Both the position numbers and the translations under genes were made by a program. Positions 1 to 64,000 of a stretch of DNA of 64,000 nucleotides are shown here, one piece after another. Source of the DNA: Pedobacter polaris (GTDB lineage Bacteria > Bacteroidota > Bacteroidia > Sphingobacteriales > Sphingobacteriaceae); assembly GCF_005116505.1 (NCBI RefSeq), contig NZ_SWBR01000005.1:248001-312000 (forward strand), written 5' to 3'. The notes beneath the pieces are model-generated. The model had not been told where the DNA came from and searched no databases. It was given only the letters and a program-made list of their open reading frames with translations. Numbering within the stretch: position 1 is the stretch's first letter; each line of letters begins with the position of its first letter.

Positions 1-898
1 CAAACGCTCTGTTTGGGTTTGCAAAGATATCTCTGTAATTATTGCTAAAATTGCTACCTACCAACTTATTCGGGTCGTAACCTGGACTGCTTACAAAAGC
101 TAAAATTTCTCCGGTATTTGGCTCTATAGCAACTACACTTCCAACTTTGTTGGCTAGTAATTCTTCGCCTAGTTTTTGTATTCTGCTATCAATTGTTGAA
201 GTAAGTTGGTCACCAGAAATTGCCATAGAGTCTAATTTCCCATCAGCATACCTTCCTTGGGCTACATTTCTGGCATTGTAGAGCATATGGGTTACCCCTT
301 TTGTACCTCTTAAATCAACTTCGTATTCTTTTTCAATCCCTGCCTTACCAATATAATCTCCAGATTTATAATAACCTTCGTATTTTTCGAGATCTGTTTG
401 TGTAACTTCTCTCATGTAGCCTAAAAACTGACTTGCAATGCTATCAGGATAATACCTTATCGTTCTTTTTTGAACATCAAATCCTTGATAATTAGCCATT
501 TTTTCCTGCAAAGCAGCGTAGGTTTGTACAGAAAGTAATTTCTGAAATATAGAAGCTTGATACCTAGATCTTACAGTTGCTTTTCTAAGTTTTTCTCTAA
601 ATGTTGGCATATCTACCCCAATAATTTGGCATAGCGATAAAGTATCAAAAGGTTTAACCAATTTTGGAGTTACCAATAGGTCATACGTGGGCTGGTTTTG
701 CGCTAAAACTTTATTATTTCTATCTAAAATTACACCCCTAGCCGGATAAACATAAATTTTACGAAGTGCATTACTATTGGCATTCACAAAATATTTATCA
801 GTTGCAATTTGAATATAAAAAAGCTTGCCCAAGAGGATAAGTGCAAGTAAGACAAATAAACCTTGTATAATATATTTTCTATTAAACAACTGATCCAT
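1..898 (-). CDS. mrdA: Penicillin-binding protein 2, N-terminal part (cut by window edge)
   Basis: Peptidoglycan transpeptidase of the elongation machinery, anchored in the inner membrane. Translating the minus strand from the ATG at 898 gives about 299 residues with no stop: a short cytoplasmic start (MDQLFNRKY), one hydrophobic anchor, then the PBP dimerisation region with the motif ARGVILDRN followed by the beginning of the transpeptidase domain (VVAIEPNTGEILAFVS). The catalytic SxxK lies beyond the window. The start codon directly abuts the mreD stop codon at 899, so this is the last visible gene of the mreB-mreC-mreD-mrdA operon. The family is clear; the elongation-specific identity follows from the neighbours. 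Confidence 0.93.
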   Translation of the reverse strand, partial: MDQLFNRKYIIQGLFVLLALILLGKLFYIQIATDKYFVNANSNALRKIYVYPARGVILDRNNKVLAQNQPTYDLLVTPKLVKPFDTLSLCQIIGVDMPTFREKLRKATVRSRYQASIFQKLLSVQTYAALQEKMANYQGFDVQKRTIRYYPDSIASQFLGYMREVTQTDLEKYEGYYKSGDYIGKAGIEKEYEVDLRGTKGVTHMLYNARNVAQGRYADGKLDSMAISGDQLTSTIDSRIQKLGEELLANKVGSVVAIEPNTGEILAFVSSPGYDPNKLVGSNFSNNYRDIFANPNRAF

Positions 899-1414
899 TT
901 AGTTCGATTTTCTATTGTGGAAAATTAATTCAACCAACAACACAACAAACATAGTGAATACCACACTAAGCAAAGCTCTGCCCAATGTATAAGCAATTTC
1001 ATTAAACTTAAATGCTTCTAATAAAAATACTACAATATGATGTACCAAAGTGCACAATACGGCATAAAGCGTAAACCACTTGAAGCCCATATTACCCAAA
1101 GAAGGTTCAGGTTCATCAAATGCATCTCTGTTTACACTCACGGAGATAAATAGTATTCTTACAAAGGCAAGTGCAACGCAAGCGCTCGTATGTACACCTA
1201 ATGTATCATAAAAAGCATCCATTGTTAATCCAGTTCCAAAAGCTATTAGAAAGAGCAAAAAGTTGGGCGTTCTAAAGGGAAGAACTAAAATGAATAAAAT
1301 ATATAGGAACGGTGTAGATAGGTTATAGTAATTTAGGTTACGCAGAAGAAAGATCTGTACAAACAAAAGTACAATCCATCTAAATATATTGATAAATATT
1401 ATTCTACTGCTCAT
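899..1414 (-). CDS. mreD: Rod shape-determining protein MreD
   Basis: Integral membrane component of the elongasome, 171 aa. The sequence is almost entirely hydrophobic with about five predicted membrane segments and little else. Identity rests mainly on position between mreC and mrdA, as in most rod-shaped bacteria, together with size and hydrophobicity. Its start overlaps the end of mreC by 11 bp and its stop touches the mrdA start, so the three are translationally coupled. Confidence 0.88.
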   Translation of the reverse strand: MSSRIIFINIFRWIVLLFVQIFLLRNLNYYNLSTPFLYILFILVLPFRTPNFLLFLIAFGTGLTMDAFYDTLGVHTSACVALAFVRILFISVSVNRDAFDEPEPSLGNMGFKWFTLYAVLCTLVHHIVVFLLEAFKFNEIAYTLGRALLSVVFTMFVVLLVELIFHNRKSN

Positions 1415-2243
1415 TGGGTAATTGCGTTTCGAGTGCTTTTTGTTCTATTGCTAACCTATCTTTAATTACATACACATATTGTAATGTGCTAAAATCGTTA
1501 AAGAGACTAATTTCTAAAGTCATAAAACTATCACCTGTACTTATACCAGTTTTACTTACTTTGCCAACCTCTATTCCTTTCGGGAAACTACCTACACCAG
1601 AGGTAATCACCGTGTCGCCAACATTAACTTTAAAGTGGTTTGGAATTTCTTTAATATAAGCTTTTCGGAAATCGAAATTTCCATCGCCCCACACCAATGA
1701 TCCAAAAGCATTATTCTTTTTAATAAAGATACTAATAGCTGTATTTTTATTCAATAGAGACCTAATTGTTGCCAAATGTTCAGACACATCTTGTACAAAC
1801 CCAACTACACCTTTTTGAGGAGAAATAACTGCCATATCTTTTACAATACCATCTGCACTGCCTCTGTTTATGGTAATGTAGTTATTGCGCATGCTAATGG
1901 AGTTCTTAATCACCTTAGCTGCAAATAATGTATATTGTTGTCTATTTACAGTGTCATTAACTTTAATTGCATGGCTAGTGTCTACGTTTTGCAAAGATAA
2001 AAGTTGAGTTTTAAGTTTTGCGTTTTCCATGGCTAGGCTATCATTTACTTGGCCCAAGTTTAAATATCTTTTTAAAACATTTAAACGTTCGTAAGCACTG
2101 CCTACAACAGCATTAGTAGAGTTTAGGGTTACACTACGGTGATAGGCATTATTTTTTAGGGTTAAAATAATCCCAACAGAAAAGAAAATGATGAAAAAGA
2201 AAAATGCGTTATATCTGCTTATGAAAATCCAAAGGTTACGCAT
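1404..2243 (-). CDS. mreC: Rod shape-determining protein MreC
   Basis: Periplasmic scaffold that links cytoplasmic MreB to the cell-wall synthases; 279 aa. It has a short cytoplasmic N-terminus, one membrane helix (about residues 13-28), a coiled-coil stretch (about 50-90), and the double beta-barrel MreC domain with typical segments such as NRGSADGI, GVVGFV and the later GDTVITSGVGS. Length and order match the family. The operon continues into mreD with an 11-bp overlap. Confidence 0.95.
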   Translation of the reverse strand: MRNLWIFISRYNAFFFFIIFFSVGIILTLKNNAYHRSVTLNSTNAVVGSAYERLNVLKRYLNLGQVNDSLAMENAKLKTQLLSLQNVDTSHAIKVNDTVNRQQYTLFAAKVIKNSISMRNNYITINRGSADGIVKDMAVISPQKGVVGFVQDVSEHLATIRSLLNKNTAISIFIKKNNAFGSLVWGDGNFDFRKAYIKEIPNHFKVNVGDTVITSGVGSFPKGIEVGKVSKTGISTGDSFMTLEISLFNDFSTLQYVYVIKDRLAIEQKALETQLPNEQ

Positions 2244-2252
2244 TTAAGTGAT

Positions 2253-2315
2253 AAGTTATAAGTGGTACGTTGTAAGTTACAAGACTTAAAACTTATAACT
2301 TACAACGTATAACTT
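2253..2315. repeat. Imperfect palindrome in the mreB-mreC gap
   Basis: The 75-bp gap between mreB and mreC is almost filled by an imperfect inverted repeat made of words like GTTGTAAGTTAC and ACTTACAACGTA. It can fold into a long hairpin in the operon mRNA. The same kind of word (GTAACTCACAAC) occurs between rpoB and rpoC, so this is probably a REP-type intergenic element rather than a terminator: it has no T-run. Confidence 0.6.
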
Positions 2316-2318
2316 GAT

Positions 2319-3341
2319 TTATTGCATTAAGAATTTATAATTACCAATGTTTTTTAAAGCGATACCAGTACCACGAACTACTGCACGAAGTGGATCTTCG
2401 GCAACGTGAACAGGTAACTTTGTTTTAGCAGCTACACGTTTATCCAAACCGCGTAACAATGCACCACCACCTGTTAAATAAATACCAGTTTGATAAATAT
2501 CTGCAGAAAGCTCTGGTGGAGTAATCTCTAAAGCTTTTAAAATCGCTTCTTCAATTTTAGAGATGGATTTGTCTAAACAATGTGCAATCTCCGTATAAGA
2601 AACCGTAATTTGTTTTGGTACGCCAGTCATTAGATCTCTTCCTTGAACGGCAAAATCTGCAGGTGGATCTGCTAATTCTGGTAAAGCTGCACCAACTTCA
2701 ATCTTAATTTTTTCTGCAGTACGATCACCAATCATAATGTTGTGTTGGCGACGGATGTAATTCACTATATCAGAATCGAAGTTATCTCCCGCAACTCGGA
2801 TAGATTGATCGCAAACAATACCTGATAAAGCAATAACCGCAATTTCTGTAGTACCACCACCTATATCAATGATCATGTTTCCCATTGGTTCTTCTACATC
2901 GATACCAATACCTACTGCTGCAGCCATTGGCTCATGAATAAGATAAACCTCTTTAGCGCCAGCAATTTCTGCACTATCTCTAACGGCACGTTTTTCAACC
3001 TCAGTAATACCAGATGGAATGCAAATTACCATTCTTAATGAAGGGAACATCCATCCTTTACCTCCGTTAAGCATACGAATCATTCCTTTAATCATGGCTT
3101 CTGCAGCATTAAAATCTGCAATTACACCATCTTTTAAAGGCCTAACTGTTCTAATGTTATCGTGTGTTTTACCTTCCATTTGCATCGCCTGACGGCCAAT
3201 TGCAATGATTTTGTTTGTTTGTCTGTCAAAAGCAACAATAGATGGTTCGTCTACTACTACTTTGTCGTTATGTATGATAAGGGTATTCGCAGTGCCTAAA
3301 TCGATGGCAACTTCTTGCGTAAACCAATTAAATAATCCCAT
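2319..3341 (-). CDS. mreB: Rod shape-determining protein MreB (actin homologue)
   Basis: Cytoplasmic actin-like ATPase that guides lateral wall synthesis; 340 aa, the usual length. Actin-superfamily phosphate motifs are visible: IDLGTANTL near residue 14, the second phosphate motif IDIGGGTTEIAV near 160, and the adenosine motif YLTGGGALLRGLD near 290. The N-terminal amphipathic stretch MGLFNWFTQ fits membrane binding. First gene of the mre operon; a TAnnTTTG promoter box lies about 44 bp upstream. Confidence 0.98.
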   Translation of the reverse strand: MGLFNWFTQEVAIDLGTANTLIIHNDKVVVDEPSIVAFDRQTNKIIAIGRQAMQMEGKTHDNIRTVRPLKDGVIADFNAAEAMIKGMIRMLNGGKGWMFPSLRMVICIPSGITEVEKRAVRDSAEIAGAKEVYLIHEPMAAAVGIGIDVEEPMGNMIIDIGGGTTEIAVIALSGIVCDQSIRVAGDNFDSDIVNYIRRQHNIMIGDRTAEKIKIEVGAALPELADPPADFAVQGRDLMTGVPKQITVSYTEIAHCLDKSISKIEEAILKALEITPPELSADIYQTGIYLTGGGALLRGLDKRVAAKTKLPVHVAEDPLRAVVRGTGIALKNIGNYKFLMQ

Positions 3342-3384
3342 TTATATGTGGTGTTAGCTATGTTATTAGTAAATCTCTACTATT

Positions 3385-3392
3385 CAAATGTA
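3385..3392 (-). promoter_or_regulatory. -7 promoter box upstream of mreB
   Basis: Minus-strand TACATTTG matches the Bacteroidota -7 consensus TAnnTTTG exactly and lies 44 bp upstream of the mreB ATG. No clear TTTG -33 element is visible in the AT-rich DNA before it, so it is a moderate call. Confidence 0.5.
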
Positions 3393-3501
3393 AAAATAGT
3401 GTTTTTATTATATTTAAAATTAAAAAAATCCGTGGTACAGTATATTTATTTTGTTTAGAATTGTTTGAAAATCAATACCATATTTCCATCGGTTTTTCAG
3501 T

Positions 3502-3593
3502 CCCGCTTTCCCTGCTGCCATAAAAAATGGCATTCGTTCAATCGGGTTTATTAACAGTAGGCTGTGCAACTATTTAAGGTTGCTAGTAGCCTA
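3502..3593. other. Two-hairpin structured element between purH and mreB
   Basis: This part of a 349-bp gene-free gap has higher GC than its surroundings. Hairpin one is CCCG (3502-3505) with CGGG (3543-3546), enclosing GCCAT/ATGGC around an A5 loop (3517-3531). Hairpin two is TAGGCT (3558-3563) with AGCCTA (3588-3593), enclosing GCAAC (3566-3570) with GTTGC (3579-3583). No ORF fits. It may be a structured RNA or a mobile REP/MITE-like unit. The rest of the gap holds the mreB promoter and a small palindrome near 3670-3690. Confidence 0.4.
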
Positions 3594-3667
3594 AACCACT
3601 CCAGCCTTCAAGAGGAGAATTGTATAAGGCTTTAAGTCTTTAAGCTTTAGTCTTTCTGCTCTGTAAA

Positions 3668-3693
3668 GTCCCCTTTAGGGGATTTAGGGGTTA
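3668..3693. repeat. Small G/C palindrome at the 3' end of purH
   Basis: CCCCTTTAGGGG followed by a second TTTAGGGG forms a short inverted repeat that ends on the purH stop codon. A related word, CCCCTTTTAGGG, sits near 25819 just downstream of the olsF-like gene, which suggests a dispersed element found at gene 3' ends. No T-run follows. Confidence 0.4.
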
Positions 3694-5217
3694 GTGTTTA
3701 AAATGTCTTACTCCAGTTGTAACCATGGCAATGCCTTTTTGATTACACATGTTAATAGAATCTTGATCTTTAATTGATCCACCTGGTTGTAAAACAGCAA
3801 TAATTCCTGCATCTGCTGCTAATTCAACACAATCAGGGAAAGGGAAAAAGGCATCAGAAGCCATAACTGCATCTTTTAAGCTAAAGCCAAAAGATTCTGC
3901 TTTTACAACTGCTTGTTTCAAAGCATCAACTCTCGAAGTTTGTCCAACACCACTTGCCAATAACACATTGTCTTTTACAAAAACGATGGTATTAGATTTA
4001 GTATGTTTTACAATTTTATTCGCGAAGAGTAAATCTTTAATAGATTCTTCGCTTGGTGCTTTTTCAGTAACTACGGTCATTTGGTCTGCACCTTCTAAGC
4101 TCAAATCTTTATCCTGCTCAATTACGCCATTCAATAAAGTTTTGAATTGTTTTTTGCTCAATTCAACTTCATTACGCTGTAAAATAACCCTGTTTTTCTT
4201 TGCTTTAAACAATTCAACAGCTGCTGGTTGGTAAGAAGGAGCGATTAAAACTTCAAAGAAAAGATTATTAATTTCTTGTGCAGTTGCTAAATCTACTTCT
4301 TGGTTAGTAATTAATACACCACCAAAAGCAGAAACAGGATCGCAAGCCAAAGCAGCTGTCCATGCTTCTAAAACAGTAGCTCTAGAGGCTAATCCGCAAG
4401 CATTGGTATGTTTTAAAATTGCAAAAGTTGGTTCAGTAAATTCATCTATTAAAGCTACTGCAGCATCAACATCTACCAAATTGTTATAGCTTAGTTCTTT
4501 ACCATTCAATTTGGTAAACATCTCATCTAGGTTGCCATAAAAAGTGCCTTGCTGATGAGGGTTTTCTCCATAACGTAAAGTTTGTGACTGTTTTACACTT
4601 TGTTTAAAAACGCTTAGCGGCTCTTCATTATTAAAATAATTAAAAATTGCTGTGTCGTAGTGAGAAGAAGTATGGAATGCTTTTTTAGCATACGATTTAC
4701 GTTGAGCTAAAGTTGTTGCCCCATCTTGATTTTGTAGTTCACCTAATAAAGTACTATAATCATCTTTTGATGCAATGATTACAACGTCATTAAAGTTTTT
4801 AGCAGCAGCACGAATTAGTGAAATTCCACCAATGTCTATTTTCTCTATAATTTCTGCGTCAGTTCCACCAGCTTTAACTGTTTCTTCAAAAGGGTAAAGG
4901 TCTACTATTACCAAATCAATTTCTGGAATTTCATATTGAGCAATTTGCTCTTGATCTCCAGCTAAATTTCTACGGTTTAAAATTCCACCAAATACTTTAG
5001 GGTGTAAGGTTTTTACTCTGCCACCTAAGATTGATGGATAGCCAGTTAAGTCCTCAACCGCCACAACCGGAAGGTTTAAATCTTTAATAAATTGCTCTGT
5101 TCCGCCAGTAGAATATAGCGTTACGCCTTGTTGGGCTAAATATTGAACAAGTGGCGCTAAACCATCTTTGTAATAAACTGAAATTAAAGCGTTTTTGATC
5201 TTTACTGACTGACTCAT
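3691..5217 (-). CDS. purH: Bifunctional AICAR transformylase / IMP cyclohydrolase
   Basis: Last two steps of purine synthesis, AICAR to FAICAR to IMP; 508 aa from the chosen start. The N-terminal MGS-like cyclohydrolase domain (about 1-140) shows ALISVYYKDGL, STGGTEQF and GGRVKTLHPKVFGGIL. The C-terminal transformylase has LRYGENPHQQG, ILKHTNACG, ASDAFFPFPD and the end GVRHFKH. An in-frame TTG at 5241 would add eight residues, but it sits inside a -7 promoter box (5239-5246), so the ATG at 5217 is preferred. purN lies just upstream on the same strand. Confidence 0.97.
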   Translation of the reverse strand: MSQSVKIKNALISVYYKDGLAPLVQYLAQQGVTLYSTGGTEQFIKDLNLPVVAVEDLTGYPSILGGRVKTLHPKVFGGILNRRNLAGDQEQIAQYEIPEIDLVIVDLYPFEETVKAGGTDAEIIEKIDIGGISLIRAAAKNFNDVVIIASKDDYSTLLGELQNQDGATTLAQRKSYAKKAFHTSSHYDTAIFNYFNNEEPLSVFKQSVKQSQTLRYGENPHQQGTFYGNLDEMFTKLNGKELSYNNLVDVDAAVALIDEFTEPTFAILKHTNACGLASRATVLEAWTAALACDPVSAFGGVLITNQEVDLATAQEINNLFFEVLIAPSYQPAAVELFKAKKNRVILQRNEVELSKKQFKTLLNGVIEQDKDLSLEGADQMTVVTEKAPSEESIKDLLFANKIVKHTKSNTIVFVKDNVLLASGVGQTSRVDALKQAVVKAESFGFSLKDAVMASDAFFPFPDCVELAADAGIIAVLQPGGSIKDQDSINMCNQKGIAMVTTGVRHFKH

Positions 5218-5238
5218 GAAGGGTGTTATTTTAAGCCG

Positions 5239-5246
5239 CAAAGGTA
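5239..5246 (-). promoter_or_regulatory. -7 promoter box for purH
   Basis: Minus-strand TACCTTTG fits TAnnTTTG. The expected transcript start falls near 5233, leaving a leader of about 16 nt before the ATG at 5217. This rules out the longer TTG start. Confidence 0.55.
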
Positions 5247-5344
5247 AGAAAAACGAATGTTTTTTTTGGAGGTTTTTTAAATAAAAATGAAGAAAAAGTT
5301 CTATTGTTAAATTGCTTTATTATTGAACTACTTGCCGCCCAATC

Positions 5345-5379
5345 TTTCGGACTTTAGGTATTTCTGATTTTCGGACTTT
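5345..5379. repeat. Two copies of TTTCGGACTTT downstream of purN
   Basis: The 11-mer TTTCGGACTTT occurs at 5345-5355 and again at 5369-5379, with period 24, between purN and purH. It looks like a decayed dispersed repeat; no function can be assigned. Confidence 0.35.
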
Positions 5380-5382
5380 TTT

Positions 5383-5961
5383 CTACTTTTTTATCTTCTT
5401 AATAATGCTTTCTACAATGCGTGGATAATGTAGATGCTCTAATTGTTGCCCTTTAAATTTCACCATTTCTAGGTTGTCGCCCTTATCAATACGGTACTTG
5501 GCTTGGTAAATAAATTCTCCCTCATCATAGTTTTCGTTCACATAGTGAATGGTGATTCCTCCTTCTGGTTCATTAGCTTCCATTACTGCTTTATGAACAA
5601 AATCTCCATACATGCCTTTGCCACCAAATTTCGGTAAAATAGCAGGATGAATATTGATAATTCTTCCAGGATATTCTTGCAATAAGTTTTTAGGAATTAA
5701 CCATAAGAAACCTGCCAATACAATTAAATCAATATCTAAGTTTTTGAGCAGGTCTATAATGTTGTCAGTTTTATAGAATTCGTGTTTGTCGAATATGTGA
5801 GATGGTATTTCAAAACTATCAGCACGCTGTAAAACGTAAGCATCTGGGTTATTGGTTAAAACCAATGCAACCTCTACTTCTGTGTTACGTTTAAAATGCT
5901 CCATTAATTTTTGAGCGTTAGACCCTGAGCCCGAAGCAAAAATTGCGATACGTTTCTTCAA
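5383..5961 (-). CDS. purN: Phosphoribosylglycinamide formyltransferase
   Basis: Formyl transfer to GAR in purine synthesis; 192 aa. It has the N-terminal RIAIFASGSGSN, the folate-binding/catalytic region LAGFLWLIP...GRIINIHPAILPKFGG (the family N-H pair of the NIHP motif) and GGITIHYVNENYDEGEFI. The start is a TTG at 5961; no in-frame ATG or GTG lies near enough, and the family begins just here. A -7 box at 5978-5985 supports a very short leader. Confidence 0.95.
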   Translation of the reverse strand: MKKRIAIFASGSGSNAQKLMEHFKRNTEVEVALVLTNNPDAYVLQRADSFEIPSHIFDKHEFYKTDNIIDLLKNLDIDLIVLAGFLWLIPKNLLQEYPGRIINIHPAILPKFGGKGMYGDFVHKAVMEANEPEGGITIHYVNENYDEGEFIYQAKYRIDKGDNLEMVKFKGQQLEHLHYPRIVESIIKKIKK

Positions 5962-5977
5962 AATGCTATGTTTTTTT

Positions 5978-5985
5978 CAAAAATA
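5978..5985 (-). promoter_or_regulatory. -7 promoter box for purN
   Basis: Minus-strand TATTTTTG matches TAnnTTTG, 17 bp before the TTG start of purN. The 302-bp gap from here to rpsT otherwise holds only a faint REP-like fragment near 6067-6090 and the rpsT promoter. Confidence 0.45.
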
Positions 5986-6182
5986 GCATTTTAGGCTTTC
6001 AATAAAAGCGTTTTAATTAATTTTTATAAATATATAGGTAGAAATGAGTTTGTTAATACTCGAAAGATGTGTCTATCTGAGCTTGCCGTAGACTTATTTA
6101 GGAAGTTATTTACTAGGTTTTTGGTCTAAATTTCCCTATTTCCCCTATTTTACAAATATTTATGAAATTATTTTCAAAAGCA

Positions 6183-6215
6183 TTTTGCATTTTAAAAACA
6201 TAAACTCTATATTTG
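6183..6215 (+). promoter_or_regulatory. rpsT promoter (-33 TTTTG, -7 TATATTTG)
   Basis: TTTTG at 6183-6187 and TATATTTG at 6208-6215 are separated by 20 bp, the arrangement expected for the Bacteroidota housekeeping sigma factor. The sequence continues GCAGTCC, also seen at the rplK promoter near 36139-36145. The leader to the rpsT ATG is about 43 nt. Confidence 0.7.
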
Positions 6216-6263
6216 CAGTCCGAAAAATAGTTAACACAGAAGATATAAAAAGGCTAAACAATA

Positions 6264-6518
6264 ATGGCAAATCATAAATCGTCTTTAAAAAGAATTAGAG
6301 CAAACGCGACAAAACGTCTACGTAACAGATATCAAGCAAAAACTACACGTACTTTCATTAAAAGATTACGTGCTGCTGAAGATAAAAAAACTGGTACTGA
6401 GTTATTACCTAAAGTAATTTCAATGTTAGATCGTTTAGCTAAGAAAAACGTAATTCACAAAAATAAAGCTGCTAACAATAAATCTAAATTAACGAAATTC
6501 GTTAACGGTTTAAAATAG
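6264..6518 (+). CDS. rpsT: 30S ribosomal protein bS20
   Basis: Small-subunit ribosomal protein, 84 aa, lysine/arginine rich. It begins MANHKSSLKRIR and has the conserved AEDKK and IHKNKAANNKSKL segments of bS20. Monocistronic: promoter at 6183-6215, hairpin terminator at 6541-6570. Confidence 0.98.
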   Translation: MANHKSSLKRIRANATKRLRNRYQAKTTRTFIKRLRAAEDKKTGTELLPKVISMLDRLAKKNVIHKNKAANNKSKLTKFVNGLK

Positions 6519-6540
6519 TCGCCTTTTTTAAAATATATAA

Positions 6541-6570
6541 ACGGTATTGCTTTTGCGATACCGTTTTTTT
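6541..6570 (+). terminator. Intrinsic terminator after rpsT
   Basis: ACGGTATTGC pairs with GCGATACCGT (one G-T pair) around a TTTT loop and is followed by a run of eight T. Confidence 0.85.
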
Positions 6571-6666
6571 TGTGTTTAAATTTTTCAAATTGGATTAGCA
6601 AATAGTATTTCTATATTAGACCACTCAATCCATCCCGATTGTATTTATAAATTAGATCAACTTTGG

Positions 6667-7365
6667 ATGGATAACTACGAACAAAAATTAAGCATTAAAG
6701 CTTGGGCTGAGGCAGACAGGCCGAGAGAAAAACTACTTTTACAAGGCAGAAGACAGCTTACGGATGCAGAACTGATTGCAATTTTAATAGGTTCTGGAAA
6801 TAGAATAGAAACTGCAGTTGACTTGAGCAAGCGTATTCTTGGTTTCTACCAAAACGACTTAACTAAAGTTGCTAAGCTAAGCGTTAAGGAACTATCAAAA
6901 TTTAAAGGAATTGGCGAAGCAAAAGCGCTAGCTATTGTTGCCGCCCTAGAGCTTGGCAGAAGGCGAAAAGAAACAGAAATGCAGAGGCGCCAAAAAATTG
7001 ATTCCTCAAGAGATGCCTACTTAATCTTAAAAGCTGAGTTTGAAGATTTACCACATGAAGAATTTTGGGTTTTACTACTTAACCGAGCAAACTTTGTAAT
7101 GAGTAAACAATTTATCAGCAAAGGGGGGCAATCAGGAACGGTAGTTGATCCTAAAATTATCTTTAAAATCGCAATTGAAAATAATGCAGCCTCTATAGTT
7201 TTAGCACATAACCATCCTTCTGGTAATTTAAAAGCGAGTAGCGCAGATATTAGCATAACTAAAAAACTGGTACAATCAGGCTTGTTATTAGAAATTCCTA
7301 TCTATGATCATTTAATTATAACAGACCATTCTTATTTGAGTTTAGCTGATGAAGGGTTGATGTAA
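6667..7365 (+). CDS. radC: RadC family (JAB/MPN domain) protein
   Basis: 232 aa. The N-terminal half has a helix-hairpin-helix-like region (LSKFKGIGEAKALAIVAALELG) and the C-terminal JAB/MPN domain has the metal motif AHNHPSGNLKASSAD (His-x-His-Pro...Asp). The family is historically named DNA repair protein RadC, but a repair role is doubtful; it may be a zinc hydrolase. Starts at ATG 6667. No clear promoter match upstream. Confidence 0.92.
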   Translation: MDNYEQKLSIKAWAEADRPREKLLLQGRRQLTDAELIAILIGSGNRIETAVDLSKRILGFYQNDLTKVAKLSVKELSKFKGIGEAKALAIVAALELGRRRKETEMQRRQKIDSSRDAYLILKAEFEDLPHEEFWVLLLNRANFVMSKQFISKGGQSGTVVDPKIIFKIAIENNAASIVLAHNHPSGNLKASSADISITKKLVQSGLLLEIPIYDHLIITDHSYLSLADEGLM

Positions 7366-7452
7366 TTGAGTTATAGGTTATGAGTTGCAGGTCTGGATTA
7401 ATAAGTAATTCTTTACAATTATTTAATATCCGATTTGTAATTTAGTGCAATT

Positions 7453-8292
7453 ATGAAACGAACCCTTATACTCTTATTCCTTTGCTTATCACTTATTTCG
7501 GTATCAAATGCCCAGAAAAACCAACCGATTAATGTGATGTCGTATAATATTAGGCTGAATGTTGCATCTGATGGAATTAATGCATGGCCAAATAGAAAGG
7601 ACAATGTTAAAGCATTAATCAAATTTTACGATACCGATATTTTGTGTGTTCAAGAAGCATTGCCAGAGCAATTTGATGATTTATTAGCCAATACAGATTT
7701 TGATGTTGTTGGGGCAGGAAGAGATGATGGTAAAAGAAAAGGAGAATTTTCTGCTGTATATTTTAATAAAAATCGTTTTACGAAAAAAGATGGTGGAACT
7801 TTTTGGTTATCAACAACTCCAGATGTGCCAAGTAAAGGTTGGGATGCAGCTTTAAATAGAGTTTGCTCTTGGGTTAAACTTTATGATAAATCTAATAAAA
7901 AGGAGTTTATTGTTTTTAACACACATTATGATCATATTGGTGTACAGGCAAGAATTGAATCAGCTAAATTAATTAAACAAAAAATTCAACAGATAGCGCC
8001 AACCTTACCTGTAATTTTTACTGGTGATTTAAATGTAACTCCAGAAACTGAGGCAATTGCTACCATTAAATCTTTCCTAATAGATACTAAAGAAGTTACT
8101 ATAGAACCTCCTTATGGCCCAAATGGAACTTTTAATGCTTTTAAGTGGGATAGCCCACTACAGAATAAAATCGATTATATTTTCGTAAATAAAGCATTTA
8201 AGGTTCAAAAATTTGCTGCTTTATCAGACAGTAAAGACCAACGTTATTATTCAGACCATTTGCCTGTTTTTGTGAAGTTGTTTTTTAATTAA
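7453..8292 (+). CDS. Secreted endonuclease/exonuclease/phosphatase family protein
   Basis: 279 aa with a Sec signal peptide (about residues 1-20, cleavage after NAQ). EEP-fold active-site motifs are in order: NVMSYNIRLN, CVQEALP (metal Glu), NTHYDHIG, FTGDLNVTP (GDLN) and YYSDHLPVFV (catalytic SDH). The fold covers nucleases, phosphodiesterases and sphingomyelinase-like phospholipases; the substrate cannot be read from sequence. It ends 6 nt before the Lgt-like gene in the same frame, so it probably heads that operon, where a lipid phosphodiester substrate would fit. That last point is inference. Confidence 0.85.
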   Translation: MKRTLILLFLCLSLISVSNAQKNQPINVMSYNIRLNVASDGINAWPNRKDNVKALIKFYDTDILCVQEALPEQFDDLLANTDFDVVGAGRDDGKRKGEFSAVYFNKNRFTKKDGGTFWLSTTPDVPSKGWDAALNRVCSWVKLYDKSNKKEFIVFNTHYDHIGVQARIESAKLIKQKIQQIAPTLPVIFTGDLNVTPETEAIATIKSFLIDTKEVTIEPPYGPNGTFNAFKWDSPLQNKIDYIFVNKAFKVQKFAALSDSKDQRYYSDHLPVFVKLFFN

Positions 8293-8298
8293 GCTATT

Positions 8299-9075
8299 TT
8301 GTTTTTAGCTAATTACATTCACTTTCCAGTTCAATTTGAGATTAATGGTAACCTATACCATTGGCACTATATTCTAGAAACTTTAGCTTTTATCATTGGT
8401 ATTAGAGTTTATTATCAATTAAAAAAGAATGTAAAGGATCCTATTTCTGATGAAAATCGACTTTGGATTATGCTAGGGGCAATGCTCGGGGCCTTAATAG
8501 GGTCAAGAGTAATTGCTATTCTAGAAACTCCAGCAGAATTAAGTCAAATTACTTTTATGACATTATATGCAAGCAAAACAATAGCTGGTGGGTTGTTAGG
8601 TGGTTTATTTGGAGTCGAAATCATTAAAAAATTTATAGGTGTAAGAATTGCTTCGGGGGATCTATACGTCATTCCAATTCTTGTATCATTATTTATAGGA
8701 AGGCTTGGGTGCTTTTTTATGGGGGTAGATGAACCTACTTTTGGTATCAAAACTAGCTTTTTTATGGGAATGGATTTGGGTGATGGAATAAAAAGACACC
8801 CAGTGGCCTTATATGAAATGATTTATGTAGTCCTACTTTTTATATTGTTTCAATCTATTAAAAATAAATATTTGTTAAATGGGGATCGGTTTAAACTTTT
8901 TATGGTACTGTACTTTTTGTTCCGTTTTTTAGTTGAATTTATCAAGCCTTATCATCCTTTATTCCTAAGTTTAAGTAGCATTCATTGGTCGGCTATATTT
9001 ATTTTTATCTATTATTATAAATTCTTTATTAGATTGACTAATCAAATGCTATTACAAAAGCAAATCTATGGCTAA
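8299..9075 (+). CDS. Divergent Lgt-like (prolipoprotein diacylglyceryl transferase family) membrane protein
   Basis: 258 aa, about seven membrane helices. Lgt family marks: FIGRLGCFF (residues 132-140, the GRxGNFxN signature region with its Arg), RHPVALYE (166-173) and FRFLVEF (208-214, second essential Arg). The usual SFHGG motif is replaced by TIAGG (94-98), so the His counted as essential in E. coli Lgt is missing, and the Asn of the signature is Cys. This looks like a paralogue with another acceptor, not the housekeeping Lgt. The only plausible start is TTG at 8299, directly after the EEP stop. It overlaps the radical SAM gene by 8 bp. Confidence 0.8.
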   Translation: MFLANYIHFPVQFEINGNLYHWHYILETLAFIIGIRVYYQLKKNVKDPISDENRLWIMLGAMLGALIGSRVIAILETPAELSQITFMTLYASKTIAGGLLGGLFGVEIIKKFIGVRIASGDLYVIPILVSLFIGRLGCFFMGVDEPTFGIKTSFFMGMDLGDGIKRHPVALYEMIYVVLLFILFQSIKNKYLLNGDRFKLFMVLYFLFRFLVEFIKPYHPLFLSLSSIHWSAIFIFIYYYKFFIRLTNQMLLQKQIYG

Positions 9076-10462
9076 TACGAGAGATTATATTTATTACGAT
9101 TATACTAAAAGCTTGTGCCCAGAGTGTTTAATGCTATGTGATGCAAAAATTGTGTTTCAGGATGCGAAAGTTTATATGCTTAAACATTGCAAAAGTCATG
9201 GCGACAGTAAGGTAATGATTGCCGATGATGTAGAATATTATAAGCAGATTAGGAATTACAACAAGCAATCTGAAATGCCTTTAAAATTTAATACAAAAGT
9301 GCATTATGGCTGTCCGTATGATTGTGGTTTATGTACAGATCATGAGCAACATTCTTGTTTAACGGTTATTGAGGTTACTGATAGATGTAATTTGGCCTGC
9401 CCAACATGTTACGCCATGTCTTCTCCTAATTATGGCAGACACAGAACTTTAGAAGAGATAGAAAAAATGATGGATGTGGTTGTTGCAAATGAAGGTGAGC
9501 CAGATGTGGTGCAACTTTCTGGTGGTGAGCCAACTGTACATCCTGATTTTTTTAAGATTCTAGATTTGGCAAAAACTAAACCCATTAAACACTTAATGGT
9601 AAACACAAATGGCATCCGCATTGCGAAAGACATTAGCTTTGTTGAAAAATTGGCAAGTTATATGCCAGATTTCGAGATTTATTTGCAGTTTGATAGTTTC
9701 AGCGCAGAAGTTCTAACCAAGTTAAGGGGGGAAGATTTAACTGAAGTGAGGAGAAAGGCAATTGAACATCTCAATCAATTTAATGTATCTACAACCCTTG
9801 TTGTTACTTTACAAAATGGATTAAATGACCATGAAATTGGCGATATTTTAGCTTATGCATTAAAACAGAAATGTGTTAGAGGTGTAACTTTTCAGCCTAC
9901 GCAGGTTGCGGGTAGAAACGATGACTACAACGACCAAAAGGGGAGAATAACCCTAACGGAAGTTCGCAGGAAAATATATGATCAATATCCAATTTTCACT
10001 CCACAAGATTTAATCCCTGTTCCATGCAATCCTGATGCTTTGTGTATGGCTTATGCACTAAAAATTGGCGATGAAGTTATTCCGATGACACATTTAATCA
10101 ATCCTGAAGATTTGTTAAATAATTCAAAAAATACAATAGTTTTTGAGCATGATGAGAAGTTGAAAGCGCATATGCTAAATTTATTTAGTACAGGCGTTTC
10201 AGTAGATTGTGCCGAAGATACTTTTGGAGAGTTAATGTGTTGCCTACCTAGAGTTAAATCAGATAATTTAAGTTATGATAATTTATTTCGCATTATTATT
10301 ATGAACTTCATGGATCCTTTAGACTTTGATGTTAGAGCGGTAAAAAAATCATGTGTACACATTGTGAGTGATAAATATAAAATCGTTCCATTTGAAACAA
10401 TGAATATTTTTTATCGAGATCATAAAATTGATACGATAAGAGAAAAATTAAACCTAAATTAG
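9068..10462 (+). CDS. Radical SAM protein resembling archaeal tetraether lipid synthase (Tes)
   Basis: 464 aa. The radical SAM motif is C107-x3-C111-x2-C114 (RCNLACPTC), followed by the SAM-binding LSGGEPTVHP (150-159). N-terminal cysteines give a rubredoxin-like set (C17, C20, C24, C41) and an auxiliary cluster set (C82-x3-C86-x2-C89, C97); more cysteines lie at 320, 326, 381, 391-392 and 429. The block CPYDCGLC...CLTVIEVTDRCNLACPTC closely resembles the MJ0619/Tes family, which joins lipid tails by C-C bonds. No membrane segment. Start ATG 9068 inside the end of the Lgt-like gene: coupled translation. Substrate here is unknown; a lipid tail is inferred from family and neighbour. Confidence 0.85.
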   Translation: MANTRDYIYYDYTKSLCPECLMLCDAKIVFQDAKVYMLKHCKSHGDSKVMIADDVEYYKQIRNYNKQSEMPLKFNTKVHYGCPYDCGLCTDHEQHSCLTVIEVTDRCNLACPTCYAMSSPNYGRHRTLEEIEKMMDVVVANEGEPDVVQLSGGEPTVHPDFFKILDLAKTKPIKHLMVNTNGIRIAKDISFVEKLASYMPDFEIYLQFDSFSAEVLTKLRGEDLTEVRRKAIEHLNQFNVSTTLVVTLQNGLNDHEIGDILAYALKQKCVRGVTFQPTQVAGRNDDYNDQKGRITLTEVRRKIYDQYPIFTPQDLIPVPCNPDALCMAYALKIGDEVIPMTHLINPEDLLNNSKNTIVFEHDEKLKAHMLNLFSTGVSVDCAEDTFGELMCCLPRVKSDNLSYDNLFRIIIMNFMDPLDFDVRAVKKSCVHIVSDKYKIVPFETMNIFYRDHKIDTIREKLNLN

Positions 10463-10465
10463 AAT

Positions 10466-10672
10466 ATGGAAGGTATTATAGTTTTAAGCATTGCATATTG
10501 GCTTGCTGCAGGTGTAGTTTTTCTAATAGGCTTAATTCAGCTTATCATTAAATCATCAAAGAATGAGCCCCTAAAGCCAGCTTTAAAACTGTTAATTATT
10601 TCGGTAATAATGTTGGTGATAGGCGTTGGTGCTTGTGCAGTTATATTAGGCGGTTTGGGTGGTATGCACTAA
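10466..10672 (+). CDS. Small two-helix membrane protein of the Lgt-like/radical SAM operon
   Basis: 68 aa starting 3 nt after the radical SAM stop codon. Two hydrophobic helices (about residues 4-28 and 41-62) are joined by a short basic loop (KSSKNEPLK); the second is rich in Gly and Ala. No known motif. Tight spacing suggests it is made with the two upstream proteins and may anchor or recruit them to the membrane; that is inference. Confidence 0.7.
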   Translation: MEGIIVLSIAYWLAAGVVFLIGLIQLIIKSSKNEPLKPALKLLIISVIMLVIGVGACAVILGGLGGMH

Positions 10673-10694
10673 TATATTTAAATTTGTAGAAATT

Positions 10695-11183
10695 ATGAAA
10701 AGAATATTAACAATAGCGCTATTTGTTTTAGTTGTTTTTGGCTGTGAAAAACCAATTAGGGGTGTAGATATTAATGCAGATGTGAGTTTTTTATTTTTAA
10801 ATTCAAAAGGTGAGGATCTTTTAAATACAAATACTGCAGGTGCGCTGACGGAAGAAAATGTAGATATATATGTTCTAAGAAACGGATCAAAAATACGTTT
10901 ATATCAAGGTAATCTAGATGCAGCGAAATTTTTTAAGATTAGAACCGAAAATGGTAAAAGTAGATTTCAAATGTACTTTGATATCAGTACTGAAAATTTT
11001 AGCGGAAACAAAATCACTCAATTTATTAGGTACAAGGATGGTACGGAAGATGAGATTGTTGGAGAATTTAATTCAGACAGAAAAAGAAATACGCTTTTGC
11101 AGCAAATTTGGATTAATGGTACAGCTAAATCAAGAATAGAAACCGGAAATTCAGGTCAAAACCCTTTAGTAATAGTAAAATAA
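10695..11183 (+). CDS. Putative lipoprotein, end of the Lgt-like/radical SAM operon
   Basis: 162 aa from the ATG at 10695. A longer in-frame start at 10659 would place 12 residues before a normal lipoprotein signal, so it is rejected. The signal (MKRILTIALFVLVVFGC) ends in a lipobox with Cys18. The mature part is beta-rich (VDIYVLRNGSKIRLYQG, FIRYKDGTEDEIVGEF) and ends hydrophobic (NPLVIVK). No family recognised. It lies 22 nt after the two-helix gene and probably belongs to the same transcript. Confidence 0.72.
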   Translation: MKRILTIALFVLVVFGCEKPIRGVDINADVSFLFLNSKGEDLLNTNTAGALTEENVDIYVLRNGSKIRLYQGNLDAAKFFKIRTENGKSRFQMYFDISTENFSGNKITQFIRYKDGTEDEIVGEFNSDRKRNTLLQQIWINGTAKSRIETGNSGQNPLVIVK

Positions 11184-11235
11184 TAATTTCAGAGTAATAT
11201 ATAGGTTTGAACTAACTACTATCCGAATTGGTAGT

Positions 11236-11658
11236 TTATTCCTTGGGCTTCTCTTTCTTTCTAACAAAAATCATTGTGTTTCTTCGTCTTTCTGGCAGCC
11301 ATTTTGTTTGCTTATCGTTAACCGATTGTATTTTCAGAGTATCGGCGCCTGCAAATTTGATAAAATGATATAAAATCTGGCTCTGGTTGCTATTTGCCTT
11401 GTCCGTTAATGTTAATTTCAGTCTATCTAAATCATCCTTCTTGTCAAACTCATACATTCCCTCTGCTTGTAATTCCTTTTCTTTGTGTTCAGTTAGGCTG
11501 GTAAATTTATTATCAACATCAAATTTATAAGTCAATTTGGTTTTTCCTTTCGGACTTTTATACTCCCATGAACCCTTTATAGATTGATAGTTGACTTCTT
11601 GTGCTTTTGTATTGGAAAAATACAAGCAAATGACGAGTATCATACTCAAGAATTTCAT
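11236..11658 (-). CDS. Secreted protein of unknown function
   Basis: 140 aa with a signal peptide (cleavage near TKAQ, residue 20). The mature part begins with KGSWEYKSPKGKTKLTYKF, a pattern like small lipocalin-type or stress-response domains with a GxW strand, and ends in a basic stretch (WLPERRRNTMIFVRKKEKPKE). No family can be named. It is convergent with the lipoprotein operon and divergent from pheT. Confidence 0.65.
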   Translation of the reverse strand: MKFLSMILVICLYFSNTKAQEVNYQSIKGSWEYKSPKGKTKLTYKFDVDNKFTSLTEHKEKELQAEGMYEFDKKDDLDRLKLTLTDKANSNQSQILYHFIKFAGADTLKIQSVNDKQTKWLPERRRNTMIFVRKKEKPKE

Positions 11659-11748
11659 CTTTAGGATATTTAGTTGGCTTATCGCTTATATAAACAAAAC
11701 AATGGTCACTTTGTTTGCTTCCAAGTTTTTCCTTTCAGCTTTAAATAA

Positions 11749-11756
11749 TATCTTTG
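11749..11756 (+). promoter_or_regulatory. -7 promoter box for pheT
   Basis: TATCTTTG fits TAnnTTTG, 70 bp upstream of the pheT ATG. The leader between them shows no obvious attenuator. Confidence 0.45.
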
Positions 11757-11825
11757 CGTTTAATTTTAAGTACTTGTTTTGAGCATTGTCTCAATAATTG
11801 ATACTATATACTTGATACTCCAAAA

Positions 11826-14222
11826 ATGAAAATATCATATAGCTGGCTCAAACAATTTATTCAAACTGATAAAACCCCACAAGAAATTTCTTTAATCTTA
11901 ACTGATATCGGTTTAGAGGTAGAAAGCTTAGAAAAAGTACAACCAATTGTTGGCGGCTTGGAAGGATTGGTAATTGGACATGTTGTTGAATGTGCACAGC
12001 ATCCAAATGCAGATCGTTTACGTGTAACCAAAGTAGACGTTGGTGCAGGAGAACTTTTACAAATTGTTTGTGGCGCACCAAATGTAGGTATAAACCAGAA
12101 AGTTGTAGTGGCTACAGTGGGTACAACGGTTTTTCCTAATGAAGGAGAACCTTTTAAGATCAATAAATCAAAAATAAGAGGTGAAGTTTCTGAAGGCATG
12201 ATTTGTGCTGAAGATGAAATTGGTTTAGGGGCATCTCATGCAGGAATTATGGTTTTACCAGAAGATACACAAATCGGTATTGCTGCAAAATCTTATTTCA
12301 AGATGGAAGATGACTTTATGTTCGAAATTGGTTTAACACCAAATAGGGCAGATGCCGCCTCTCACTTAGGAGTAGCTAGAGATTTAGCAGCTTATTTGCG
12401 TACTTCTTATCAAATGCCAGATGTTTCTACTTTTGAAGTTGAAAATGAACAGTTAATAATTGAGGTTAAAGTTGAAGATACAAAAGCATGCCCTCGTTAT
12501 AGCAGTGTAACAATTGCAGGTGTAACTGTAAAATCATCGCCAGATTGGCTTAAAGATAAATTGAAAGTAATTGGTATTCGTCCTATTAATAACATTGTTG
12601 ATGTAACCAATTATGTGTTACATGAGCTTGGTCAGCCATTGCATGCTTTTGATGCCGATCAAATTAAAGGTAAACAAGTTGTTGTTAAAAAATGTGCTGA
12701 AGGAACTCCTTTTGTAACGTTAGATGGGGTAGAACGTAAACTTTCTGCAGACGATTTAATGATTTGTAACGCTGAAGAGCCTATGTGTATTGCTGGTGTT
12801 TTTGGGGGTAAAACTTCTGGAGTTACAGAAAGCACAACAAATATATTTTTAGAAAGTGCTTATTTCGATTCAGTTAGTGTTCGCAAAACTTCTAAAAGAT
12901 ATAATTTAAAAACAGATGCATCTTTTAGGTTTGAGCGTGGTACTGATCCAGAAATCACAGTTTTCGCGTTAAAACGTGCTGCATTATTAATTAAGGAAAT
13001 TGCTGGCGGAGAGATTTCTTCTTCAATTTCTGATATTTATCCTGTTAAATCAGCTCCATTTGATGTTGAGGTTAGCTACTCGAACATTGTAAAGCTAATT
13101 GGTCAAGATATTCCTGCTGAAGAAATTAAAGCAATTATTTTAGCTTTAGGAATTGAGGTTGCTATAGAAACTGCAGAAGGTTTAAGCTTAAAAGTTCCGG
13201 CATATAAGGTTGATGTTACTCGTGAATGTGATGTTACAGAAGAGGTTTTACGTATTTATGGATACAATAACATTCATATCCCTACAAAGGTAAATGCATC
13301 TTTAGCGTATACTGCCAAGCCGAATAAAGAGAATGTTCAAAATCTGATTGCCGATATGCTAACGGCTAACGGTTACTTAGAAATTTGGTGTAACTCGTTA
13401 ACGCGTGCTGCATTTTCTAAAAAGCCAGAAGAAGCAGTACAAATTTTAAATCCATTAAGCTCAGATTTAAATGTGATGCGCCAAAGTTTGCTGCAGCCAG
13501 CTTTAGAAAGTGTAGCTTATAATCAGAACAGAAGGAATACAGATTTAAAATTATATGAGTTTGGCAAAACTTACCATTTAATAGGAGATCAATATATTGA
13601 GCGACCAAGATTATTGATTTTAATAAGTGGTGCAAAACAGAACGAACAATGGAACCAAAGCTCAACACCATCTACTTTTTATAATTTAAAAGCTGCGGTT
13701 GATGGTATTCTGGGACGCTTAGGTTTAACTAATTTCCAATCAGAAGAAATTAAGGATGAAAACTTTGCATTTGGACTAAAATATTTTAGAGGTGCTCAAA
13801 CACTTGTTTCTTTCGGTGCAGTAACAACTGCTGATAAAAAACAAACTGGAGTTGATAAGGATGTATTTTATGCAGATTTTGATTGGGCACTATTATTAGA
13901 TGCAATTCGAAAAAATAAGATTGTAAATAAAGAGGTTCCTAAATATCCAACGGTAAGAAGAGATCTATCTATGTTGGTAGACAAAGAAACTACTTTTGAG
14001 GAATTAAAATCTATTGCTTTTAAAACAGAGAAAAAACTATTAAAAGAAGTGCAGATATTTGATGTTTTTGAAGGCGATAAATTACCAGAGGGAAAAAAAT
14101 CTTATGCGTTAAATTTCACTTTACAGGATGAAGAACAAACTTTAACTGATAAGCAAATTGATGCGATTATGCAAAAGATTATAGCTAACTTGGCACAAAC
14201 TGCCAAAGCAGAGATAAGATAA
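11826..14222 (+). CDS. pheT: Phenylalanyl-tRNA synthetase beta subunit
   Basis: Charges tRNA-Phe together with PheS; 798 aa, normal length. N-terminal tRNA-binding (OB/EMAP) domain at about 40-150 (GLVIGHVVECAQHPNADRLRVTKVDVG), B3/B4 editing domain at about 210-380 (IRPINNIVDVTNYVLHELGQPLHAFD), B5 at about 410-480, and a C-terminal FDX-ACB anticodon-binding domain (YPTVRRDLSMLVD). pheS is not adjacent. Followed after 54 bp by the coiled-coil gene and zapA. Confidence 0.98.
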   Translation: MKISYSWLKQFIQTDKTPQEISLILTDIGLEVESLEKVQPIVGGLEGLVIGHVVECAQHPNADRLRVTKVDVGAGELLQIVCGAPNVGINQKVVVATVGTTVFPNEGEPFKINKSKIRGEVSEGMICAEDEIGLGASHAGIMVLPEDTQIGIAAKSYFKMEDDFMFEIGLTPNRADAASHLGVARDLAAYLRTSYQMPDVSTFEVENEQLIIEVKVEDTKACPRYSSVTIAGVTVKSSPDWLKDKLKVIGIRPINNIVDVTNYVLHELGQPLHAFDADQIKGKQVVVKKCAEGTPFVTLDGVERKLSADDLMICNAEEPMCIAGVFGGKTSGVTESTTNIFLESAYFDSVSVRKTSKRYNLKTDASFRFERGTDPEITVFALKRAALLIKEIAGGEISSSISDIYPVKSAPFDVEVSYSNIVKLIGQDIPAEEIKAIILALGIEVAIETAEGLSLKVPAYKVDVTRECDVTEEVLRIYGYNNIHIPTKVNASLAYTAKPNKENVQNLIADMLTANGYLEIWCNSLTRAAFSKKPEEAVQILNPLSSDLNVMRQSLLQPALESVAYNQNRRNTDLKLYEFGKTYHLIGDQYIERPRLLILISGAKQNEQWNQSSTPSTFYNLKAAVDGILGRLGLTNFQSEEIKDENFAFGLKYFRGAQTLVSFGAVTTADKKQTGVDKDVFYADFDWALLLDAIRKNKIVNKEVPKYPTVRRDLSMLVDKETTFEELKSIAFKTEKKLLKEVQIFDVFEGDKLPEGKKSYALNFTLQDEEQTLTDKQIDAIMQKIIANLAQTAKAEIR

Positions 14223-14276
14223 TAAAATATTTTTCAGCAATATTAATGCTGGTGATTTTAAAAAATTTAGTAAAGA

Positions 14277-14567
14277 ATGTCTTCAGTTGCAGAACAATTA
14301 AATAGTGTAATACAAAAAACTGCTCGCTTGATTGAGCTTTGTAATGCCCTACAAGAAGAAAATGACTTATTAAAAAAAGAAAATCAACAAACAAAAGCAG
14401 CCTTAGAAACTGCCAAAATTAGACATACAGACCTTGATGAAAAGCTAAGAGTACTTAAATTAGCAAAAAGTATTGAGGGTACAAGTGAAAAGACACTTGA
14501 TATAAAGCAAAAAATTAACGAATTTGTGCGTGAAATAGATAAGTGTGTAGTGTTGCTTAAAAAATAG
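14277..14567 (+). CDS. Small coiled-coil protein upstream of zapA
   Basis: 96 aa, almost wholly heptad-like coiled coil (about residues 5-65) with a cluster of Gln, Glu, Lys and Leu, then a short C-terminal helix. No signal peptide or membrane segment. No named family is recognised. Its size and position 32 bp before zapA suggest a ZapB-like partner in Z-ring assembly; this is inference only. Confidence 0.72.
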   Translation: MSSVAEQLNSVIQKTARLIELCNALQEENDLLKKENQQTKAALETAKIRHTDLDEKLRVLKLAKSIEGTSEKTLDIKQKINEFVREIDKCVVLLKK

Positions 14568-14599
14568 GTAGCATAAAAAAATTGAAACAAAGCTAAAAA

Positions 14600-14890
14600 A
14601 TGGGAGAAATCTCTATTAAAATAACTATCTCCGACCGTATTTACCCATTAAAGGTGAATATAGAAGAAGAAGAAATTGTGAGACGAGCGGCTAAAATTAT
14701 TAATGAACGCATAAAAGACTACCAAGAAAATTATGCGGTTAGAGATAAACAAGATTTGCTTTCAATGGCGGTGTTGCATTATGCAACGGCAGTATTGAGA
14801 ACAGAACATAAAGTGCAGAACCAAGATACTGCAGTTGCCGAAAAAGTTGAAGAATTAGATAGTTTGTTAAAGAGTTTTTTCGCTAAATAA
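14600..14890 (+). CDS. zapA: Cell division protein ZapA
   Basis: 96 aa FtsZ-bundling protein. N-terminal beta domain ISIKITISDRIYPLKV, the EEEEIVRRAAKIINERIKDY helix typical of ZapA, then a C-terminal coiled coil ending in LDSLLKSFF. Length and order match the family. Located between a coiled-coil gene and rny, a common arrangement in Bacteroidota. Confidence 0.92.
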   Translation: MGEISIKITISDRIYPLKVNIEEEEIVRRAAKIINERIKDYQENYAVRDKQDLLSMAVLHYATAVLRTEHKVQNQDTAVAEKVEELDSLLKSFFAK

Positions 14891-14893
14891 ATC

Positions 14894-15025
14894 GTTCTTT
14901 ATAAATGGTTAATTGGTGAGTTATTCATCTGTTAAATCATTACAGCTAATAGAATTTGGCCGTGGCTAAATTTTTATGTTTCAATATTTGTAGTTTTTAT
15001 TTCATCAATCTTGATGAGAAAGAAC
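14894..15025 (+). ncRNA. Possible structured RNA between zapA and rny
   Basis: In the 187-bp gap, GTTCTTT (14894-14900) is complementary to AAAGAAC (15019-15025), which would close a long rod, and TCATCA/TGATGA (15002-15017) gives an internal hairpin. In many bacteria the 6S RNA gene follows zapA, which is the only reason to suggest 6S-type RNA. No exact promoter box or terminator was found, so this is weak; the gap could simply be the rny leader. Confidence 0.18.
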
Positions 15026-15077
15026 CTATACACGAGGCATAATAATTTAGTTACGGTTTTTTTATATAAAACAAAAA

Positions 15078-16649
15078 ATGGACATAATAGATATAACGGG
15101 AATAATTGGAGGTGTATTAGCCAGCTTAGCCCTAGGTATTGTAATAGGAAGATACCTTTTACGTAGCCTGTTAAAACAACAAGAAGTTGCTGCGCAAAAC
15201 AAAGCCAAGAAAATACTAAGAGAAGCAGAGAGCAATGCTGAAATTTTAAAAAAAGATAGACTACTTGAGGCTAAAGAAAAGTTTTTGCAAATGAAAGCTG
15301 AACATGAGCAACAAGTAAATACTAGAAATAATGAGATTAACCAACGAGAAAATAGCATTAAGCAAAAAGAACAATCGCTTAATTCTAAGTTGGAAAACAT
15401 GAATCGCAAGGAACAAGAATTAGATACTCATAAATCTAATTTAGAGAAACAAACAGCCCTTGCAGTTAAAAAACAAGAAGAGGTTGATGTGTTGAAGAAT
15501 CAGCATGTACAGCAATTGGAAACTATAGCAGGCTTAAGTGCTGAAGAAGCTAAGAATCAATTGGTAGAAAACATGAAAACTGAAGCTCGTGCCCAAGCCA
15601 TGATGCAAGTTAAAGACATTGTTGATGAAGCTAAATTGACGGCTAGTAAAGAAGCTAAAAAAGTAGTTATTCAAACTATCCAACGTACAGCAGCAGAAGC
15701 AGCAATTGAGAATTCTGTTTCTATTTTCCATATTGATAGCGATGAGATTAAAGGTCGTGTTATTGGTAGAGAAGGTAGAAATATTCGTGCACTAGAGGCA
15801 GCAACAGGAATTGAGATTATTGTAGATGATACTCCTGAAGCAATTATCCTATCTGGTTTCGACCCGGTAAGGAGAGAAATTGCTCGTTTAGCTTTGCATC
15901 GTTTGGTAACAGATGGTCGTATTCACCCAGCTCGTATTGAAGAAGTTGTTGCAAAAACTAAAAAGCAAATTGAAGACGAGATTGTTGAAATTGGTGAACG
16001 CACCGTTATCGATTTAGGTATTCATGGCTTACACCCAGAGCTTATTAGAATGGTTGGACGTATGCGCTACCGTTCTTCTTATGGGCAAAATTTATTACAC
16101 CACTCTCGTGAGGTGGCTAATTTCTGTGCTACCATGGCAGCCGAACTAGGCTTAAATGCTAAAATGGCTAAACGTGCAGGTTTATTACACGATATAGGTA
16201 AGGTGCCAGATGATAATCCAGAATTGCCACACGCTATTTTAGGAATGCAATTGGCAGAAAAATATAAAGAACATCCAGAAATTTGTAATGCTATTGGAGC
16301 TCACCACGACGAGATTGAAATGACTTCGATGATTTCTCCAATCATTCAGGCATGTGACTCTATTTCAGGTGCACGACCAGGAGCTAGACGCGAAGTAGTA
16401 GAAAGCTACATCAAGCGTTTAAAAGAACTGGAAGAATTAGCCATGTCTTATCCAGGAGTAGAAAAAACTTTTGCGATACAAGCAGGTAGAGAGTTACGTG
16501 TAATTGTAGAAAGTGAAAGAATTACAGATGCGCAGGCAGAATTATTGGCAGCAGATATCTCTAATCGTATTCAAACTGAAATGACTTATCCTGGTCAGAT
16601 TAAAGTTACTGTAATCAGAGAAACTAGATCTGTTGCATTTGCCAAATAG
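15078..16649 (+). CDS. rny: Ribonuclease Y
   Basis: Membrane-anchored endoribonuclease that starts mRNA decay; 523 aa. N-terminal membrane helix ([20 protein letters not shown]), long coiled coil (about 30-190), KH domain ([21 protein letters not shown]) and HD domain with HSREVA and [12 protein letters not shown], then AHHDEIE. All expected domains are present in order at the usual length. A strong terminator follows at 16705-16736. Confidence 0.98.
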
Positions 16650-16653
16650 TACT

Positions 16654-16682
16654 TGTCATTCAGAGCAAAGCGAAGAATCTCT
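16654..16682. repeat. REP-like unit (TGTCATTC...GAGC...GAATCTC type)
   Basis: Starts TGTCATTCAGAGC and ends GAAGAATCTC. The same word family recurs at 47182-47256 and 62222-62304 as complete palindromes, and a relative (GTCAGTCTGAGC) lies at 16760-16785. This copy is a half-unit between the rny stop and its terminator. Confidence 0.6.
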
Positions 16683-16704
16683 AAGTAGACAAATAAATAT
16701 TTTA

Positions 16705-16732
16705 AAAGCGTCCCGAATTTTCAGGACGCTTT
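16705..16732 (+). terminator. Intrinsic terminator after rny
   Basis: AAAGCGTCC (16705-16713) pairs with GGACGCTTT (16724-16732), followed by further T residues to 16736. Confidence 0.85.
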
Positions 16733-16759
16733 TTTTATCTTTATATAACCAATTACAAG

Positions 16760-16785
16760 TGTCAGTCTGAGCCTGTCGAAGACTA
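16760..16785. repeat. REP-like half-unit upstream of the Mpo1-like gene
   Basis: GTCAGTCTGAGCCTGTCGAAGAC resembles the TGTCATTCTGAGC repeat family seen elsewhere in the window. It lies between the rny terminator and the next start codon. Confidence 0.45.
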
Positions 16786-16801
16786 CGGAAATAATTAAGC
16801 T

Positions 16802-17302
16802 ATGGAACAAATAGAAAAACGCCCAGTAGATGTGCTTTTTGATAAATATGCAGAAAGTCATCAAAACCATACCAATGAAACCATACATTGGATTTGTGTG
16901 CCTTTAATTGTTTTTAGCTTATTGGGCTTAGTTTGGCAAATTCCATTTCCTCATTTAGAGTTTTTAGGGCAATACAACGGTTATTTAAATTGGGCATCGT
17001 TTTTAATTGCATTTGCGATGTACTATTATTTTACCCTTTCACCGGTTTTGTTTTTTTTAATGATCTGGATCATTGGTCTAATGAGCTATGTAATTGTTAA
17101 AATAGAGCAGTTTTATGGTTTAGGTAGTTTAAATGCTTGTTTAATTTATGTGGTAATTTTTGTACTGGCATGGATTGGTCAATTTATCGGACATAAAATT
17201 GAAGGGAAAAAACCTTCCTTTTTAGATGATGTTAAATTTTTGCTAATTGGTCCAATTTGGTTATTGCATTTCATTTGCAAAAAAATGGGTTTGAAATACT
17301 AA
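16802..17302 (+). CDS. DUF962 / Mpo1-like membrane protein
   Basis: 166 aa with about four membrane helices. The N-terminal signature YAESHQNHTNETIHWICVP, with paired His residues, and the later GHKIEGKKPSFLDDVKFLLIGP with PIWLLHF match the DUF962/YGL010w family. The yeast member Mpo1 is an iron-dependent dioxygenase acting on 2-hydroxy fatty acids in sphingolipid turnover; a similar role is conceivable here because Sphingobacteriaceae make sphingolipids, but that is inference. Confidence 0.85.
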   Translation: MEQIEKRPVDVLFDKYAESHQNHTNETIHWICVPLIVFSLLGLVWQIPFPHLEFLGQYNGYLNWASFLIAFAMYYYFTLSPVLFFLMIWIIGLMSYVIVKIEQFYGLGSLNACLIYVVIFVLAWIGQFIGHKIEGKKPSFLDDVKFLLIGPIWLLHFICKKMGLKY

Positions 17303-17434
17303 TTCTTTTCAATTCTAATTTGATGATTAGTATTTCTGGCCGCAGATGTTGGAGATTATTTGATAGTGTTGTTCCAAATACCATCTGAATCTTATTGTAG
17401 TTTGCCGAGATACCTTTTTTTAAAGTTAAGTTTT

Positions 17435-17459
17435 TGTTACCCCGCTTAATTTGGTAACA
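17435..17459. promoter_or_regulatory. Inverted repeat TGTTACC-N11-GGTAACA
   Basis: A perfect 7-bp inverted repeat with an 11-bp spacer, 51 bp upstream of the first 11-bp operator repeat of the TonB receptor gene. It could be a dimeric-regulator site or a hairpin; no T-run follows. The rest of 17303-17509 shows no ORF or promoter that can be supported. Confidence 0.35.
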
Positions 17460-17509
17460 TCATCTCACGCGCTACTAAAAGAGCCTTGGAATATTAATTA
17501 GCTCGTCAT

Positions 17510-17587
17510 TTAACAATTAATTAACACGTTGGTAAACGAATGGTAATTTACAGCTAACATGAAGCTAACATTGTGGTAATAGTTTTG
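17510..17587 (+). promoter_or_regulatory. Array of seven 11-bp NTAA repeats with -7 box, TonB receptor promoter
   Basis: NTAA words begin at 17510, 17521, 17532, 17543, 17554, 17565 and 17576 (TTAAC, TTAAC, GTAAA, GTAAT, CTAAC, CTAAC, GTAAT), exactly 11 bp apart. The -7 box TAGTTTTG is at 17580-17587. A direct-repeat operator with 11-bp period placed where the -33 element should be is the layout of PHO boxes bound by PhoB-type regulators. The same spacing is found at 20437-20514 and 25683-25727. Regulator identity is inferred. Confidence 0.7.
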
Positions 17588-17608
17588 CCTAAACAAAAAA
17601 TAGGCAAA

Positions 17609-20425
17609 TTGAAATCACAATTAACTCTTAAAAAAGCATTCTTTACATTACTATTTGTAGTTATTGGTGCAACTGTTTTCGCACAAGGAACAGGTAAAAT
17701 CTCAGGAACGGTATCAGATAAAAAAACTGGTGAAGCCTTAATAGGTGCTGGTGTTAAAATAGCAGGGACTACTAAAGCAGTAGGAACGGATTCGTTAGGG
17801 AAATATGTTTTGACAGGCTTAACAGCGGGAAAATATATTTTAGAGGTTTCTTATGTAAGTTATAATACAAAAACCATTACTGAAGTTGATGTAAAGGACG
17901 CTGGAATAACAACTGTAAATGTTATTTTAGAAGAGGCGGGTTCTACTTTAAATCAAGTGGTAATTAAAGGCCAAGTTAACCGAGAAACTGAAACTGCATT
18001 ATTAGCAATTCAAAAAAATGCTACAGAAATAAAACAAGGTATTGGAATTCAAGAACTATCGAGGAAAGGTGTAAGTGATGTTGAAGAAGGCTTAACTAAA
18101 ATTACTGGAATTACCAAAGTAGACGGAAGAGGTTTATTTGTTAGAGGTTTAGAGGATAGATACAATAACTTATTGATAAATGGTTTGGCAGTTCCTTCAA
18201 ACAATCCGTTTAAAAAAATTATTCCTTTGGATCTTTTTCCTACCGATATCGTTAGCGTCTTGGAAACATCTAAAACATTTAATGCTGGATTATACGGGGA
18301 TTTTGCTGGAGGTACATTTAACATTGTTACTGCTAAAGGTGAAAAAAGTATCACCAAAATTAATATCGGCACAAGCTTTATTTCTAATAGTACTTTTAAG
18401 AAATTCTTAAGGTCAGAAGATGCTACATCAATAGGAGATTACTTTGGTTTTGCAGGAAGTGAACGTGATATACCAAAAGCTTTCGGAAAAAAACCATCAT
18501 CTTATATGATGTCTGCAAGTGAAGCAGGCTCGCAATTTGGTTCTGGTTTCGATGTTGATGAAGGTAAAGCGCCTTTAAACACAAGCGTAGGTATATTGCA
18601 TTCGCAAAAATTTCAATTAGAAAATCAACGTAGTTTTCAATATCTAATCTCTTTAAATACAGATAATAATTTTCAGACTAGAGAAGGGGTAGATCGCTTT
18701 TTTAATACTGGCTTAGGTGTTTACGACAACAATTTATATACAACAACTAACAGGTTTTCTACAAACTCATCTTTATTAGCCGCCTTTAATTATGGTAGCA
18801 AAAGACTAAACTTAAGTTTAAATGCTTTTTATCTAAAGGGAACCGAAAACTTAATTCAAGATCAGTTAGGTTATACCAATAGCCAAGCAAATGTTAACAA
18901 TGCCTTTATCAGGTTAAATCAATTACAAAAAACCGATATGTTTACTGGACAGCTATTGGCAAATTATAAGTTGACAGAAGATGATGCTCATAGTATAAAA
19001 GCTGGAGTATCTTACTCAAAAACAAAGTATCAATTGCCAGATAGGAAATCTTTTAGAGGAGCGAAATTGGATGATAATACTACTGCGCTAAGCTATTCTG
19101 GCAATAGTATCTATAGACAGTTTATGGACTATAATGGAGATTTCTTTGCTTCTGGCTTATTAGAGTACAATTGGAAATTTGGTAACGAAGATTTAACCAA
19201 AGCTCATAAACTATCGATAGGTTACAATGGTTCATTTAATAAAATAGAATCTGATTTTAGATTTATAGTTTCTAAAAATTTAGCCTCAAATAATGCTTCT
19301 TTCCCAACAAATCAACCCGATGCAGTATTAGGATCAGCAATTGCTAATGGTGGTTTTACCTATGAAGAAGGCTCTAGTTCAACCTATGCTGCTAGAATGC
19401 AAGAAGGTGTTAATGCTGGTTATGTAGATTTTGCGCTAAGATTAAACAATAAATTGAATTTAAACATAGGTAGTAGGTTTGAACAATCACAAAGAATCAC
19501 AAGATATAGAGAATCAGGATCTTTCGACGCTCCATTTCAAAAAGACATTAAAGATAACTTCGATGTTTTACCAGCAGCAAACTTAAAGTATGCGCTAAGT
19601 GATAAGGCGAATTTTAGAGTGTCGGCTTCTAAAACCTTAACTAAGCCCGTAATTATGGAAGCTTATCCATTAGAGTTTGTTAATCCAGATGCTACTATAG
19701 AAAACGGTAACCCAAATGTAATTAATAGCCAAAATTATAATTTTGATGTGAAGTACGAATGGTTTCCTACCAATAAAGAGATGTTTGCCGTAACGGGTTT
19801 CGCTAAATACTTACAAGACCCGATAGAAAGGTTATTTGAGCAATCGGCAGGTAGTGGCGGTTTGGCCATTACTTACGGTAACTCTAAAAAGGCAATTTTG
19901 TATGGTGCAGAGTTAGAGCTTTTACTTCAATTGAGCAGAATACACCCATCGTTAGAAAAGTTTTCATTTGGTTTTAATACCTCTTTAATGGTTACTAAAG
20001 CTACCATTGATGTAATTAAAAACAGTTCGGAAATTGCTTCACTAGGCGATAAAAAAACACGAAAGCTACAAGGTGCTTCACCATGGTTGATTAATGCCGA
20101 TATTAAACATGAAGCTGATTTTAGTAAAAAATGGAAAAGCACAATGACCTTGGCCTATAATGTTTATGGTGAACGTATTTATGCAGTTGGTACCAATGGA
20201 TTAGATAGTTATTACGAAAAGCCATTTGGCAAACTTGATTTTATTTGGAACAATAAAATTGCTACCAAATGGGATGTGAAATTTGGTATAGAGAATATCT
20301 TAAACCCTACCTATAAAATTGATTTAGGAGCTAACAGTAAAATAAAAGTTTATGAAACTGACCTAACAGTTAAGGATTATAAAAGAGGAGTGGGTGTGTC
20401 ATTAGGTTTAGGCTATACTTTCTAA
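17609..20425 (+). CDS. TonB-dependent outer membrane receptor with carboxypeptidase-regulatory-like N-terminal domain
   Basis: 938 aa from TTG 17609. Signal peptide ending TVFAQ, then a CarboxypepD_reg-like domain (GKISGTVSDKKTGEALIGAGV...TVNVILEEAG), plug domain (SRKGVSDVEEGLTKITGITKVDGRGLFVRGLEDRYNN split by short loops) and a 22-strand barrel ending GVGVSLGLGYTF with terminal Phe. A GTG at 17573 would extend it, but that lies upstream of the -7 box at 17580-17587, so the mRNA would not contain it. Ligand unknown; not a clear SusC. Pairs with the beta-helix lipoprotein downstream, which shares the same operator type. Confidence 0.9.
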   Translation: MKSQLTLKKAFFTLLFVVIGATVFAQGTGKISGTVSDKKTGEALIGAGVKIAGTTKAVGTDSLGKYVLTGLTAGKYILEVSYVSYNTKTITEVDVKDAGITTVNVILEEAGSTLNQVVIKGQVNRETETALLAIQKNATEIKQGIGIQELSRKGVSDVEEGLTKITGITKVDGRGLFVRGLEDRYNNLLINGLAVPSNNPFKKIIPLDLFPTDIVSVLETSKTFNAGLYGDFAGGTFNIVTAKGEKSITKINIGTSFISNSTFKKFLRSEDATSIGDYFGFAGSERDIPKAFGKKPSSYMMSASEAGSQFGSGFDVDEGKAPLNTSVGILHSQKFQLENQRSFQYLISLNTDNNFQTREGVDRFFNTGLGVYDNNLYTTTNRFSTNSSLLAAFNYGSKRLNLSLNAFYLKGTENLIQDQLGYTNSQANVNNAFIRLNQLQKTDMFTGQLLANYKLTEDDAHSIKAGVSYSKTKYQLPDRKSFRGAKLDDNTTALSYSGNSIYRQFMDYNGDFFASGLLEYNWKFGNEDLTKAHKLSIGYNGSFNKIESDFRFIVSKNLASNNASFPTNQPDAVLGSAIANGGFTYEEGSSSTYAARMQEGVNAGYVDFALRLNNKLNLNIGSRFEQSQRITRYRESGSFDAPFQKDIKDNFDVLPAANLKYALSDKANFRVSASKTLTKPVIMEAYPLEFVNPDATIENGNPNVINSQNYNFDVKYEWFPTNKEMFAVTGFAKYLQDPIERLFEQSAGSGGLAITYGNSKKAILYGAELELLLQLSRIHPSLEKFSFGFNTSLMVTKATIDVIKNSSEIASLGDKKTRKLQGASPWLINADIKHEADFSKKWKSTMTLAYNVYGERIYAVGTNGLDSYYEKPFGKLDFIWNNKIATKWDVKFGIENILNPTYKIDLGANSKIKVYETDLTVKDYKRGVGVSLGLGYTF

Positions 20426-20436
20426 ATTAAAAATTA

Positions 20437-20514
20437 GTAACAATTTATTAACACTGAGGTAATAAAATGATTAAGATTAGTTAATCTATACACAACATTG
20501 CCTCGCTATTTTTG
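20437..20514 (+). promoter_or_regulatory. Second array of 11-bp NTAA repeats with -7 box, lipoprotein promoter
   Basis: Repeats begin at 20437 (GTAAC), 20448 (TTAAC), 20459 (GTAAT), 20470 (ATTAA, degenerate), 20481 (TTAAT) and 20492 (ACAAC, degenerate). The -7 box TATTTTTG is at 20507-20514, again 15 bp after the start of the last repeat. It gives the beta-helix lipoprotein its own promoter under the same presumed regulator as the TonB receptor. Confidence 0.62.
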
Positions 20515-20542
20515 AATGAATAAATAAAATAAAAAATTAAAG

Positions 20543-21736
20543 ATGAAAAAATTATTTTACGCAATTGCAATTGTAGCTACAATTTTTACAGGTTGCTCTG
20601 ATGACGATGATGATGTGGTGCCAACAAAACAACCTGTAGTAGGTGAAATTACTGGTGATATTACAGCAAGCAGAACTTTAGCTTATGGCAATTATACCCT
20701 AAAAGGTATGGTTAAAATTCAACCAGGTGTTACGTTAACAATTGAAAAAGGATCTACTTTTACAGCAGATAAATCGAATGGTGAAAATGGATTAGTAGTG
20801 TTAAAGGGTGGTATATTAATTGCCAATGGAACAGCAGATGAGCCTATTGTATTTACAGCAAAAGATAAAGCTCCTGGTCAATGGGCAGGTATTATTATGT
20901 ACGGAGAAGCGCCAATAGTTGCTTCTGGAGGTGTTGCTAGTGCAACTTCTGAAGATGGTTTAAATCTACCTTACGGTGGTACTAATGCATCTCATAGCAG
21001 TGGCTCATTAAAATATGTTAGAGTTGAATATGCTGGCCTAGTTTATAATAGTAATACTAAAGAACATAATGGTTTTTCTTTCTACGCAGTTGGTAGCGGT
21101 ACAACATTAGAAAACTTAGTATCTTACAAAGGTAACGATGATGGGTTTGAATTTTATGGTGGAACTGCTAGCGGTAAAAATTTAATTTCTTATGGTAATG
21201 CAGATGATTCTTTCGATTGGCAAGACGGTTGGAGAGGACAAGATAATACCAACTGGTTTGCTTACCAAACAGGAACAGCTAACTATGGAATGGAAATTGA
21301 AGCTAAAAGCGTAAATAATACTTTTTGGCCAAAAGCTACCAATATTACACTTAAAAGAGCAGCCGGTACAGGTACAGAATCAGCATCTGAAAAGCAATAT
21401 GACGCAATACAGTTTAAGGCACAAGGTAATGGTGATTTTAGTAATATTGTTATTGATGGTTACGCATCGATTGAAGCTGGCTTCGGTTCTGCTGTTCAAA
21501 TCCGTGATTTGAGTACATACAATGATCAAGTAGTTGCTGGTAAGATTAAATTGAATAATGTAAAAATTACAAATACGCCAGTTCTATTCCTTTCGCAAAA
21601 TTCTGGCGGTGCGTTTACTGTAAATGCAGCTAGTTTTGGTGTTAATTGGTCAGTTTCTACAACTGCAACTGGTGCATCTTTAACAAAAGGTAAATGGGCT
21701 AATATTGATGGCTTAGATTTATTAGCTAATTTATAA
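20543..21736 (+). CDS. Right-handed beta-helix surface lipoprotein
   Basis: 397 aa. Lipoprotein signal MKKLFYAIAIVATIFTGC with Cys18, followed by SDDDDD, a pattern like the acidic surface-export signals known for Bacteroidota lipoproteins. The rest has repeating beta-helix rungs (YGNYTLKGMVKIQPGVTLTIEKGS, KGGILIANGTADEPIVFTA, GTTLENLVSYKGNDDGFEFYGG). No catalytic motif is evident; binding or lyase roles are possible. Next to the TonB receptor and sharing its operator type, it probably serves as that receptor's surface partner. Confidence 0.82.
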   Translation: MKKLFYAIAIVATIFTGCSDDDDDVVPTKQPVVGEITGDITASRTLAYGNYTLKGMVKIQPGVTLTIEKGSTFTADKSNGENGLVVLKGGILIANGTADEPIVFTAKDKAPGQWAGIIMYGEAPIVASGGVASATSEDGLNLPYGGTNASHSSGSLKYVRVEYAGLVYNSNTKEHNGFSFYAVGSGTTLENLVSYKGNDDGFEFYGGTASGKNLISYGNADDSFDWQDGWRGQDNTNWFAYQTGTANYGMEIEAKSVNNTFWPKATNITLKRAAGTGTESASEKQYDAIQFKAQGNGDFSNIVIDGYASIEAGFGSAVQIRDLSTYNDQVVAGKIKLNNVKITNTPVLFLSQNSGGAFTVNAASFGVNWSVSTTATGASLTKGKWANIDGLDLLANL

Positions 21737-21755
21737 GAAATAAATAACCATAAAG

Positions 21756-21786
21756 AAAAAGCCTGAGTAGATCTACTCAGGCTTTT
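21756..21786 (+). terminator. Palindromic terminator, copy 1
   Basis: A perfect 30-bp palindrome: AAAAGCCTGAGTAGA (21757-21771) and its complement to 21786, with A-run and T-run on either side, so it can end transcripts from both strands. A second copy at 23988-24019 differs at one paired position with the palindrome kept. Confidence 0.85.
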
Positions 21787-21801
21787 CTATTTAAAAATAA
21801 A

Positions 21802-22065
21802 CTATTCTGCAGTTTCAGTAATCTTTTTAGCTGGTTTTGCTTTAACAACTTTCTCTTTTACAGGAGCAGCAACTACTTCAGCAACAGTTTCTGTTTTACT
21901 TTTAAGATCAATTTTTTGCTTAATTGTTTAGCAAATTTTTCAATTATTGATTTAGTTTTTTTTGCTTTACCATAATCAGCAACAATCGCTGTAAATGCAG
22001 CAGTCAATTTATCTTCTAATTCTTTCTTAGCTTTTTTGCTTTCTGATTTTGATTTTTCTCTTCAC
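21802..22065 (-). pseudogene. Broken duplicate of the basic Lys/Ala-rich protein gene
   Basis: On the minus strand this is a near-copy of the intact gene at 24035-24301, with the same tail region (KPAKKITETAE here, KPVKKAIETAE there). It has lost the ATG (GTG at 22065), has a 2-nt deletion near the start that leads to a stop at codon 13, and lacks one T in the T-run at about 21912, a further frameshift. It lies next to terminator copy 1 exactly as the intact gene lies next to copy 2, so terminator and gene were duplicated together. Confidence 0.85.
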
Positions 22066-22224
22066 CCGTGGTGGGTGTTATCCACCCACAAATGAGATAT
22101 AACAAGTATAGGTCTTTTTAGATAATTGGTGATAACACCAATCACAAGATGTAATATCTAATCCGAAGTAATATGATAAAGAATACTTAATACTATGATG
22201 ATATTGGATTTCTAATTTGTCAAT

Positions 22225-22527
22225 ATGAAAAACACAAAATTAATGTACTTGAAGATTGCAATAGTTGCAGTCTTAGGAGTCTATGCTACTATTGGCTGTG
22301 AAAAAGAGAAATCCATTGCCCCAGTTCCTGAGGTTAAAATTGAAGATGCAACAATTGCCAAACTGACCAAATTTCTGTCTATATCATTATATACCCCAAT
22401 AGACCAAGTAGTTTATTACGCGAAAGAAAAGGAGTTCGTTATTTATGGCAAGAATCACTTAAGCTTAGAAAGTGTTCAAGAGACATATAACAAAGCAAAT
22501 GAATATAAACTTAACTACGAAAATTAG
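22225..22527 (+). CDS. Small putative lipoprotein upstream of metzincin-like gene
   Basis: 100 aa. Signal with Cys at residue 25 (YATIGCEKEKS), then a mostly helical 70-residue domain (ATIAKLTKFLSISLYTPIDQVVYYAKEKEFVIYG). No family recognised. It ends one base before the next ATG, so the two are a coupled pair inside the segment flanked by the duplicated terminator/gene unit. The 160 bp upstream (22066-22224) contain a small hairpin CACCC-GTGGT-GGGTG and no exact promoter box. Confidence 0.68.
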   Translation: MKNTKLMYLKIAIVAVLGVYATIGCEKEKSIAPVPEVKIEDATIAKLTKFLSISLYTPIDQVVYYAKEKEFVIYGKNHLSLESVQETYNKANEYKLNYEN

Positions 22528-22528
22528 T

Positions 22529-23977
22529 ATGAAAAAGTATATATTCTTTCTGATATTTACATTTATTGCACCAATATTAAAAGCCCAAGTTTCACTTTTA
22601 CAATTTGAAATAGCAGCTAATTATTTATCTTCTAACAAATTGGTTGTGAATGACCCGAGTGTAATTACTGATTTTAAATTTTATATTTCGTTACAAAGAG
22701 CAGCAGCAAGCACAGGCGGTTATGTATCTGGAAATTGCACTGTTACCTTGTTGTATACCGAAAATCCCAATAATTTGACAGAGGCTTTTCCAGGTGGCTC
22801 AGATTATGAAAGTGACCCATCAACAATTGAATTGATGACGCCTAAAAATGTGACAAGTACGGATTATAGCAATGCGACAGCAAATTTTGATGCATTTAAA
22901 CAATTATCAGCAAAATTACCAGCTGGTAAAACATCCGGTAGAATAATTTTAAGATATAAATATTATAGTACTAACTATAATAGGGATGTTATTAAATATT
23001 CAAGTGTAAGATATAATATTAACCAACCAGTTGTTAATCCACCATCGGGTATTGACCCTGCAATAATTACTAAAATACAAGCTATGGGTTTTAATACAAA
23101 TGGAATTGCGAATTTCAGTAGTACACACTATTTAGTCGAGAATGATGTACTTATAAAAAAGAGTTCGTTAAATATTAGTAATCCTATGTATTCAATCAAT
23201 AATGACAAAGTGCATAATATTAATATTTTACTTGATCAGTCTATATTAGTACATAATATGTGGCCAAGTGCTATTTTATTAGCAGTGGAAGTGTGGAACT
23301 CCACACCTAATTGTGATGTTAAGTTAAATCTTATTTATAGTGATTCTAATTATAACCCATTACCAGAAACGGATATCTTGATAAAAGGCGACGATGGCTT
23401 ATTGGCATCAACTTTAGTGACAGTAGCAGAGTTTCCAAATGGTGATGGAAAATCAGGCAATTCAATTTTAATAAATACTGATTTTAAAGATCCAAGCACA
23501 AATTCATTTATAAATTCTGATAGAGCAGCGAGAAAAGTTATTCATGCAATTGGACATTCTCTAGGTTTGAACCATAATAACTCTTCAAGTTCAATAATGA
23601 ATGGAAGTACCGGTGTTGTAAATTTAGAGGTTTACCCTATATTACATAATTATGATGTTGCACTAATTAATGCTTTATATTCGATAAATCCTAATAGTTT
23701 AATTGTTCCTTATATAGGAGGTGCAAGCACTTTGAATACAAATGGGCAATTTACATATATCATGAGCTATCTTTCTAAGGAAAGTGGTGTATATTATAAA
23801 TGGGAAATAGTCGGGATAAATGGAACTAATTATAATTATGAATTTACTGATGACACTGATGGAATATTAAGTGAAATGGCTATTGCTGATGCTGGTAACT
23901 ATCAATTAAAATGTACGATTTCCGGAGGAAAATATGCAACTCCAGTAACTGCTACAAAAAATATTACGGTATTGTAA
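22529..23977 (+). CDS. Secreted matrixin-like (metzincin) protein with altered catalytic Glu
   Basis: 482 aa from ATG 22529 (an upstream in-frame start at 22472 would overlap the previous gene and precede the signal peptide). Signal peptide ends KAQ. The zinc-binding metzincin motif reads H339-A-I-G-H343-S-L-G346-L-N-H349, followed by a Met-turn-like SSSSIMNG and YDVALINALYS, as in matrixin-type proteases. The usual HExxH Glu is Ala (GCA at 23546-23548; GAA would be one base away), so it may be inactive. N-terminal beta-rich domain (about 20-170) and a C-terminal Ig-like domain (about 390-482). Terminator copy 2 follows. Confidence 0.8.
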   Translation: MKKYIFFLIFTFIAPILKAQVSLLQFEIAANYLSSNKLVVNDPSVITDFKFYISLQRAAASTGGYVSGNCTVTLLYTENPNNLTEAFPGGSDYESDPSTIELMTPKNVTSTDYSNATANFDAFKQLSAKLPAGKTSGRIILRYKYYSTNYNRDVIKYSSVRYNINQPVVNPPSGIDPAIITKIQAMGFNTNGIANFSSTHYLVENDVLIKKSSLNISNPMYSINNDKVHNINILLDQSILVHNMWPSAILLAVEVWNSTPNCDVKLNLIYSDSNYNPLPETDILIKGDDGLLASTLVTVAEFPNGDGKSGNSILINTDFKDPSTNSFINSDRAARKVIHAIGHSLGLNHNNSSSSIMNGSTGVVNLEVYPILHNYDVALINALYSINPNSLIVPYIGGASTLNTNGQFTYIMSYLSKESGVYYKWEIVGINGTNYNYEFTDDTDGILSEMAIADAGNYQLKCTISGGKYATPVTATKNITVL

Positions 23978-23987
23978 TAACCATAAG

Positions 23988-24019
23988 AAAAAGCCTGAGT
24001 AAATTTACTCAGGCTTTTT
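23988..24019 (+). terminator. Palindromic terminator, copy 2
   Basis: A perfect 32-bp palindrome, AAAAAGCCTGAGTAAA and its complement. Compared with copy 1 (21756-21786) one G-C pair has become A-T on both arms, so the hairpin was kept by paired change. It serves the metzincin-like gene on the plus strand and the basic-protein gene on the minus strand. Confidence 0.85.
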
Positions 24020-24034
24020 CTATTTAAAAATAAA

Positions 24035-24301
24035 TTATTCTGCAGTTTCTATAGCTTTTTTAACAGGTTTTGCTTTAACAACTTTTTCTTTTACAGGAGC
24101 AGCAACTACTTCAGCAACAGTTTCAGTTTTACTTTTAAGATCAATTTTTTTGCTTAACTGTTTAGCAAATTTTTCAATTATTGATTTAGTTTTTTTTGCT
24201 TTACCATAATCAGCAACAATTGCTGTAAATGCAGCAGTCAATTTATCTTCTAATTCTTTCTTAGCTTTTTTGCTTTCTGATTTTGATTTTTCTTTCTTCA
24301 T
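24035..24301 (-). CDS. Small Lys/Ala-rich basic protein (histone H1-like composition)
   Basis: 88 aa from ATG 24301; a longer in-frame start at 24340 lies upstream of the -7 box and is rejected. Very lysine rich with a helical start (KKEKSKSESKKAKKELEDKL) and a tail of AAPVKEKVVKAKPVKKA, like bacterial H1-type DNA-binding tails. The middle (FTAIVADYGKAKKTKSIIEKFAKQLSKKI) is a helical domain. Nucleoid or RNA binding is likely but unproven. A broken copy is at 21802-22065. Confidence 0.78.
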   Translation of the reverse strand: MKKEKSKSESKKAKKELEDKLTAAFTAIVADYGKAKKTKSIIEKFAKQLSKKIDLKSKTETVAEVVAAPVKEKVVKAKPVKKAIETAE

Positions 24302-24323
24302 AACTTGAATTTTGTGATATTTC

Positions 24324-24331
24324 CAAAGATA
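24324..24331 (-). promoter_or_regulatory. -7 box for the basic-protein gene
   Basis: Minus-strand TATCTTTG matches TAnnTTTG, 23 bp before the ATG at 24301. Three NTAA words with 11-bp period lie upstream, but the last starts 17 bp from the box, not 15, and the DNA is very AT-rich, so an operator call is not made. Confidence 0.5.
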
Positions 24332-24399
24332 AATGATCAATAAGTTAAATTAATATTATCATTATGTTAAATAGTTTGGCGATGTTAACAAAGAAAGAT

Positions 24400-25611
24400 T
24401 TACTTCATCGAAGCCGGGGCATAAGCATATACAATTTGATAAGGTACATTTTTAAACTGTGCCGAGATTTGGCCAATCTTTAAATCTTGTTTTTGAGGGG
24501 TTGGTTCACATACTGAGTAAGATTTGCCCTGGTACACAATCACATCGCCAATTGGTTTATCGAATTGAACTGCCATTGTAATATGAGTTGGATAAAGCAT
24601 CGCTATCATTGGTAAATTATAGATTTCCTTTACTAAATAAAAGAACAACGCAGCCCTATCATCGCAATCGCTTTGATCATTTAATAAGGTTTGCTCTGGA
24701 GAAAATCGCTTTTCTTTTCCAATGAGTTTTTCATCGTCCTCATAAAGAAAGGCATACCTAGTAAATCGCATTAAATAATCAACCCCTTTTTTAACAGGCA
24801 TTTTCTTAATGTTTTCCTTCAAAATTGGGATTAAAGATTGGTATGTTTCTCGGCTCAGGGGAATGTTGAAGTAGGATTCAAAATCAACTATAGGGTAGTT
24901 TTTGAAAATGCTTGATACTTCATTATTAACCCTCACGCTAAAATGATAAGCTTTATGCTTATAATTAAATGCAATTTGTTTTTCGATATAATCTTCAGGT
25001 TTAAAATCCGGCATTTTTGTTACCTTGTAGCTAAAAGCTATTATAGCTTCTGGAATGTTTATTTTTACTGGAATATATGTTTCTTCTCTTTTGAAAAGTT
25101 TGCCATAGTCATGGTAATTTAAACACATGTATTTTTTTTCATTAATCATGAAAAATGGAATGTCAGAAATATCTTCATTATTCCTTACATAAAATATAAT
25201 CTGATTATTTCCAATTGCAACTTTTGCATCATAGCCAGATTTAGTCATTAAAAACCACTTATATAAAGTGTAGCGGTTATAATTTTCTGCCTTGGGACTA
25301 ATTTGTTGTGCTGTTTTCCTAATGAGTTGGTAATAAAGCCAGTCGTTTAGTTTGTATTTTTCTTTATACGCTAATAAATCGCTGATCATACCCTTATAGT
25401 TACTTTGATCAAGCTTATTGTAAAAGTCACGAACAGACGGTTGAGTTAGTTCAGCTGAAAAATCAATATTTAAGGTTTGATCTGCCGAGAAATTAAATGT
25501 GCCCTCATAAAAATCAAAAGCATAATTCTGGGCCTTTACCTGAATGCTAGTAAACACTCCAGTAAATGTAATTAGAAATACAAAAAATGAATATATGCTC
25601 GATGCCTTCAT
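24400..25611 (-). CDS. Secreted transglutaminase-like protein
   Basis: 403 aa with a signal peptide (cleavage after VKAQ, residue 28). A C-terminal transglutaminase-fold core is suggested by the Cys motif LNDQSDCDDRAALFFYL (about residue 317), the His motif YPTHITMAVQ and a following GKSYSVCEPTP where the acid would sit. Likely a periplasmic cysteine peptidase or scaffold; the N-terminal half has no recognised domain. It stands alone on the minus strand; the divergent operator at 25683-25727 points the other way. Confidence 0.72.
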   Translation of the reverse strand: MKASSIYSFFVFLITFTGVFTSIQVKAQNYAFDFYEGTFNFSADQTLNIDFSAELTQPSVRDFYNKLDQSNYKGMISDLLAYKEKYKLNDWLYYQLIRKTAQQISPKAENYNRYTLYKWFLMTKSGYDAKVAIGNNQIIFYVRNNEDISDIPFFMINEKKYMCLNYHDYGKLFKREETYIPVKINIPEAIIAFSYKVTKMPDFKPEDYIEKQIAFNYKHKAYHFSVRVNNEVSSIFKNYPIVDFESYFNIPLSRETYQSLIPILKENIKKMPVKKGVDYLMRFTRYAFLYEDDEKLIGKEKRFSPEQTLLNDQSDCDDRAALFFYLVKEIYNLPMIAMLYPTHITMAVQFDKPIGDVIVYQGKSYSVCEPTPQKQDLKIGQISAQFKNVPYQIVYAYAPASMK

Positions 25612-25682
25612 GGCATTAATATTTAGTTAACATTAAATGTAGATAAAATTAACAAATAAGCAATATTAAGTTTTTCATTATA

Positions 25683-25727
25683 GTAATCGATATTTAACAT
25701 CAGTTTAACATCGCCCCATTACTTTTG
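25683..25727 (+). promoter_or_regulatory. Third 11-bp NTAA operator with -7 box, no ORF downstream
   Basis: GTAAT (25683), TTAAC (25694) and TTAAC (25705) are 11 bp apart, and TACTTTTG at 25720-25727 is an exact -7 box 15 bp after the last repeat start: the same geometry as 17510-17587 and 20437-20514. The direction is plus, toward the 3' end of the olsF-like gene, where no ORF exists. Confidence 0.6.
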
Positions 25728-25732
25728 CAGTG

Positions 25733-25813
25733 TTAAATATTTGGTTAATATATAACGTTAAGTTTAGGTTAGTTAGTAAAGCAAAAAGCCACGATGGATG
25801 TCGTGGCTTTTGT
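25733..25813 (+). ncRNA. Candidate small RNA, about 80 nt
   Basis: Predicted transcript from the promoter at 25720-25727 to the hairpin terminator at 25784-25811 with a following T-rich stretch. There is no start codon with a meaningful frame. If real, it would be a small RNA under the same control as the TonB receptor and lipoprotein. Alternative: the promoter is a chance match and the hairpin only ends the olsF-like transcript. Confidence 0.3.
25784..25811. terminator. Bidirectional hairpin terminator next to olsF-like gene
   Basis: AAAAGCCACGA (25784-25794) pairs with TCGTGGCTTTT (25801-25811) around a 6-nt loop. It can end the minus-strand olsF-like transcript (T-run in its A-rich arm) and the candidate plus-strand small RNA. 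Confidence 0.85.
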
Positions 25814-25838
25814 TGTTAAACCCCTTTTAGGGAGAGGG

Positions 25839-27590
25839 TTAGAAGTTTTTACCGATTTTCTCCAACATTTCTGCCGGAATCTTGTGTGCATCAACTACTA
25901 AAAATCCATCTAAACAGTCAGAAAACTTAGGATCTATATTAAAGCAGATGATCTTTGCATTCAAATTCATGTACTGACGAAGTAGCACTGGTATTTTTAT
26001 GTGTGAGTTTTCTATATCGCCAATTAAACCATCTAAGTCTTTTAATGAATCGCTGCTCTCTACCAACAAGTCGGTGTCAATAGCAGTAAGATCTGCCTTA
26101 AACTTGTTTTTTGGTTTTACATAAGAAGCCAATTCATAATCAAAATGGTTCTTAATAATGTAATCTACAATTATTGATTTAGATAATTTCGAGAAATTAT
26201 TACTAATACTAACGGGCCCGAACATGTAACGGTATTGTGGATTATCTACTAAATATTTTAAAATTCCTTTCCACAATAAGAACAGTGGCAATGGTTTTTG
26301 TTGATATTCTTTTCTAATCCACGATCTTCCAAGTTCAATTCCTTGTCTTAATATTGGATAAAAAGGCTCTTTAATTTTAAATAATTCTGATAGGTAAAAA
26401 CCTCTACGGCCCATCGTATTTAAAATCTCATCTCCCTTCCCAATTCTATATGCCCCAACTATATTCTGTAAATCTTTATCCCAAATAAATAGGTGATTAT
26501 AGTAAATGTCGTAATTATCTAAGTCAATTTTTTTATTTGTACCCTCGCCAACTTCTCTAAAAGTAATTTCGCGTAAACGACCAATTTCTCTTAAAATATT
26601 AGGTATGCTAGCAGTAGGTACAATATATACTTCGTAGTTTTTCTCTTCCCATACTCTAAATTCCTCCAGTTTAGCAACTTCATTTACAATTAAAGTTCTA
26701 TTGGTTTCTTCTACAACAGCTTCAGGTTTCTTCTTGCGTTTAAAGAGATTTATTGGGTTAAATAGTTTTTTATCCTCCTCTAAACTTGTGCCTAGGGCAT
26801 AGGTTCTTGCTCTTAAAAAGTCAAGTAGCTTATTGGTATCTTTTTTATAAGATATATCTTCTATCTTAATTGGTTTGCCAATTCTAACCTTAATTTTTAA
26901 GCCTTGTTTGTTTAAAAACTCTGATGGTAATTTAGCGGTTCTTAATGTAGGGTGAATAAAGCTGAGTATATTAAAAAGAACACCATTATTGCCATGGAAA
27001 TAAATTGGAATTACAGGAACTTTTGAGCGTGAAATCAATTTACCGACTACAGGATGCCAAAGTCTGTCTGTTACTTCTTGTGTTTCTAAATTAAAAGTAG
27101 AAACCTCACCAGCTGGGAAAATGCCGATAGGTGTGCCACTTTGCAATAAATCGAAAGTAGCTTTTAAACCACTAATGCTTGAGGAATGTTGAACATTTTC
27201 AAAAGGATTAACAGCAACAAAGAACTCACTTAGGTTTGGTATTTTCTTTAGAATAAAATTTACCATTACTTTCGCCTCAGGTCTAACGGTGCACAAAAGT
27301 TTAACCAAGGCTAAACCCTCTACACCGCCATAAGGGTGATTGGCAATGGCGATAAAACCGCCAGTTTTTGGTATGTTTTTTAAATCATCTTCATCAAAAT
27401 CTATCGATACACCTATGGTCTCTAAAATTTTGTCAACAAATTCTAATCCGGCAAAATGTTCGTTCTTAGAAAATACTTTGTTGATGTCATTTAACTTCAT
27501 TACTTCCATTAATAAAGCTGCCAGACCTGGAACGCCTAACTTGTCTATTTTGGTCGCTTTGGCAAACTCTTGTTTAGTAATAATCTTCAT
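25839..27590 (-). CDS. olsF: Fused two-domain acyltransferase (PlsC-like plus GNAT), OlsF type
   Basis: 583 aa. The N-terminal PlsC/LPLAT-like domain has AIANHPYGGVEG (about 81-92, the H(x)nacid motif) and GIFPAGEVSTF (about 156-166, equivalent of FPEGTRS). The C-terminal half (about 300-520) is a GNAT-like acyl-ACP N-acyltransferase domain of the OlsB/hemolysin type (NIVGAYRIGKGDEI, GRRGFYLSELF, ELGRSW, GPVSIS). Fusions of this order make ornithine lipids in other bacteria; glycine lipids, known from Bacteroides, are an alternative product. Such phosphorus-free lipids are often made under phosphate limitation. A -7 box lies at 27624-27631. Confidence 0.82.
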   Translation of the reverse strand: MKIITKQEFAKATKIDKLGVPGLAALLMEVMKLNDINKVFSKNEHFAGLEFVDKILETIGVSIDFDEDDLKNIPKTGGFIAIANHPYGGVEGLALVKLLCTVRPEAKVMVNFILKKIPNLSEFFVAVNPFENVQHSSSISGLKATFDLLQSGTPIGIFPAGEVSTFNLETQEVTDRLWHPVVGKLISRSKVPVIPIYFHGNNGVLFNILSFIHPTLRTAKLPSEFLNKQGLKIKVRIGKPIKIEDISYKKDTNKLLDFLRARTYALGTSLEEDKKLFNPINLFKRKKKPEAVVEETNRTLIVNEVAKLEEFRVWEEKNYEVYIVPTASIPNILREIGRLREITFREVGEGTNKKIDLDNYDIYYNHLFIWDKDLQNIVGAYRIGKGDEILNTMGRRGFYLSELFKIKEPFYPILRQGIELGRSWIRKEYQQKPLPLFLLWKGILKYLVDNPQYRYMFGPVSISNNFSKLSKSIIVDYIIKNHFDYELASYVKPKNKFKADLTAIDTDLLVESSDSLKDLDGLIGDIENSHIKIPVLLRQYMNLNAKIICFNIDPKFSDCLDGFLVVDAHKIPAEMLEKIGKNF

Positions 27591-27623
27591 CTAAAAGGAG
27601 GAATTAATTTTGTAAAGCAATAT

Positions 27624-27631
27624 CAAAAATA
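27624..27631 (-). promoter_or_regulatory. -7 box for olsF-like gene
   Basis: Minus-strand TATTTTTG matches TAnnTTTG, 33 bp before the ATG. No 11-bp NTAA array at the 15/26/37 spacing is seen here, so the gene is not obviously in the same regulon as its neighbours. Confidence 0.5.
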
Positions 27632-27743
27632 AGATTTATATTTAGAGTACCTATGCTATCAGTGAAAACATCTTAATTTTTCCTTAACTTTTTACATCGT
27701 TAACACAAATCAAGATGACTTTATTACCTATGAAAAACAATTT

Positions 27744-28670
27744 ATGCTAATGAAAAATTGGTTAAATAACTACTTTGGCTTTACGAAGCGAGAGTATAAC
27801 GGATTATTAGCTCTAATGGCTATATTATTGCTAATAAGTGTGTTGCCATATGTTTATGGCCAATACTTTGTGAAACCCAACTTTGTGTCGCTTGAAGAGC
27901 AGGCTGCCTTAAAGCAACTGGTTTTGGTTAATCAACAGCAGCCAAACTATTATCATCAAGTACGTAGTGAAATAGAAGGAGAAGATAGCGAAGTTAAATC
28001 AACAACATCCTTATTTAAATTCGACCCAAATAAAATTAATGCCGAAGGTTGGCAAAAACTTGGCCTTTCTGTAAAGCAAGCTCAATCTATACTTAATTAT
28101 AGAAACAAAGGTGGTAAGTTCTATAAGGCAGAAGATTTACAGAAAATGTATACCATTACACCTTCAAAATATGAAGCTTTACTGCCTTATATCGAAATTG
28201 ATAATGCTGGTTTTGCTAATAAATTTGAGAAGAAAACTTACCCAGAAAAAGCACCCTATGCTAAAAAGGAATTAGCAGTTATAGAAATTAATAGGGCTGA
28301 TACCCTGCAGCTTGATGAAATAAAAGGAGTAGGAGCGGCATTTGCCAGAAGAATTGTAAAGTATAGAGATAAGCTGGGAGGCTTTTATAAAAAAGAACAG
28401 CTTATGGAAGTGTATGGATTAGATAGTATAAAGTTTGCTGAAATAAAAGGTCAAGTTAAAATCGATGAGTCGAACATTAAGAAAATCAATATCAATACTG
28501 CAGAATTTGATGATTTGAAAAACCATCCTTATTTAAAGTATAAACAGATAAATGCAATTGTTCAATATAGAAAACAGCATGGAAAATTTAATAGCATTGA
28601 TGATTTAAAGAAAGTAGTTATCTTAACACCACAAATTATTCAAAATTTAGCACCTTATCTCAAATTTTAA
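27744..28670 (+). CDS. ComEA-like helix-hairpin-helix protein with membrane anchor
   Basis: 308 aa; the start may be ATG 27744 or the ATG two codons on (27750). One N-terminal membrane helix (GLLALMAILLLISVLPYVYG), then three HhH-type repeats: LGLSVKQAQSILNYR-KGGKFYKAEDLQKMY, LDEIKGVGAAFARRIVKYR and a last KYKQINAIVQYRKQHGKFNSIDDLKK. ComEA-type proteins bind DNA in uptake; here the triple repeat and missing signal cleavage point to a membrane-bound, perhaps periplasmic, DNA-binding protein. Its stop codon touches the apt ATG. Confidence 0.82.
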   Translation: MLMKNWLNNYFGFTKREYNGLLALMAILLLISVLPYVYGQYFVKPNFVSLEEQAALKQLVLVNQQQPNYYHQVRSEIEGEDSEVKSTTSLFKFDPNKINAEGWQKLGLSVKQAQSILNYRNKGGKFYKAEDLQKMYTITPSKYEALLPYIEIDNAGFANKFEKKTYPEKAPYAKKELAVIEINRADTLQLDEIKGVGAAFARRIVKYRDKLGGFYKKEQLMEVYGLDSIKFAEIKGQVKIDESNIKKININTAEFDDLKNHPYLKYKQINAIVQYRKQHGKFNSIDDLKKVVILTPQIIQNLAPYLKF

Positions 28671-29198
28671 ATGCTCGAAACCAGAATTAAACAAACTTTA
28701 CGTGATGTAGCAGATTTCCCAAAACCAGGAATTGTTTTTAAAGACATTACACCAGTGCTCAAAGACCCCGCATTATGTATCGAAATTACCGAAGCATTAG
28801 CTGCGCAATTAAAAGATATTAAAATTGATGTGGTTGCAGGAATTGAAAGTCGTGGTTTTTTATTTGGTCTGGCATTGGCCCAAGCTTTAAAAGTCCCATT
28901 TGTACCCATTCGTAAAATTGGTAAACTACCTTATAAAACTATTCAACAAACATACGATTTAGAGTACGGCAGTGCTACCTTAGAGGTTCATGAAGATGCT
29001 TTTAAAGCTGGAGAAAATGTACTAATCCACGATGATTTATTGGCAACAGGCGGTACAGTTGTAGCGGCTTCTAAATTGGTAAATCAACTGCAAGCAAATG
29101 TAGCTGCATATTCATTTTTAATTAGTCTCGACTTTTTAAATGGCAAACAACGGTTGGATTTGTTTAGCCCAAATACTTTTTCTCTAGTATCATATTAG
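28671..29198 (+). CDS. apt: Adenine phosphoribosyltransferase
   Basis: Purine salvage, adenine plus PRPP to AMP; 175 aa. Has FPKPGIVFKDITPVL, AGIESRGFLFG, the substrate loop VPIRKIGKLPYKT and the PRPP motif VLIHDDLLATGGT. ATG follows the HhH gene stop with no gap, so the two are co-transcribed. Confidence 0.97.
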   Translation: MLETRIKQTLRDVADFPKPGIVFKDITPVLKDPALCIEITEALAAQLKDIKIDVVAGIESRGFLFGLALAQALKVPFVPIRKIGKLPYKTIQQTYDLEYGSATLEVHEDAFKAGENVLIHDDLLATGGTVVAASKLVNQLQANVAAYSFLISLDFLNGKQRLDLFSPNTFSLVSY

Positions 29199-29461
29199 TT
29201 TTTTGGATGAATCCTATATTCCTCCTTAATTCTAGTCTTACTGTACGCTTTCCATATTCACTTAAAAATAAATTTGGTAAAGAATTTTACAAAATATTTT
29301 AATTTTTTTTCAGAATTATTTTTTCTAAATTTCCTTACGCTGTAATAAATAAGTAAAACAATTGAACCGAATACCAAAACATTCTACTTTTTAGCCAATA
29401 AAATTACTTTGATGGTATGATATAATTTGCTTATCATTGTTTTAAACCAAATATAAATCTT

Positions 29462-29521
29462 AAGAAACTGTTTAAATCCGAATGCTGTAAGAAGCGTTGT
29501 GTTTAAGCAGTTTCTTTTTTT
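29462..29521 (+). terminator. Long hairpin with T-run just before the acyl-CoA dehydrogenase start
   Basis: AAGAAACTGTTTAAA (29462-29476) pairs with TTTAAGCAGTTTCTT (29502-29516; one G-T pair) around a 25-nt loop and is followed by T7. It ends 12 bp before the next ATG, so it may be an attenuator in that leader or the end of a short upstream RNA. The rest of the 335-bp gap (29199-29461) is AT-rich with no ORF and no exact promoter box. Confidence 0.55.
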
Positions 29522-29533
29522 AAACCCTACCAT

Positions 29534-30685
29534 ATGAACACTGGCTTTAGCTTAGAAGTAGAAGAAAATCAAGAAATTATTAAACAAATGGTCAGCGATT
29601 TTGCTGAAAAACACATCCGTCCAAACGTAATGGAATGGGATGAAGTACAGCATTTTCCTGTCGAAATTTTTAAACAATTAGGAGACCTAGGATTAATGGG
29701 CGTATTAGTACCAGAAATTTATGGTGGTTCTGGCTTTGGGTACCAAGAATATGTAGATGTTATTGTAGAAGTATCTAAAGTTTGTGGCTCCATTGGGTTG
29801 TCTTTAGCAGCACATAACTCACTTTGTACAGGTCATATTTTAGCCTTTGGAAGTGAGGAACAAAAAATGAGATGGTTGCCAAAATTAGCAACTGCAGAAT
29901 GGATTGGCGCTTGGGGTTTAACGGAGGCTAATACCGGATCTGATGCTTTACGTATGCGTACTACTGCAGTATTAGATGGCGATGAATATGTAATTAACGG
30001 GGCCAAAAATTGGATTACACACGGCAAGTCTGGAGATGTTGCCGTAGTTATGGTTCGTACTGGGGAAGCAGGAAGTTCAAAAGGAATTTCTGCCATTGTG
30101 GTAGAGCGAGGAACACCAGGTTTTTCTGCAGGTAAGAAAGAAAATAAGCTCGGTATGAGAGCATCAGAAACTACAGAAATGATTTTTGATAATTGCCGCG
30201 TTCCCAAAGAAAACCTTTTAGGTAATGTTGGCGATGGTTTTAAACAGGCAATGAAAGTATTAGATGGTGGCCGTATTTCTATTGCGGCATTGTCATTAGG
30301 TATTGCAAAAGGAGCTTATTTGGCTGCGGTTGCCTATGCAAAAGAACGTCATCAATTTGGAGTGCCAATTGCTAGTTTCCAAGGCATAAGCTTTAAACTT
30401 GCCGACATGGCAACTGAAATTGAAGCAGCAGAATTGCTGATTCGCCAGGCTGCAGATTTAAAAAACAGACACCTGCCAATGACTAAAGAATCGGCAATGG
30501 CAAAATATTATGCCTCAGAAGTGGCTGTGAGATGTGCAACTGAAGCTGTTCAAATATTTGGTGGCTATGGGTATACGAAAGATTTTCCTGTAGAGAAATT
30601 CTATCGTGATAGTAAATTGTGTACAATAGGAGAGGGAACCTCAGAAATTCAAAAAATAGTTATTGCAAGAGAAATTTTGAAGTAA
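29534..30685 (+). CDS. Acyl-CoA dehydrogenase
   Basis: FAD enzyme of fatty acid or branched-chain acid breakdown; 383 aa, typical length. Visible are WGLTEANTGSDA (flavin-binding signature 1), KNWITHG, RHQFGVPIASFQGI, QIFGGYGYTKDFPVEKFYRD and the C-terminal catalytic region IGEGTSEIQKIVIAREILK with the active-site Glu in GEGTSE. Chain-length specificity cannot be set, but it is closest to the short-chain type. Monocistronic with a hairpin before and a terminator after. Confidence 0.95.
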   Translation: MNTGFSLEVEENQEIIKQMVSDFAEKHIRPNVMEWDEVQHFPVEIFKQLGDLGLMGVLVPEIYGGSGFGYQEYVDVIVEVSKVCGSIGLSLAAHNSLCTGHILAFGSEEQKMRWLPKLATAEWIGAWGLTEANTGSDALRMRTTAVLDGDEYVINGAKNWITHGKSGDVAVVMVRTGEAGSSKGISAIVVERGTPGFSAGKKENKLGMRASETTEMIFDNCRVPKENLLGNVGDGFKQAMKVLDGGRISIAALSLGIAKGAYLAAVAYAKERHQFGVPIASFQGISFKLADMATEIEAAELLIRQAADLKNRHLPMTKESAMAKYYASEVAVRCATEAVQIFGGYGYTKDFPVEKFYRDSKLCTIGEGTSEIQKIVIAREILK

Positions 30686-30713
30686 ACTAACTTGCAATCT
30701 CAGTGAAATACTT

Positions 30714-30744
30714 AAGCTGTAGCCGGAAAGCTACAGCTTTTTTT
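30714..30744 (+). terminator. Intrinsic terminator after acyl-CoA dehydrogenase
   Basis: AAGCTGTAGC (30714-30723) and GCTACAGCTT (30730-30739) with a 6-nt loop and T-run to about 30744. Confidence 0.88.
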
Positions 30745-30818
30745 ATAATTATAGAGATCGGTTAAACACCTATAATATTCTATGGTCTTCGGAGATCTAT
30801 AACTTTCGAAAAACAAGA

Positions 30819-31205
30819 TTAAGGTTGCGGTTCCCGCATAGTAACAATGCTATCTACAACATACACGCTAAAGCCCCTCCAAGGCAAAGAGCCTTTGTAT
30901 TCTTTATAATGTAACTCAAACATTTTGCCACTATTTAACATCATCTTTTTAGCCACTTCTTCATCTGCTACAGAGAATTCAAATTCATTTGATTGTACTG
31001 AACCAACTTGTTTAGATCTTATTCCAGTTTGAATGATTTTCCCTTCATAAGTTTTAAAAATATATCCTTTTTTTACGATATAGTTTAGCTGTCCAGCTTT
31101 TACTCCCTCACCAAAAACGAAGTAGTAACGATAATAGATAATAAATCCTAAAATTATAATAATAATAAGTGCAGCAATTGCAGTAATTTTCTTTCCAGTT
31201 GTCAT
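30819..31205 (-). CDS. Small membrane-anchored protein of unknown function
   Basis: 128 aa. One N-terminal membrane helix (ITAIAALIIIIILGFIIYY), then a soluble domain with FGEGVKAGQLNYIVKKGYIFKTYEGKIIQTG and a C-terminal beta segment. The pattern GxRAGxL...KKG-IFKTYEG recurs in short proteins of Bacteroidota that are sometimes misnamed 6-phosphogluconate dehydrogenase; no dehydrogenase motif is present. Function unknown. Convergent with the acyl-CoA dehydrogenase gene. Confidence 0.75.
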   Translation of the reverse strand: MTTGKKITAIAALIIIIILGFIIYYRYYFVFGEGVKAGQLNYIVKKGYIFKTYEGKIIQTGIRSKQVGSVQSNEFEFSVADEEVAKKMMLNSGKMFELHYKEYKGSLPWRGFSVYVVDSIVTMREPQP

Positions 31206-31435
31206 GATATGTTTTTAAGGTATTTAAATGTAGGAAAGTAAATTCATTTCCAGGAAATAAAACCAGTTTATTGCTCAACTAGTTTTAAAAATCAATTGTA
31301 ATCATTGAATAACAATATTTTGATCCTTGGGAAAATAGCTGTACAAAATTTAATAAGTACTAAGCATGTGTAGCCACGTAGATTTTGGCAAGGTTTATTT
31401 TTTTATAAAAACTTTCTCGTTCTCAATATTTTACT

Positions 31436-31443
31436 TACATTTG
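31436..31443 (+). promoter_or_regulatory. -7 promoter box for rpsU
   Basis: TACATTTG fits TAnnTTTG and is followed by GCAACCCC. It gives a leader of about 48 nt that carries the strong Shine-Dalgarno at 31476-31485. The 291-bp gap before rpsU shows nothing else that can be supported. Confidence 0.6.
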
Positions 31444-31475
31444 CAACCCCAATAACAGGGAACATTAAAAACATC

Positions 31476-31485
31476 GAGAGGAGGT
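31476..31485 (+). promoter_or_regulatory. Strong Shine-Dalgarno of rpsU (unusual for this phylum)
   Basis: GAGAGGAGGT is a near-perfect match to the anti-Shine-Dalgarno, 12 nt before the ATG. Most genes here have none. In Bacteroidota ribosomes the anti-SD is held by a pocket that includes bS21, and rpsU is a known exception whose SD allows autoregulation by free bS21 level. Confidence 0.8.
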
Positions 31486-31496
31486 ATTTCTACGTT

Positions 31497-31691
31497 ATGA
31501 TTATCATTAATATTAAAGACGGCGAATCATTAGATAAAGCGCTTAAACGTTTCAAGAAAAAGTTTGAAAAAACTGGTGTATTGAGAGAGTTACGTAGCCG
31601 TCAAGCATACGAGAAAAAATCTGTTGCTCGTCGTACAGAAATTAAACACGCTGTTTACATTCAGAACATGAATCAAGAAGGTACTTTATAG
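31497..31691 (+). CDS. rpsU: 30S ribosomal protein bS21
   Basis: 64 aa, very basic. Has IIINIKDGESLDKALKRFKKKFEKTGVLRELRSRQ-type bS21 core (split by usual segments) and KKSVARRTEIKHA. Preceded by a strong SD and followed by an intrinsic terminator, so it is its own transcript, located before xerC-hpf as is common in the phylum. Confidence 0.97.
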   Translation: MIIINIKDGESLDKALKRFKKKFEKTGVLRELRSRQAYEKKSVARRTEIKHAVYIQNMNQEGTL

Positions 31692-31713
31692 TCCTAATTG
31701 TTTAGATAGATAA

Positions 31714-31747
31714 AAACGTCCCGATTTGTTTCGGGACGTTTTTTTTT
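31714..31747 (+). terminator. Intrinsic terminator after rpsU
   Basis: AAACGTCCCGA (31714-31724) pairs with TCGGGACGTTT (31731-31741), then T-run to 31747. Confidence 0.9.
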
Positions 31748-31811
31748 GAAAAAAATAATTTACAGAGGCTATTTTTTGTATATTCACAAACATGAACAAG
31801 AAATAAGGCCT

Positions 31812-32708
31812 ATGCTTATTAATAGTTTCTTAATTTATTTGCAACACGAGAAACGTTATTCTCCACACACCGTAAAATCTTATCAAACAGATTTGCTCCA
31901 GTTTGAAACTTTTTTGCATAACGATTTCGAAATCATTCCTGTTAATGCTAAAGCTACACATATAAGAAGTTTTATCGTTTCTTTAATGGATCTCAATATC
32001 TCTGAAAATGCTATAGGTCGAAAAATTTCTACTTTGCGGAGTTTCTATAAATATTTACTTAGAGAAAATGAACTGAAAGTAAATCCTATGACGCTAATTA
32101 AAGCACCTAAAGTACCTAAGCGTTTGCCGGTGTTTATAGAAGAAACTAAGATGGATTTTTTGTTAGATGGAGAAATTGAAGGGAAAAGAGTTTTTGATGA
32201 AACTTTCCCGAGCCAAAGAGATAAAGTAGTTTTAGAATTGCTTTTTGGTACAGGTATTCGTTTAGCAGAATTGTTACTGTTAAAAGAATCGGATATTAAT
32301 TTTTATGAAGGCACTATTAAAGTGTTGGGTAAGAGAAATAAAGAACGCATTATCCCGTTGCATGGCCAGCTCATCGATCAATTAAAAACATACATTGATT
32401 TAAAATTAAATCAAAATTTTCATAACAAAATCACTACCTTAATCGTTACCAATACAGGTGCATCATCCTATCCAAAATTAATCTACAGGATAGTAAAAAG
32501 TTATTTGACATTAATATCAACCCAAGATAAAAGAAGTCCGCATGTTTTGCGGCATTCGTTTGCAAGTAGCCTGCTTAATAAAGGAGCAGACTTAAATGCA
32601 ATTAAGGATTTACTGGGGCATGCAAGCTTAGCGGCAACGCAAGTATATACGCATAACTCAGTAGAGCGTCTAAAATCTATATATAAACAAGCCCATCCAA
32701 AGGCATAA
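31812..32708 (+). CDS. xerC: Tyrosine recombinase XerC-type
   Basis: Chromosome dimer resolution recombinase; 298 aa from ATG 31812. An in-frame TTG at 31746 lies inside the T-run of the rpsU terminator and is rejected. N-terminal SAM-like domain (FLIYLQHEKRYSPHTVKSYQTDL), then the catalytic set: Arg in GTGIRLAEL, Lys in LGKRNKERIIPL, HVLRHSFAS (His-x-x-Arg), LLGHASLAATQVYTH with the final His and the nucleophile Tyr. Length and position near hpf fit a housekeeping XerC rather than a mobile integrase. Confidence 0.93.
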   Translation: MLINSFLIYLQHEKRYSPHTVKSYQTDLLQFETFLHNDFEIIPVNAKATHIRSFIVSLMDLNISENAIGRKISTLRSFYKYLLRENELKVNPMTLIKAPKVPKRLPVFIEETKMDFLLDGEIEGKRVFDETFPSQRDKVVLELLFGTGIRLAELLLLKESDINFYEGTIKVLGKRNKERIIPLHGQLIDQLKTYIDLKLNQNFHNKITTLIVTNTGASSYPKLIYRIVKSYLTLISTQDKRSPHVLRHSFASSLLNKGADLNAIKDLLGHASLAATQVYTHNSVERLKSIYKQAHPKA

Positions 32709-32710
32709 AA

Positions 32711-32717
32711 AAGGAGG
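32711..32717 (+). promoter_or_regulatory. Strong Shine-Dalgarno of hpf
   Basis: AAGGAGG ends 4 nt before the ATG of the hibernation factor. Together with rpsU, this is one of the few strong SD sites in the window, and both genes act on the small subunit. Confidence 0.65.
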
Positions 32718-32721
32718 AAAA

Positions 32722-33069
32722 ATGAAAATTAGAGTACAGTCGATCCATTTCAATGCGGACAAGAAATTATTAGAATTCATTCAAAAGAAAGTAGATAAGT
32801 TAGATCAGTTTTTCGATCAGATCATAGGTGGAGAGGTTTATTTGAAGTTGGAGAATGTAGAAGATGAAGAAAACAAAATATCAGAAATAAAATTAATGGT
32901 TCCGGGTATTACCCTCTTTGCAAAAGAACAATGTAAATCATTTGAAGAGGCGACGGATTTGGCAATTGAATCCCTAAAGAAGCAAATTACTAAACATAAA
33001 GATAAAACTCGTATAAAACTTAGCGAGCACAAGGCATTATTAAATGCCAATGAAGTGTCTGATTATTAA
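32722..33069 (+). CDS. hpf: Ribosome hibernation-promoting factor (HPF/RaiA)
   Basis: 115 aa, short HPF type without the long dimerisation tail. Has VQSIHFNADKKLLEFIQKKVDKLDQF, KLMVPGITLFAKEQCKSFEEATDLAIESLKKQITKHKDK in separate pieces, the beta-alpha-beta fold of the family. It binds 30S and stores ribosomes in stationary phase. Preceded by an unusual strong SD; followed by a terminator at 33095-33130. Confidence 0.92.
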   Translation: MKIRVQSIHFNADKKLLEFIQKKVDKLDQFFDQIIGGEVYLKLENVEDEENKISEIKLMVPGITLFAKEQCKSFEEATDLAIESLKKQITKHKDKTRIKLSEHKALLNANEVSDY

Positions 33070-33094
33070 GCGGATATTTTATAAATAATAATTG

Positions 33095-33130
33095 AAAAGT
33101 TTGATGGGCTAAAATCTGTCAAACTTTTTT
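33095..33130 (+). terminator. Intrinsic terminator after hpf
   Basis: AAAAGTTTGA (33095-33104) and TCAAACTTTT (33119-33128) with a 14-nt loop and more T after it. Confidence 0.8.
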
Positions 33131-33163
33131 TTAAAATATATTTTTTTCAAAGATTAATTTTTG

Positions 33164-33171
33164 TAGATTTG
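33164..33171 (+). promoter_or_regulatory. Upstream -7 box of the tRNA/tuf cluster
   Basis: TAGATTTG followed by GCATTCC fits TAnnTTTG. It lies 148 bp before tRNA-Thr and may be the distal of two promoters, or the start of a short RNA; no ORF lies between. Confidence 0.45.
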
Positions 33172-33278
33172 CATTCCATTTCGGGAGGGGCATTGTTCCT
33201 GAGTTGAGGTGGTTAGTTCTATGAAAAGATAAAAAAATAAAAAATGTTAGTTCGATTATATAAAAACACAATTTTTTA

Positions 33279-33286
33279 TATATTTG
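33279..33286 (+). promoter_or_regulatory. Proximal -7 box of the tRNA/tuf cluster
   Basis: TATATTTG, then GCGCC, 26 bp before the first tRNA. An exact match to the consensus. Confidence 0.65.
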
Positions 33287-33311
33287 CGCCACATTTAATA
33301 AAAGTATAAAA

Positions 33312-33384
<73 letters not shown>

Positions 33385-33471
33385 CTTTTTATTTTAGATC
33401 AACGGTTTTAGATTTTAGATTGGACGTAAGTTCAATCGTAGTTCGTAAATTAAAAATCATAAATAGAAAGC

Positions 33472-33554
33472 GGGGGGATTCCAGAGCGGCCAAATGGGAC
33501 AGACTGTAACTCTGTTATCGCAAGATTTCGAAGGTTCGAATCCTTCTCCCCCCA
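33472..33554 (+). tRNA. tRNA-Tyr (GTA)
   Basis: 83 nt class II tRNA: acceptor GGGGGGA with TCCCCCC, anticodon loop CTGTAAC (GTA), long variable arm, T-arm GAAGG-TTCGAAT-CCTTC. CCA is not encoded. Confidence 0.97.
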
Positions 33555-33631
33555 CAATCTAATTTTAGATTGTAGATTTCAGTTTGACGATGCAAATCGT
33601 AATTCGTAAATCATCAATTGTAAATTGATAA

Positions 33632-33704
33632 GCGGAAGTAGCTCAGTTGGTAGAGCGATAGCCTTCCAAGCTATAGGTCGCGAGTTCGAACCTCGTCTTC
33701 CGCT
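33632..33704 (+). tRNA. tRNA-Gly (TCC)
   Basis: 73 nt: acceptor GCGGAAG with CTTCCGC, anticodon stem ATAGC/GCTAT, loop CTTCCAA (TCC), T-loop TTCGAAC. CCA is not encoded. Confidence 0.97.
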
Positions 33705-33784
33705 CTAATGTGAAGTGAGCAGTTGGCGGTTTGCAGTTAACAGTTTGAACTGAAAACTGATTGCTGGGAACTGAAAACTAATAA

Positions 33785-33856
<72 letters not shown>

Positions 33857-33981
33857 CAAAAAGAATAAAAATAAAGGCTTTGTTAATCTGGTAAAACAGA
33901 ATGAACAGGGTTTTTTGTATTGAAATTGTATCAAAACAATAAATAAATAAAAAAAGTTAACCTACTAATAAGTATAAAAAC

Positions 33982-35169
33982 ATGGCAAAAGAAAAGTTTG
34001 ACCGCAGCAAGCCGCACTTAAATATCGGCACTATCGGTCACGTTGACCACGGTAAAACAACCTTAACAGCAGCTATCACTAAAGTGTTATCTGATGCTGG
34101 TTTATCTGAGGCGCGTTCATTTGATTCGATTGACTCTGCTCCAGAGGAAAAAGAAAGAGGTATTACAATTAACACAGCTCACGTTGAGTATTCAACAGCT
34201 AACCGTCACTATGCACACGTTGACTGTCCAGGTCACGCGGATTACGTGAAAAACATGGTTACTGGTGCTGCTCAAATGGACGGTGCTATTATTGTAGTAG
34301 CAGCTACAGATGGTCCAATGCCACAAACTCGCGAGCACATTCTATTGGCTCGTCAGGTAGGTGTACCTTCGTTAGTTGTTTTCATGAACAAAGTTGATAT
34401 GGTGGATGATCCAGAATTACTAGAATTAGTAGAGATGGAAGTTCGTGAATTATTATCTTTCTATGAATTCCCTGGTGATGATATCCCTGTTATTCAAGGT
34501 TCAGCTCTTGGTGGCTTGAACGGAGATCCAAAATGGGTTGGAAAAATTATGGAGTTAATGGATGCTGTAGATAGCTATATTCCAATTCCTCCACGTTTAA
34601 CTGAACTTCCATTCTTAATGCCTGTTGAAGATGTATTCTCGATCACTGGTCGTGGTACTGTTGCAACTGGTCGTATTGAGCGTGGTGTAATCAACTCTGG
34701 AGATCCAGTGGAAATCTTAGGTATGGGTGCTGAGAACTTAAAATCTACAGTTACTGGTGTTGAGATGTTCCGTAAGATTCTTGATTATGGTGAAGCTGGT
34801 GATAACGTAGGTTTATTATTACGTGGTATTGAGAAAACTGATATCCGTCGTGGTATGGTAATCTGTAAACCAGGTTCAGTAACTCCTCACACTGATTTCA
34901 AAGCTGAAATCTATGTATTATCAAAAGCAGAAGGTGGACGTCACACTCCATTCTTTAACAAATACCGTCCACAATTCTATTTCCGTACAACAGACGTTAC
35001 AGGTGAAATCACTTTAGCTGAAGGAACTGAAATGGTAATGCCAGGTGATAACGTTACAATTAATGTAAAATTAATCAACGCTATCGCAATGGAAAAAGGT
35101 CTACGTTTCGCTATCCGTGAAGGTGGTAGAACAGTAGGTGCTGGTCAGGTAACTGAAATTGTAAAATAG
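33982..35169 (+). CDS. tuf: Elongation factor Tu
   Basis: GTPase that brings aminoacyl-tRNA to the ribosome; 395 aa. Complete G motifs: GHVDHGKTT (P-loop), DCPGHADYV (G3) and NKVD (G4), then the beta-barrel domains 2 and 3 ending [10 protein letters not shown]. Lies between tRNA-Thr and tRNA-Trp, the usual arrangement in the phylum. Confidence 0.99.
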
Positions 35170-35253
35170 TAGCCTAAAGCCCGAAAGGGATTAAGGATAT
35201 GTGATTGCAAAGTACTTAAGATAACTAGTTCTTAGGTACTTTGCTTTCTAATT

Positions 35254-35324
35254 ACGGGAATAGTTCAATGGTAGAATAGAGGTCTCCAAAACCTTTGATC
35301 AGGGTTCGAATCCTTGTTCCCGTG
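35254..35324 (+). tRNA. tRNA-Trp (CCA)
   Basis: 71 nt: acceptor ACGGGAA with TTCCCGT, anticodon loop CTCCAAA (CCA anticodon), T-loop TTCGAAT. It sits between tuf and secE, conserved in many bacteria. 3' CCA is not encoded. Confidence 0.96.
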
Positions 35325-35340
35325 CTTAAAAAATATAAAT

Positions 35341-35538
35341 ATGGCTGGTGTAGTTCAATTTATTAAAGAATCATACGAAGAAATGACCCAGAAGGTTACT
35401 TGGCCTACTTGGAGTGAATTGCAAAATTCTGCAGTATTGGTTTTAATAGCTTCTTTTATCATCGCATTGGTAATATTTGCAATGGATAAAGGCGCTAACT
35501 ATATATTAGAAACTTTTTATAATTCACTTTCAAATTAA
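35341..35538 (+). CDS. secE: Preprotein translocase subunit SecE
   Basis: 65 aa from ATG 35341; an earlier in-frame start at 35314 falls inside tRNA-Trp. Amphipathic start (VQFIKESYEEMTQKVTWPTWSEL in two parts) and one membrane helix (AVLVLIASFIIALVIFAM), the single-helix short form. In front of nusG. Confidence 0.95.
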   Translation: MAGVVQFIKESYEEMTQKVTWPTWSELQNSAVLVLIASFIIALVIFAMDKGANYILETFYNSLSN

Positions 35539-35547
35539 TATTACTAG

Positions 35548-36090
35548 ATGAACGATCAGTTAAAGTGGTATGTAGTTAGAGCGGTTAGTGGTAAAGAGAA
35601 GAAAGTAAAGCAGTATATTGATTCTGAAATTAGCCGTTTAGGTTTCTCTCATTTGGTACCTCAGGTATTAATTCCTATGGAGAAATACTACCAAATGAAA
35701 GAAGGAAAAAAGATTGCAAAAGAGCGTAACTTTTATCCGGGATATGTTTTAATTGAAGCTATTTTAGATGGAGAGCTAGAGCATATTATTAAAGGTGTAA
35801 ATAGTGTAATTGGATTTTTAGGCGATAAAGCAGGTAATCCTATACCTATGCGCCAAGCAGAAGTTAATCGTATTTTAGGTAAGGTTGATGAAATGAGCCA
35901 ACAAGCTGAAACAATGAATATCGCTTATTATGTAGGTGAAAACATTAAAGTAATGGATGGTCCTTTCAACGGTTTTACAGGAGTTATCGAAGAGGTGAAC
36001 GAAGAGAAGAAAAAATTAAAAGTTATGGTTAAAATCTTTGGTCGTAAAACACCTTTAGAACTTAACTATATGCAAGTAGAAAAAGAATAA
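35548..36090 (+). CDS. nusG: Transcription termination/antitermination factor NusG
   Basis: 180 aa. NGN domain (KWYVVRAVSGKEKKVKQYI, FYPGYVLIEA, VIGFLGDKAGNPIPM) and C-terminal KOW domain (VMDGPFNGFTGVIEEV). Follows secE by 9 bp. The rplK promoter overlaps the hairpin just after it. Confidence 0.97.
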   Translation: MNDQLKWYVVRAVSGKEKKVKQYIDSEISRLGFSHLVPQVLIPMEKYYQMKEGKKIAKERNFYPGYVLIEAILDGELEHIIKGVNSVIGFLGDKAGNPIPMRQAEVNRILGKVDEMSQQAETMNIAYYVGENIKVMDGPFNGFTGVIEEVNEEKKKLKVMVKIFGRKTPLELNYMQVEKE

Positions 36091-36104
36091 ATTTATTTTA
36101 AAAA

Positions 36105-36149
36105 TATATTTGAGGACTGCAAGATTATTCATATCTTTGCAGTCCTTTT
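36105..36149 (+). promoter_or_regulatory. nusG hairpin overlapping the rplK operon promoter
   Basis: TTTG (36109-36112) and TATCTTTG (36132-36139) are 19 bp apart, a full promoter, followed by CAGTCC as in the rpsT promoter. The same DNA forms an inverted repeat AGGACTGCAA-N-TTTGCAGTCCT (36113-36146) that could end nusG transcripts; a second -7-like TATATTTG is at 36105-36112. Confidence 0.6.
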
Positions 36150-36286
36150 GGTTTTTATGTGTATTGATCCGTGGACGGTTTTGGTAACTTAATCCCCATA
36201 TATCAGTAAACTAAAGATTATTAAGGTCTTAAATGTTACATGCTTCCAATATTTAACATTGAGTATTACAATTAACAAATCAGAAA

Positions 36287-36730
36287 ATGGCAAAAGAAGT
36301 CGGTGCACTTGTTAAATTACAAATCAAAGGCGGAGCTGCAAACCCATCACCACCAGTAGGACCTGCATTAGGTGCTAAAGGTGTTAATATCATGGAGTTT
36401 TGTAAACAATTCAATGCTCGTACCCAAGATAAGCCAGGTAAAGTATTACCAGTTGTGATTACTGTATATGTGGACAAGTCTTTCGAATTCATCATCAAAA
36501 CCCCTCCAGTAGCTATCCAATTATTGGAAGCAACTAAATTATCGAGTGGTTCTGCTGAGCCCAACCGTAAGAAAGTTGGTTCGGTGACTTGGGATCAAGT
36601 TAAGTCAATTGCTGAAGATAAGATGACTGATTTAAATGCTTTCACTATCGAATCTGCTATGAAAATGGTAGCGGGTACAGCACGCAGTATGGGAATTACC
36701 GTTAGCGGTGATGCACCCTGGACAAATTAA
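36287..36730 (+). CDS. rplK: 50S ribosomal protein uL11
   Basis: 147 aa, L11 fold: LKLQIKGG-type start ([21 protein letters not shown] with Pro-rich N-term loop, shown in part), [16 protein letters not shown] and the C-terminal RNA-binding SMGITV. Start of the rplK-rplA-rplJ-rplL-rpoB-rpoC operon; leader about 140 nt from the promoter. Confidence 0.97.
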
Positions 36731-36753
36731 TTAACAAAAAACAGTTTACAACA

Positions 36754-37452
36754 GTGGCGAAATTAACAAAAAATCAAAAACTGGCACACGCTAAACTAGA
36801 AATCGGTAAATCGTATTCTTTACAGGATGCGGCTGCTTTGGTAAAAGAGATCACTACAACTAAATTTGATGCATCGGTTGATATCGATGTTAGTTTAGGT
36901 GTAGATCCACGTAAAGCCAATCAAATGGTACGTGGTATTGCTACTTTACCTCATGGTACAGGTAAAACTGTACGTGTTTTAGTACTTTGTACTCCTGATA
37001 AGGAAGAAGAAGCTAAAGCAGCAGGAGCAGATTTCGTGGGTTTAGACGAATATGTGGCTAAGATTGAAGGTGGTTGGACAGATGTTGACATTATTATCAC
37101 TACTCCTGCTTGTATGGCAAAAGTAGGTAAACTAGGCCGAGTTTTAGGCCCACGTAACCTTATGCCAAACCCAAAATCAGGTACAGTAACCAACGAAGTT
37201 GGTAAGGCTGTAACTGACGTAAAAGGCGGAAAGATTGATTTTAAAGTTGACAAAACTGGTATCATCCATGCTTCAATAGGAAAAGTATCATTCTCAGCAG
37301 AGAAAATATATGAAAATGCGTTAGAAGTACTTCAAACGATTTCAAAATTAAAACCTTCTGCTGCAAAAGGAACTTATTTTAAAAGCATTCACGTGTCTTC
37401 TACAATGAGTCCTGGAATTGCAATCGAAACTAAATCAGTAGCGGGGATCTAA
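36754..37452 (+). CDS. rplA: 50S ribosomal protein uL1
   Basis: 232 aa, GTG start at 36754. Has the uL1 core [40 protein letters not shown] and the C-terminal SSTMSPG. In E. coli L1 represses its own operon by binding the leader; not tested here. rplK is 23 bp upstream, rplJ 2 bp downstream. Confidence 0.97.
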
Positions 37453-37454
37453 TT

Positions 37455-37976
37455 ATGAACAGAGAAGAAAAACAAGAAGTAGTTTTAGCTCTACAAGAGA
37501 AAATGCAAGAGTATGGCAATTTTTATATTGCTGATACCTCAGGCTTATCTGTTGAGAAAGTAAATAACATCCGTCGCAAATGTTTCGAAAGTGGTATCGA
37601 AATGAAAGTTGCAAAAAATACATTGATCAAAATTGCGATTGATGGATTAGAAGGCGACTCATCTGAGATATTCGCGGCATTAAAAGGTCAATCGGCTTTA
37701 TTATTTTCTAAAGTAGGCAATGCTCCAGCTAAGCTGATCAAAAGCCTAAGAAAAGGTAAAGAAGAAAAACCTCAACTAAAGGGAGCTTATATCGATACAG
37801 CAATATTTGTTGGTGATAACCAATTAGATGCATTAGTAAGTCTTAAATCAAGAGAAGAACTTATTGGCGAAATCATTGGATTATTACAATCACCAGCTAA
37901 AAACGTTGTTTCGGCATTACAATCTGGCGGTAACAAAATTGCAGGTATTGTTAAAACACTACAAGAAAGAGGTTAA
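37455..37976 (+). CDS. rplJ: 50S ribosomal protein uL10
   Basis: 173 aa base of the stalk: EKMQEYGNFYIADTSGLSVEKVN, KVAKNTLIKIA and a C-terminal helical part (VVSALQSGGNKIAGIVKTLQ) that binds L7/L12 dimers. Two bp after rplA, 64 bp before rplL. Confidence 0.97.
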   Translation: MNREEKQEVVLALQEKMQEYGNFYIADTSGLSVEKVNNIRRKCFESGIEMKVAKNTLIKIAIDGLEGDSSEIFAALKGQSALLFSKVGNAPAKLIKSLRKGKEEKPQLKGAYIDTAIFVGDNQLDALVSLKSREELIGEIIGLLQSPAKNVVSALQSGGNKIAGIVKTLQERG

Positions 37977-38040
37977 CGAACACCTAAAGTTCGCAATTAA
38001 ACAAGAATATTTTTACGTAAATTTTTAAAATCTTAATAAA

Positions 38041-38418
38041 ATGGCAGATTTAAAAGCGTTTGCTGAGCAATTAGTAAACTTAACAGTTAAAGAAGTTAAC
38101 GAATTAGCTCAAATCTTAAAAGACGAGTATGGTATCGAACCAGCTGCTGCGGCAGTTGCTGTTGCTGGTCCTGCTGGTGGTTCTGATGCTCCTGCAGCAG
38201 AAGAAAAAACTACTTTCGATGTAATTTTGAAAGAAGCTGGTGGTGCTAAACTAGCAGTTGTAAAATTAGTTAAAGACTTAACTGGTTTAGGTTTGAAAGA
38301 AGCAAAAGACTTAGTTGATGGTGCACCAAAAGAATTAAAATCAGGTGTTGCTAAAGACGAAGCTGAAGCTTTGAAAAAACAATTAGAAGAAGCTGGAGCT
38401 GTAGTTGAGATTAAGTAA
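38041..38418 (+). CDS. rplL: 50S ribosomal protein bL12 (L7/L12)
   Basis: 125 aa. N-terminal dimerisation helix ([16 protein letters not shown]), Ala/Gly hinge ([13 protein letters not shown]), C-terminal factor-binding domain ([31 protein letters not shown]) shown in short pieces. A stable hairpin with a GCAA loop follows before rpoB. Confidence 0.98.
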
Positions 38419-38447
38419 TCACTTAATTTTAACGAACCTTTAAGAAA

Positions 38448-38473
38448 AGACTCCGACTGCAAAGTCGGAGTCT
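38448..38473 (+). terminator. Attenuator-like hairpin between rplL and rpoB
   Basis: AGACTCCGACT (38448-38458) pairs perfectly with AGTCGGAGTCT (38463-38473) around a GCAA loop. Only a short T-poor tail follows, so it fits a partial terminator or an mRNA-processing site between ribosomal and polymerase genes, as in other bacteria. Confidence 0.6.
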
Positions 38474-38571
38474 ATTCCTGTTTATAAACATTTCATCTTG
38501 TTTGGTTGGTGATTTGTTTGAAGGCAAACCATTCAAATAGTTTATTCTTAAACTAAATTAAATTTAGTCCC

Positions 38572-41500
38572 TTGGCAAATAAAGTCGTAGACCAAAGAGT
38601 AAATTTTGCACGTAGTAAGCACATCATTGATTATCCAGATTTTCTGGATGTGCAGTTGCAATCATTTAGAGAATTTTTTCAGATAGAAACAACTTCAGAT
38701 AACCGTCACACAGAGGGTCTATTTAAAGTGTTTGCTGAAAACTTTCCAATCACTGATTCTAGAAACATATTTGTTTTAGAATTTTTAGATTATTTTATTG
38801 ACCCACCACGTTACGACATTCCTGAATGTATTGATCGTGGGTTAACTTATAGTGTTCCATTAAAAGCAAAGCTTAAGCTTTCTTGTAATGATGCAGAACA
38901 CGAGGATTTTGAAACCATCATTCAAGATGTATACTTAGGAACCATACCATATATGACTCCTAAAGGTACTTTCGTGATTAACGGTGCAGAACGCGTAATT
39001 GTTTCTCAATTACACAGATCTCCAGGTGTGTTCTTCGGCCAAAGCCGTCACACAAATGGAACTAAGCTATACTCTGCTCGTGTGATTCCTTTCAAAGGTT
39101 CTTGGATTGAGTTTGCTACAGACGTTAATAACGTAATGTATGCTTACATCGATCGTAAGAAAAAATTCCCGGTAACCACCTTATTGCGTGCTATTGGTTA
39201 TGATTCTGATAAAGATATCTTAGAATTATTTGATCTTGCTGATGAAGTAAAAGTTAGTAAATCTGGTTTAAAGAAATTTATCGGTCGTAAACTTGCAGCT
39301 AGAGTTTTAAGAAAATGGGTTGAAGATTTTGTAGATGAAGATACAGGTGAAGTAGTTTCTATAGATCGTAACGAAGTTATCTTAGATAGGGATACCGTTC
39401 TTGAAGACGACCATATCGATATGATCATCGATGCAGGTGTAAAAACTATTATCTTATCTAAAGATGATGGTGCATCTCAAGCTGATTATACTATTATATA
39501 TAATACTTTACAAAAAGATACTTCAAACTCTGAAAAAGAGGCTGTTGAAAACATCTATCGTGCTTTGCGTAATGCAGAACCACCTGATGAGGAAACGGCA
39601 AGAGGTATCATTGAGCGTTTATTCTTCTCAGATAAACGTTACGACTTAGGTGATGTTGGTAGATACCGTATCAACCGTAAGTTGAAAATGGATACTCCTG
39701 ATCATGTAAAAGTATTAACTAAAGCAGATATTATTGCGATTGTTAAATACTTGATCAAATTGATCAACTCTAAAGAAGAAGTGGATGATATTGATCACTT
39801 GTCAAACCGTCGTGTTCGTACGGTAGGTGAGCAATTATACGCACAATTTGGTGTAGGTTTAGCTCGTATGGCTAGAACTATCCGTGAGCGTATGAACATT
39901 CGTGACAATGAAGTTTTTACACCAACAGATTTAATTAATGCTCGTACTTTATCGTCGGTTATTAACTCATTCTTTGGTACTAACCAATTGTCTCAGTTCA
40001 TGGATCAAACCAATCCTTTGGCAGAGATTACACACAAACGTCGTTTGTCAGCTTTAGGCCCAGGTGGTTTATCACGTGAGCGTGCTGGTTTTGAGGTACG
40101 TGACGTTCACTATACTCACTATGGTCGTTTATGTACTATTGAAACACCAGAGGGACCAAACATTGGTTTGATTTCATCACTATGCGTACATGCTAAAATT
40201 AACAATTTAGGTTTTATCGAAACTCCTTATAAAATTGTTGAAAACGGTGTTGTAGCAATGGATAAAGATGTAATTTATCTATCGGCAGAAGATGAAGATG
40301 GTAAAACTATTGCACAAGCTAATGCTGAGTATGATGATAAAGGTAACTTTACAACTACTCGTGTTAAAGCACGTTACGAAGGTGACTTTCCAATTATTGA
40401 GCCTGAGAAATTAGACTTAATGGATATTGCTCCTAACCAAATTACCTCAATTGCGGCATCTTTAATTCCTTTCTTGGAACATGATGATGCGAACAGGGCT
40501 TTGATGGGATCAAACATGCAACGTCAAGCAGTACCATTATTACGTCCAGAAGCTCCAATTGTTGGTACAGGTTTAGAAGGTCGCGTTGCTCGTGACTCGA
40601 GAACATTGATCAATGCAGAAGGCGATGGTGTAGTAGAATATGTAGATGCTAACGAAATCACCATTAAATATGTACGTAACGATGGAGATCGTTTAGTATC
40701 ATTTGAAGGTGATAGCAAAACTTATAGATTAATCAAGTTCAAAAAAACCAACCAAAATACTTGTATCAACTTAAAACCAATTGTTAAAAAAGGTCAAAAA
40801 GTTGTAAAAGGTCAAGTGCTTTGTGAAGGTTATGCAACTGAAAATGGAGAACTGGCATTAGGAAGAAATTTAAAAGTTGCTTTCATGCCTTGGCAAGGAT
40901 ATAACTTTGAGGATGCGATTGTAATTAACGAGCGTATTGTTAGAGATGATATTTTTACCTCTTTACATATCGAAGAATTTGAATTAGAAGTACGTGATAC
41001 AAAACGTGGAGAAGAGGAATTAACACCAGATATCCCTAACGTTTCTGAAGAAGCTACTAAAGATTTAGATGAAAACGGTATCATCCGTATTGGTGCTGAA
41101 GTAAAAGAAGGCGATATCCTAATTGGTAAAATTACACCAAAAGGAGAGTCTGATCCTTCACCAGAAGAGAAATTACTTCGTGCAATTTTCGGTGATAAAG
41201 CCGGTGATGTTAAAGATGCTTCATTAAAAACTCCACCTTCTATTAAAGGTGTGGTTATTGATACTAAATTATTCTCAAGAGCTAAGAAAACTACTAAAGC
41301 AGAAGAAAAATCGGCTATTGAGAAATTAGATAAGAGATATAATTTAGCTACAGAGAACCTTAAAAACGAATTAGTTGATAAATTGTTTCAAATTGTAAAT
41401 GGTAAAACATCTCAAGGTGTATTTAACGTTTATAAGGAAATGTTAATCGCTAAAGGCGCTAAGTTTACTCAGAAAATATTAGCAGACCTAGAGTATGCTC

Positions 41501-42378
41501 ATATTAACCCATACAAGTGGACAACTGATGATGATAAAAACGATCAAATCAAATTGTTATTACACAACTATGGTATCCGTGTAAATGAAGAACTAGGTGC
41601 TTACAAACGCGATAAATTTGCAATTAGTGTTGGTGATGAATTACCATCAGGAATTGTTCAAATGGCGAAAGTTTATGTAGCTAAAAAACGTAAATTAAAA
41701 GTAGGTGATAAGATGGCTGGTCGTCACGGTAATAAGGGTATCGTTGCTCGTATTGTACGTGATGAAGATATGCCATTCTTAGAAGATGGAACACCAGTTG
41801 ATATTGTGTTGAACCCATTGGGTGTACCTTCACGTATGAACTTAGGTCAGATCTACGAAACCGTATTGGCATGGGCTGGTAAAGAATTGGGCGTTAAATT
41901 TGCAACTCCAATTTTTGATGGTGCTAAGTCTGAAGAGGTTGAAGAATGGATCGCTAAAGCAGGTGTACCAGCTTCTGGTAGAACTTACTTACACAATGGT
42001 TTAACAGGTGAGAAATTTGATCAACCAACTACAGTAGGTATTATTTATATGCTTAAACTGGGTCACATGGTTGATGATAAGATGCACGCTCGTTCTATCG
42101 GACCATACTCATTAATTACACAACAACCATTGGGTGGTAAAGCTCAATTCGGGGGTCAGCGTTTTGGTGAGATGGAGGTTTGGGCATTAGAGGCATTCGG
42201 TGCAGCTAATATCCTACAAGAGATCTTAACAGTTAAATCTGATGATGTTATTGGAAGAGCCAAAACTTACGAAGCCATCGTTAAAGGTGAAAACCTACCA
42301 ACTCCAGGTGTACCAGAATCATTTAATGTATTGGTACATGAGTTACGCGGTTTAGGTTTAGATATTACGTTAGACTAG
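38572..42378 (+). CDS. rpoB: RNA polymerase beta subunit
   Basis: 1268 aa, TTG start at 38572 ([16 protein letters not shown], family start; no in-frame ATG nearby). Rif region [40 protein letters not shown] in pieces, with standard residues. NIGLISSL, then the C-terminal [20 protein letters not shown]. Bacteroidota-type without the large beta insertions of E. coli. Preceded by the rplL hairpin. Confidence 0.99.
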
Positions 42379-42384
42379 TTATTT

Positions 42385-42450
42385 GTTACGGGTTACGGGT
42401 TGTAGGTTAAAAGACCTGACCCATAACTCGCAACTCGTAACTCACAACTT
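42385..42450. repeat. Palindromic repeat between rpoB and rpoC
   Basis: Words TTACGGGTTACGGGTTGTAG and CCCATAACTCGCAACTCGTAACTC make an imperfect hairpin in the middle of the rpoBC mRNA. Related words are seen at 2253-2315 and 7366-7390, so it belongs to a dispersed family and is not a terminator (no T-run). Confidence 0.6.
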
Positions 42451-42462
42451 TAAAGAAAGAAT

Positions 42463-45400
42463 ATGTCTTACAAAAAGGATAATAAATTAAAAAGCAATTT
42501 CACCTCGATAACCATTAGCTTATCGTCTCCAGAAACTATTTTGGAACGTTCAAGTGGTGAGGTGTTAAAACCTGAGACTATCAATTATCGTACTTACAAA
42601 CCTGAACGTGATGGTTTGTTTTGCGAACGTATTTTTGGTCCGGTAAAAGATTACGAATGCCATTGTGGTAAATACAAACGTATCCGTTATAAAGGTATTG
42701 TTTGCGACCGTTGTGGTGTTGAGGTAACTGAAAAGAAAGTACGTAGAGAGCGTATGGGACACATCAACTTGGTGGTTCCTGTAGCACATATCTGGTATTT
42801 CCGCTCATTGCCAAATAAAATCGGTTACCTTTTAGGTTTACCTACCAAAAGATTAGACTTGATTATTTACTACGAACGTTATGTAGTAATCCAAGCTGGT
42901 TTAATGGCAGATCAAGGTATCCAGTACATGGATTTCTTAACTGAAGAAGAGTATTTAGATATTTTAGATAAATTACCTAAAGAAAATCAATATTTAGACG
43001 ATAAAGACCCTAATAAATTTGTAGCCAAAATGGGTGCAGAAGCATTAGAAGATTTATTAAAACGTATTGACTTAGATACTTTATCTTATAATCTACGTCA
43101 CCAAGCTGCAAATGAAACTTCTCAACAACGTAAAAATGAAGCTTTAAAACGTCTTCAAGTTGTAGAAGCTTTCCGTGGTGCTAAAACTCGTATTGAGAAT
43201 AACCCAGAGTGGATGATTATCAAGATCGTTCCTGTTATTCCACCAGAATTACGTCCGTTGGTACCATTAGAAGGTGGTCGTTTTGCAACTTCAGATTTGA
43301 ACGATTTATATCGTCGTGTAATTATCCGTAACAATCGTTTAAAACGTTTGATCGAGATTAAAGCACCAGAAGTTATTCTACGTAACGAGAAACGTATGTT
43401 ACAGGAAGCTGTAGATTCGTTATTCGATAACTCACGTAAAGTAAATGCTGTTAAAACTGAAGGTAATAGAGCATTAAAATCTTTATCAGATATTTTAAAA
43501 GGTAAACAAGGTCGTTTCCGTCAAAACTTATTAGGTAAACGTGTAGATTATTCTGCTCGTTCGGTAATTGTTGTAGGTCCAAACCTTAAATTACACGAAT
43601 GTGGTTTACCAAAAGATATGGCTGCAGAACTTTTCAAACCGTTCATTATTCGCAAGATGATAGAGCGTGGAATTGTGAAAACAGTTAAATCTGCTAAGAA
43701 AATTGTAGATAGAAAAGATCCCTTAGTTTGGGATATTCTAGAAAACGTACTAAAAGGACACCCAGTATTACTTAACCGTGCACCTACGTTGCACAGATTA
43801 GGTATCCAGTCTTTCCAACCACGTTTAATTGAAGGAAAAGCTATCCAATTACACCCATTAGTTTGTACTGCATTTAACGCGGATTTTGATGGTGACCAGA
43901 TGGCGGTGCATTTACCTTTAGGTCATGCAGCAATTTTGGAAGCCCAAGTTCTAATGTTAGCAGCACACAATATTCTAAACCCTGCAAATGGTACGCCAAT
44001 TACGGTTCCATCTCAGGATATGGTTTTGGGTCTTTATTATATTACTAAAGGCCGTAGAACTGATGAAACTCGTGTAGTTAAAGGACAAGATGCATCTTTC
44101 TATTCTCCAGAAGAAGTAATTATTGCTTACAATGAGAAAATGATTGATTTACATGCTTTTATCAAGGTAAAAGTAAATGTAAAACAAGAAGATGGTACGA
44201 TTGTAAATAAATTAACTGAGACTACTGTAGGAAGGGTATTGTTTAACCAAATGGTACCAGAAGAAGTAGGTTATATCAACGAACTATTAACTAAAAAATC
44301 TTTAAGAGATATTATTGGTGAAGTAGTAAAAATGACTGGTATGGCTCGTTCTGCAAGATTCCTTGATGATATCAAAGAACTTGGTTTTAGAATGGCTTTC
44401 CAAGGTGGATTATCGTTTAACTTACAAGATGTTAATATTCCAGTAGAGAAACATACTTTACTAGAACAAGCAGCTGCTGAAGTTGATGAGGTAAGAAACA
44501 ACTATAACATGGGTTTCATTACCAACAACGAGCGTTACAATCAAATTATCGATATCTGGACACGTATCAACAACCGTTTAACTACGTTTGTAATGAACCA
44601 ATTGTCTAGCGATAACCAAGGTTTTAACTCTGTTTACATGATGCTTGACTCTGGAGCCCGTGGTTCGAAAGAGCAAATTCGTCAGTTAGCAGGTATGCGT
44701 GGTTTGATGGCTAAGCCTCAAAAATCAGGTTCTGGTGGTGAGATTATTGAAAATCCAATTTTATCTAACTTTAAAGAAGGTTTATCAGTATTAGAATACT
44801 TTATTTCTACTCACGGTGCTCGTAAAGGTTTGGCGGATACAGCGTTAAAAACTGCTGATGCTGGTTACTTAACACGTCGTTTACATGACGTTGCACAAGA
44901 TATGATTGTTAACGCAGTAGATTGTGGTACTTTAAGAGGTATGTACACTACAGCTTTAAAAGATAATGAAGATATCGTTGAGCCATTATATGATAGAATT
45001 TTAGGTCGTATTTCACTTCACGATGTATTCAATCCATTAGATGGTAAATTATTAGTTGCTGCAGGCGAAGATATTTCTGAAGAAATTGCAAAAACTATTG
45101 AGGAATCTCCATTAGAAGGTATTGAAATTCGTTCGGTATTAACTTGCGAAAATAAACGTGGTGTTTGTGCATTATGTTATGGACGTAACTTAGCATCTGG
45201 TAAACGTGTTCAAAGAGGAGAAGCTGTTGGTGTAATTGCTGCACAGTCAATTGGTGAGCCGGGTACACAGTTAACCTTACGTACATTCCACGTGGGTGGT
45301 ACTGCATCAAACATTGCTGCAGAATCTCAAATCAATGCCAAATTTGATGGTGTTATCGAATTTGAAAACTTACGTACTGTAGAAACTCAAACAGAAGAAG

Positions 45401-46752
45401 GTAAGACTGATATCGTTTTGGGTCGTTCAGGAGAATTCAAAATTACGGAACCAAAAACTGGTAAAATAATCGTAACTAATAACATTCCTTACGGTGCATT
45501 TTTATACGTTAAAGAAGGTGATAAAGTTTCTAAAGGCGATAAAATTTGTTCGTGGGATCCATATAACGCGGTTATTATCTCAGAATTTGCAGGTAAAATC
45601 GAGTTTGATGCGATTGTTGAAGGTGTAACCTTCCGTGAAGAATCTGATGAGCAGACTGGTCACCGTGAGAAAGTAATTATCGATACACGTGATAAAACTA
45701 AAAATCCATCAATTAGAGTAGTTGATAAAAAAGGTGAACTGATTAGAGGATATAACATCCCTGTTGGTGCCCACATCGCTATTGATGAAGGAGAAGCAGT
45801 TCAAACAGGACAAATCTTAGTTAAAATACCTCGTGCAACGGGTAAAACTCGAGATATTACGGGTGGTTTACCACGTGTAACTGAGTTATTCGAAGCACGT
45901 AACCCATCTAACCCAGCTGTAGTAACTGAAATTGATGGTGTTGTAACTTTAGGTGGTGTTAAACGTGGTAATCGCGAAATGACTATCGAATCTAAAGACG
46001 GAGAAGTTAAAAAATATCTAGTACCATTGTCTAAACACATTTTAGTACAGGATAATGACTTTGTGAAAGCAGGTATGCCATTATCTGATGGATCAATTTC
46101 TCCAGCTGATATTTTAGCTATTAAAGGCCCTGCGGCTGTGCAAGAATACTTAGTTAATGGTATCCAAGAGGTTTACCGTTTACAAGGTGTGAAAATTAAC
46201 GATAAGCACTTTGAAGTAATTGTACACCAGATGATGCAAAAGGTTCATATCGAAGATCCGGGTGATACTCGTTTCTTAGAAAATGACTCTGTAGATCGTT
46301 GGGACTTTATGGTTGAGAACGACGAAATCTATGACAAAAAAGTTGTGGTAGAGGCAGGCGATTCAGAAACAGTAAAACCAGGACAAATTCTTTCTTTACG
46401 TAAATTAAGAGACGAAAATTCTCAATTAAAACGTAAAGATTTGAAACAAATTGAAGTACGTGATGCAAAACCTGCAACTGCGAGTTCAATTTTGCAAGGT
46501 ATTACTAGAGCATCATTGGGTACCAAATCGTTCATCTCAGCAGCATCATTCCAGGAAACTACTAAAGTTTTGAATGAAGCAGCTATCGCAGGTAAACGTG
46601 ATAACATGTTAGGCTTAAAAGAAAACGTAATCGTTGGTCACTTGATTCCTTCAGGTACTGGTGTTCGTGGATATGAGCGTATCATTGTTGGTTCTCAAGA
46701 AGAATACGATAAATTATTAGCTTCTAAACAAGAAGAAGAAGTTGAAGCTTAA
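42463..46752 (+). CDS. rpoC: RNA polymerase beta-prime subunit
   Basis: 1429 aa. Zinc ribbon 1 (CHCGKYKR...CDRCG), active-site NADFDGD at residues 472-478, bridge helix/trigger loop region ([33 protein letters not shown]) and a second zinc site ([13 protein letters not shown]). Ends with the usual acidic tail (EEEVEA). Terminator at 46784-46817. Confidence 0.99.
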
Positions 46753-46783
46753 TTATCATAACAGATCTTAAAGATTTGTAAAT

Positions 46784-46817
46784 AAAATCCCTAGTGTTAA
46801 TTCGCTAGGGATTTTTT
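46784..46817 (+). terminator. Intrinsic terminator of the rplK-rpoC operon
   Basis: AAAATCCCTAG (46784-46794) and CTAGGGATTTT (46805-46815) with a 10-nt loop and T-run. Confidence 0.88.
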
Positions 46818-46851
46818 ATTGAATATTGCAACGATTAACAATTGCTTTTTA

Positions 46852-46859
46852 TATTTTTG
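46852..46859 (+). promoter_or_regulatory. -7 box immediately before the DUF3467 gene
   Basis: TATTTTTG ends only 3 bp before the ATG at 46863, so transcription from it would give a leaderless mRNA. A TTGC word lies 23 bp upstream. Moderate to weak call. Confidence 0.35.
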
Positions 46860-46862
46860 ACT

Positions 46863-47177
46863 ATGGAAGATCAACAAAACGAAAACCAACTCAACATAGA
46901 ATTATCTGAAGAAATTGCTGAAGGCGTTTTTTCTAATTTAGCTATAATCACACATTCTAATACAGAGTTTGTATTAGATTTTATTAGAGTAATGCCAGGA
47001 GTGCCAAAGGCAAAAGTTAAATCGAGAATAATATTAACTCCTGAACATGCCAAAAGATTATTGCATGCCATGCAAGATAATATAGAAAAATTTGAAATGG
47101 CAAATGGTAAAATTAAAACTCAAGATGAGCCTCCAGGTTTTCCAATGAATTTTGGTGGGCCTACTGCACAAGCTTAG
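46863..47177 (+). CDS. DUF3467 protein downstream of rpoC
   Basis: 104 aa from ATG 46863. Has NIELSEEIAEGVFSNLAIITHSNTEFVLDF, IRVMPGVPKAKVKSRIILTPEHAKRLL (pieces of one continuous small beta-rich domain) and a Pro/Gly tail. Widely found just after rpoC in Bacteroidota; function unknown. An earlier in-frame start at 46842 is inside the AT-rich promoter region and rejected. Confidence 0.88.
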   Translation: MEDQQNENQLNIELSEEIAEGVFSNLAIITHSNTEFVLDFIRVMPGVPKAKVKSRIILTPEHAKRLLHAMQDNIEKFEMANGKIKTQDEPPGFPMNFGGPTAQA

Positions 47178-47181
47178 GTAT

Positions 47182-47256
47182 TTTGTCATTCTGAGCGAAG
47201 CAAAGAATCTCTAGAATATTTTACTTTGAGATTCCTCCAGAGTCGGAATGACAAAT
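47182..47256. repeat. Complete REP-like palindrome between DUF3467 gene and miaA
   Basis: TTTGTCATTCTGAGCGAAG at one end and GGAATGACAAA at the other form the outer stem, with AGAATCTC/GAGATTCCTC inside. The right half runs into the miaA coding region and supplies its last residues. Same family as 16654-16682 and 62222-62304. Confidence 0.75.
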
Positions 47257-48156
47257 TTTAGTTAAATGTTTGATAACTTCTTCAACTTGATTCGGTTCAA
47301 ACCAAACTGTGTTTTCATCGCGTCTAAACCAGGTAAGCTGACGTTTTGCAAAACGACGTGTACTTTGTTTAATCAAAGTAACTGCAGTAGCTAAATCGGT
47401 TTTACCATCGAAATAATCAAATAATTCTGAATAACCAACTGTATTTAATGCATTGTATTGGCGGTGCGGAAGGAGTGATTTGGCCTCTTCTAATAAACCT
47501 GCTTCCATCATTAGATCTACACGGTGATTAATACGCTCATAAAGTATTGCCCTGTCGGTATTAAGTCCAATTTTTATGATTTGAAAAGGTCTTTCTTTTT
47601 TATTAGCGGTTAAAAAAGAACTTAGCTTTTCGCCTGTTGAAAGTACCACTTCTAAGCCTCTAATCATTCTTTGAGGATTAGATTGATCTACTTTCTCAAA
47701 ATATGTAGGATCTAATTCTTGAAGTTGTTTTCTAATTGAATCAATACCCTCATCAGCCAATTTCTGATTTAATTGGGCCCTTATATTCAGATCTATTTCT
47801 GGTAAATCATCCAATCCTTTGCAAACAGCATCAATGTATAAGCCAGAGCCGCCAACCATAATCAGAATATCGTGCTTTTTAAAAAGTTCATCCATTAACT
47901 TTAAAGCCTGAACTTCAAAATCTCCCGTACTGAAAAGTGTGGTTATGCTATGAGAATCTATAAAATGATGGGGCACAGCTTCCAGTTCTTCTTTTGAAGG
48001 TTTTGCAGTGCCGATATGCATTTCTTGGAAAAACTGTCGAGAATCTGCTGAGATAATTTCGCTATGATAAAACTGAGCCAACTCAATAGCAAGCGCAGTT
48101 TTACCAATGGCAGTTGGCCCAACAACAACAATTAAGGTCTTCTTTGGAATGGGCAT
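47221..48156 (-). CDS. miaA: tRNA dimethylallyltransferase
   Basis: Adds the isopentenyl group to A37 of tRNAs reading UNN codons; 311 aa. P-loop GPTAIGKTALAIEL (residues 12-25), SADSRQF, GTAKPSKEE, VGGSGLYIDA and the tRNA-binding KRQLTWFRRD near the end. The C-terminal tail CHSDSGGISK is read from a REP palindrome (47182-47256), so the normal end of the protein is probably near HLTK. Confidence 0.95.
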   Translation of the reverse strand: MPIPKKTLIVVVGPTAIGKTALAIELAQFYHSEIISADSRQFFQEMHIGTAKPSKEELEAVPHHFIDSHSITTLFSTGDFEVQALKLMDELFKKHDILIMVGGSGLYIDAVCKGLDDLPEIDLNIRAQLNQKLADEGIDSIRKQLQELDPTYFEKVDQSNPQRMIRGLEVVLSTGEKLSSFLTANKKERPFQIIKIGLNTDRAILYERINHRVDLMMEAGLLEEAKSLLPHRQYNALNTVGYSELFDYFDGKTDLATAVTLIKQSTRRFAKRQLTWFRRDENTVWFEPNQVEEVIKHLTKICHSDSGGISK

Positions 48157-48164
48157 ATTAATTT

Positions 48165-48236
48165 TAGAATTACGATTTTAGATTGAATTTAATGATGACA
48201 AACTAAAATCTGTAAAATCACCCAAATCTGTGAACT
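48165..48236. repeat. AT-rich dispersed-repeat fragment between two minus-strand genes
   Basis: Words ATTTTAGAATTACGATTTTAG and ACTAAAATCTGTAAAATC (pieces) can pair partly and resemble the spacers of the tRNA cluster (33385-33784). No ORF or terminator. Confidence 0.35.
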
Positions 48237-48241
48237 CAATT

Positions 48242-48895
48242 TTAATAGTCTTCTTCTTTACCAGTTCCGTATTCTTCGTCGGCAAAATCATCACTATCAG
48301 CAAAATCATCTTTTTCTACCTCTTCTTCACTCTCCTCATCAACTTCTTCTGCCATAATACCTCTTCCACCCATTGCTTCCAATTCTTCGGTATCTTCAGG
48401 TACAAAGTCCATTTCATTTAAGAAATCAAAATCGCTTGATGCTGCTGCACTGCTTACTGTAAAGGCACCAGCATTATTTTTGTCAATAATTTTTGGTGCT
48501 TCGCCAGTACTTTTAACCAAGAATGGATATTCTATATTAGGGTCGTTTTCTAGGATAATTTTAATCAACTCTACGTGAAAATCGAATGGGCGTTCGAAAT
48601 CATAGATGTAGTAAAATTTCTGGTGTGGATCTTCGATAAAGTTACTCAATTTTGAGTTCTCCATTAAAGCTACTCCATTATCAATTTTCCGTTGGTTAGG
48701 TAAAATGGCAATTTCATCCCCCTTAATCCAATTATCTGTACTTACATAAAATGATGACGATTTTTCTGCATTATAACCGGTTGAGCGATGAATTGCTCTG
48801 TGGAGGTCTTCAAAAGTTTGATTAGTTTTAATGTCGATTTCTCTTACTACTTCGTCAAAATCTTCAAAAGAAATTTTAAATCTATAAATTGCCAT
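48242..48895 (-). CDS. pRiA4b ORF-3-like domain protein with acidic tail
   Basis: 217 aa. N-terminal 150 residues look like the plasmid pRiA4b ORF-3 domain (YRFKISFEDFDEVVREIDIK, TFEDLHRAIHRSTGYN, YIYDFERPFDFHVELI), a fold of unknown role common in bacteria. The C-terminal 60 residues are a very acidic, low-complexity tail (EEVDEESEEEVEKDDFADSDDFADEEYG). It lies between miaA and the CCA-adding enzyme; link unproven. Confidence 0.78.
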   Translation of the reverse strand: MAIYRFKISFEDFDEVVREIDIKTNQTFEDLHRAIHRSTGYNAEKSSSFYVSTDNWIKGDEIAILPNQRKIDNGVALMENSKLSNFIEDPHQKFYYIYDFERPFDFHVELIKIILENDPNIEYPFLVKSTGEAPKIIDKNNAGAFTVSSAAASSDFDFLNEMDFVPEDTEELEAMGGRGIMAEEVDEESEEEVEKDDFADSDDFADEEYGTGKEEDY

Positions 48896-48955
48896 TGCGC
48901 TGTTCTGTTTCTGTCTATAAAATTAAGAAATAAAAAATAAAATCTGCCGTTGTTT

Positions 48956-50362
48956 TTATCTTGTAACTGGATTTAAACCTAATTGTTTGGCTTTGTTTAA
49001 CATAAAATTAAAAGCATCTTCATAGTTGTTTGTTATTTCGCCTTCTAAAATAGCTTCTCTAATTGCATTTTTTAAAATGCCCACTTCTTTTCCTGCTGAT
49101 AGACCAAATGTTTCCATAATATCGTTGCCAGAAATAGGGGGTTGCCAATTTCGCAATTGATCACGCTCTTCAACGTCTTTGAGTTTTTGTTTAACCAACT
49201 CAAAATTATTGCGGTATTTTTTTATTTTGTACTCATTTTTTGTGGTTACGTCAGCATTACATAACAACATTAAACTTTCAATTTCCTCTCCAGCTTCAAA
49301 AAGCAATCTTCTAACGGCAGAATCAGTTACTTTTTCTTGAGCCAAAACAATTGGACGTAAATGCAATTGAACCAATTTTTGAACGTATTTCATTTTTTCA
49401 TTCAAAGGTAGTTTCAGTTGAGCAAAAATTTGAGGAACCATTCGAGCGCCTTTATCCTCATGTCCATGAAAAGTCCAACCATGACCTTCTTCAAATCTTT
49501 TTGTTGCAGGCTTAGCGATGTCATGTAATATTGCTGCCCATCGAAGCCAAAGGTCATCTGTAGTGTTACAAATATTATCTAAAACCTGTAAAGTATGGTA
49601 AAAGTTGTCTTTGTGGCCTTTGCCTTTTATAATTTCAACACCATAAAGGTTTGCCATTTGAGGGAAAATGAGCTGCAATAAACCTGTATCAAATAAATGC
49701 TTAAAGCCAATTGATGGTGTTTTGGCCAAAATTATTTTATTTAATTCATCTGTAATTCGTTCTTTTGAAACGATTTTAATTCGTTCTTTTTGTGTTTTAA
49801 TGGCTTGCAAAGCAGCAGCATCAATTTCAAAATCTAACTGTGTAGCAAAACGAATAGCCCGCATCATTCGTAAGGGATCATCAGAAAAAGTAATTGCTGG
49901 ATCTAATGGAGTACGAATTATTTTATTTTCTAAGGCTATCAATCCTTCAAATGGATCAATTAAACTTCCATAATTTGAGGGATTTAGTGAGATAGCTAAT
50001 GCATTAATTGTAAAATCTCTACGTAATTGATCATCTTCTAAAGTTCCGTTTTCAACAATCGGCTTACGAGAATCTGAGCGATAAGATTCTTTTCTGGCAC
50101 CAACAAACTCGATCTCTAAATCATTGTATTTGAGCATTGCTGTACCAAAATTTTTAAACACAGCAACTTTAGTTTTTAAATGCTGACCAACTTTCTCAGC
50201 AAAATCAATCCCATTTCCAAGAATAACCACATCAATGTCTTTTGATGGCCTGTTTAAAAATAAATCGCGTACAAAACCACCTATCACATAAGCTTCTGTT
50301 TTGGTTTGCTCTGCAATGGTTGCTAAAACTTTAAATATTGGATTTTGAAGGTGCTGTTGCAT
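48956..50362 (-). CDS. tRNA nucleotidyltransferase (CCA-adding enzyme) with HD domain
   Basis: Adds or repairs 3' CCA; needed here since the tRNAs encode none. 468 aa from ATG 50362. Nucleotidyltransferase head [20 protein letters not shown] with the DxD metal pair, [10 protein letters not shown], and C-terminal HD domain ([20 protein letters not shown]). An ATG at 50380 would add six residues but lies within a palindromic repeat (50376-50440), so the later ATG is preferred. Confidence 0.93.
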
Positions 50363-50375
50363 AAAATTTGTTATC

Positions 50376-50440
50376 GTCATGCGGAATTTATTTCAGCATC
50401 TTTTTAGCCTAAAAGACCCTGAAATAAATTCAAGGTGACG
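50376..50440. repeat. REP-like palindrome at the CCA-adding enzyme start
   Basis: GGAATTTATTTCAG and CTGAAATAAATTC form a 13-bp stem, with GTCAT and GGTGAC near the ends. It makes a strong hairpin just upstream of the start codon, in the leader of this minus-strand gene. Confidence 0.65.
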
Positions 50441-50473
50441 AATGGGGTTGTAATTTATGCAAAAATAGTAAAA

Positions 50474-51037
50474 TTACTTACGTATAAATTCAAATTGACC
50501 AGATGGGCCTAATTTAATAATTGTAGAGGGTTTTTTAACTGTGCGGTTATCTTGATCAAAGTCTACAATATAATCAACAGCGTCTTTGATAGCATCACTA
50601 ATTTCATCAAAAAATCGGGGAGAGGCTTCGCCACTTACATTTGCAGAAGTAGAAACAATGGGCTTGCGAAAGCGTTGAAGCAATTGCTCACAGAAATCAT
50701 GTTTAACAATTCTAATGCCTACACTTCCATCCAGATTAATAACATTTTTGGCTAAGTTCTTAGCACCAGAAAAAACAATAGTCATTGGATTCTCTGCAAA
50801 CTCAATTAATTCATAAGCTACATCAGGAATTTCAGTAACATAACTTTGTAGTTTGTTTTCATTATCTAAAAGGATGATTAAGCTTTTATCTGCACTGCGA
50901 CCCTTAATTTCATTTACTTTCGCTACAGCTTCTTCATTAGTGGCATCACAACCTAAACCCCAAACCGTATCAGTAGGATAAAGGATTACTCCACCATTTT
51001 TTAAAATTTCAAGCGCATTGTTAATTTCCTGTTTCAT
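50474..51037 (-). CDS. L-threonylcarbamoyladenylate synthase (TsaC/Sua5 family)
   Basis: First step of t6A37 tRNA modification; 187 aa, short TsaC-type form. Has GGVILYPTDTVWGLGCDA, KGRSADKSLIILLDN, ENPMTIVFSG and IVSTSANVSG with the nucleotide-binding pattern. Its start is 1 bp after the glycosyltransferase-like gene upstream, in one minus-strand transcript. Confidence 0.93.
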   Translation of the reverse strand: MKQEINNALEILKNGGVILYPTDTVWGLGCDATNEEAVAKVNEIKGRSADKSLIILLDNENKLQSYVTEIPDVAYELIEFAENPMTIVFSGAKNLAKNVINLDGSVGIRIVKHDFCEQLLQRFRKPIVSTSANVSGEASPRFFDEISDAIKDAVDYIVDFDQDNRTVKKPSTIIKLGPSGQFEFIRK

Positions 51038-51038
51038 T

Positions 51039-51809
51039 TTATTTAATTATTGGAATAAATTTTTTCCAAAATCCTGGATGATGTTTTAATGGGGCGTGGC
51101 AACCAAACGGTAATATTTCGCCTAGATATTTGTAGGCAATTTCTGGATGAAATTCTATTCCAAATTTCATTGCTTCTTCCCATTGGGGTATTTTAAAATC
51201 TAAAATTCGAGGTGTTTCTAATGACCAAAACACATCTTCATTAAAAGCATCACCTTGTAAAGTTGTATATTTTTTTAATAGGGTTGGATTTACCTTTTCT
51301 AATACATTTAAAGCTGAACTAATTTTTCTTAAAGAGAGACCACCATTTCCAACTTTATTATACCTATCGGCGTAAATTTTATTCTTTTTGAAAGAGAGCT
51401 TTAGTTGCTGAAATAAATTAAAAATGGCATTTCTATTTAATTTTTCAGGTCTAAACCATGGCGAGCCGATATAATCATAATCTTTTTCACACCAATAATG
51501 TAATTCATCCTTAAAAAGATAAACATCTGCTTGATGGATGAGCATATATTCAAAATGTTTAAAGGCCGAATAAAATCCCTTAGATAATAACAATTGATTG
51601 TACCCTGAAATTCCTTCGAAATAATGTTTTGCAAAGCGTTTTACTTCAAGTTTTTCTAATAACCCGAATGATTGATTAATAACTAATCCTTCTGGAGCAA
51701 CAATTACTTGCTTATTTCCTCTGGTTTTTTCGATACCATTTTCTAAGAAAGCTAATTCTAGCTCGGTTGGGGCTTGATATAATGGAAATATTACGATACA
51801 ACTTTTCAT
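51039..51809 (-). CDS. DUF5672 family glycosyltransferase-like protein
   Basis: 256 aa from ATG 51809, which overlaps the TGA of the upstream gene as ATGA, so translation is coupled. Has IVIFPLYQAPTELELAFLENGI, YMLIHQADVYLFKDEL (DxD-like), DYDYIGSPWF, KVGNGGLSLRK (GNGGxSLR) and EDVFWS, all marks of DUF5672. Probable GT-A type enzyme of polysaccharide or glycan synthesis; sugar unknown. Confidence 0.85.
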   Translation of the reverse strand: MKSCIVIFPLYQAPTELELAFLENGIEKTRGNKQVIVAPEGLVINQSFGLLEKLEVKRFAKHYFEGISGYNQLLLSKGFYSAFKHFEYMLIHQADVYLFKDELHYWCEKDYDYIGSPWFRPEKLNRNAIFNLFQQLKLSFKKNKIYADRYNKVGNGGLSLRKISSALNVLEKVNPTLLKKYTTLQGDAFNEDVFWSLETPRILDFKIPQWEEAMKFGIEFHPEIAYKYLGEILPFGCHAPLKHHPGFWKKFIPIIK

Positions 51810-53020
51810 TGAGCCAATGTTTTTAAATAACAATCCATTAATCGCTTACTAACAGCTTCATTATTAAATTTTTGCACGTAAAACAAACCTTTTTCTTTCA
51901 TTTCTTTTTGCAGATTTTGGTCTGATAAAACCTTGTTTACAGCATTTGACAAACCCTTAATATCATCTGGAGCAACATAAATACTATTTGGTCCACCTGC
52001 TTCTTCTAAACAAGAGCCAGTCGCTGCAATAACTGGTACATTACTATATAAAGCCTCAATTATTGGAATACCAAAGCCTTCATAATAGGATGGTAATATG
52101 AAAATACCAGCTGATTGATAAATTAAGGGTAAATCAGTAAAAGGAACATTTTTCAAGAAAATAACTCTTTCTTTCAGTCCCAATTTTTCAATTTCTTTTT
52201 TTACTAACGCAGTGTATGTAGTTTCCTTACCAATAACTACAAGTTGATAAGCAGAGTCAATTTTTGGTAATGCTCTAATTAGGAGTAAAAGATTTTTACG
52301 TGCTTCAATTGTACCTACATTTAAGATATATTTTACTGGCAGGTTGTATTTTTCTCTTATTTTTTCTTTTTCATTCTCAGTTGATGAGGTTTTAAAGCTA
52401 TCATCACAACTTTGATAGACTACATCGATTTTTGAAGAATCTATTTTATAAAGATCTACAATGTCTTCCTTGGTTTTTTCGCTAATGGCTATAATTCTAT
52501 CCACATTTTCACAAGCGTATTTGCTTTTAAATTTGTAAATAAGCCTATCTATAAGTCTATAATATTTTGGATAACGCAAAAAAATCAAATCGTGCATTGT
52601 TACAATACTCTTAATGCCAATATTATTAATGCCAACTGGAATTTCGTGGCTTAAACCATGAAATAGGTTAATGTTATCATTTATAAGCTGACTTTTAATA
52701 CCACTGCTTCTCCAGAATAATTTTGAGTTTTTAGCTGATGGAAGTTCGAGATGAACATTTGGTTGTGTAAAAAGAGGAGATTTTTTAAGGTGATCTTTTA
52801 TTTTAGGCGTATAAACGAAATACTCATTTGAAGGGAAGCTTTTGGCTAAATTTGCTATCAAAGATCTGCTATAATTGCCTAGTCCGGTTAAATTGTTTGC
52901 AGCACGTTTGCCATCGTATCCAATTTTGAGCTTAAAGCTAAAAGCCGAAGGACCAAAGCTTGATTGCTCAAGTTCAGGGCTTTCGGCTTCATTAGTTAGC
53001 TTTTCGCTTTTTGCTTTCAC
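51806..53020 (-). CDS. Glycosyltransferase family 4 protein
   Basis: 404 aa. GT-B fold: N-terminal GKRAANNLTGLGNYSRSLIANLA, then VGTIEARKNLLLLIRALPKI, VIFLKNVPFTDLPLIYQSAGIFILPSYYEGFGIPIIEAL, with the donor-binding E-x7-E (EGFGIPIIE). The first about 30 residues (KAKSEKLTNEAESPELEQ...) are read from an AAAGC/GCTTT palindrome and match no GT4 start; the true protein may begin just before IGYDGKRAANN. GTG 53020, 7 bp after the dapD stop. Likely works with the DUF5672 partner on a surface glycan. Confidence 0.88.
   Translation of the reverse strand: MKAKSEKLTNEAESPELEQSSFGPSAFSFKLKIGYDGKRAANNLTGLGNYSRSLIANLAKSFPSNEYFVYTPKIKDHLKKSPLFTQPNVHLELPSAKNSKLFWRSSGIKSQLINDNINLFHGLSHEIPVGINNIGIKSIVTMHDLIFLRYPKYYRLIDRLIYKFKSKYACENVDRIIAISEKTKEDIVDLYKIDSSKIDVVYQSCDDSFKTSSTENEKEKIREKYNLPVKYILNVGTIEARKNLLLLIRALPKIDSAYQLVVIGKETTYTALVKKEIEKLGLKERVIFLKNVPFTDLPLIYQSAGIFILPSYYEGFGIPIIEALYSNVPVIAATGSCLEEAGGPNSIYVAPDDIKGLSNAVNKVLSDQNLQKEMKEKGLFYVQKFNNEAVSKRLMDCYLKTLAQ
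52927..53018. repeat. Palindromic repeat inside the 5' end of the GT4 gene
   Basis: GAGCTTAAAGCTAAAAGCC and GGGCTTTCGGCTTC, TAGCTTTTCGCTTT form nested arms (AAAAGCCGAAG with CTTTCGGCTT). It is like other intergenic AGCTTTTAGC palindromes but is translated in frame as the N-terminal extension. Confidence 0.6.
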
Positions 53021-53026
53021 GTTAGT

Positions 53027-53845
53027 TTAAACAGCTACATTATTTTCTCTCAATGCATCATTCAGAGAGGTTTTCTTATCTGTTGACTCTTTGCGTTTTC
53101 CGATAATTAATGCACATGGAACTTGGAAATCTCCAGCAGGGAATTTCTTAGTATAAGAACCAGGGATAACAACGGAACGAGAAGGAACAATTCCTTTATA
53201 TTCTACTGGAGTGGCACCAGTTACATCAATAATTTTTGTTGATGCAGTAAGTACAACATTTGCACCTAATACAGCTTCTTTTTCTACTTTAACCCCTTCT
53301 ACAACAATGGCTCTAGAACCTAAAAAACAATCATCTTCAATAATTACTGGAGCAGCTTGTATTGGCTCTAAAACACCACCAATGCCTACACCACCACTTA
53401 AGTGAACACGTTTGCCGATCTGAGCACATGAGCCTACTGTAGCCCAAGTATCAACCATAGTGCCCTCATCTACATAAGCGCCAATATTTACGTATGATGG
53501 CATCATGATTACACCTTTAGCTAAATAAGCACCATAACGGGCACTTGCCATAGGCACTACACGAACGCCAATTTCCTTATAGTTGTTTTTCAATTCCATT
53601 TTATCATGGTAAACAAAAGGACCAACTTTAATCTCTTTCATTTCTTTAATAGGGAAATATAATATTACAGCTTTTTTAATCCATTCATTAATTCCCCAAG
53701 TATTTAAAATAGGTTCTGCAACACGCAGTTCACCTTTGTCTAATCTTGAAATTACTTCTTCAATTGCCTCGCAGTAGTTATTATAGGCAAGTAAAGACCT
53801 ATCTTCCCAAGCGGCTTCTATCAATTTTTTTAAATCTCCAATCAT
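53027..53845 (-). CDS. dapD: 2,3,4,5-tetrahydropyridine-2,6-dicarboxylate N-succinyltransferase
   Basis: Lysine/DAP pathway step; 272 aa, normal length. Left-handed beta helix hexapeptide repeats: VIMMPSYVNIGAYVDEGTMVD, VGSCAQIGKRVHLSGGVGIGG, EDDCFLGSRAIVVEGV in order. Lies upstream of the GT4 gene (7 bp) on the same strand. Confidence 0.97.
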   Translation of the reverse strand: MIGDLKKLIEAAWEDRSLLAYNNYCEAIEEVISRLDKGELRVAEPILNTWGINEWIKKAVILYFPIKEMKEIKVGPFVYHDKMELKNNYKEIGVRVVPMASARYGAYLAKGVIMMPSYVNIGAYVDEGTMVDTWATVGSCAQIGKRVHLSGGVGIGGVLEPIQAAPVIIEDDCFLGSRAIVVEGVKVEKEAVLGANVVLTASTKIIDVTGATPVEYKGIVPSRSVVIPGSYTKKFPAGDFQVPCALIIGKRKESTDKKTSLNDALRENNVAV

Positions 53846-53946
53846 GGTGTTTTTTAATTTTTTACAAAATAAATCAATTTTATGTATTGAACATTGTTTT
53901 CATCTAATTAAATGTTTGTTTATTGTAAGAAACTAAAGGGTTTTAA

Positions 53947-53991
53947 TATTTTTGTTTATAAATTAACTGTTAATGTTTCTTAGTATTTTTG
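53947..53991 (+). promoter_or_regulatory. Two -7 boxes before the S4-domain gene
   Basis: TATTTTTG at 53947-53954 and again at 53984-53991. The second ends 6 bp before the ATG at 53998, which would give a leaderless mRNA; the first gives a leader of about 38 nt. Confidence 0.45.
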
Positions 53992-53997
53992 ATTTTT

Positions 53998-54399
53998 ATG
54001 ACTGAAAAAGAGAAATTAAGGATAGATAAATATCTTTGGGCAATTAGATTGTTTAAAACCAGAAGCTTAGCTACCGAAGCCTGTAAAGCTGGTAGGGTGA
54101 AGTTTAATGGGCAAAATCTAAAACCCTCTGCCATTGTGAAAGTTGGCGAGGTTTATCAAGTATCTAAAGGTATCGAAAAGAAAATAATAGAGGTTGTAGA
54201 ACTATTATATACTAGGGTTGAAGCAAAAATCGCTGTTACAAAATATAAGGATCTTACACCTGTGGAGGAAACTCATGCCTTTAAATCTATTTTTCATGCA
54301 CCTAGTTTAAAACGAGATCGTGGTACGGGTAGGCCGACTAAAAAAGACAGACGTGAAACGGATGATTTGATTGAAGGAATGTTTGGGGAGGAAGCCTAA
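53998..54399 (+). CDS. hslR: S4 RNA-binding domain protein, Hsp15-like
   Basis: 133 aa from ATG 53998 (an in-frame TTG at 53989 lies in the -7 box). S4 domain LRIDKYLWAIRLFKTRSLATEACKAGRVKFNGQ (given in pieces) and a basic C-terminus (RDRGTGRPTKKDRRETDD). Hsp15 binds free 50S subunits carrying peptidyl-tRNA. Exact role here inferred from the family. Confidence 0.88.
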   Translation: MTEKEKLRIDKYLWAIRLFKTRSLATEACKAGRVKFNGQNLKPSAIVKVGEVYQVSKGIEKKIIEVVELLYTRVEAKIAVTKYKDLTPVEETHAFKSIFHAPSLKRDRGTGRPTKKDRRETDDLIEGMFGEEA

Positions 54400-54441
54400 A
54401 GCTAAAAGGAGCAAGACAAAGCATTTGTATTAACTCATAAC

Positions 54442-55176
54442 CTAGCTTTTAGTATTTAAACTTTGGACTCTCAAACGATAGGCCATCATTGCGGTTTTAC
54501 CTAGTTTTTGGATGAGTTTATAATTAGCTACAGCGCCAACTGCTGCACCCACAACTGGTAATAATTGTGCCATTTTTGCCAAATCAATATAGTCTCTATA
54601 TTCCTGTTGAAAGGTTTGCCAATCGAAATTTTCTGCACTTTCTGGAAGAATAATTAATTTTTGATCCCAGTTTTGCATTTGCTTAAATACATTCTGAGTA
54701 CCAGTTTTGCTCGAAAACGCCAACTGAAAAATGTGTAATATATACAACCGCTCCCTGTAATCTTTCACATCATATCCATATAGTGCAGCGATTTCAAAAA
54801 GCATTTTTATTTTAATGCCAATCAGAATAGGGAAATCAGCCATGCTCATTAAAAAACCTCCAGCTCCAGTAATACCCCCCTCAGCTGCACCAGTTTTGCT
54901 GTAATTATCAATTTTAGACTTTACTAGTGCTTCTCTGTGTACGAGACTTGTATTTTCATCCGGCATTGCAGATGTTGTATAAGTAGAGCCGAACAACACG
55001 GCTTTTACCATTTGTTTAATTGTTACTGTAATGGCTTTATGAACCTTAGTAGGGATGTAACTATTTATTTTGGTCTGAACCTTGGTAGCCAAATTGCCTA
55101 ATATAGATGGTTTCTTCATCAAGTCCATTTTCCAGAATTGTAGTTCGTAGCCAATTTGTTCTTCGTAATTTCCCAT
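54442..55176 (-). CDS. EcsC family protein
   Basis: 244 aa. EcsC-like pattern: EEQIGYELQFWKMDLMKKPS, TGAAEGGITGAGGFLMSMADFPILIGIKIKMLFEIAALYG, and LLPVVGAAVGAVANYKLIQKLG (pieces), with amphipathic glycine-rich helices. Function of the family is unclear, perhaps membrane association. It converges on hslR; a palindrome of AGCTAAAAG/CTAGCTTTTAG lies in the 42-bp gap between them. Confidence 0.85.
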   Translation of the reverse strand: MGNYEEQIGYELQFWKMDLMKKPSILGNLATKVQTKINSYIPTKVHKAITVTIKQMVKAVLFGSTYTTSAMPDENTSLVHREALVKSKIDNYSKTGAAEGGITGAGGFLMSMADFPILIGIKIKMLFEIAALYGYDVKDYRERLYILHIFQLAFSSKTGTQNVFKQMQNWDQKLIILPESAENFDWQTFQQEYRDYIDLAKMAQLLPVVGAAVGAVANYKLIQKLGKTAMMAYRLRVQSLNTKS

Positions 55177-55313
55177 TTATATTTTTTAAAAGAATTAATC
55201 AAAAATCATTCCGTCAATCTGTTAGATAGAAAATTGATAAATTATTACAATTATTTGGAGATTTAAAAAACAAACTATATATTTAGTTATTCCTTCACTT
55301 AAATTTGATTATC

Positions 55314-57233
55314 ATGAAAAAATTATGCTTGTTATTTTTGCTTTCATCAATGGTTATTTGCTATTCGAAGGCACAATCTGTTAAATTTTCTCCAGCTAAC
55401 CCGGAGGCGGGCAAACCCTTATCGTTTGAATATGAATCAAAGGGTGGGAAATTAGAGATGATTTCTAATGTAACCTGTGTTGCACAAACATTTGTTAACC
55501 GTAAGCAGAAAGTTGTTAAAATAGATTTAACTAAAGAAGGCTCTGTTTATAAAGGAACATTTACGCCTGTAGATAGTACAGCAATTGCAGTTTTAGTATT
55601 CTCTGCAGATGGTACAAAAGACGATAATCCAAATGGATATTATACCCTATTTTATGATAAAGGGCAGCCAACCGCCATGGCATATTATTGGGAGGCCTTT
55701 TTTTATAACGGAATGGGATCTGCACTTGCAGGTGTTAAATCGGATAAGGCAAAGTCTTTAGCTGCATATGAAAAAGCTTTTGCAATAGATCCATCAATGA
55801 AGGACAAAAATATTATTGCGTATTTAGCTTTGCAATATGGATTGGATAAAGTAAAGGGTGAACAGTTGATAAATGATCAGATTAAGCTGATAAATGCATC
55901 TTCAAATAAACTGAAAGAGGATGATATGATTAAAATGGCAAGCCTTTATACTGTTTTAAAGAAAAAACCTGCTGCCGATTCTGTGTATAATTTGGTTAAG
56001 GTAAACTACCCAACAGGTACCTATATGTATAATATGGCAGCTAATGGAATTTATAGTGAAAAAGATGCTGTAAAAGCCGAAGAGAAATTAAATAAGCTAA
56101 TAAAAGACTTTAAATTAGATGTAAACAAAAAAGCCGATTTTGAAAAAATTGAAAACTTTTATGCTCAAGTAGCTAGTGGGTTTGGACTTGCAAAAAATAA
56201 TGTAAAATTTGAAGCTTATGCTAATCTGATTAAAAATAAAACTACACTTGCTAGCATTTACAATTCTTACGCTTGGGCAGGAGCAGAGAAAAAAGAAAAT
56301 GTAGAATTTGCCACTCAGATTTCAAAGAAATCTTTAGAATTATTAGAGGCTGCTAAAAGTGATTCAAGACCAGCTTATATTTCTTCACAAGAAGATTATA
56401 TCAAAGGCTTGGAAAGTAGCTATGCTTCTTATGCCGATACGTATGCACTTTTATTAGCTCATGCCGGTAAAAATGCAGAGGCTTTAAAATTTCAAGAAGA
56501 AGCTGTGAATAAAAATAATTTTAGTAGTGCTGACATGAATGTCCGCTATGTTAATTTCTTAGCGAAAAATGGGCAAAATGATAAGGTTGTAACTTATGCA
56601 GAGCGATTTATAAAAGCAGGGCAGGGTACAGATCAAATGAAATTAGATCTAAAAGCTGCATATAAAGGTGCGCAGTCTTTTGATGCCTATTATGCAGCTT
56701 TAGAAAAAGAAGCCAATGAAAAGGAAAAAGCAAAATGGATGAAGGAAATGATCAATGCCCCCGCTCCAACTTTTGCCTTGCTAAATCTAAAAGGAGAAAA
56801 AGTTGATTTAGCTAATTTAAAAGGTAAAGTAGTAATAGTTGACTATTGGGCAACATGGTGTGGCCCATGTATCGCATCTTTCCCTGGCATGCAAAAAGCA
56901 GTAGATAAATATAAAAATGATCCATCAGTTGTGTTCTTATTTATCAATACTAGCCAAAGAGAAGAAAATAGAGAGCAGGTTGTTAAAGATTTCATGGCTG
57001 CTAACCCTTATACTTTTAATGTTTTGCTGGACACTAAGAATAAACAGGATCCTAACAAATTTGAGGTAATTGAACAATATAAGGTGGAGGGAATTCCAAC
57101 AAAATTTATTATTGATGGAAAAGGAAATATTCGTTTCAAGAAAGTAGGTTTTTCTGGTACTGCCGATGGCACAGTAAAGGAATTAGATATGATGATTGCT
57201 TTGGCTAAAGGTGGTAAGGAAGCAACTAAATAA
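55314..57233 (+). CDS. Periplasmic TlpA-like thiol-disulfide protein with large N-terminal domain
   Basis: 639 aa from ATG 55314; a TTG at 55305 is in frame but adds nothing. Signal peptide ends SKAQ. The first 470 residues include an Ig-like N-terminal segment (about 20-110) and helical repeats (TPR-like, KSLAAYEKAFAIDPSMKDKN). The C-terminal 150 residues are a thioredoxin-fold domain with WATWCGPC (CxxC at WCGPC), cis-Pro loop VEGIPTKFIID. Such proteins reduce or shuffle periplasmic disulfides in Bacteroidota. Confidence 0.88.
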   Translation: MKKLCLLFLLSSMVICYSKAQSVKFSPANPEAGKPLSFEYESKGGKLEMISNVTCVAQTFVNRKQKVVKIDLTKEGSVYKGTFTPVDSTAIAVLVFSADGTKDDNPNGYYTLFYDKGQPTAMAYYWEAFFYNGMGSALAGVKSDKAKSLAAYEKAFAIDPSMKDKNIIAYLALQYGLDKVKGEQLINDQIKLINASSNKLKEDDMIKMASLYTVLKKKPAADSVYNLVKVNYPTGTYMYNMAANGIYSEKDAVKAEEKLNKLIKDFKLDVNKKADFEKIENFYAQVASGFGLAKNNVKFEAYANLIKNKTTLASIYNSYAWAGAEKKENVEFATQISKKSLELLEAAKSDSRPAYISSQEDYIKGLESSYASYADTYALLLAHAGKNAEALKFQEEAVNKNNFSSADMNVRYVNFLAKNGQNDKVVTYAERFIKAGQGTDQMKLDLKAAYKGAQSFDAYYAALEKEANEKEKAKWMKEMINAPAPTFALLNLKGEKVDLANLKGKVVIVDYWATWCGPCIASFPGMQKAVDKYKNDPSVVFLFINTSQREENREQVVKDFMAANPYTFNVLLDTKNKQDPNKFEVIEQYKVEGIPTKFIIDGKGNIRFKKVGFSGTADGTVKELDMMIALAKGGKEATK

Positions 57234-57256
57234 TAATAACACAAATGATAACTAGT

Positions 57257-57287
57257 AAAAAGCCAACTTAATTTAGGTTGGCTTTTG
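57257..57287 (+). terminator. Intrinsic terminator after the TlpA-like gene
   Basis: AAAAGCCAAC (57258-57267) and GTTGGCTTTT (57277-57286) with a 9-nt loop. Confidence 0.78.
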
Positions 57288-57348
57288 CATTTATCGAACG
57301 ATTAACTGAAACTTTGTGCTGTTAGTTTTGCACTATATCTTTTTGTGC

Positions 57349-57381
57349 AAAAAAAATGCCCCGATTATTCGGAGCATTTTA
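57349..57381 (-). terminator. Intrinsic terminator after the Skp-like gene
   Basis: Read on the minus strand: AAAATGCTCCGA and TCGGGGCATTTT with an ATAA loop (one G-T pair), then a long T-run. Confidence 0.82.
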
Positions 57382-57410
57382 GTAATGTTATTTTTTAAAA
57401 GATATGAATG

Positions 57411-58010
57411 TTACTTTTTATCTTTTGCGTAAGCTTCGTTTAAGCCTGCTATAACGGGTTTAGTTACATCAAGGCTTTCATCAGCAAACAAAATAGTAGG
57501 ATTACGTTTAGAGTAGGTTAAAATCAGTTTGTAGCCTTTTGTTTTTGCGTAAGTATTTAGGTACGTAGTTATTTTAGTATAAAGAGCTTCTTGCTCTTTA
57601 CCTTGCTCATTTTGCAAAGCAGCACCAGCATTTTGTTGGTAAGCTTGTAATTCTTGACCTTTACGCTGTAATCTTTGTTCTGTTGCAGCTCTTTGGTCTG
57701 CTGGCAATGTATTTTGTTGCTGTTGGTATTGTTGCAATTCTCTTTGAAAAGCTTGTTGTTTAGCTGCTAAATCACTTTCAGCAGATTTGCCTTTAGTTTC
57801 CATTTTAGCGGTAATGTCTTTAGAATAATTGTAGTTTGCTAACAATGAATCTGAATTAACATAAACAATTTTCTCCTCAGCAGTTACTGCTGTAGTTGTT
57901 TTTGTAGTAGAAGCATCAGTTTTGCCCTCTTTATTTCCACAAGCAGATAGTACAGAAACTATGGCTATTGCAGTAGCGAAACTGCTTACTTTTAATGTGT
58001 TTGATTTCAT
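57411..58010 (-). CDS. OmpH/Skp-family lipoprotein
   Basis: 199 aa. Lipoprotein signal with Cys24 (VSVLSACGNKEG), Thr/Ala-rich linker, then an OmpH/Skp fold: EEKIVYVNSDSLLANYNYSK, a long coiled coil rich in Gln (about 70-150) and the C-terminal strand pair GYKLILTYSKRNPTILFAD. Likely a periplasmic chaperone for outer membrane proteins. The lipid anchor is unlike classic soluble Skp. Confidence 0.85.
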   Translation of the reverse strand: MKSNTLKVSSFATAIAIVSVLSACGNKEGKTDASTTKTTTAVTAEEKIVYVNSDSLLANYNYSKDITAKMETKGKSAESDLAAKQQAFQRELQQYQQQQNTLPADQRAATEQRLQRKGQELQAYQQNAGAALQNEQGKEQEALYTKITTYLNTYAKTKGYKLILTYSKRNPTILFADESLDVTKPVIAGLNEAYAKDKK

Positions 58011-58200
58011 TTAGTTTTGATTTGTTTTTAAAGGTAATAAAGTTTTTCAGCAGCTTATTTGGTTGTCGAAATTAGAGTGGTAAGCTGCTTCAGGTTTCAT
58101 TCTATTTTAATAAATTTTAGCAAATATAAAAATCAAAACCGAGTATCCTAAAAATCAGCATTTTTTAATCATTTTTAACATACTATCAACACTCAAATAG

Positions 58201-58209
58201 TTATCCACA
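58201..58209 (+). promoter_or_regulatory. Perfect DnaA box TTATCCACA upstream of gyrB
   Basis: TTATCCACA, followed by ATGTGG, making the small palindrome CCACAATGTGG. A single box, 59 bp before gyrB; no cluster is seen, so it is a possible DnaA-controlled promoter site and not evidence of an origin. Confidence 0.5.
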
Positions 58210-58235
58210 ATGTGGCTTAAATGGTAAAAAATGGT

Positions 58236-58243
58236 TATTTTTG
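58236..58243 (+). promoter_or_regulatory. -7 promoter box for gyrB
   Basis: TATTTTTG fits TAnnTTTG, 24 bp before the ATG and 27 bp after the DnaA box. Confidence 0.5.
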
Positions 58244-58252
58244 ATTCTTTAA

Positions 58253-60226
<1,974 letters not shown>

Positions 60227-60252
60227 AAAGCTGAAAGACTAAGCGGAAAACC

Positions 60253-60287
60253 AAAAACCCTCCAAGTTAACTCTTGGAGGGTTTTTT
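60253..60287 (+). terminator. Intrinsic terminator after gyrB
   Basis: AACCCTCCAAG (60256-60266) pairs with CTTGGAGGGTT (60273-60283), T-run to 60287. Confidence 0.9.
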
Positions 60288-60388
60288 AATAAATTTCGTC
60301 CCTATAACATGATACAAATCTAAAATACAGCATAATTAGCTGTTAGGTCTTTGTCGGTAGGCTTAACTGCCTTACGTTTTTACACATA

Positions 60389-60421
60389 AAAAAGCCTTTC
60401 TAGTTTCTAAAAAGGTTTTTG
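60389..60421 (-). terminator. Possible terminator after the SRPBCC gene
   Basis: AAAAGCCTTT and AAAGGTTTTT can pair with one G-T pair around an 11-nt loop; on the minus strand a T-run follows. Confidence 0.55.
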
Positions 60422-60437
60422 GTATTAAAAAGAAAAG

Positions 60438-60974
60438 TTATTTATCACTCTCCGATTTCTCCTTAAGGTATTTCAATCCATCTTCGAAGTCTTTCCCTAT
60501 CATTTTATCCATACTTACAAATAGACACATCCATTTACTAATTAAATTGTTTTCCCCACTCATCGTCCATGTTACTTTATTGCCAGTGCCTTCTGGAGCA
60601 ATCGCAAATTTTGTATCGGCTAGACTTTCAAATGGTTTGATAAATTTTAATTCAATATCAACCATTTTATTTGGCTCAACACTTTTAACCTTCATTTGTC
60701 CGCTGCCGGTTTCTTTTCCTTCCCATTGGTATAAATGTTCTGGCTGAGCAGATGGGCCACTGATGGTGGTTTTTGCTGTTGGCTCCATTTTAGCCCAAGG
60801 GTTCCATTTCAAGAACTCATTAAAATCTGCAATATTTTTGTAAATCACGCTATCTGGGGCATTAATAATTGTAGAGCGACTTACCGAATAGGTTTTAGGC
60901 AGAAACATTCCGCCTACTAAGATAATTATTGCCAGCACGACAATAATGATCCCTAATACTTTTAAAATTTTCAT
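60438..60974 (-). CDS. Membrane-anchored SRPBCC (START-like) domain protein
   Basis: 178 aa. One N-terminal membrane helix (VLGIIIVVLAIIILVGGMFL), then a polyketide cyclase/START-like fold with VSRSTIINAPDSVIYKNIADFNEFLKWNPWAK, KMVDIELKFIKPF and TWTMSGEN as pieces. Binds small hydrophobic ligands in other members; ligand here unknown. Confidence 0.85.
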   Translation of the reverse strand: MKILKVLGIIIVVLAIIILVGGMFLPKTYSVSRSTIINAPDSVIYKNIADFNEFLKWNPWAKMEPTAKTTISGPSAQPEHLYQWEGKETGSGQMKVKSVEPNKMVDIELKFIKPFESLADTKFAIAPEGTGNKVTWTMSGENNLISKWMCLFVSMDKMIGKDFEDGLKYLKEKSESDK

Positions 60975-61040
60975 ATAGTTTTTTTTGGTTTACTTAAAGT
61001 TACTAATAAACCATTCAAAAGAAAAAAATTAAAAAGGCAA

Positions 61041-61715
61041 TTATTTGCCCAAGTGAATAGGGGCTCCTTTTAAATTAAGGTCTTGTAGTTCTTCTCTGAT
61101 ATTCTTCATGAATAGCTTGCCTGGATCAATTTTATCAGAGTGATAATAAGGATTAGTCTCGCGCCACATTGAGGTGTTTTTAAACAAAGTGTGTTCATAA
61201 TGGCCAATTAAATATTGGATATTATATTTTTTTGCTAAATAGCGAACCAGTTTTTCATTTGCAAGAAGCTGTGCTTTAGTTAATGGATAATCATTACTGC
61301 CTACATTTTCAATTCCAATAGCACAATAATTTAGACCAATTACATGTCTTGCAAAAGTTGTATCTGGTAAAAGTTGATATATTGACCCATCTCTATCTAC
61401 TAAAAAGTGCGAGGAGACATTTAATTTACTTACTCCAGTAAGATTTTTGCGGTCGCTAGGTAAGATAGATTTATTAAAAGCATTATAGGTGCCCATTAAG
61501 CTTCTAGAAGCTGTCCAGTGTAGCACAATCATTGTAGGCTTTATTGTAGGCTCTTCTTGAATAATTGAATGTCTACGTTTTAAATAATCTAACGAAAGCT
61601 GTGTTCTGGTGGCATCAAAAATTATTGGTTTTTCAATAATCCTTAACTGTTGAGCAAAGGCAGTATTAGAACCGAGTATGAATAAAATAAGTATATATTT
61701 TTGGTAAATATTCAT
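61041..61715 (-). CDS. Secreted N-acetylmuramoyl-L-alanine amidase (Amidase_2)
   Basis: 224 aa with signal peptide (cleavage near FAQ, residue 22). Amidase_2/PGRP fold: MIVLHWTAS (zinc His), SSHFLVDRDGSIYQLLPD, GIENVGSND and LIGHYEHT (second His). Cuts peptides from peptidoglycan in periplasm. Monocistronic or followed by SRPBCC gene. Confidence 0.9.
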   Translation of the reverse strand: MNIYQKYILILFILGSNTAFAQQLRIIEKPIIFDATRTQLSLDYLKRRHSIIQEEPTIKPTMIVLHWTASRSLMGTYNAFNKSILPSDRKNLTGVSKLNVSSHFLVDRDGSIYQLLPDTTFARHVIGLNYCAIGIENVGSNDYPLTKAQLLANEKLVRYLAKKYNIQYLIGHYEHTLFKNTSMWRETNPYYHSDKIDPGKLFMKNIREELQDLNLKGAPIHLGK

Positions 61716-61789
61716 TTGATATTTGGAGTGTGGCTTAAAGAAATGCTTGTGTTGTTAAACATCAATATGGAGTAATTTAGCAATGTCTA

Positions 61790-62212
61790 TTATTTATAAA
61801 ATCTTAATATTCTTTTTTGGTAATCAATCTTGGCATTAAACTCCATTAAAATATCTCCACCAATAATTCCAGCAATAGATGGATGCCCCATAGTGAGGTA
61901 AGTATCTGTTACGCTTTGTAGGTCTAAAGCAACTGCCGGATAATTTTTTAAAATCAAGCCACCAATTTTAAGCTTAGGTATAGTACCTTGCAAAGTTTGT
62001 GAAGTGCTAAAAATTGTTGCCGCTTGAGTTTCTTCACTAACAGAAATTTCTTTGATATTCTTCTCCATTAGTCCTTTATCAAACACAGATCTAGATGCAC
62101 CAGTATCTAAAACTGCGAATAACTTTTCTCCAAAAACAACAATTTCCACCAAAAGATGGAAACCGTCGTCTTGTAAGTTTATTAAGGTTAAGGGAACATT
62201 AATTGTTCTCAT
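61790..62212 (-). CDS. Retropepsin-like aspartic protease domain protein
   Basis: 140 aa. Single aspartic half: FAVLDTGASRSVFD (DTGA motif near residue 37), then GLILKNYPAVALDL and GIIGGDILMEF. No signal peptide. Short retropepsin-like proteins act as homodimers; the target is unknown. Confidence 0.88.
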   Translation of the reverse strand: MRTINVPLTLINLQDDGFHLLVEIVVFGEKLFAVLDTGASRSVFDKGLMEKNIKEISVSEETQAATIFSTSQTLQGTIPKLKIGGLILKNYPAVALDLQSVTDTYLTMGHPSIAGIIGGDILMEFNAKIDYQKRILRFYK

Positions 62213-62221
62213 ATAGTATTC

Positions 62222-62304
62222 TTGTCATTCAGAGCAAAATTTTTGTCATTCCGAGGAACGAGGAATCTATTTGAGAGATTCCTCTCTCTGAATGACAAAT
62301 CTTG
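62222..62304. repeat. REP-like palindrome between mdh and the retropepsin gene
   Basis: TTGTCATTCAGAGC and TTTGTCATTCCGAGG on the left; GAGATTCCTCTCTCTGAATGACAA on the right (given in pieces). Two nested stems are possible. Same family as 47182-47256; here it sits wholly between genes. Confidence 0.75.
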
Positions 62305-62305
62305 A

Positions 62306-63244
62306 TTAAATTAATTTCATTTCTGCCAATACACTATTCATGTTGCGAACAGCATCAGCACTCTTATTAAAAGCTGCTTGCTCTTCATCGTTTAATTTAT
62401 AATCGATGATTTTTTCCCAACCATTTTTCCCAACAATTACAGGAACGCCTAAGCAAATATCATTTTGTCCGTATTCGCCTTCTAAAGCGACGCAACAAGT
62501 AAATAATTTCTTTTCATCACGAACAATTGCTTCTACCAATGCTGCGCCAGCTGCTCCAGGAGCGTACCAAGCAGAAGTGCCTAATAAACCAGTTAAAGTT
62601 GCACCACCAACCATGGTATCTGCAGCAACTTTCGCTAAGGTAGCTTCGTCTAATAATTCGCTAACAGGTAAACTTTGGTAAGTTGCATAACGTGTTAAAG
62701 GAATCATAGTTGTATCACCATGACCACCGATTACAAAACCTTGTAAGTCATTTGAATTACAACCTAAAGCAACACTTAAGTAATATTTAAAACGAGCGCT
62801 GTCTAATGTTCCGCCCATACCGATGATACGGTTTTTAGGTAAGCCTAAAGATTTCAATGACAAATAAGTCATGGTATCCATTGGGTTACTGATTACAATG
62901 ATAATTGCATCAGGAGAATATTTCAAGATATTTTCTGCTACACCTTTAACAATGCCAGCATTAATACCGATTAATTCTTCACGGGTCATCCCTGGTTTAC
63001 GTGGTAAGCCAGAAGTGATTACAGCAACAGTAGAGCCTGCGGTTTGGCTATAATCATTAGTTACTCCTTTTATTTTTGTGTCAAAGCCTAACAAAGCAGC
63101 GGTTTGCATCATATCGATAGCTTTACCTTCAGCAAAGCCTTCTTTAATGTCTAACAATACTAATTCTTCTGCTAATTCTTTTCTAGCGATGTTATCTGCA
63201 CAGGTTGCGCCCACGGCTCCTGCACCTACTACCGTTATCTTCAT
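62306..63244 (-). CDS. mdh: Malate dehydrogenase
   Basis: Malate to oxaloacetate with NAD in the TCA cycle; 312 aa. NAD fold ITVVGAGAVGATCADNI, LLDIKEGFAEGKAIDM, VISNPMDTMTYL, and catalytic His in VIGGHGDTTMIPLTR; Arg residues GLPRKPGMTREEL favour malate over lactate. LDH-like MDH type of Bacteroidota. Confidence 0.97.
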   Translation of the reverse strand: MKITVVGAGAVGATCADNIARKELAEELVLLDIKEGFAEGKAIDMMQTAALLGFDTKIKGVTNDYSQTAGSTVAVITSGLPRKPGMTREELIGINAGIVKGVAENILKYSPDAIIIVISNPMDTMTYLSLKSLGLPKNRIIGMGGTLDSARFKYYLSVALGCNSNDLQGFVIGGHGDTTMIPLTRYATYQSLPVSELLDEATLAKVAADTMVGGATLTGLLGTSAWYAPGAAGAALVEAIVRDEKKLFTCCVALEGEYGQNDICLGVPVIVGKNGWEKIIDYKLNDEEQAAFNKSADAVRNMNSVLAEMKLI

Positions 63245-63412
63245 ATTAGATTATATTTTGGAATTTCTTTGAAAATTGTTTTTCGATGCCCAAGATATAG
63301 AATTGCATTAGTTTACCCAAATGCTTTGAGAAATTTATAAGGCTTATGATAAATAATTTACATAATTAAAACCTTTTAAATCTCAATCGGTTAAATAATC
63401 AAATCATTAACA

Positions 63413-63871
63413 ATGGAAAACAAACCTGTAAACACAATTGACTACAAAGCATTCGCCGGAAAATGGTATTCATTATATTCTATCCCAACATTACTAGATA
63501 AAAATTGGAAGCAAACCACTGAAATATACACATTAGTGGATGATGAACATTATGAGGTTTATACAACCTATCATAAAGAGGGTAAGTTAGAAGAAAAGTC
63601 CCTTACCTCTAAATTATTTTTTAATAATGCGAAGCCGGATGGAGATATGGAAGCTCAATTTTTATGGCCATTTAAAATTGGCTATTGGGTAATAGAATTG
63701 GCAGATGATTACAGTTACGTGGTTGTAGGTCACCCTGATGAAAAATACCTATTTATTATGGCTAGAGAACCACAAATTGAACCCGAATTACTAAGAGGGA
63801 TTATTGAGCGTTGCAGACAAATGGGTTATGATACAGGAGAATTGGTTAGTCAGGAACACTCTTTGTCTTGA
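63413..63871 (+). CDS. Lipocalin family protein without signal peptide
   Basis: 152 aa. Lipocalin GxW motif in FAGKWYSLYSIPTLLDKNWK, barrel strands and the late MAREPQIEP, like Blc-type lipocalins; C-terminal helix (LLRGIIERCRQMGYDTGEL). Blc is normally lipid-anchored, while this one starts MENKPVNTIDY with no signal, so it is cytoplasmic. Ligand unknown. The 129 bp after it hold nothing I can support. Confidence 0.88.
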   Translation: MENKPVNTIDYKAFAGKWYSLYSIPTLLDKNWKQTTEIYTLVDDEHYEVYTTYHKEGKLEEKSLTSKLFFNNAKPDGDMEAQFLWPFKIGYWVIELADDYSYVVVGHPDEKYLFIMAREPQIEPELLRGIIERCRQMGYDTGELVSQEHSLS

Positions 63872-64000
63872 TTAGGATTTTTTGGATTTGAGGATCGTAA
63901 GATTACAGCTCTAAAATTCTCCTACGATAATGTATTGAAAATCATATCATCTATTAGCCCTAAAATCTTATTTCAGACAACCTTTACACTAACTTCTACT

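Follow-up and report, generated by a model that had tools for sequence, protein, structure and literature searches.

Several known systems come close to the locus studied here. The prolipoprotein transferase Lgt acts on the outer side of the membrane (PMC4728403). In the E. coli enzyme the residues H103, Y26 and N146 are essential; other Lgts vary at these positions too, the reported replacements of residue 103 being aromatic (PMC13251419). Among the radical SAM enzymes that act on lipid tails, members of the Tes family were reported by Lloyd et al. in bacteria without known biphytanyl chains (PMC9433317), and the role of the bacterial Tes homologs was left for testing by Zeng et al. (PMC8941075). 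The enzyme Mss couples alkyl chains to form membrane-spanning lipids in bacteria (PMC13274423), and its account, in the parts available, mentions neither an Lgt nor a small-protein partner. Finally, the MYXO-CTERM proteins carry an invariant Cys beside a C-terminal helix, and their lipidation by an Lgt-like enzyme is predicted (PMC11980579). No description of the module presented below, or of its radical SAM branch, was found in the accessible parts of the literature outside subscription journals and preprints.

The window analysed is a stretch of 64,000 nucleotides from Pedobacter polaris. The gene calls and the window sequence bear out a tight row of five genuine plus-strand genes (Table 1), including the 8-bp overlap and the 22-nt gap. 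The initial annotation had taken this row for a single operon, with a product that possibly ends up on the lipoprotein. The close packing of the genes in the window favours such a reading, which is refuted as a general rule by the locus counts and a congener and which we regard as very improbable: the EEP gene is near the module in only 13 of 105 loci and the lipoprotein in one (L056, the closest named relative among the matches listed), while the congener G080, which has no module, keeps the EEP gene next to RadC. Both genes were consequently rejected as parts of the system, which therefore does not end on that lipoprotein; the small membrane protein, with its Cys, is the more probable target. 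Neither this small protein nor the lipoprotein of the window gave anything above any Pfam or NCBIfam cut-off.

Table 1. Features of the locus, in positions of the window.
Feature	Position	Strand	Remarks
EEP-family hydrolase	7453..8292	+	Exo_endo_phos 69 bits, above Pfam cut-off; neighbour, outside module
Lgt-like transferase, divergent second Lgt paralog	8299..9075	+	TTG start; PF01790 LGT 78 bits
Radical SAM enzyme, Tes/TrsS (HMPTM zinc-ribbon) family	9068..10462	+	8-bp overlap; Radical_SAM 95 bits, HMPTM 64 bits
Small two-helix membrane protein, proposed lipidation substrate	10466..10672	+	Conserved C57, context VIGVGAC-AVILGGLGGMH
TGT codon of Cys57 (invariant), close to the end of TM2	10634..10636	+	Sequence, alignment A4
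Lipoprotein	10695..11183	+	VFGC lipobox; 22-nt gap; neighbour, outside module

Three parts make up the conserved module: a second, divergent paralog of Lgt, a Tes/TrsS-family radical SAM enzyme and a small membrane protein of two to three helices. They are inherited together, and the small protein carries a conserved Cys. Removal of two duplicates and of L054 from the 105 collected loci left 102 distinct loci, the named loci being the best 80 of at least 535. The Lgt-like gene lies within 2.5 kb of the radical SAM gene in 94 of these 102 loci. Four of the other eight have less than 900 nt of upstream sequence, two have the Lgt-like gene on another contig, one has it about 4 kb away, and in one it was not found. 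The small protein adjoins the module in 94 of the 102 loci (90 detected by script and four by eye), with two to four copies in 31; in four of the eight loci without an adjoining copy a profile match occurs elsewhere in the genome (Cys confirmed in two), and the profile search did not find the small protein in the genomes of L098, L105 and L113. No other neighbour family exceeds 21 of 102 loci within 5 kb, and the commonest is mostly on the opposite strand. In the P. polaris genome no second small protein was detected at a credible score beyond the linked one (E 3.6e-11); the next match (0.0018) sits in an ORF that we take to be Lnt-like.

Among 296 Bacteroidota genomes, the radical SAM enzyme is present in 26 and the Lgt-like protein in 25, with both in 24 and two and one alone (Fisher p 6e-32, shared ancestry being ignored). 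The distances of the two proteins are correlated (mirror-tree r 0.86, n = 89; best of 500 permutations 0.23), a value that could equally come from linkage and shared ancestry. One genome (G017) contains the Lgt-like gene without the radical SAM enzyme or the small protein, and another has all three parts without linkage between them. The pairing of Lgt-like and radical SAM genes proposed by the initial annotation is thus a genuine and widely conserved unit to which the small membrane gene belongs, and the check on its spread beyond close relatives left that reading standing.

The Lgt-like protein shares with Lgt the Pfam family (PF01790, 78 bits for a cut-off of 24.9), the fold and the signature Gly and Arg residues, and scores 34.6 of the 118.9 bits of the narrower NCBIfam lgt equivalog, which it misses. 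Its AF2 model (pLDDT 93.5) has E. coli Lgt 5azb as best PDB match (E 2.4e-6, TM 0.54). The residues R143, R239, Y235 and E202 of E. coli Lgt are kept in the window protein as R135, R209, Y205 and E173, together with G142, G145 and G154, while Y26, N146, R246 and H103 are replaced by H23, C138, K216 and A96, respectively. R143, R239, G142, G145 and G154 are conserved in all 24 Lgt-like sequences. The position 103 is occupied by A, V, M, L or T in 24/24 and never by His or an aromatic residue; the position 26 is His in 21/24, whereas canonical Lgts display Tyr or Phe; the position 146 is Cys in 24/24 and likewise in 14 of 23 canonical Lgts. The Y235 column contains Tyr in just one of the 23 canonical rows and may therefore be misaligned. 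In the phylogenetic tree the Lgt-like proteins form a clade separate from canonical Lgt (support 99/98), which rules out both a canonical Lgt and a recent duplication of one. The P. polaris genome also holds a canonical Lgt (at G000:C10), and another Lgt besides the Lgt-like protein was present in all 14 module genomes tested.

The radical SAM enzyme of the window, in which Pfam places the HMPTM zinc ribbon at the N-terminus, displays the ligand pattern C17x2C20x20C41x2H44, C82x3C86x2C89 with H92, and C107x3C111x2C114, a layout that agrees with the Tes ligands given in the available text of the published account (PMC9433317). A sequence search against PDB retrieved Tes 7tol (E 1.5e-64), and the AF2 model (pLDDT 75.8) has 7tom/7tol as best matches (E 1.6e-34, TM 0.78). 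The 'Tes-like' label of the initial annotation thus holds for the fold and for three sites in common with Tes/GDGT-MAS (N-terminal rubredoxin-type, N-auxiliary and radical SAM), the N-auxiliary ligands being lost in four rows of actinobacterial and L055 enzymes. It fails elsewhere. The site of Tes Tyr459 is Ile in 36/36 Bacteroidota module rows and Ile or Val in the six other module rows, the Tes Cys at 443 is replaced by Glu or Asp, and the ligands of the C-terminal cluster differ, the conserved C-terminal Cys of the module enzymes (C320, C391, C392 and C429) standing against the CC and FC motifs of Tes. The enzyme scores 277.6 of the 450 bits of the NCBIfam Tes model, and the module rows lie on one side of a branch (98/79) apart from Tes in a tree to whose groupings long-branch warnings apply. 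The residue and cut-off tests rule out a plain Tes; L054, with 493.8 bits, shows how a Tes assignment appears among these bacteria at the phylum level. The highest hydropathy of the enzyme over 19 residues is 1.05.

The closest NCBIfam model is that of the radical SAM (seleno)protein TrsS (318.6 bits), whose cut-off of 490 is missed as well, and H95, C97, C320 and C391 are common to the module enzyme and to TrsS-like proteins encoded on plasmids, which are themselves below the TrsS cut-off. The partners are different: an Lgt paralog and a small Cys protein in the module, and a methyltransferase with no annotated Lgt in 5/5 TrsS-like plasmid loci read, an association seen in this analysis and lying outside the definition of the TrsS family. 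Pfam detected no methyltransferase among the window neighbours scanned. Since these related enzymes sit with a methyltransferase, a lipid substrate for the radical SAM branch of the module is not assured.

The small proteins are very divergent. In an alignment of 49 sequences (A4), only the Cys is invariant besides Met1. It lies near the outer face of the last helix, in a position comparable to that of the Cys in lipoprotein signal peptides, and the proposed acceptor resembles that of Lgt in sitting where a helix ends on the outside. The motif is different: the lipobox [LVI][ASTVI][GAS]C is matched by only 2 of the 128 distinct small proteins collected by script (a Cys near the C-terminus being a selection criterion), and the Cys ends the last helix with a tail of 1-14 residues. 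The distance from the last K/R to the Cys has a median of 17 residues (middle half 16-20); the 39 putative lipoprotein signal peptides encoded at these loci have a median of 14. The mean number of K+R is 3.7 in the loop, 0.9 in the N-tail and 0.2 in the C-tail; the loop exceeds the N-tail in 102/127 proteins, so that the Cys is predicted to be outside, and 22/127 contradict this charge rule. In 89 of the 105 loci a small membrane ORF is found within 150 nt of the block, and in 88 of these it has a Cys among its final 25 residues; the motif is absent from 50 other small membrane ORFs at module loci (0/50). A profile with the Cys masked, whose seeds were still Cys-selected, matched 126 of 6705 ORFs, of which 125 lie within 1.2 kb on the same strand and one 2.2 kb away (L071). 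The sole other residue at the site among these matches is a Phe (L112); the protein of L131 keeps the Cys with a longer tail.

The module is probably horizontally mobile, occurring patchily in Bacteroidota and some Actinomycetota and at times on plasmids. The same trio was found in M. branderi, in M. avium pS2b and in Nonomuraea, two of these occurrences being on mycobacterial plasmids; ten plasmid records contain relatives of the radical SAM enzyme, of which nine were examined and H10 was left out. A phage origin was rejected after no match in 50,697 phage records. Viral contigs gave nothing for the Mycobacterium enzyme, and A1 only two weak 30% partial matches.

We propose, with a probability of about one half, that the locus is a mobile protein-lipidation module in which the radical SAM enzyme alters a donor lipid and the Lgt-like enzyme lipidates the Cys of the small protein. 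As judged from its family, the presumably cytosolic radical SAM enzyme would alter the acyl tails of a phospholipid, perhaps joining two of them as Tes does. The Lgt-like enzyme would then attach the diacylglyceryl part to the thiol group of the invariant Cys, where the last helix reaches the outer face, a transfer that we infer with the support of the retained Lgt residues, the placement of the Cys and the co-occurrence of the genes. As the motif is not a lipobox, it should go unrecognised by the housekeeping Lgt and Lsp; left uncut, the protein would be a polytopic lipoprotein carrying a special lipid anchor. With tandem copies a cell would have several such proteins, and the benefit may be an adaptation of the membrane or envelope. 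Tail-to-tail C-C coupling is rated as no more than possible, because the enzyme groups apart from Tes, has no Tyr459 and misses the Tes cut-off. Several observations stand against the proposal: the replacements at positions 103, 26 and 146 of the Lgt-like enzyme, the departures of the radical SAM enzyme from Tes and TrsS, the methyltransferase beside its TrsS-like relatives, the Phe of L112, the incomplete sets of G017, L098, L105 and L113, and the 22 small proteins at odds with the charge rule. We hold only tentatively the narrower form of the proposal, in which phospholipid tails are cross-linked or remodelled and the Lgt paralog gives the special lipid, possibly macrocyclic or membrane-spanning, to the C-terminal Cys of uncut multi-spanning lipoproteins.

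The radical SAM enzyme might instead act on the small protein itself as a RiPP-like maturase, for example by introducing a thioether or another modification near the Cys, with lipidation by the Lgt-like enzyme before or afterwards; the product would be a lipidated modified membrane peptide. Tandem divergent short genes adjoining a radical SAM gene do resemble precursor peptides, and 28 of the 128 small proteins begin with a leader-like segment of the L-E-x-G-N type. We nevertheless consider this rather unlikely: the charge counts place the Cys outside, away from the presumably cytosolic enzyme, the fold is that of Tes, a lipid enzyme (7tom, E 1.6e-34, against 1.5e-8 for SkfB), and among the best 25 of 58 NCBIfam matches the highest maturase models (WgkB, mycofactocin, AlbA and StsB) give 44-58 bits, against 318.6 for TrsS, and reach none of their cut-offs of 265-850.

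A pathway remodelling free membrane lipids, membrane-spanning or otherwise modified, appears slightly more doubtful still. The small protein would be a subunit or a lipid-presenting chaperone, and its Cys structural. The lipids of Bacteroidota would supply iso-branched tails. Tes makes membrane-spanning lipids, and the same was proposed for bacterial homologs in the available parts of two studies (PMC9433317, PMC8941075). Two to four divergent tandem copies, in which hardly anything except the Cys is conserved, would however be surprising for a subunit, and an Lgt paralog with intact donor-binding arginines fits a thiol acceptor better. A role of the small proteins as bacteriocin-like effectors, secreted or active on membranes, which need lipidation for activity and serve in competition, seems improbable. 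A patchy, probably horizontally spread, sometimes plasmid-borne and multi-copy module would suit such a role, but no candidate immunity or export gene recurs, as judged from the recurrence of the neighbour families.

Returning to the proposed lipidation of the small protein, the module resembles MYXO-CTERM/myxosortase, in the available description, by an invariant Cys next to a C-terminal helix and a predicted lipidation by an Lgt-like enzyme. It differs by its radical SAM enzyme and by an inverted polarity: MYXO-CTERM has the order Cys, helix and Arg-rich cytoplasmic tail, which is not found in the small proteins, composed of a basic loop, the helix, the Cys and the short tail. The module looks like an undescribed way to fix an unusual lipid on membrane proteins. 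It links one branch of the Tes family to a specific partner enzyme and a candidate acceptor residue, so that a single mass measurement, on a single Cys, would address the question. Further predictions are a class of lipoproteins invisible to lipobox-based methods and an additional role of the Lgt family. If the narrower form of the proposal is true, a ribosomal protein would carry a lipid anchor made by radical chemistry, encoded by a cassette that has spread between phyla.

The gene order in the window is rpsT-like, RadC, EEP hydrolase, Lgt-like, radical SAM enzyme (RSAM), two-helix protein, lipoprotein and PheT (rpsT and PheT being names read from the sequence). The initial annotation is confirmed in its coordinates and its protein classes, as are the overlap of 8 bp and the gap of 22 nt. 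Among the matches listed, the nearest named protein to the window RSAM is from Pedobacter frigiditerrae (97%). The EEP hydrolase and the lipoprotein had also been proposed as parts of the system; comparison of two other genomes makes both of them neighbours. The module is missing from the congener G080, where rpsT-RadC-EEP is followed by a stretch of short ORFs only (longest 99 aa) and by PheT; the order in genome G138 is rpsT-RadC-EEP, then Lgt-like, RSAM and two small proteins, then PheT. The unit gained or lost is thus composed of the Lgt-like gene, the RSAM gene and the small protein gene. The remaining features are collected in the table.

Location of individual features
Feature	Location	Observation
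583-aa protein	window, 25839-27590 (-)	apparent fusion of a PlsC-type acyltransferase and a GNAT-like domain, presumably resembling OlsF/GlsF amino-acid lipid synthases
L136	G017:C10:163727-164461	lone Lgt-like gene in a genome without detected RSAM or small protein
L112	about 2964-3180	first small-protein copy with Phe for Cys, then an intact copy; counted against conservation of the Cys
L141 (Nonomuraea)	3099-4205	368-aa counterpart of the small protein; long Pro/Gly-rich N-terminal part, then helices ending in AGICTGINPSLYG
L054	G066:C91, 6864-8321	Bacteroidota radical SAM protein above the NCBIfam Tes cut-off (493.8 vs 450 bits)
L139, L140, L142, L143, L147 (M. vanbaalenii and four haloarchaeal plasmids)	4977-7345 (L139)	TrsS-like radical SAM gene, then methyltransferase

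At E <= 1e-30, RSAM was detected in 26 and Lgt-like (profile A3) in 25 of the 296 Bacteroidota genomes, and 24 genomes contain both (Fisher p 6e-32, in a test that ignores shared ancestry). RSAM occurs without Lgt-like at this threshold in G066, where it is a Tes by score, and in G096, where an adjoining Lgt relative has a lower score. Conversely, G017 contains Lgt-like without RSAM, and a profile search of this genome found no small protein either; its lone gene could be the remnant of a decayed module or could have been put to another use. The three genes lie on three contigs in G034 (RSAM C21, Lgt-like C58, small protein C62), and RSAM and Lgt-like on separate contigs in G272. From 105 loci around RSAM relatives (25 plus the best 80 of 535 named), 102 distinct loci were retained after removal of two repeats and of the Tes locus L054. 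Lgt-like is located at most 2.5 kb from RSAM in 94 of these 102, and any other family recurs within 5 kb in 21 of them at most. Of the eight exceptions, L069, L071, L073 and L135 have less than 900 nt of upstream sequence, Lgt-like is on another contig for L043 and L047 and about 4 kb upstream in L099, and none was found for L098. We estimate the probability that the module is real at about 0.97.

The small proteins (42-123 aa in the list produced by script) are easily missed genes, and the window copy matches no family. In 49 aligned sequences with a mean column identity of 16%, the only invariant columns are Met1 and Cys57. The majority context of the Cys in 128 distinct small proteins, selected for a Cys near the C-terminus, is I-[GS]-[FL]-[GS]-[ITA]-C-[GAS], where G or S occupies position -2 in 109 proteins and position -4 in 121; 1 to 14 residues follow the Cys. 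This motif is not a lipobox, the strict form of which is matched by 2/128, and it was absent from all 50 other small membrane ORFs of the module loci taken as control. A profile with the Cys masked matched 126 of 6705 ORFs, 125 adjoining the module and one lying 2.2 kb off in L071. The last basic residue precedes the Cys by a median of 17 residues (middle half 16-20); for the lipoprotein signal peptide candidates of these loci (n = 39), the median is 14, but the pattern used to pick them itself restricts the spacing. Basic residues average 3.7 in the loop, 0.9 in the N-tail and 0.2 in the C-tail, and of 127 proteins, 102 have more of them in the loop than in the N-tail and 22 have fewer; by the positive-inside rule, the Cys is therefore predicted on the outer side. 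A leader-like start, typically MxxLEVGNLxGL, is seen in 28/128, mostly from flavobacterial loci (L034-L045, L077-L119).

In the 102 loci (best 80 of 535 named included), a small protein was detected by script at 90 and by eye at four more (L047, L055, L131, L133), and 31 loci have 2-4 copies. Whole-genome profile searches located it elsewhere for L043, L070, L080 and L122, with the Cys present in the two unlinked sequences read (L043, L070), and found none for L098, L105 and L113; the sequence of L053 ends 84 nt past RSAM.

The AF2 model of Lgt-like (pLDDT 93.5) has Lgt as sole PDB match below E 0.001, and the tree separates 24 Lgt-like sequences from 23 canonical Lgt (99/98). Another Lgt is present in 20/20 genomes checked, including all 14 with the module. 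Of the residues reported to be essential in E. coli Lgt (PMC4728403 and PMC13251419), G142, R143, G145, G154, Y235 and R239 are retained in 24/24, the Y235 column being possibly misaligned; E202 is likewise retained in 24/24, E243 is E or D and R246 is K or R. At position 103, the His of E. coli Lgt is replaced by A, V, M, L or T in 24/24; the canonical sequences have His, Tyr or Phe there (23/23). His replaces Y26 in 21/24 and Cys replaces N146 in 24/24, the same pair as in the second Lgt homolog of M. smegmatis, presumed to have low Lgt activity (PMC13251419). By its sequence, Lgt-like is a paralog that retains both arginines of donor binding but differs at further positions of the active site, which is what a new acceptor (or donor) would lead one to expect.

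The best NCBIfam models for RSAM are TrsS, with a score of 318.6 where 490 is required, and Tes, with 277.6 where 450 is required. In its structural model (pLDDT 75.8, residues 351-401 mostly unreliable), Tes 7tom/7tol is the PDB match far above all others. RSAM retains all three metal sites of the N-terminal part of Tes, but Ile replaces Tyr459, and C320, C391, C392 and C429 are conserved in place of the CC and FC motifs. The position of Tes Met439 is Met in 35/36 Bacteroidota module sequences, Thr or Lys in six other module sequences and Asp in Tes-scoring L054; the N-auxiliary ligands are lost in actinobacterial and L055 RSAM. In the RSAM tree, to which long-branch warnings apply, the 42 module sequences lie on one side of a branch (98/79), and two Tes sequences on a separate one (100/99). 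In Tes, substrate carbon bonds to a cluster sulfur, and the C-terminal cluster is discussed in this respect (PMC9433317); by analogy, the altered C-terminal ligands may mean that the end reaction of RSAM differs. No membrane helix was detected in RSAM by hydropathy (best 19-residue mean 1.05), and it is presumed cytosolic.

Outside the module, L054 is a Tes candidate in Bacteroidota judging by its motifs CC-x-Y and FCTYN and its match to 7tol (E 4.9e-121); no Lgt-like module adjoins it. The TrsS-like gene is next to a methyltransferase in 5/5 plasmid loci read (haloarchaeal match H10 left out), with no annotated Lgt in the surrounding stretch. The Tes homologs of other Halobacteria, in which GDGTs were not detected (PMC8941075), may be of this kind.

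Among the matches listed, Pedobacter copies are closer to those of Flavobacterium (82-85%) than to those of Mucilaginibacter (69-73%), and presence is patchy inside Pedobacter, as illustrated by G080; these sequence comparisons suggest horizontal transfer. Persicobacter has a copy on a 1.07-Mb plasmid, and none was found in the 50,697 phage records searched. Outside Bacteroidota, RSAM is likewise grouped with an Lgt-family gene and with one or two small proteins in Nonomuraea and, plasmid-borne, in Mycobacterium branderi and M. avium. These actinobacterial small proteins have the C-terminal sequence G-x-C-T-G-[LI]-N-P, with the Cys invariant in five aligned; the case of L141 suggests that the Cys-bearing end may serve larger proteins as a modular anchor.

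Lgt acts on a phospholipid together with a Cys that ends a helix on its periplasmic side. A Cys in this position is nearly all that the small protein conserves, which makes this Cys the likely acceptor of Lgt-like, an activity that we consider probable; housekeeping Lgt should not read the motif, hence a dedicated paralog. With RSAM presumed cytosolic and the Cys predicted outside, the simplest order is that RSAM would first alter a lipid, which Lgt-like would then transfer to the Cys. The chances that RSAM acts on a lipid are about even, and formation of a C-C bond between tails is doubtful; these three gradings and that of the module are judgements. The closest idea is MYXO-CTERM (PMC11980579), the polarity of which is inverted relative to the small protein. 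No description of the trio was found in the portions of the literature covered by our search, which was directed at the system and at its radical SAM branch. The parts belong to known families; their combination, the acceptor motif and the link between Lgt and RSAM appear to be new.
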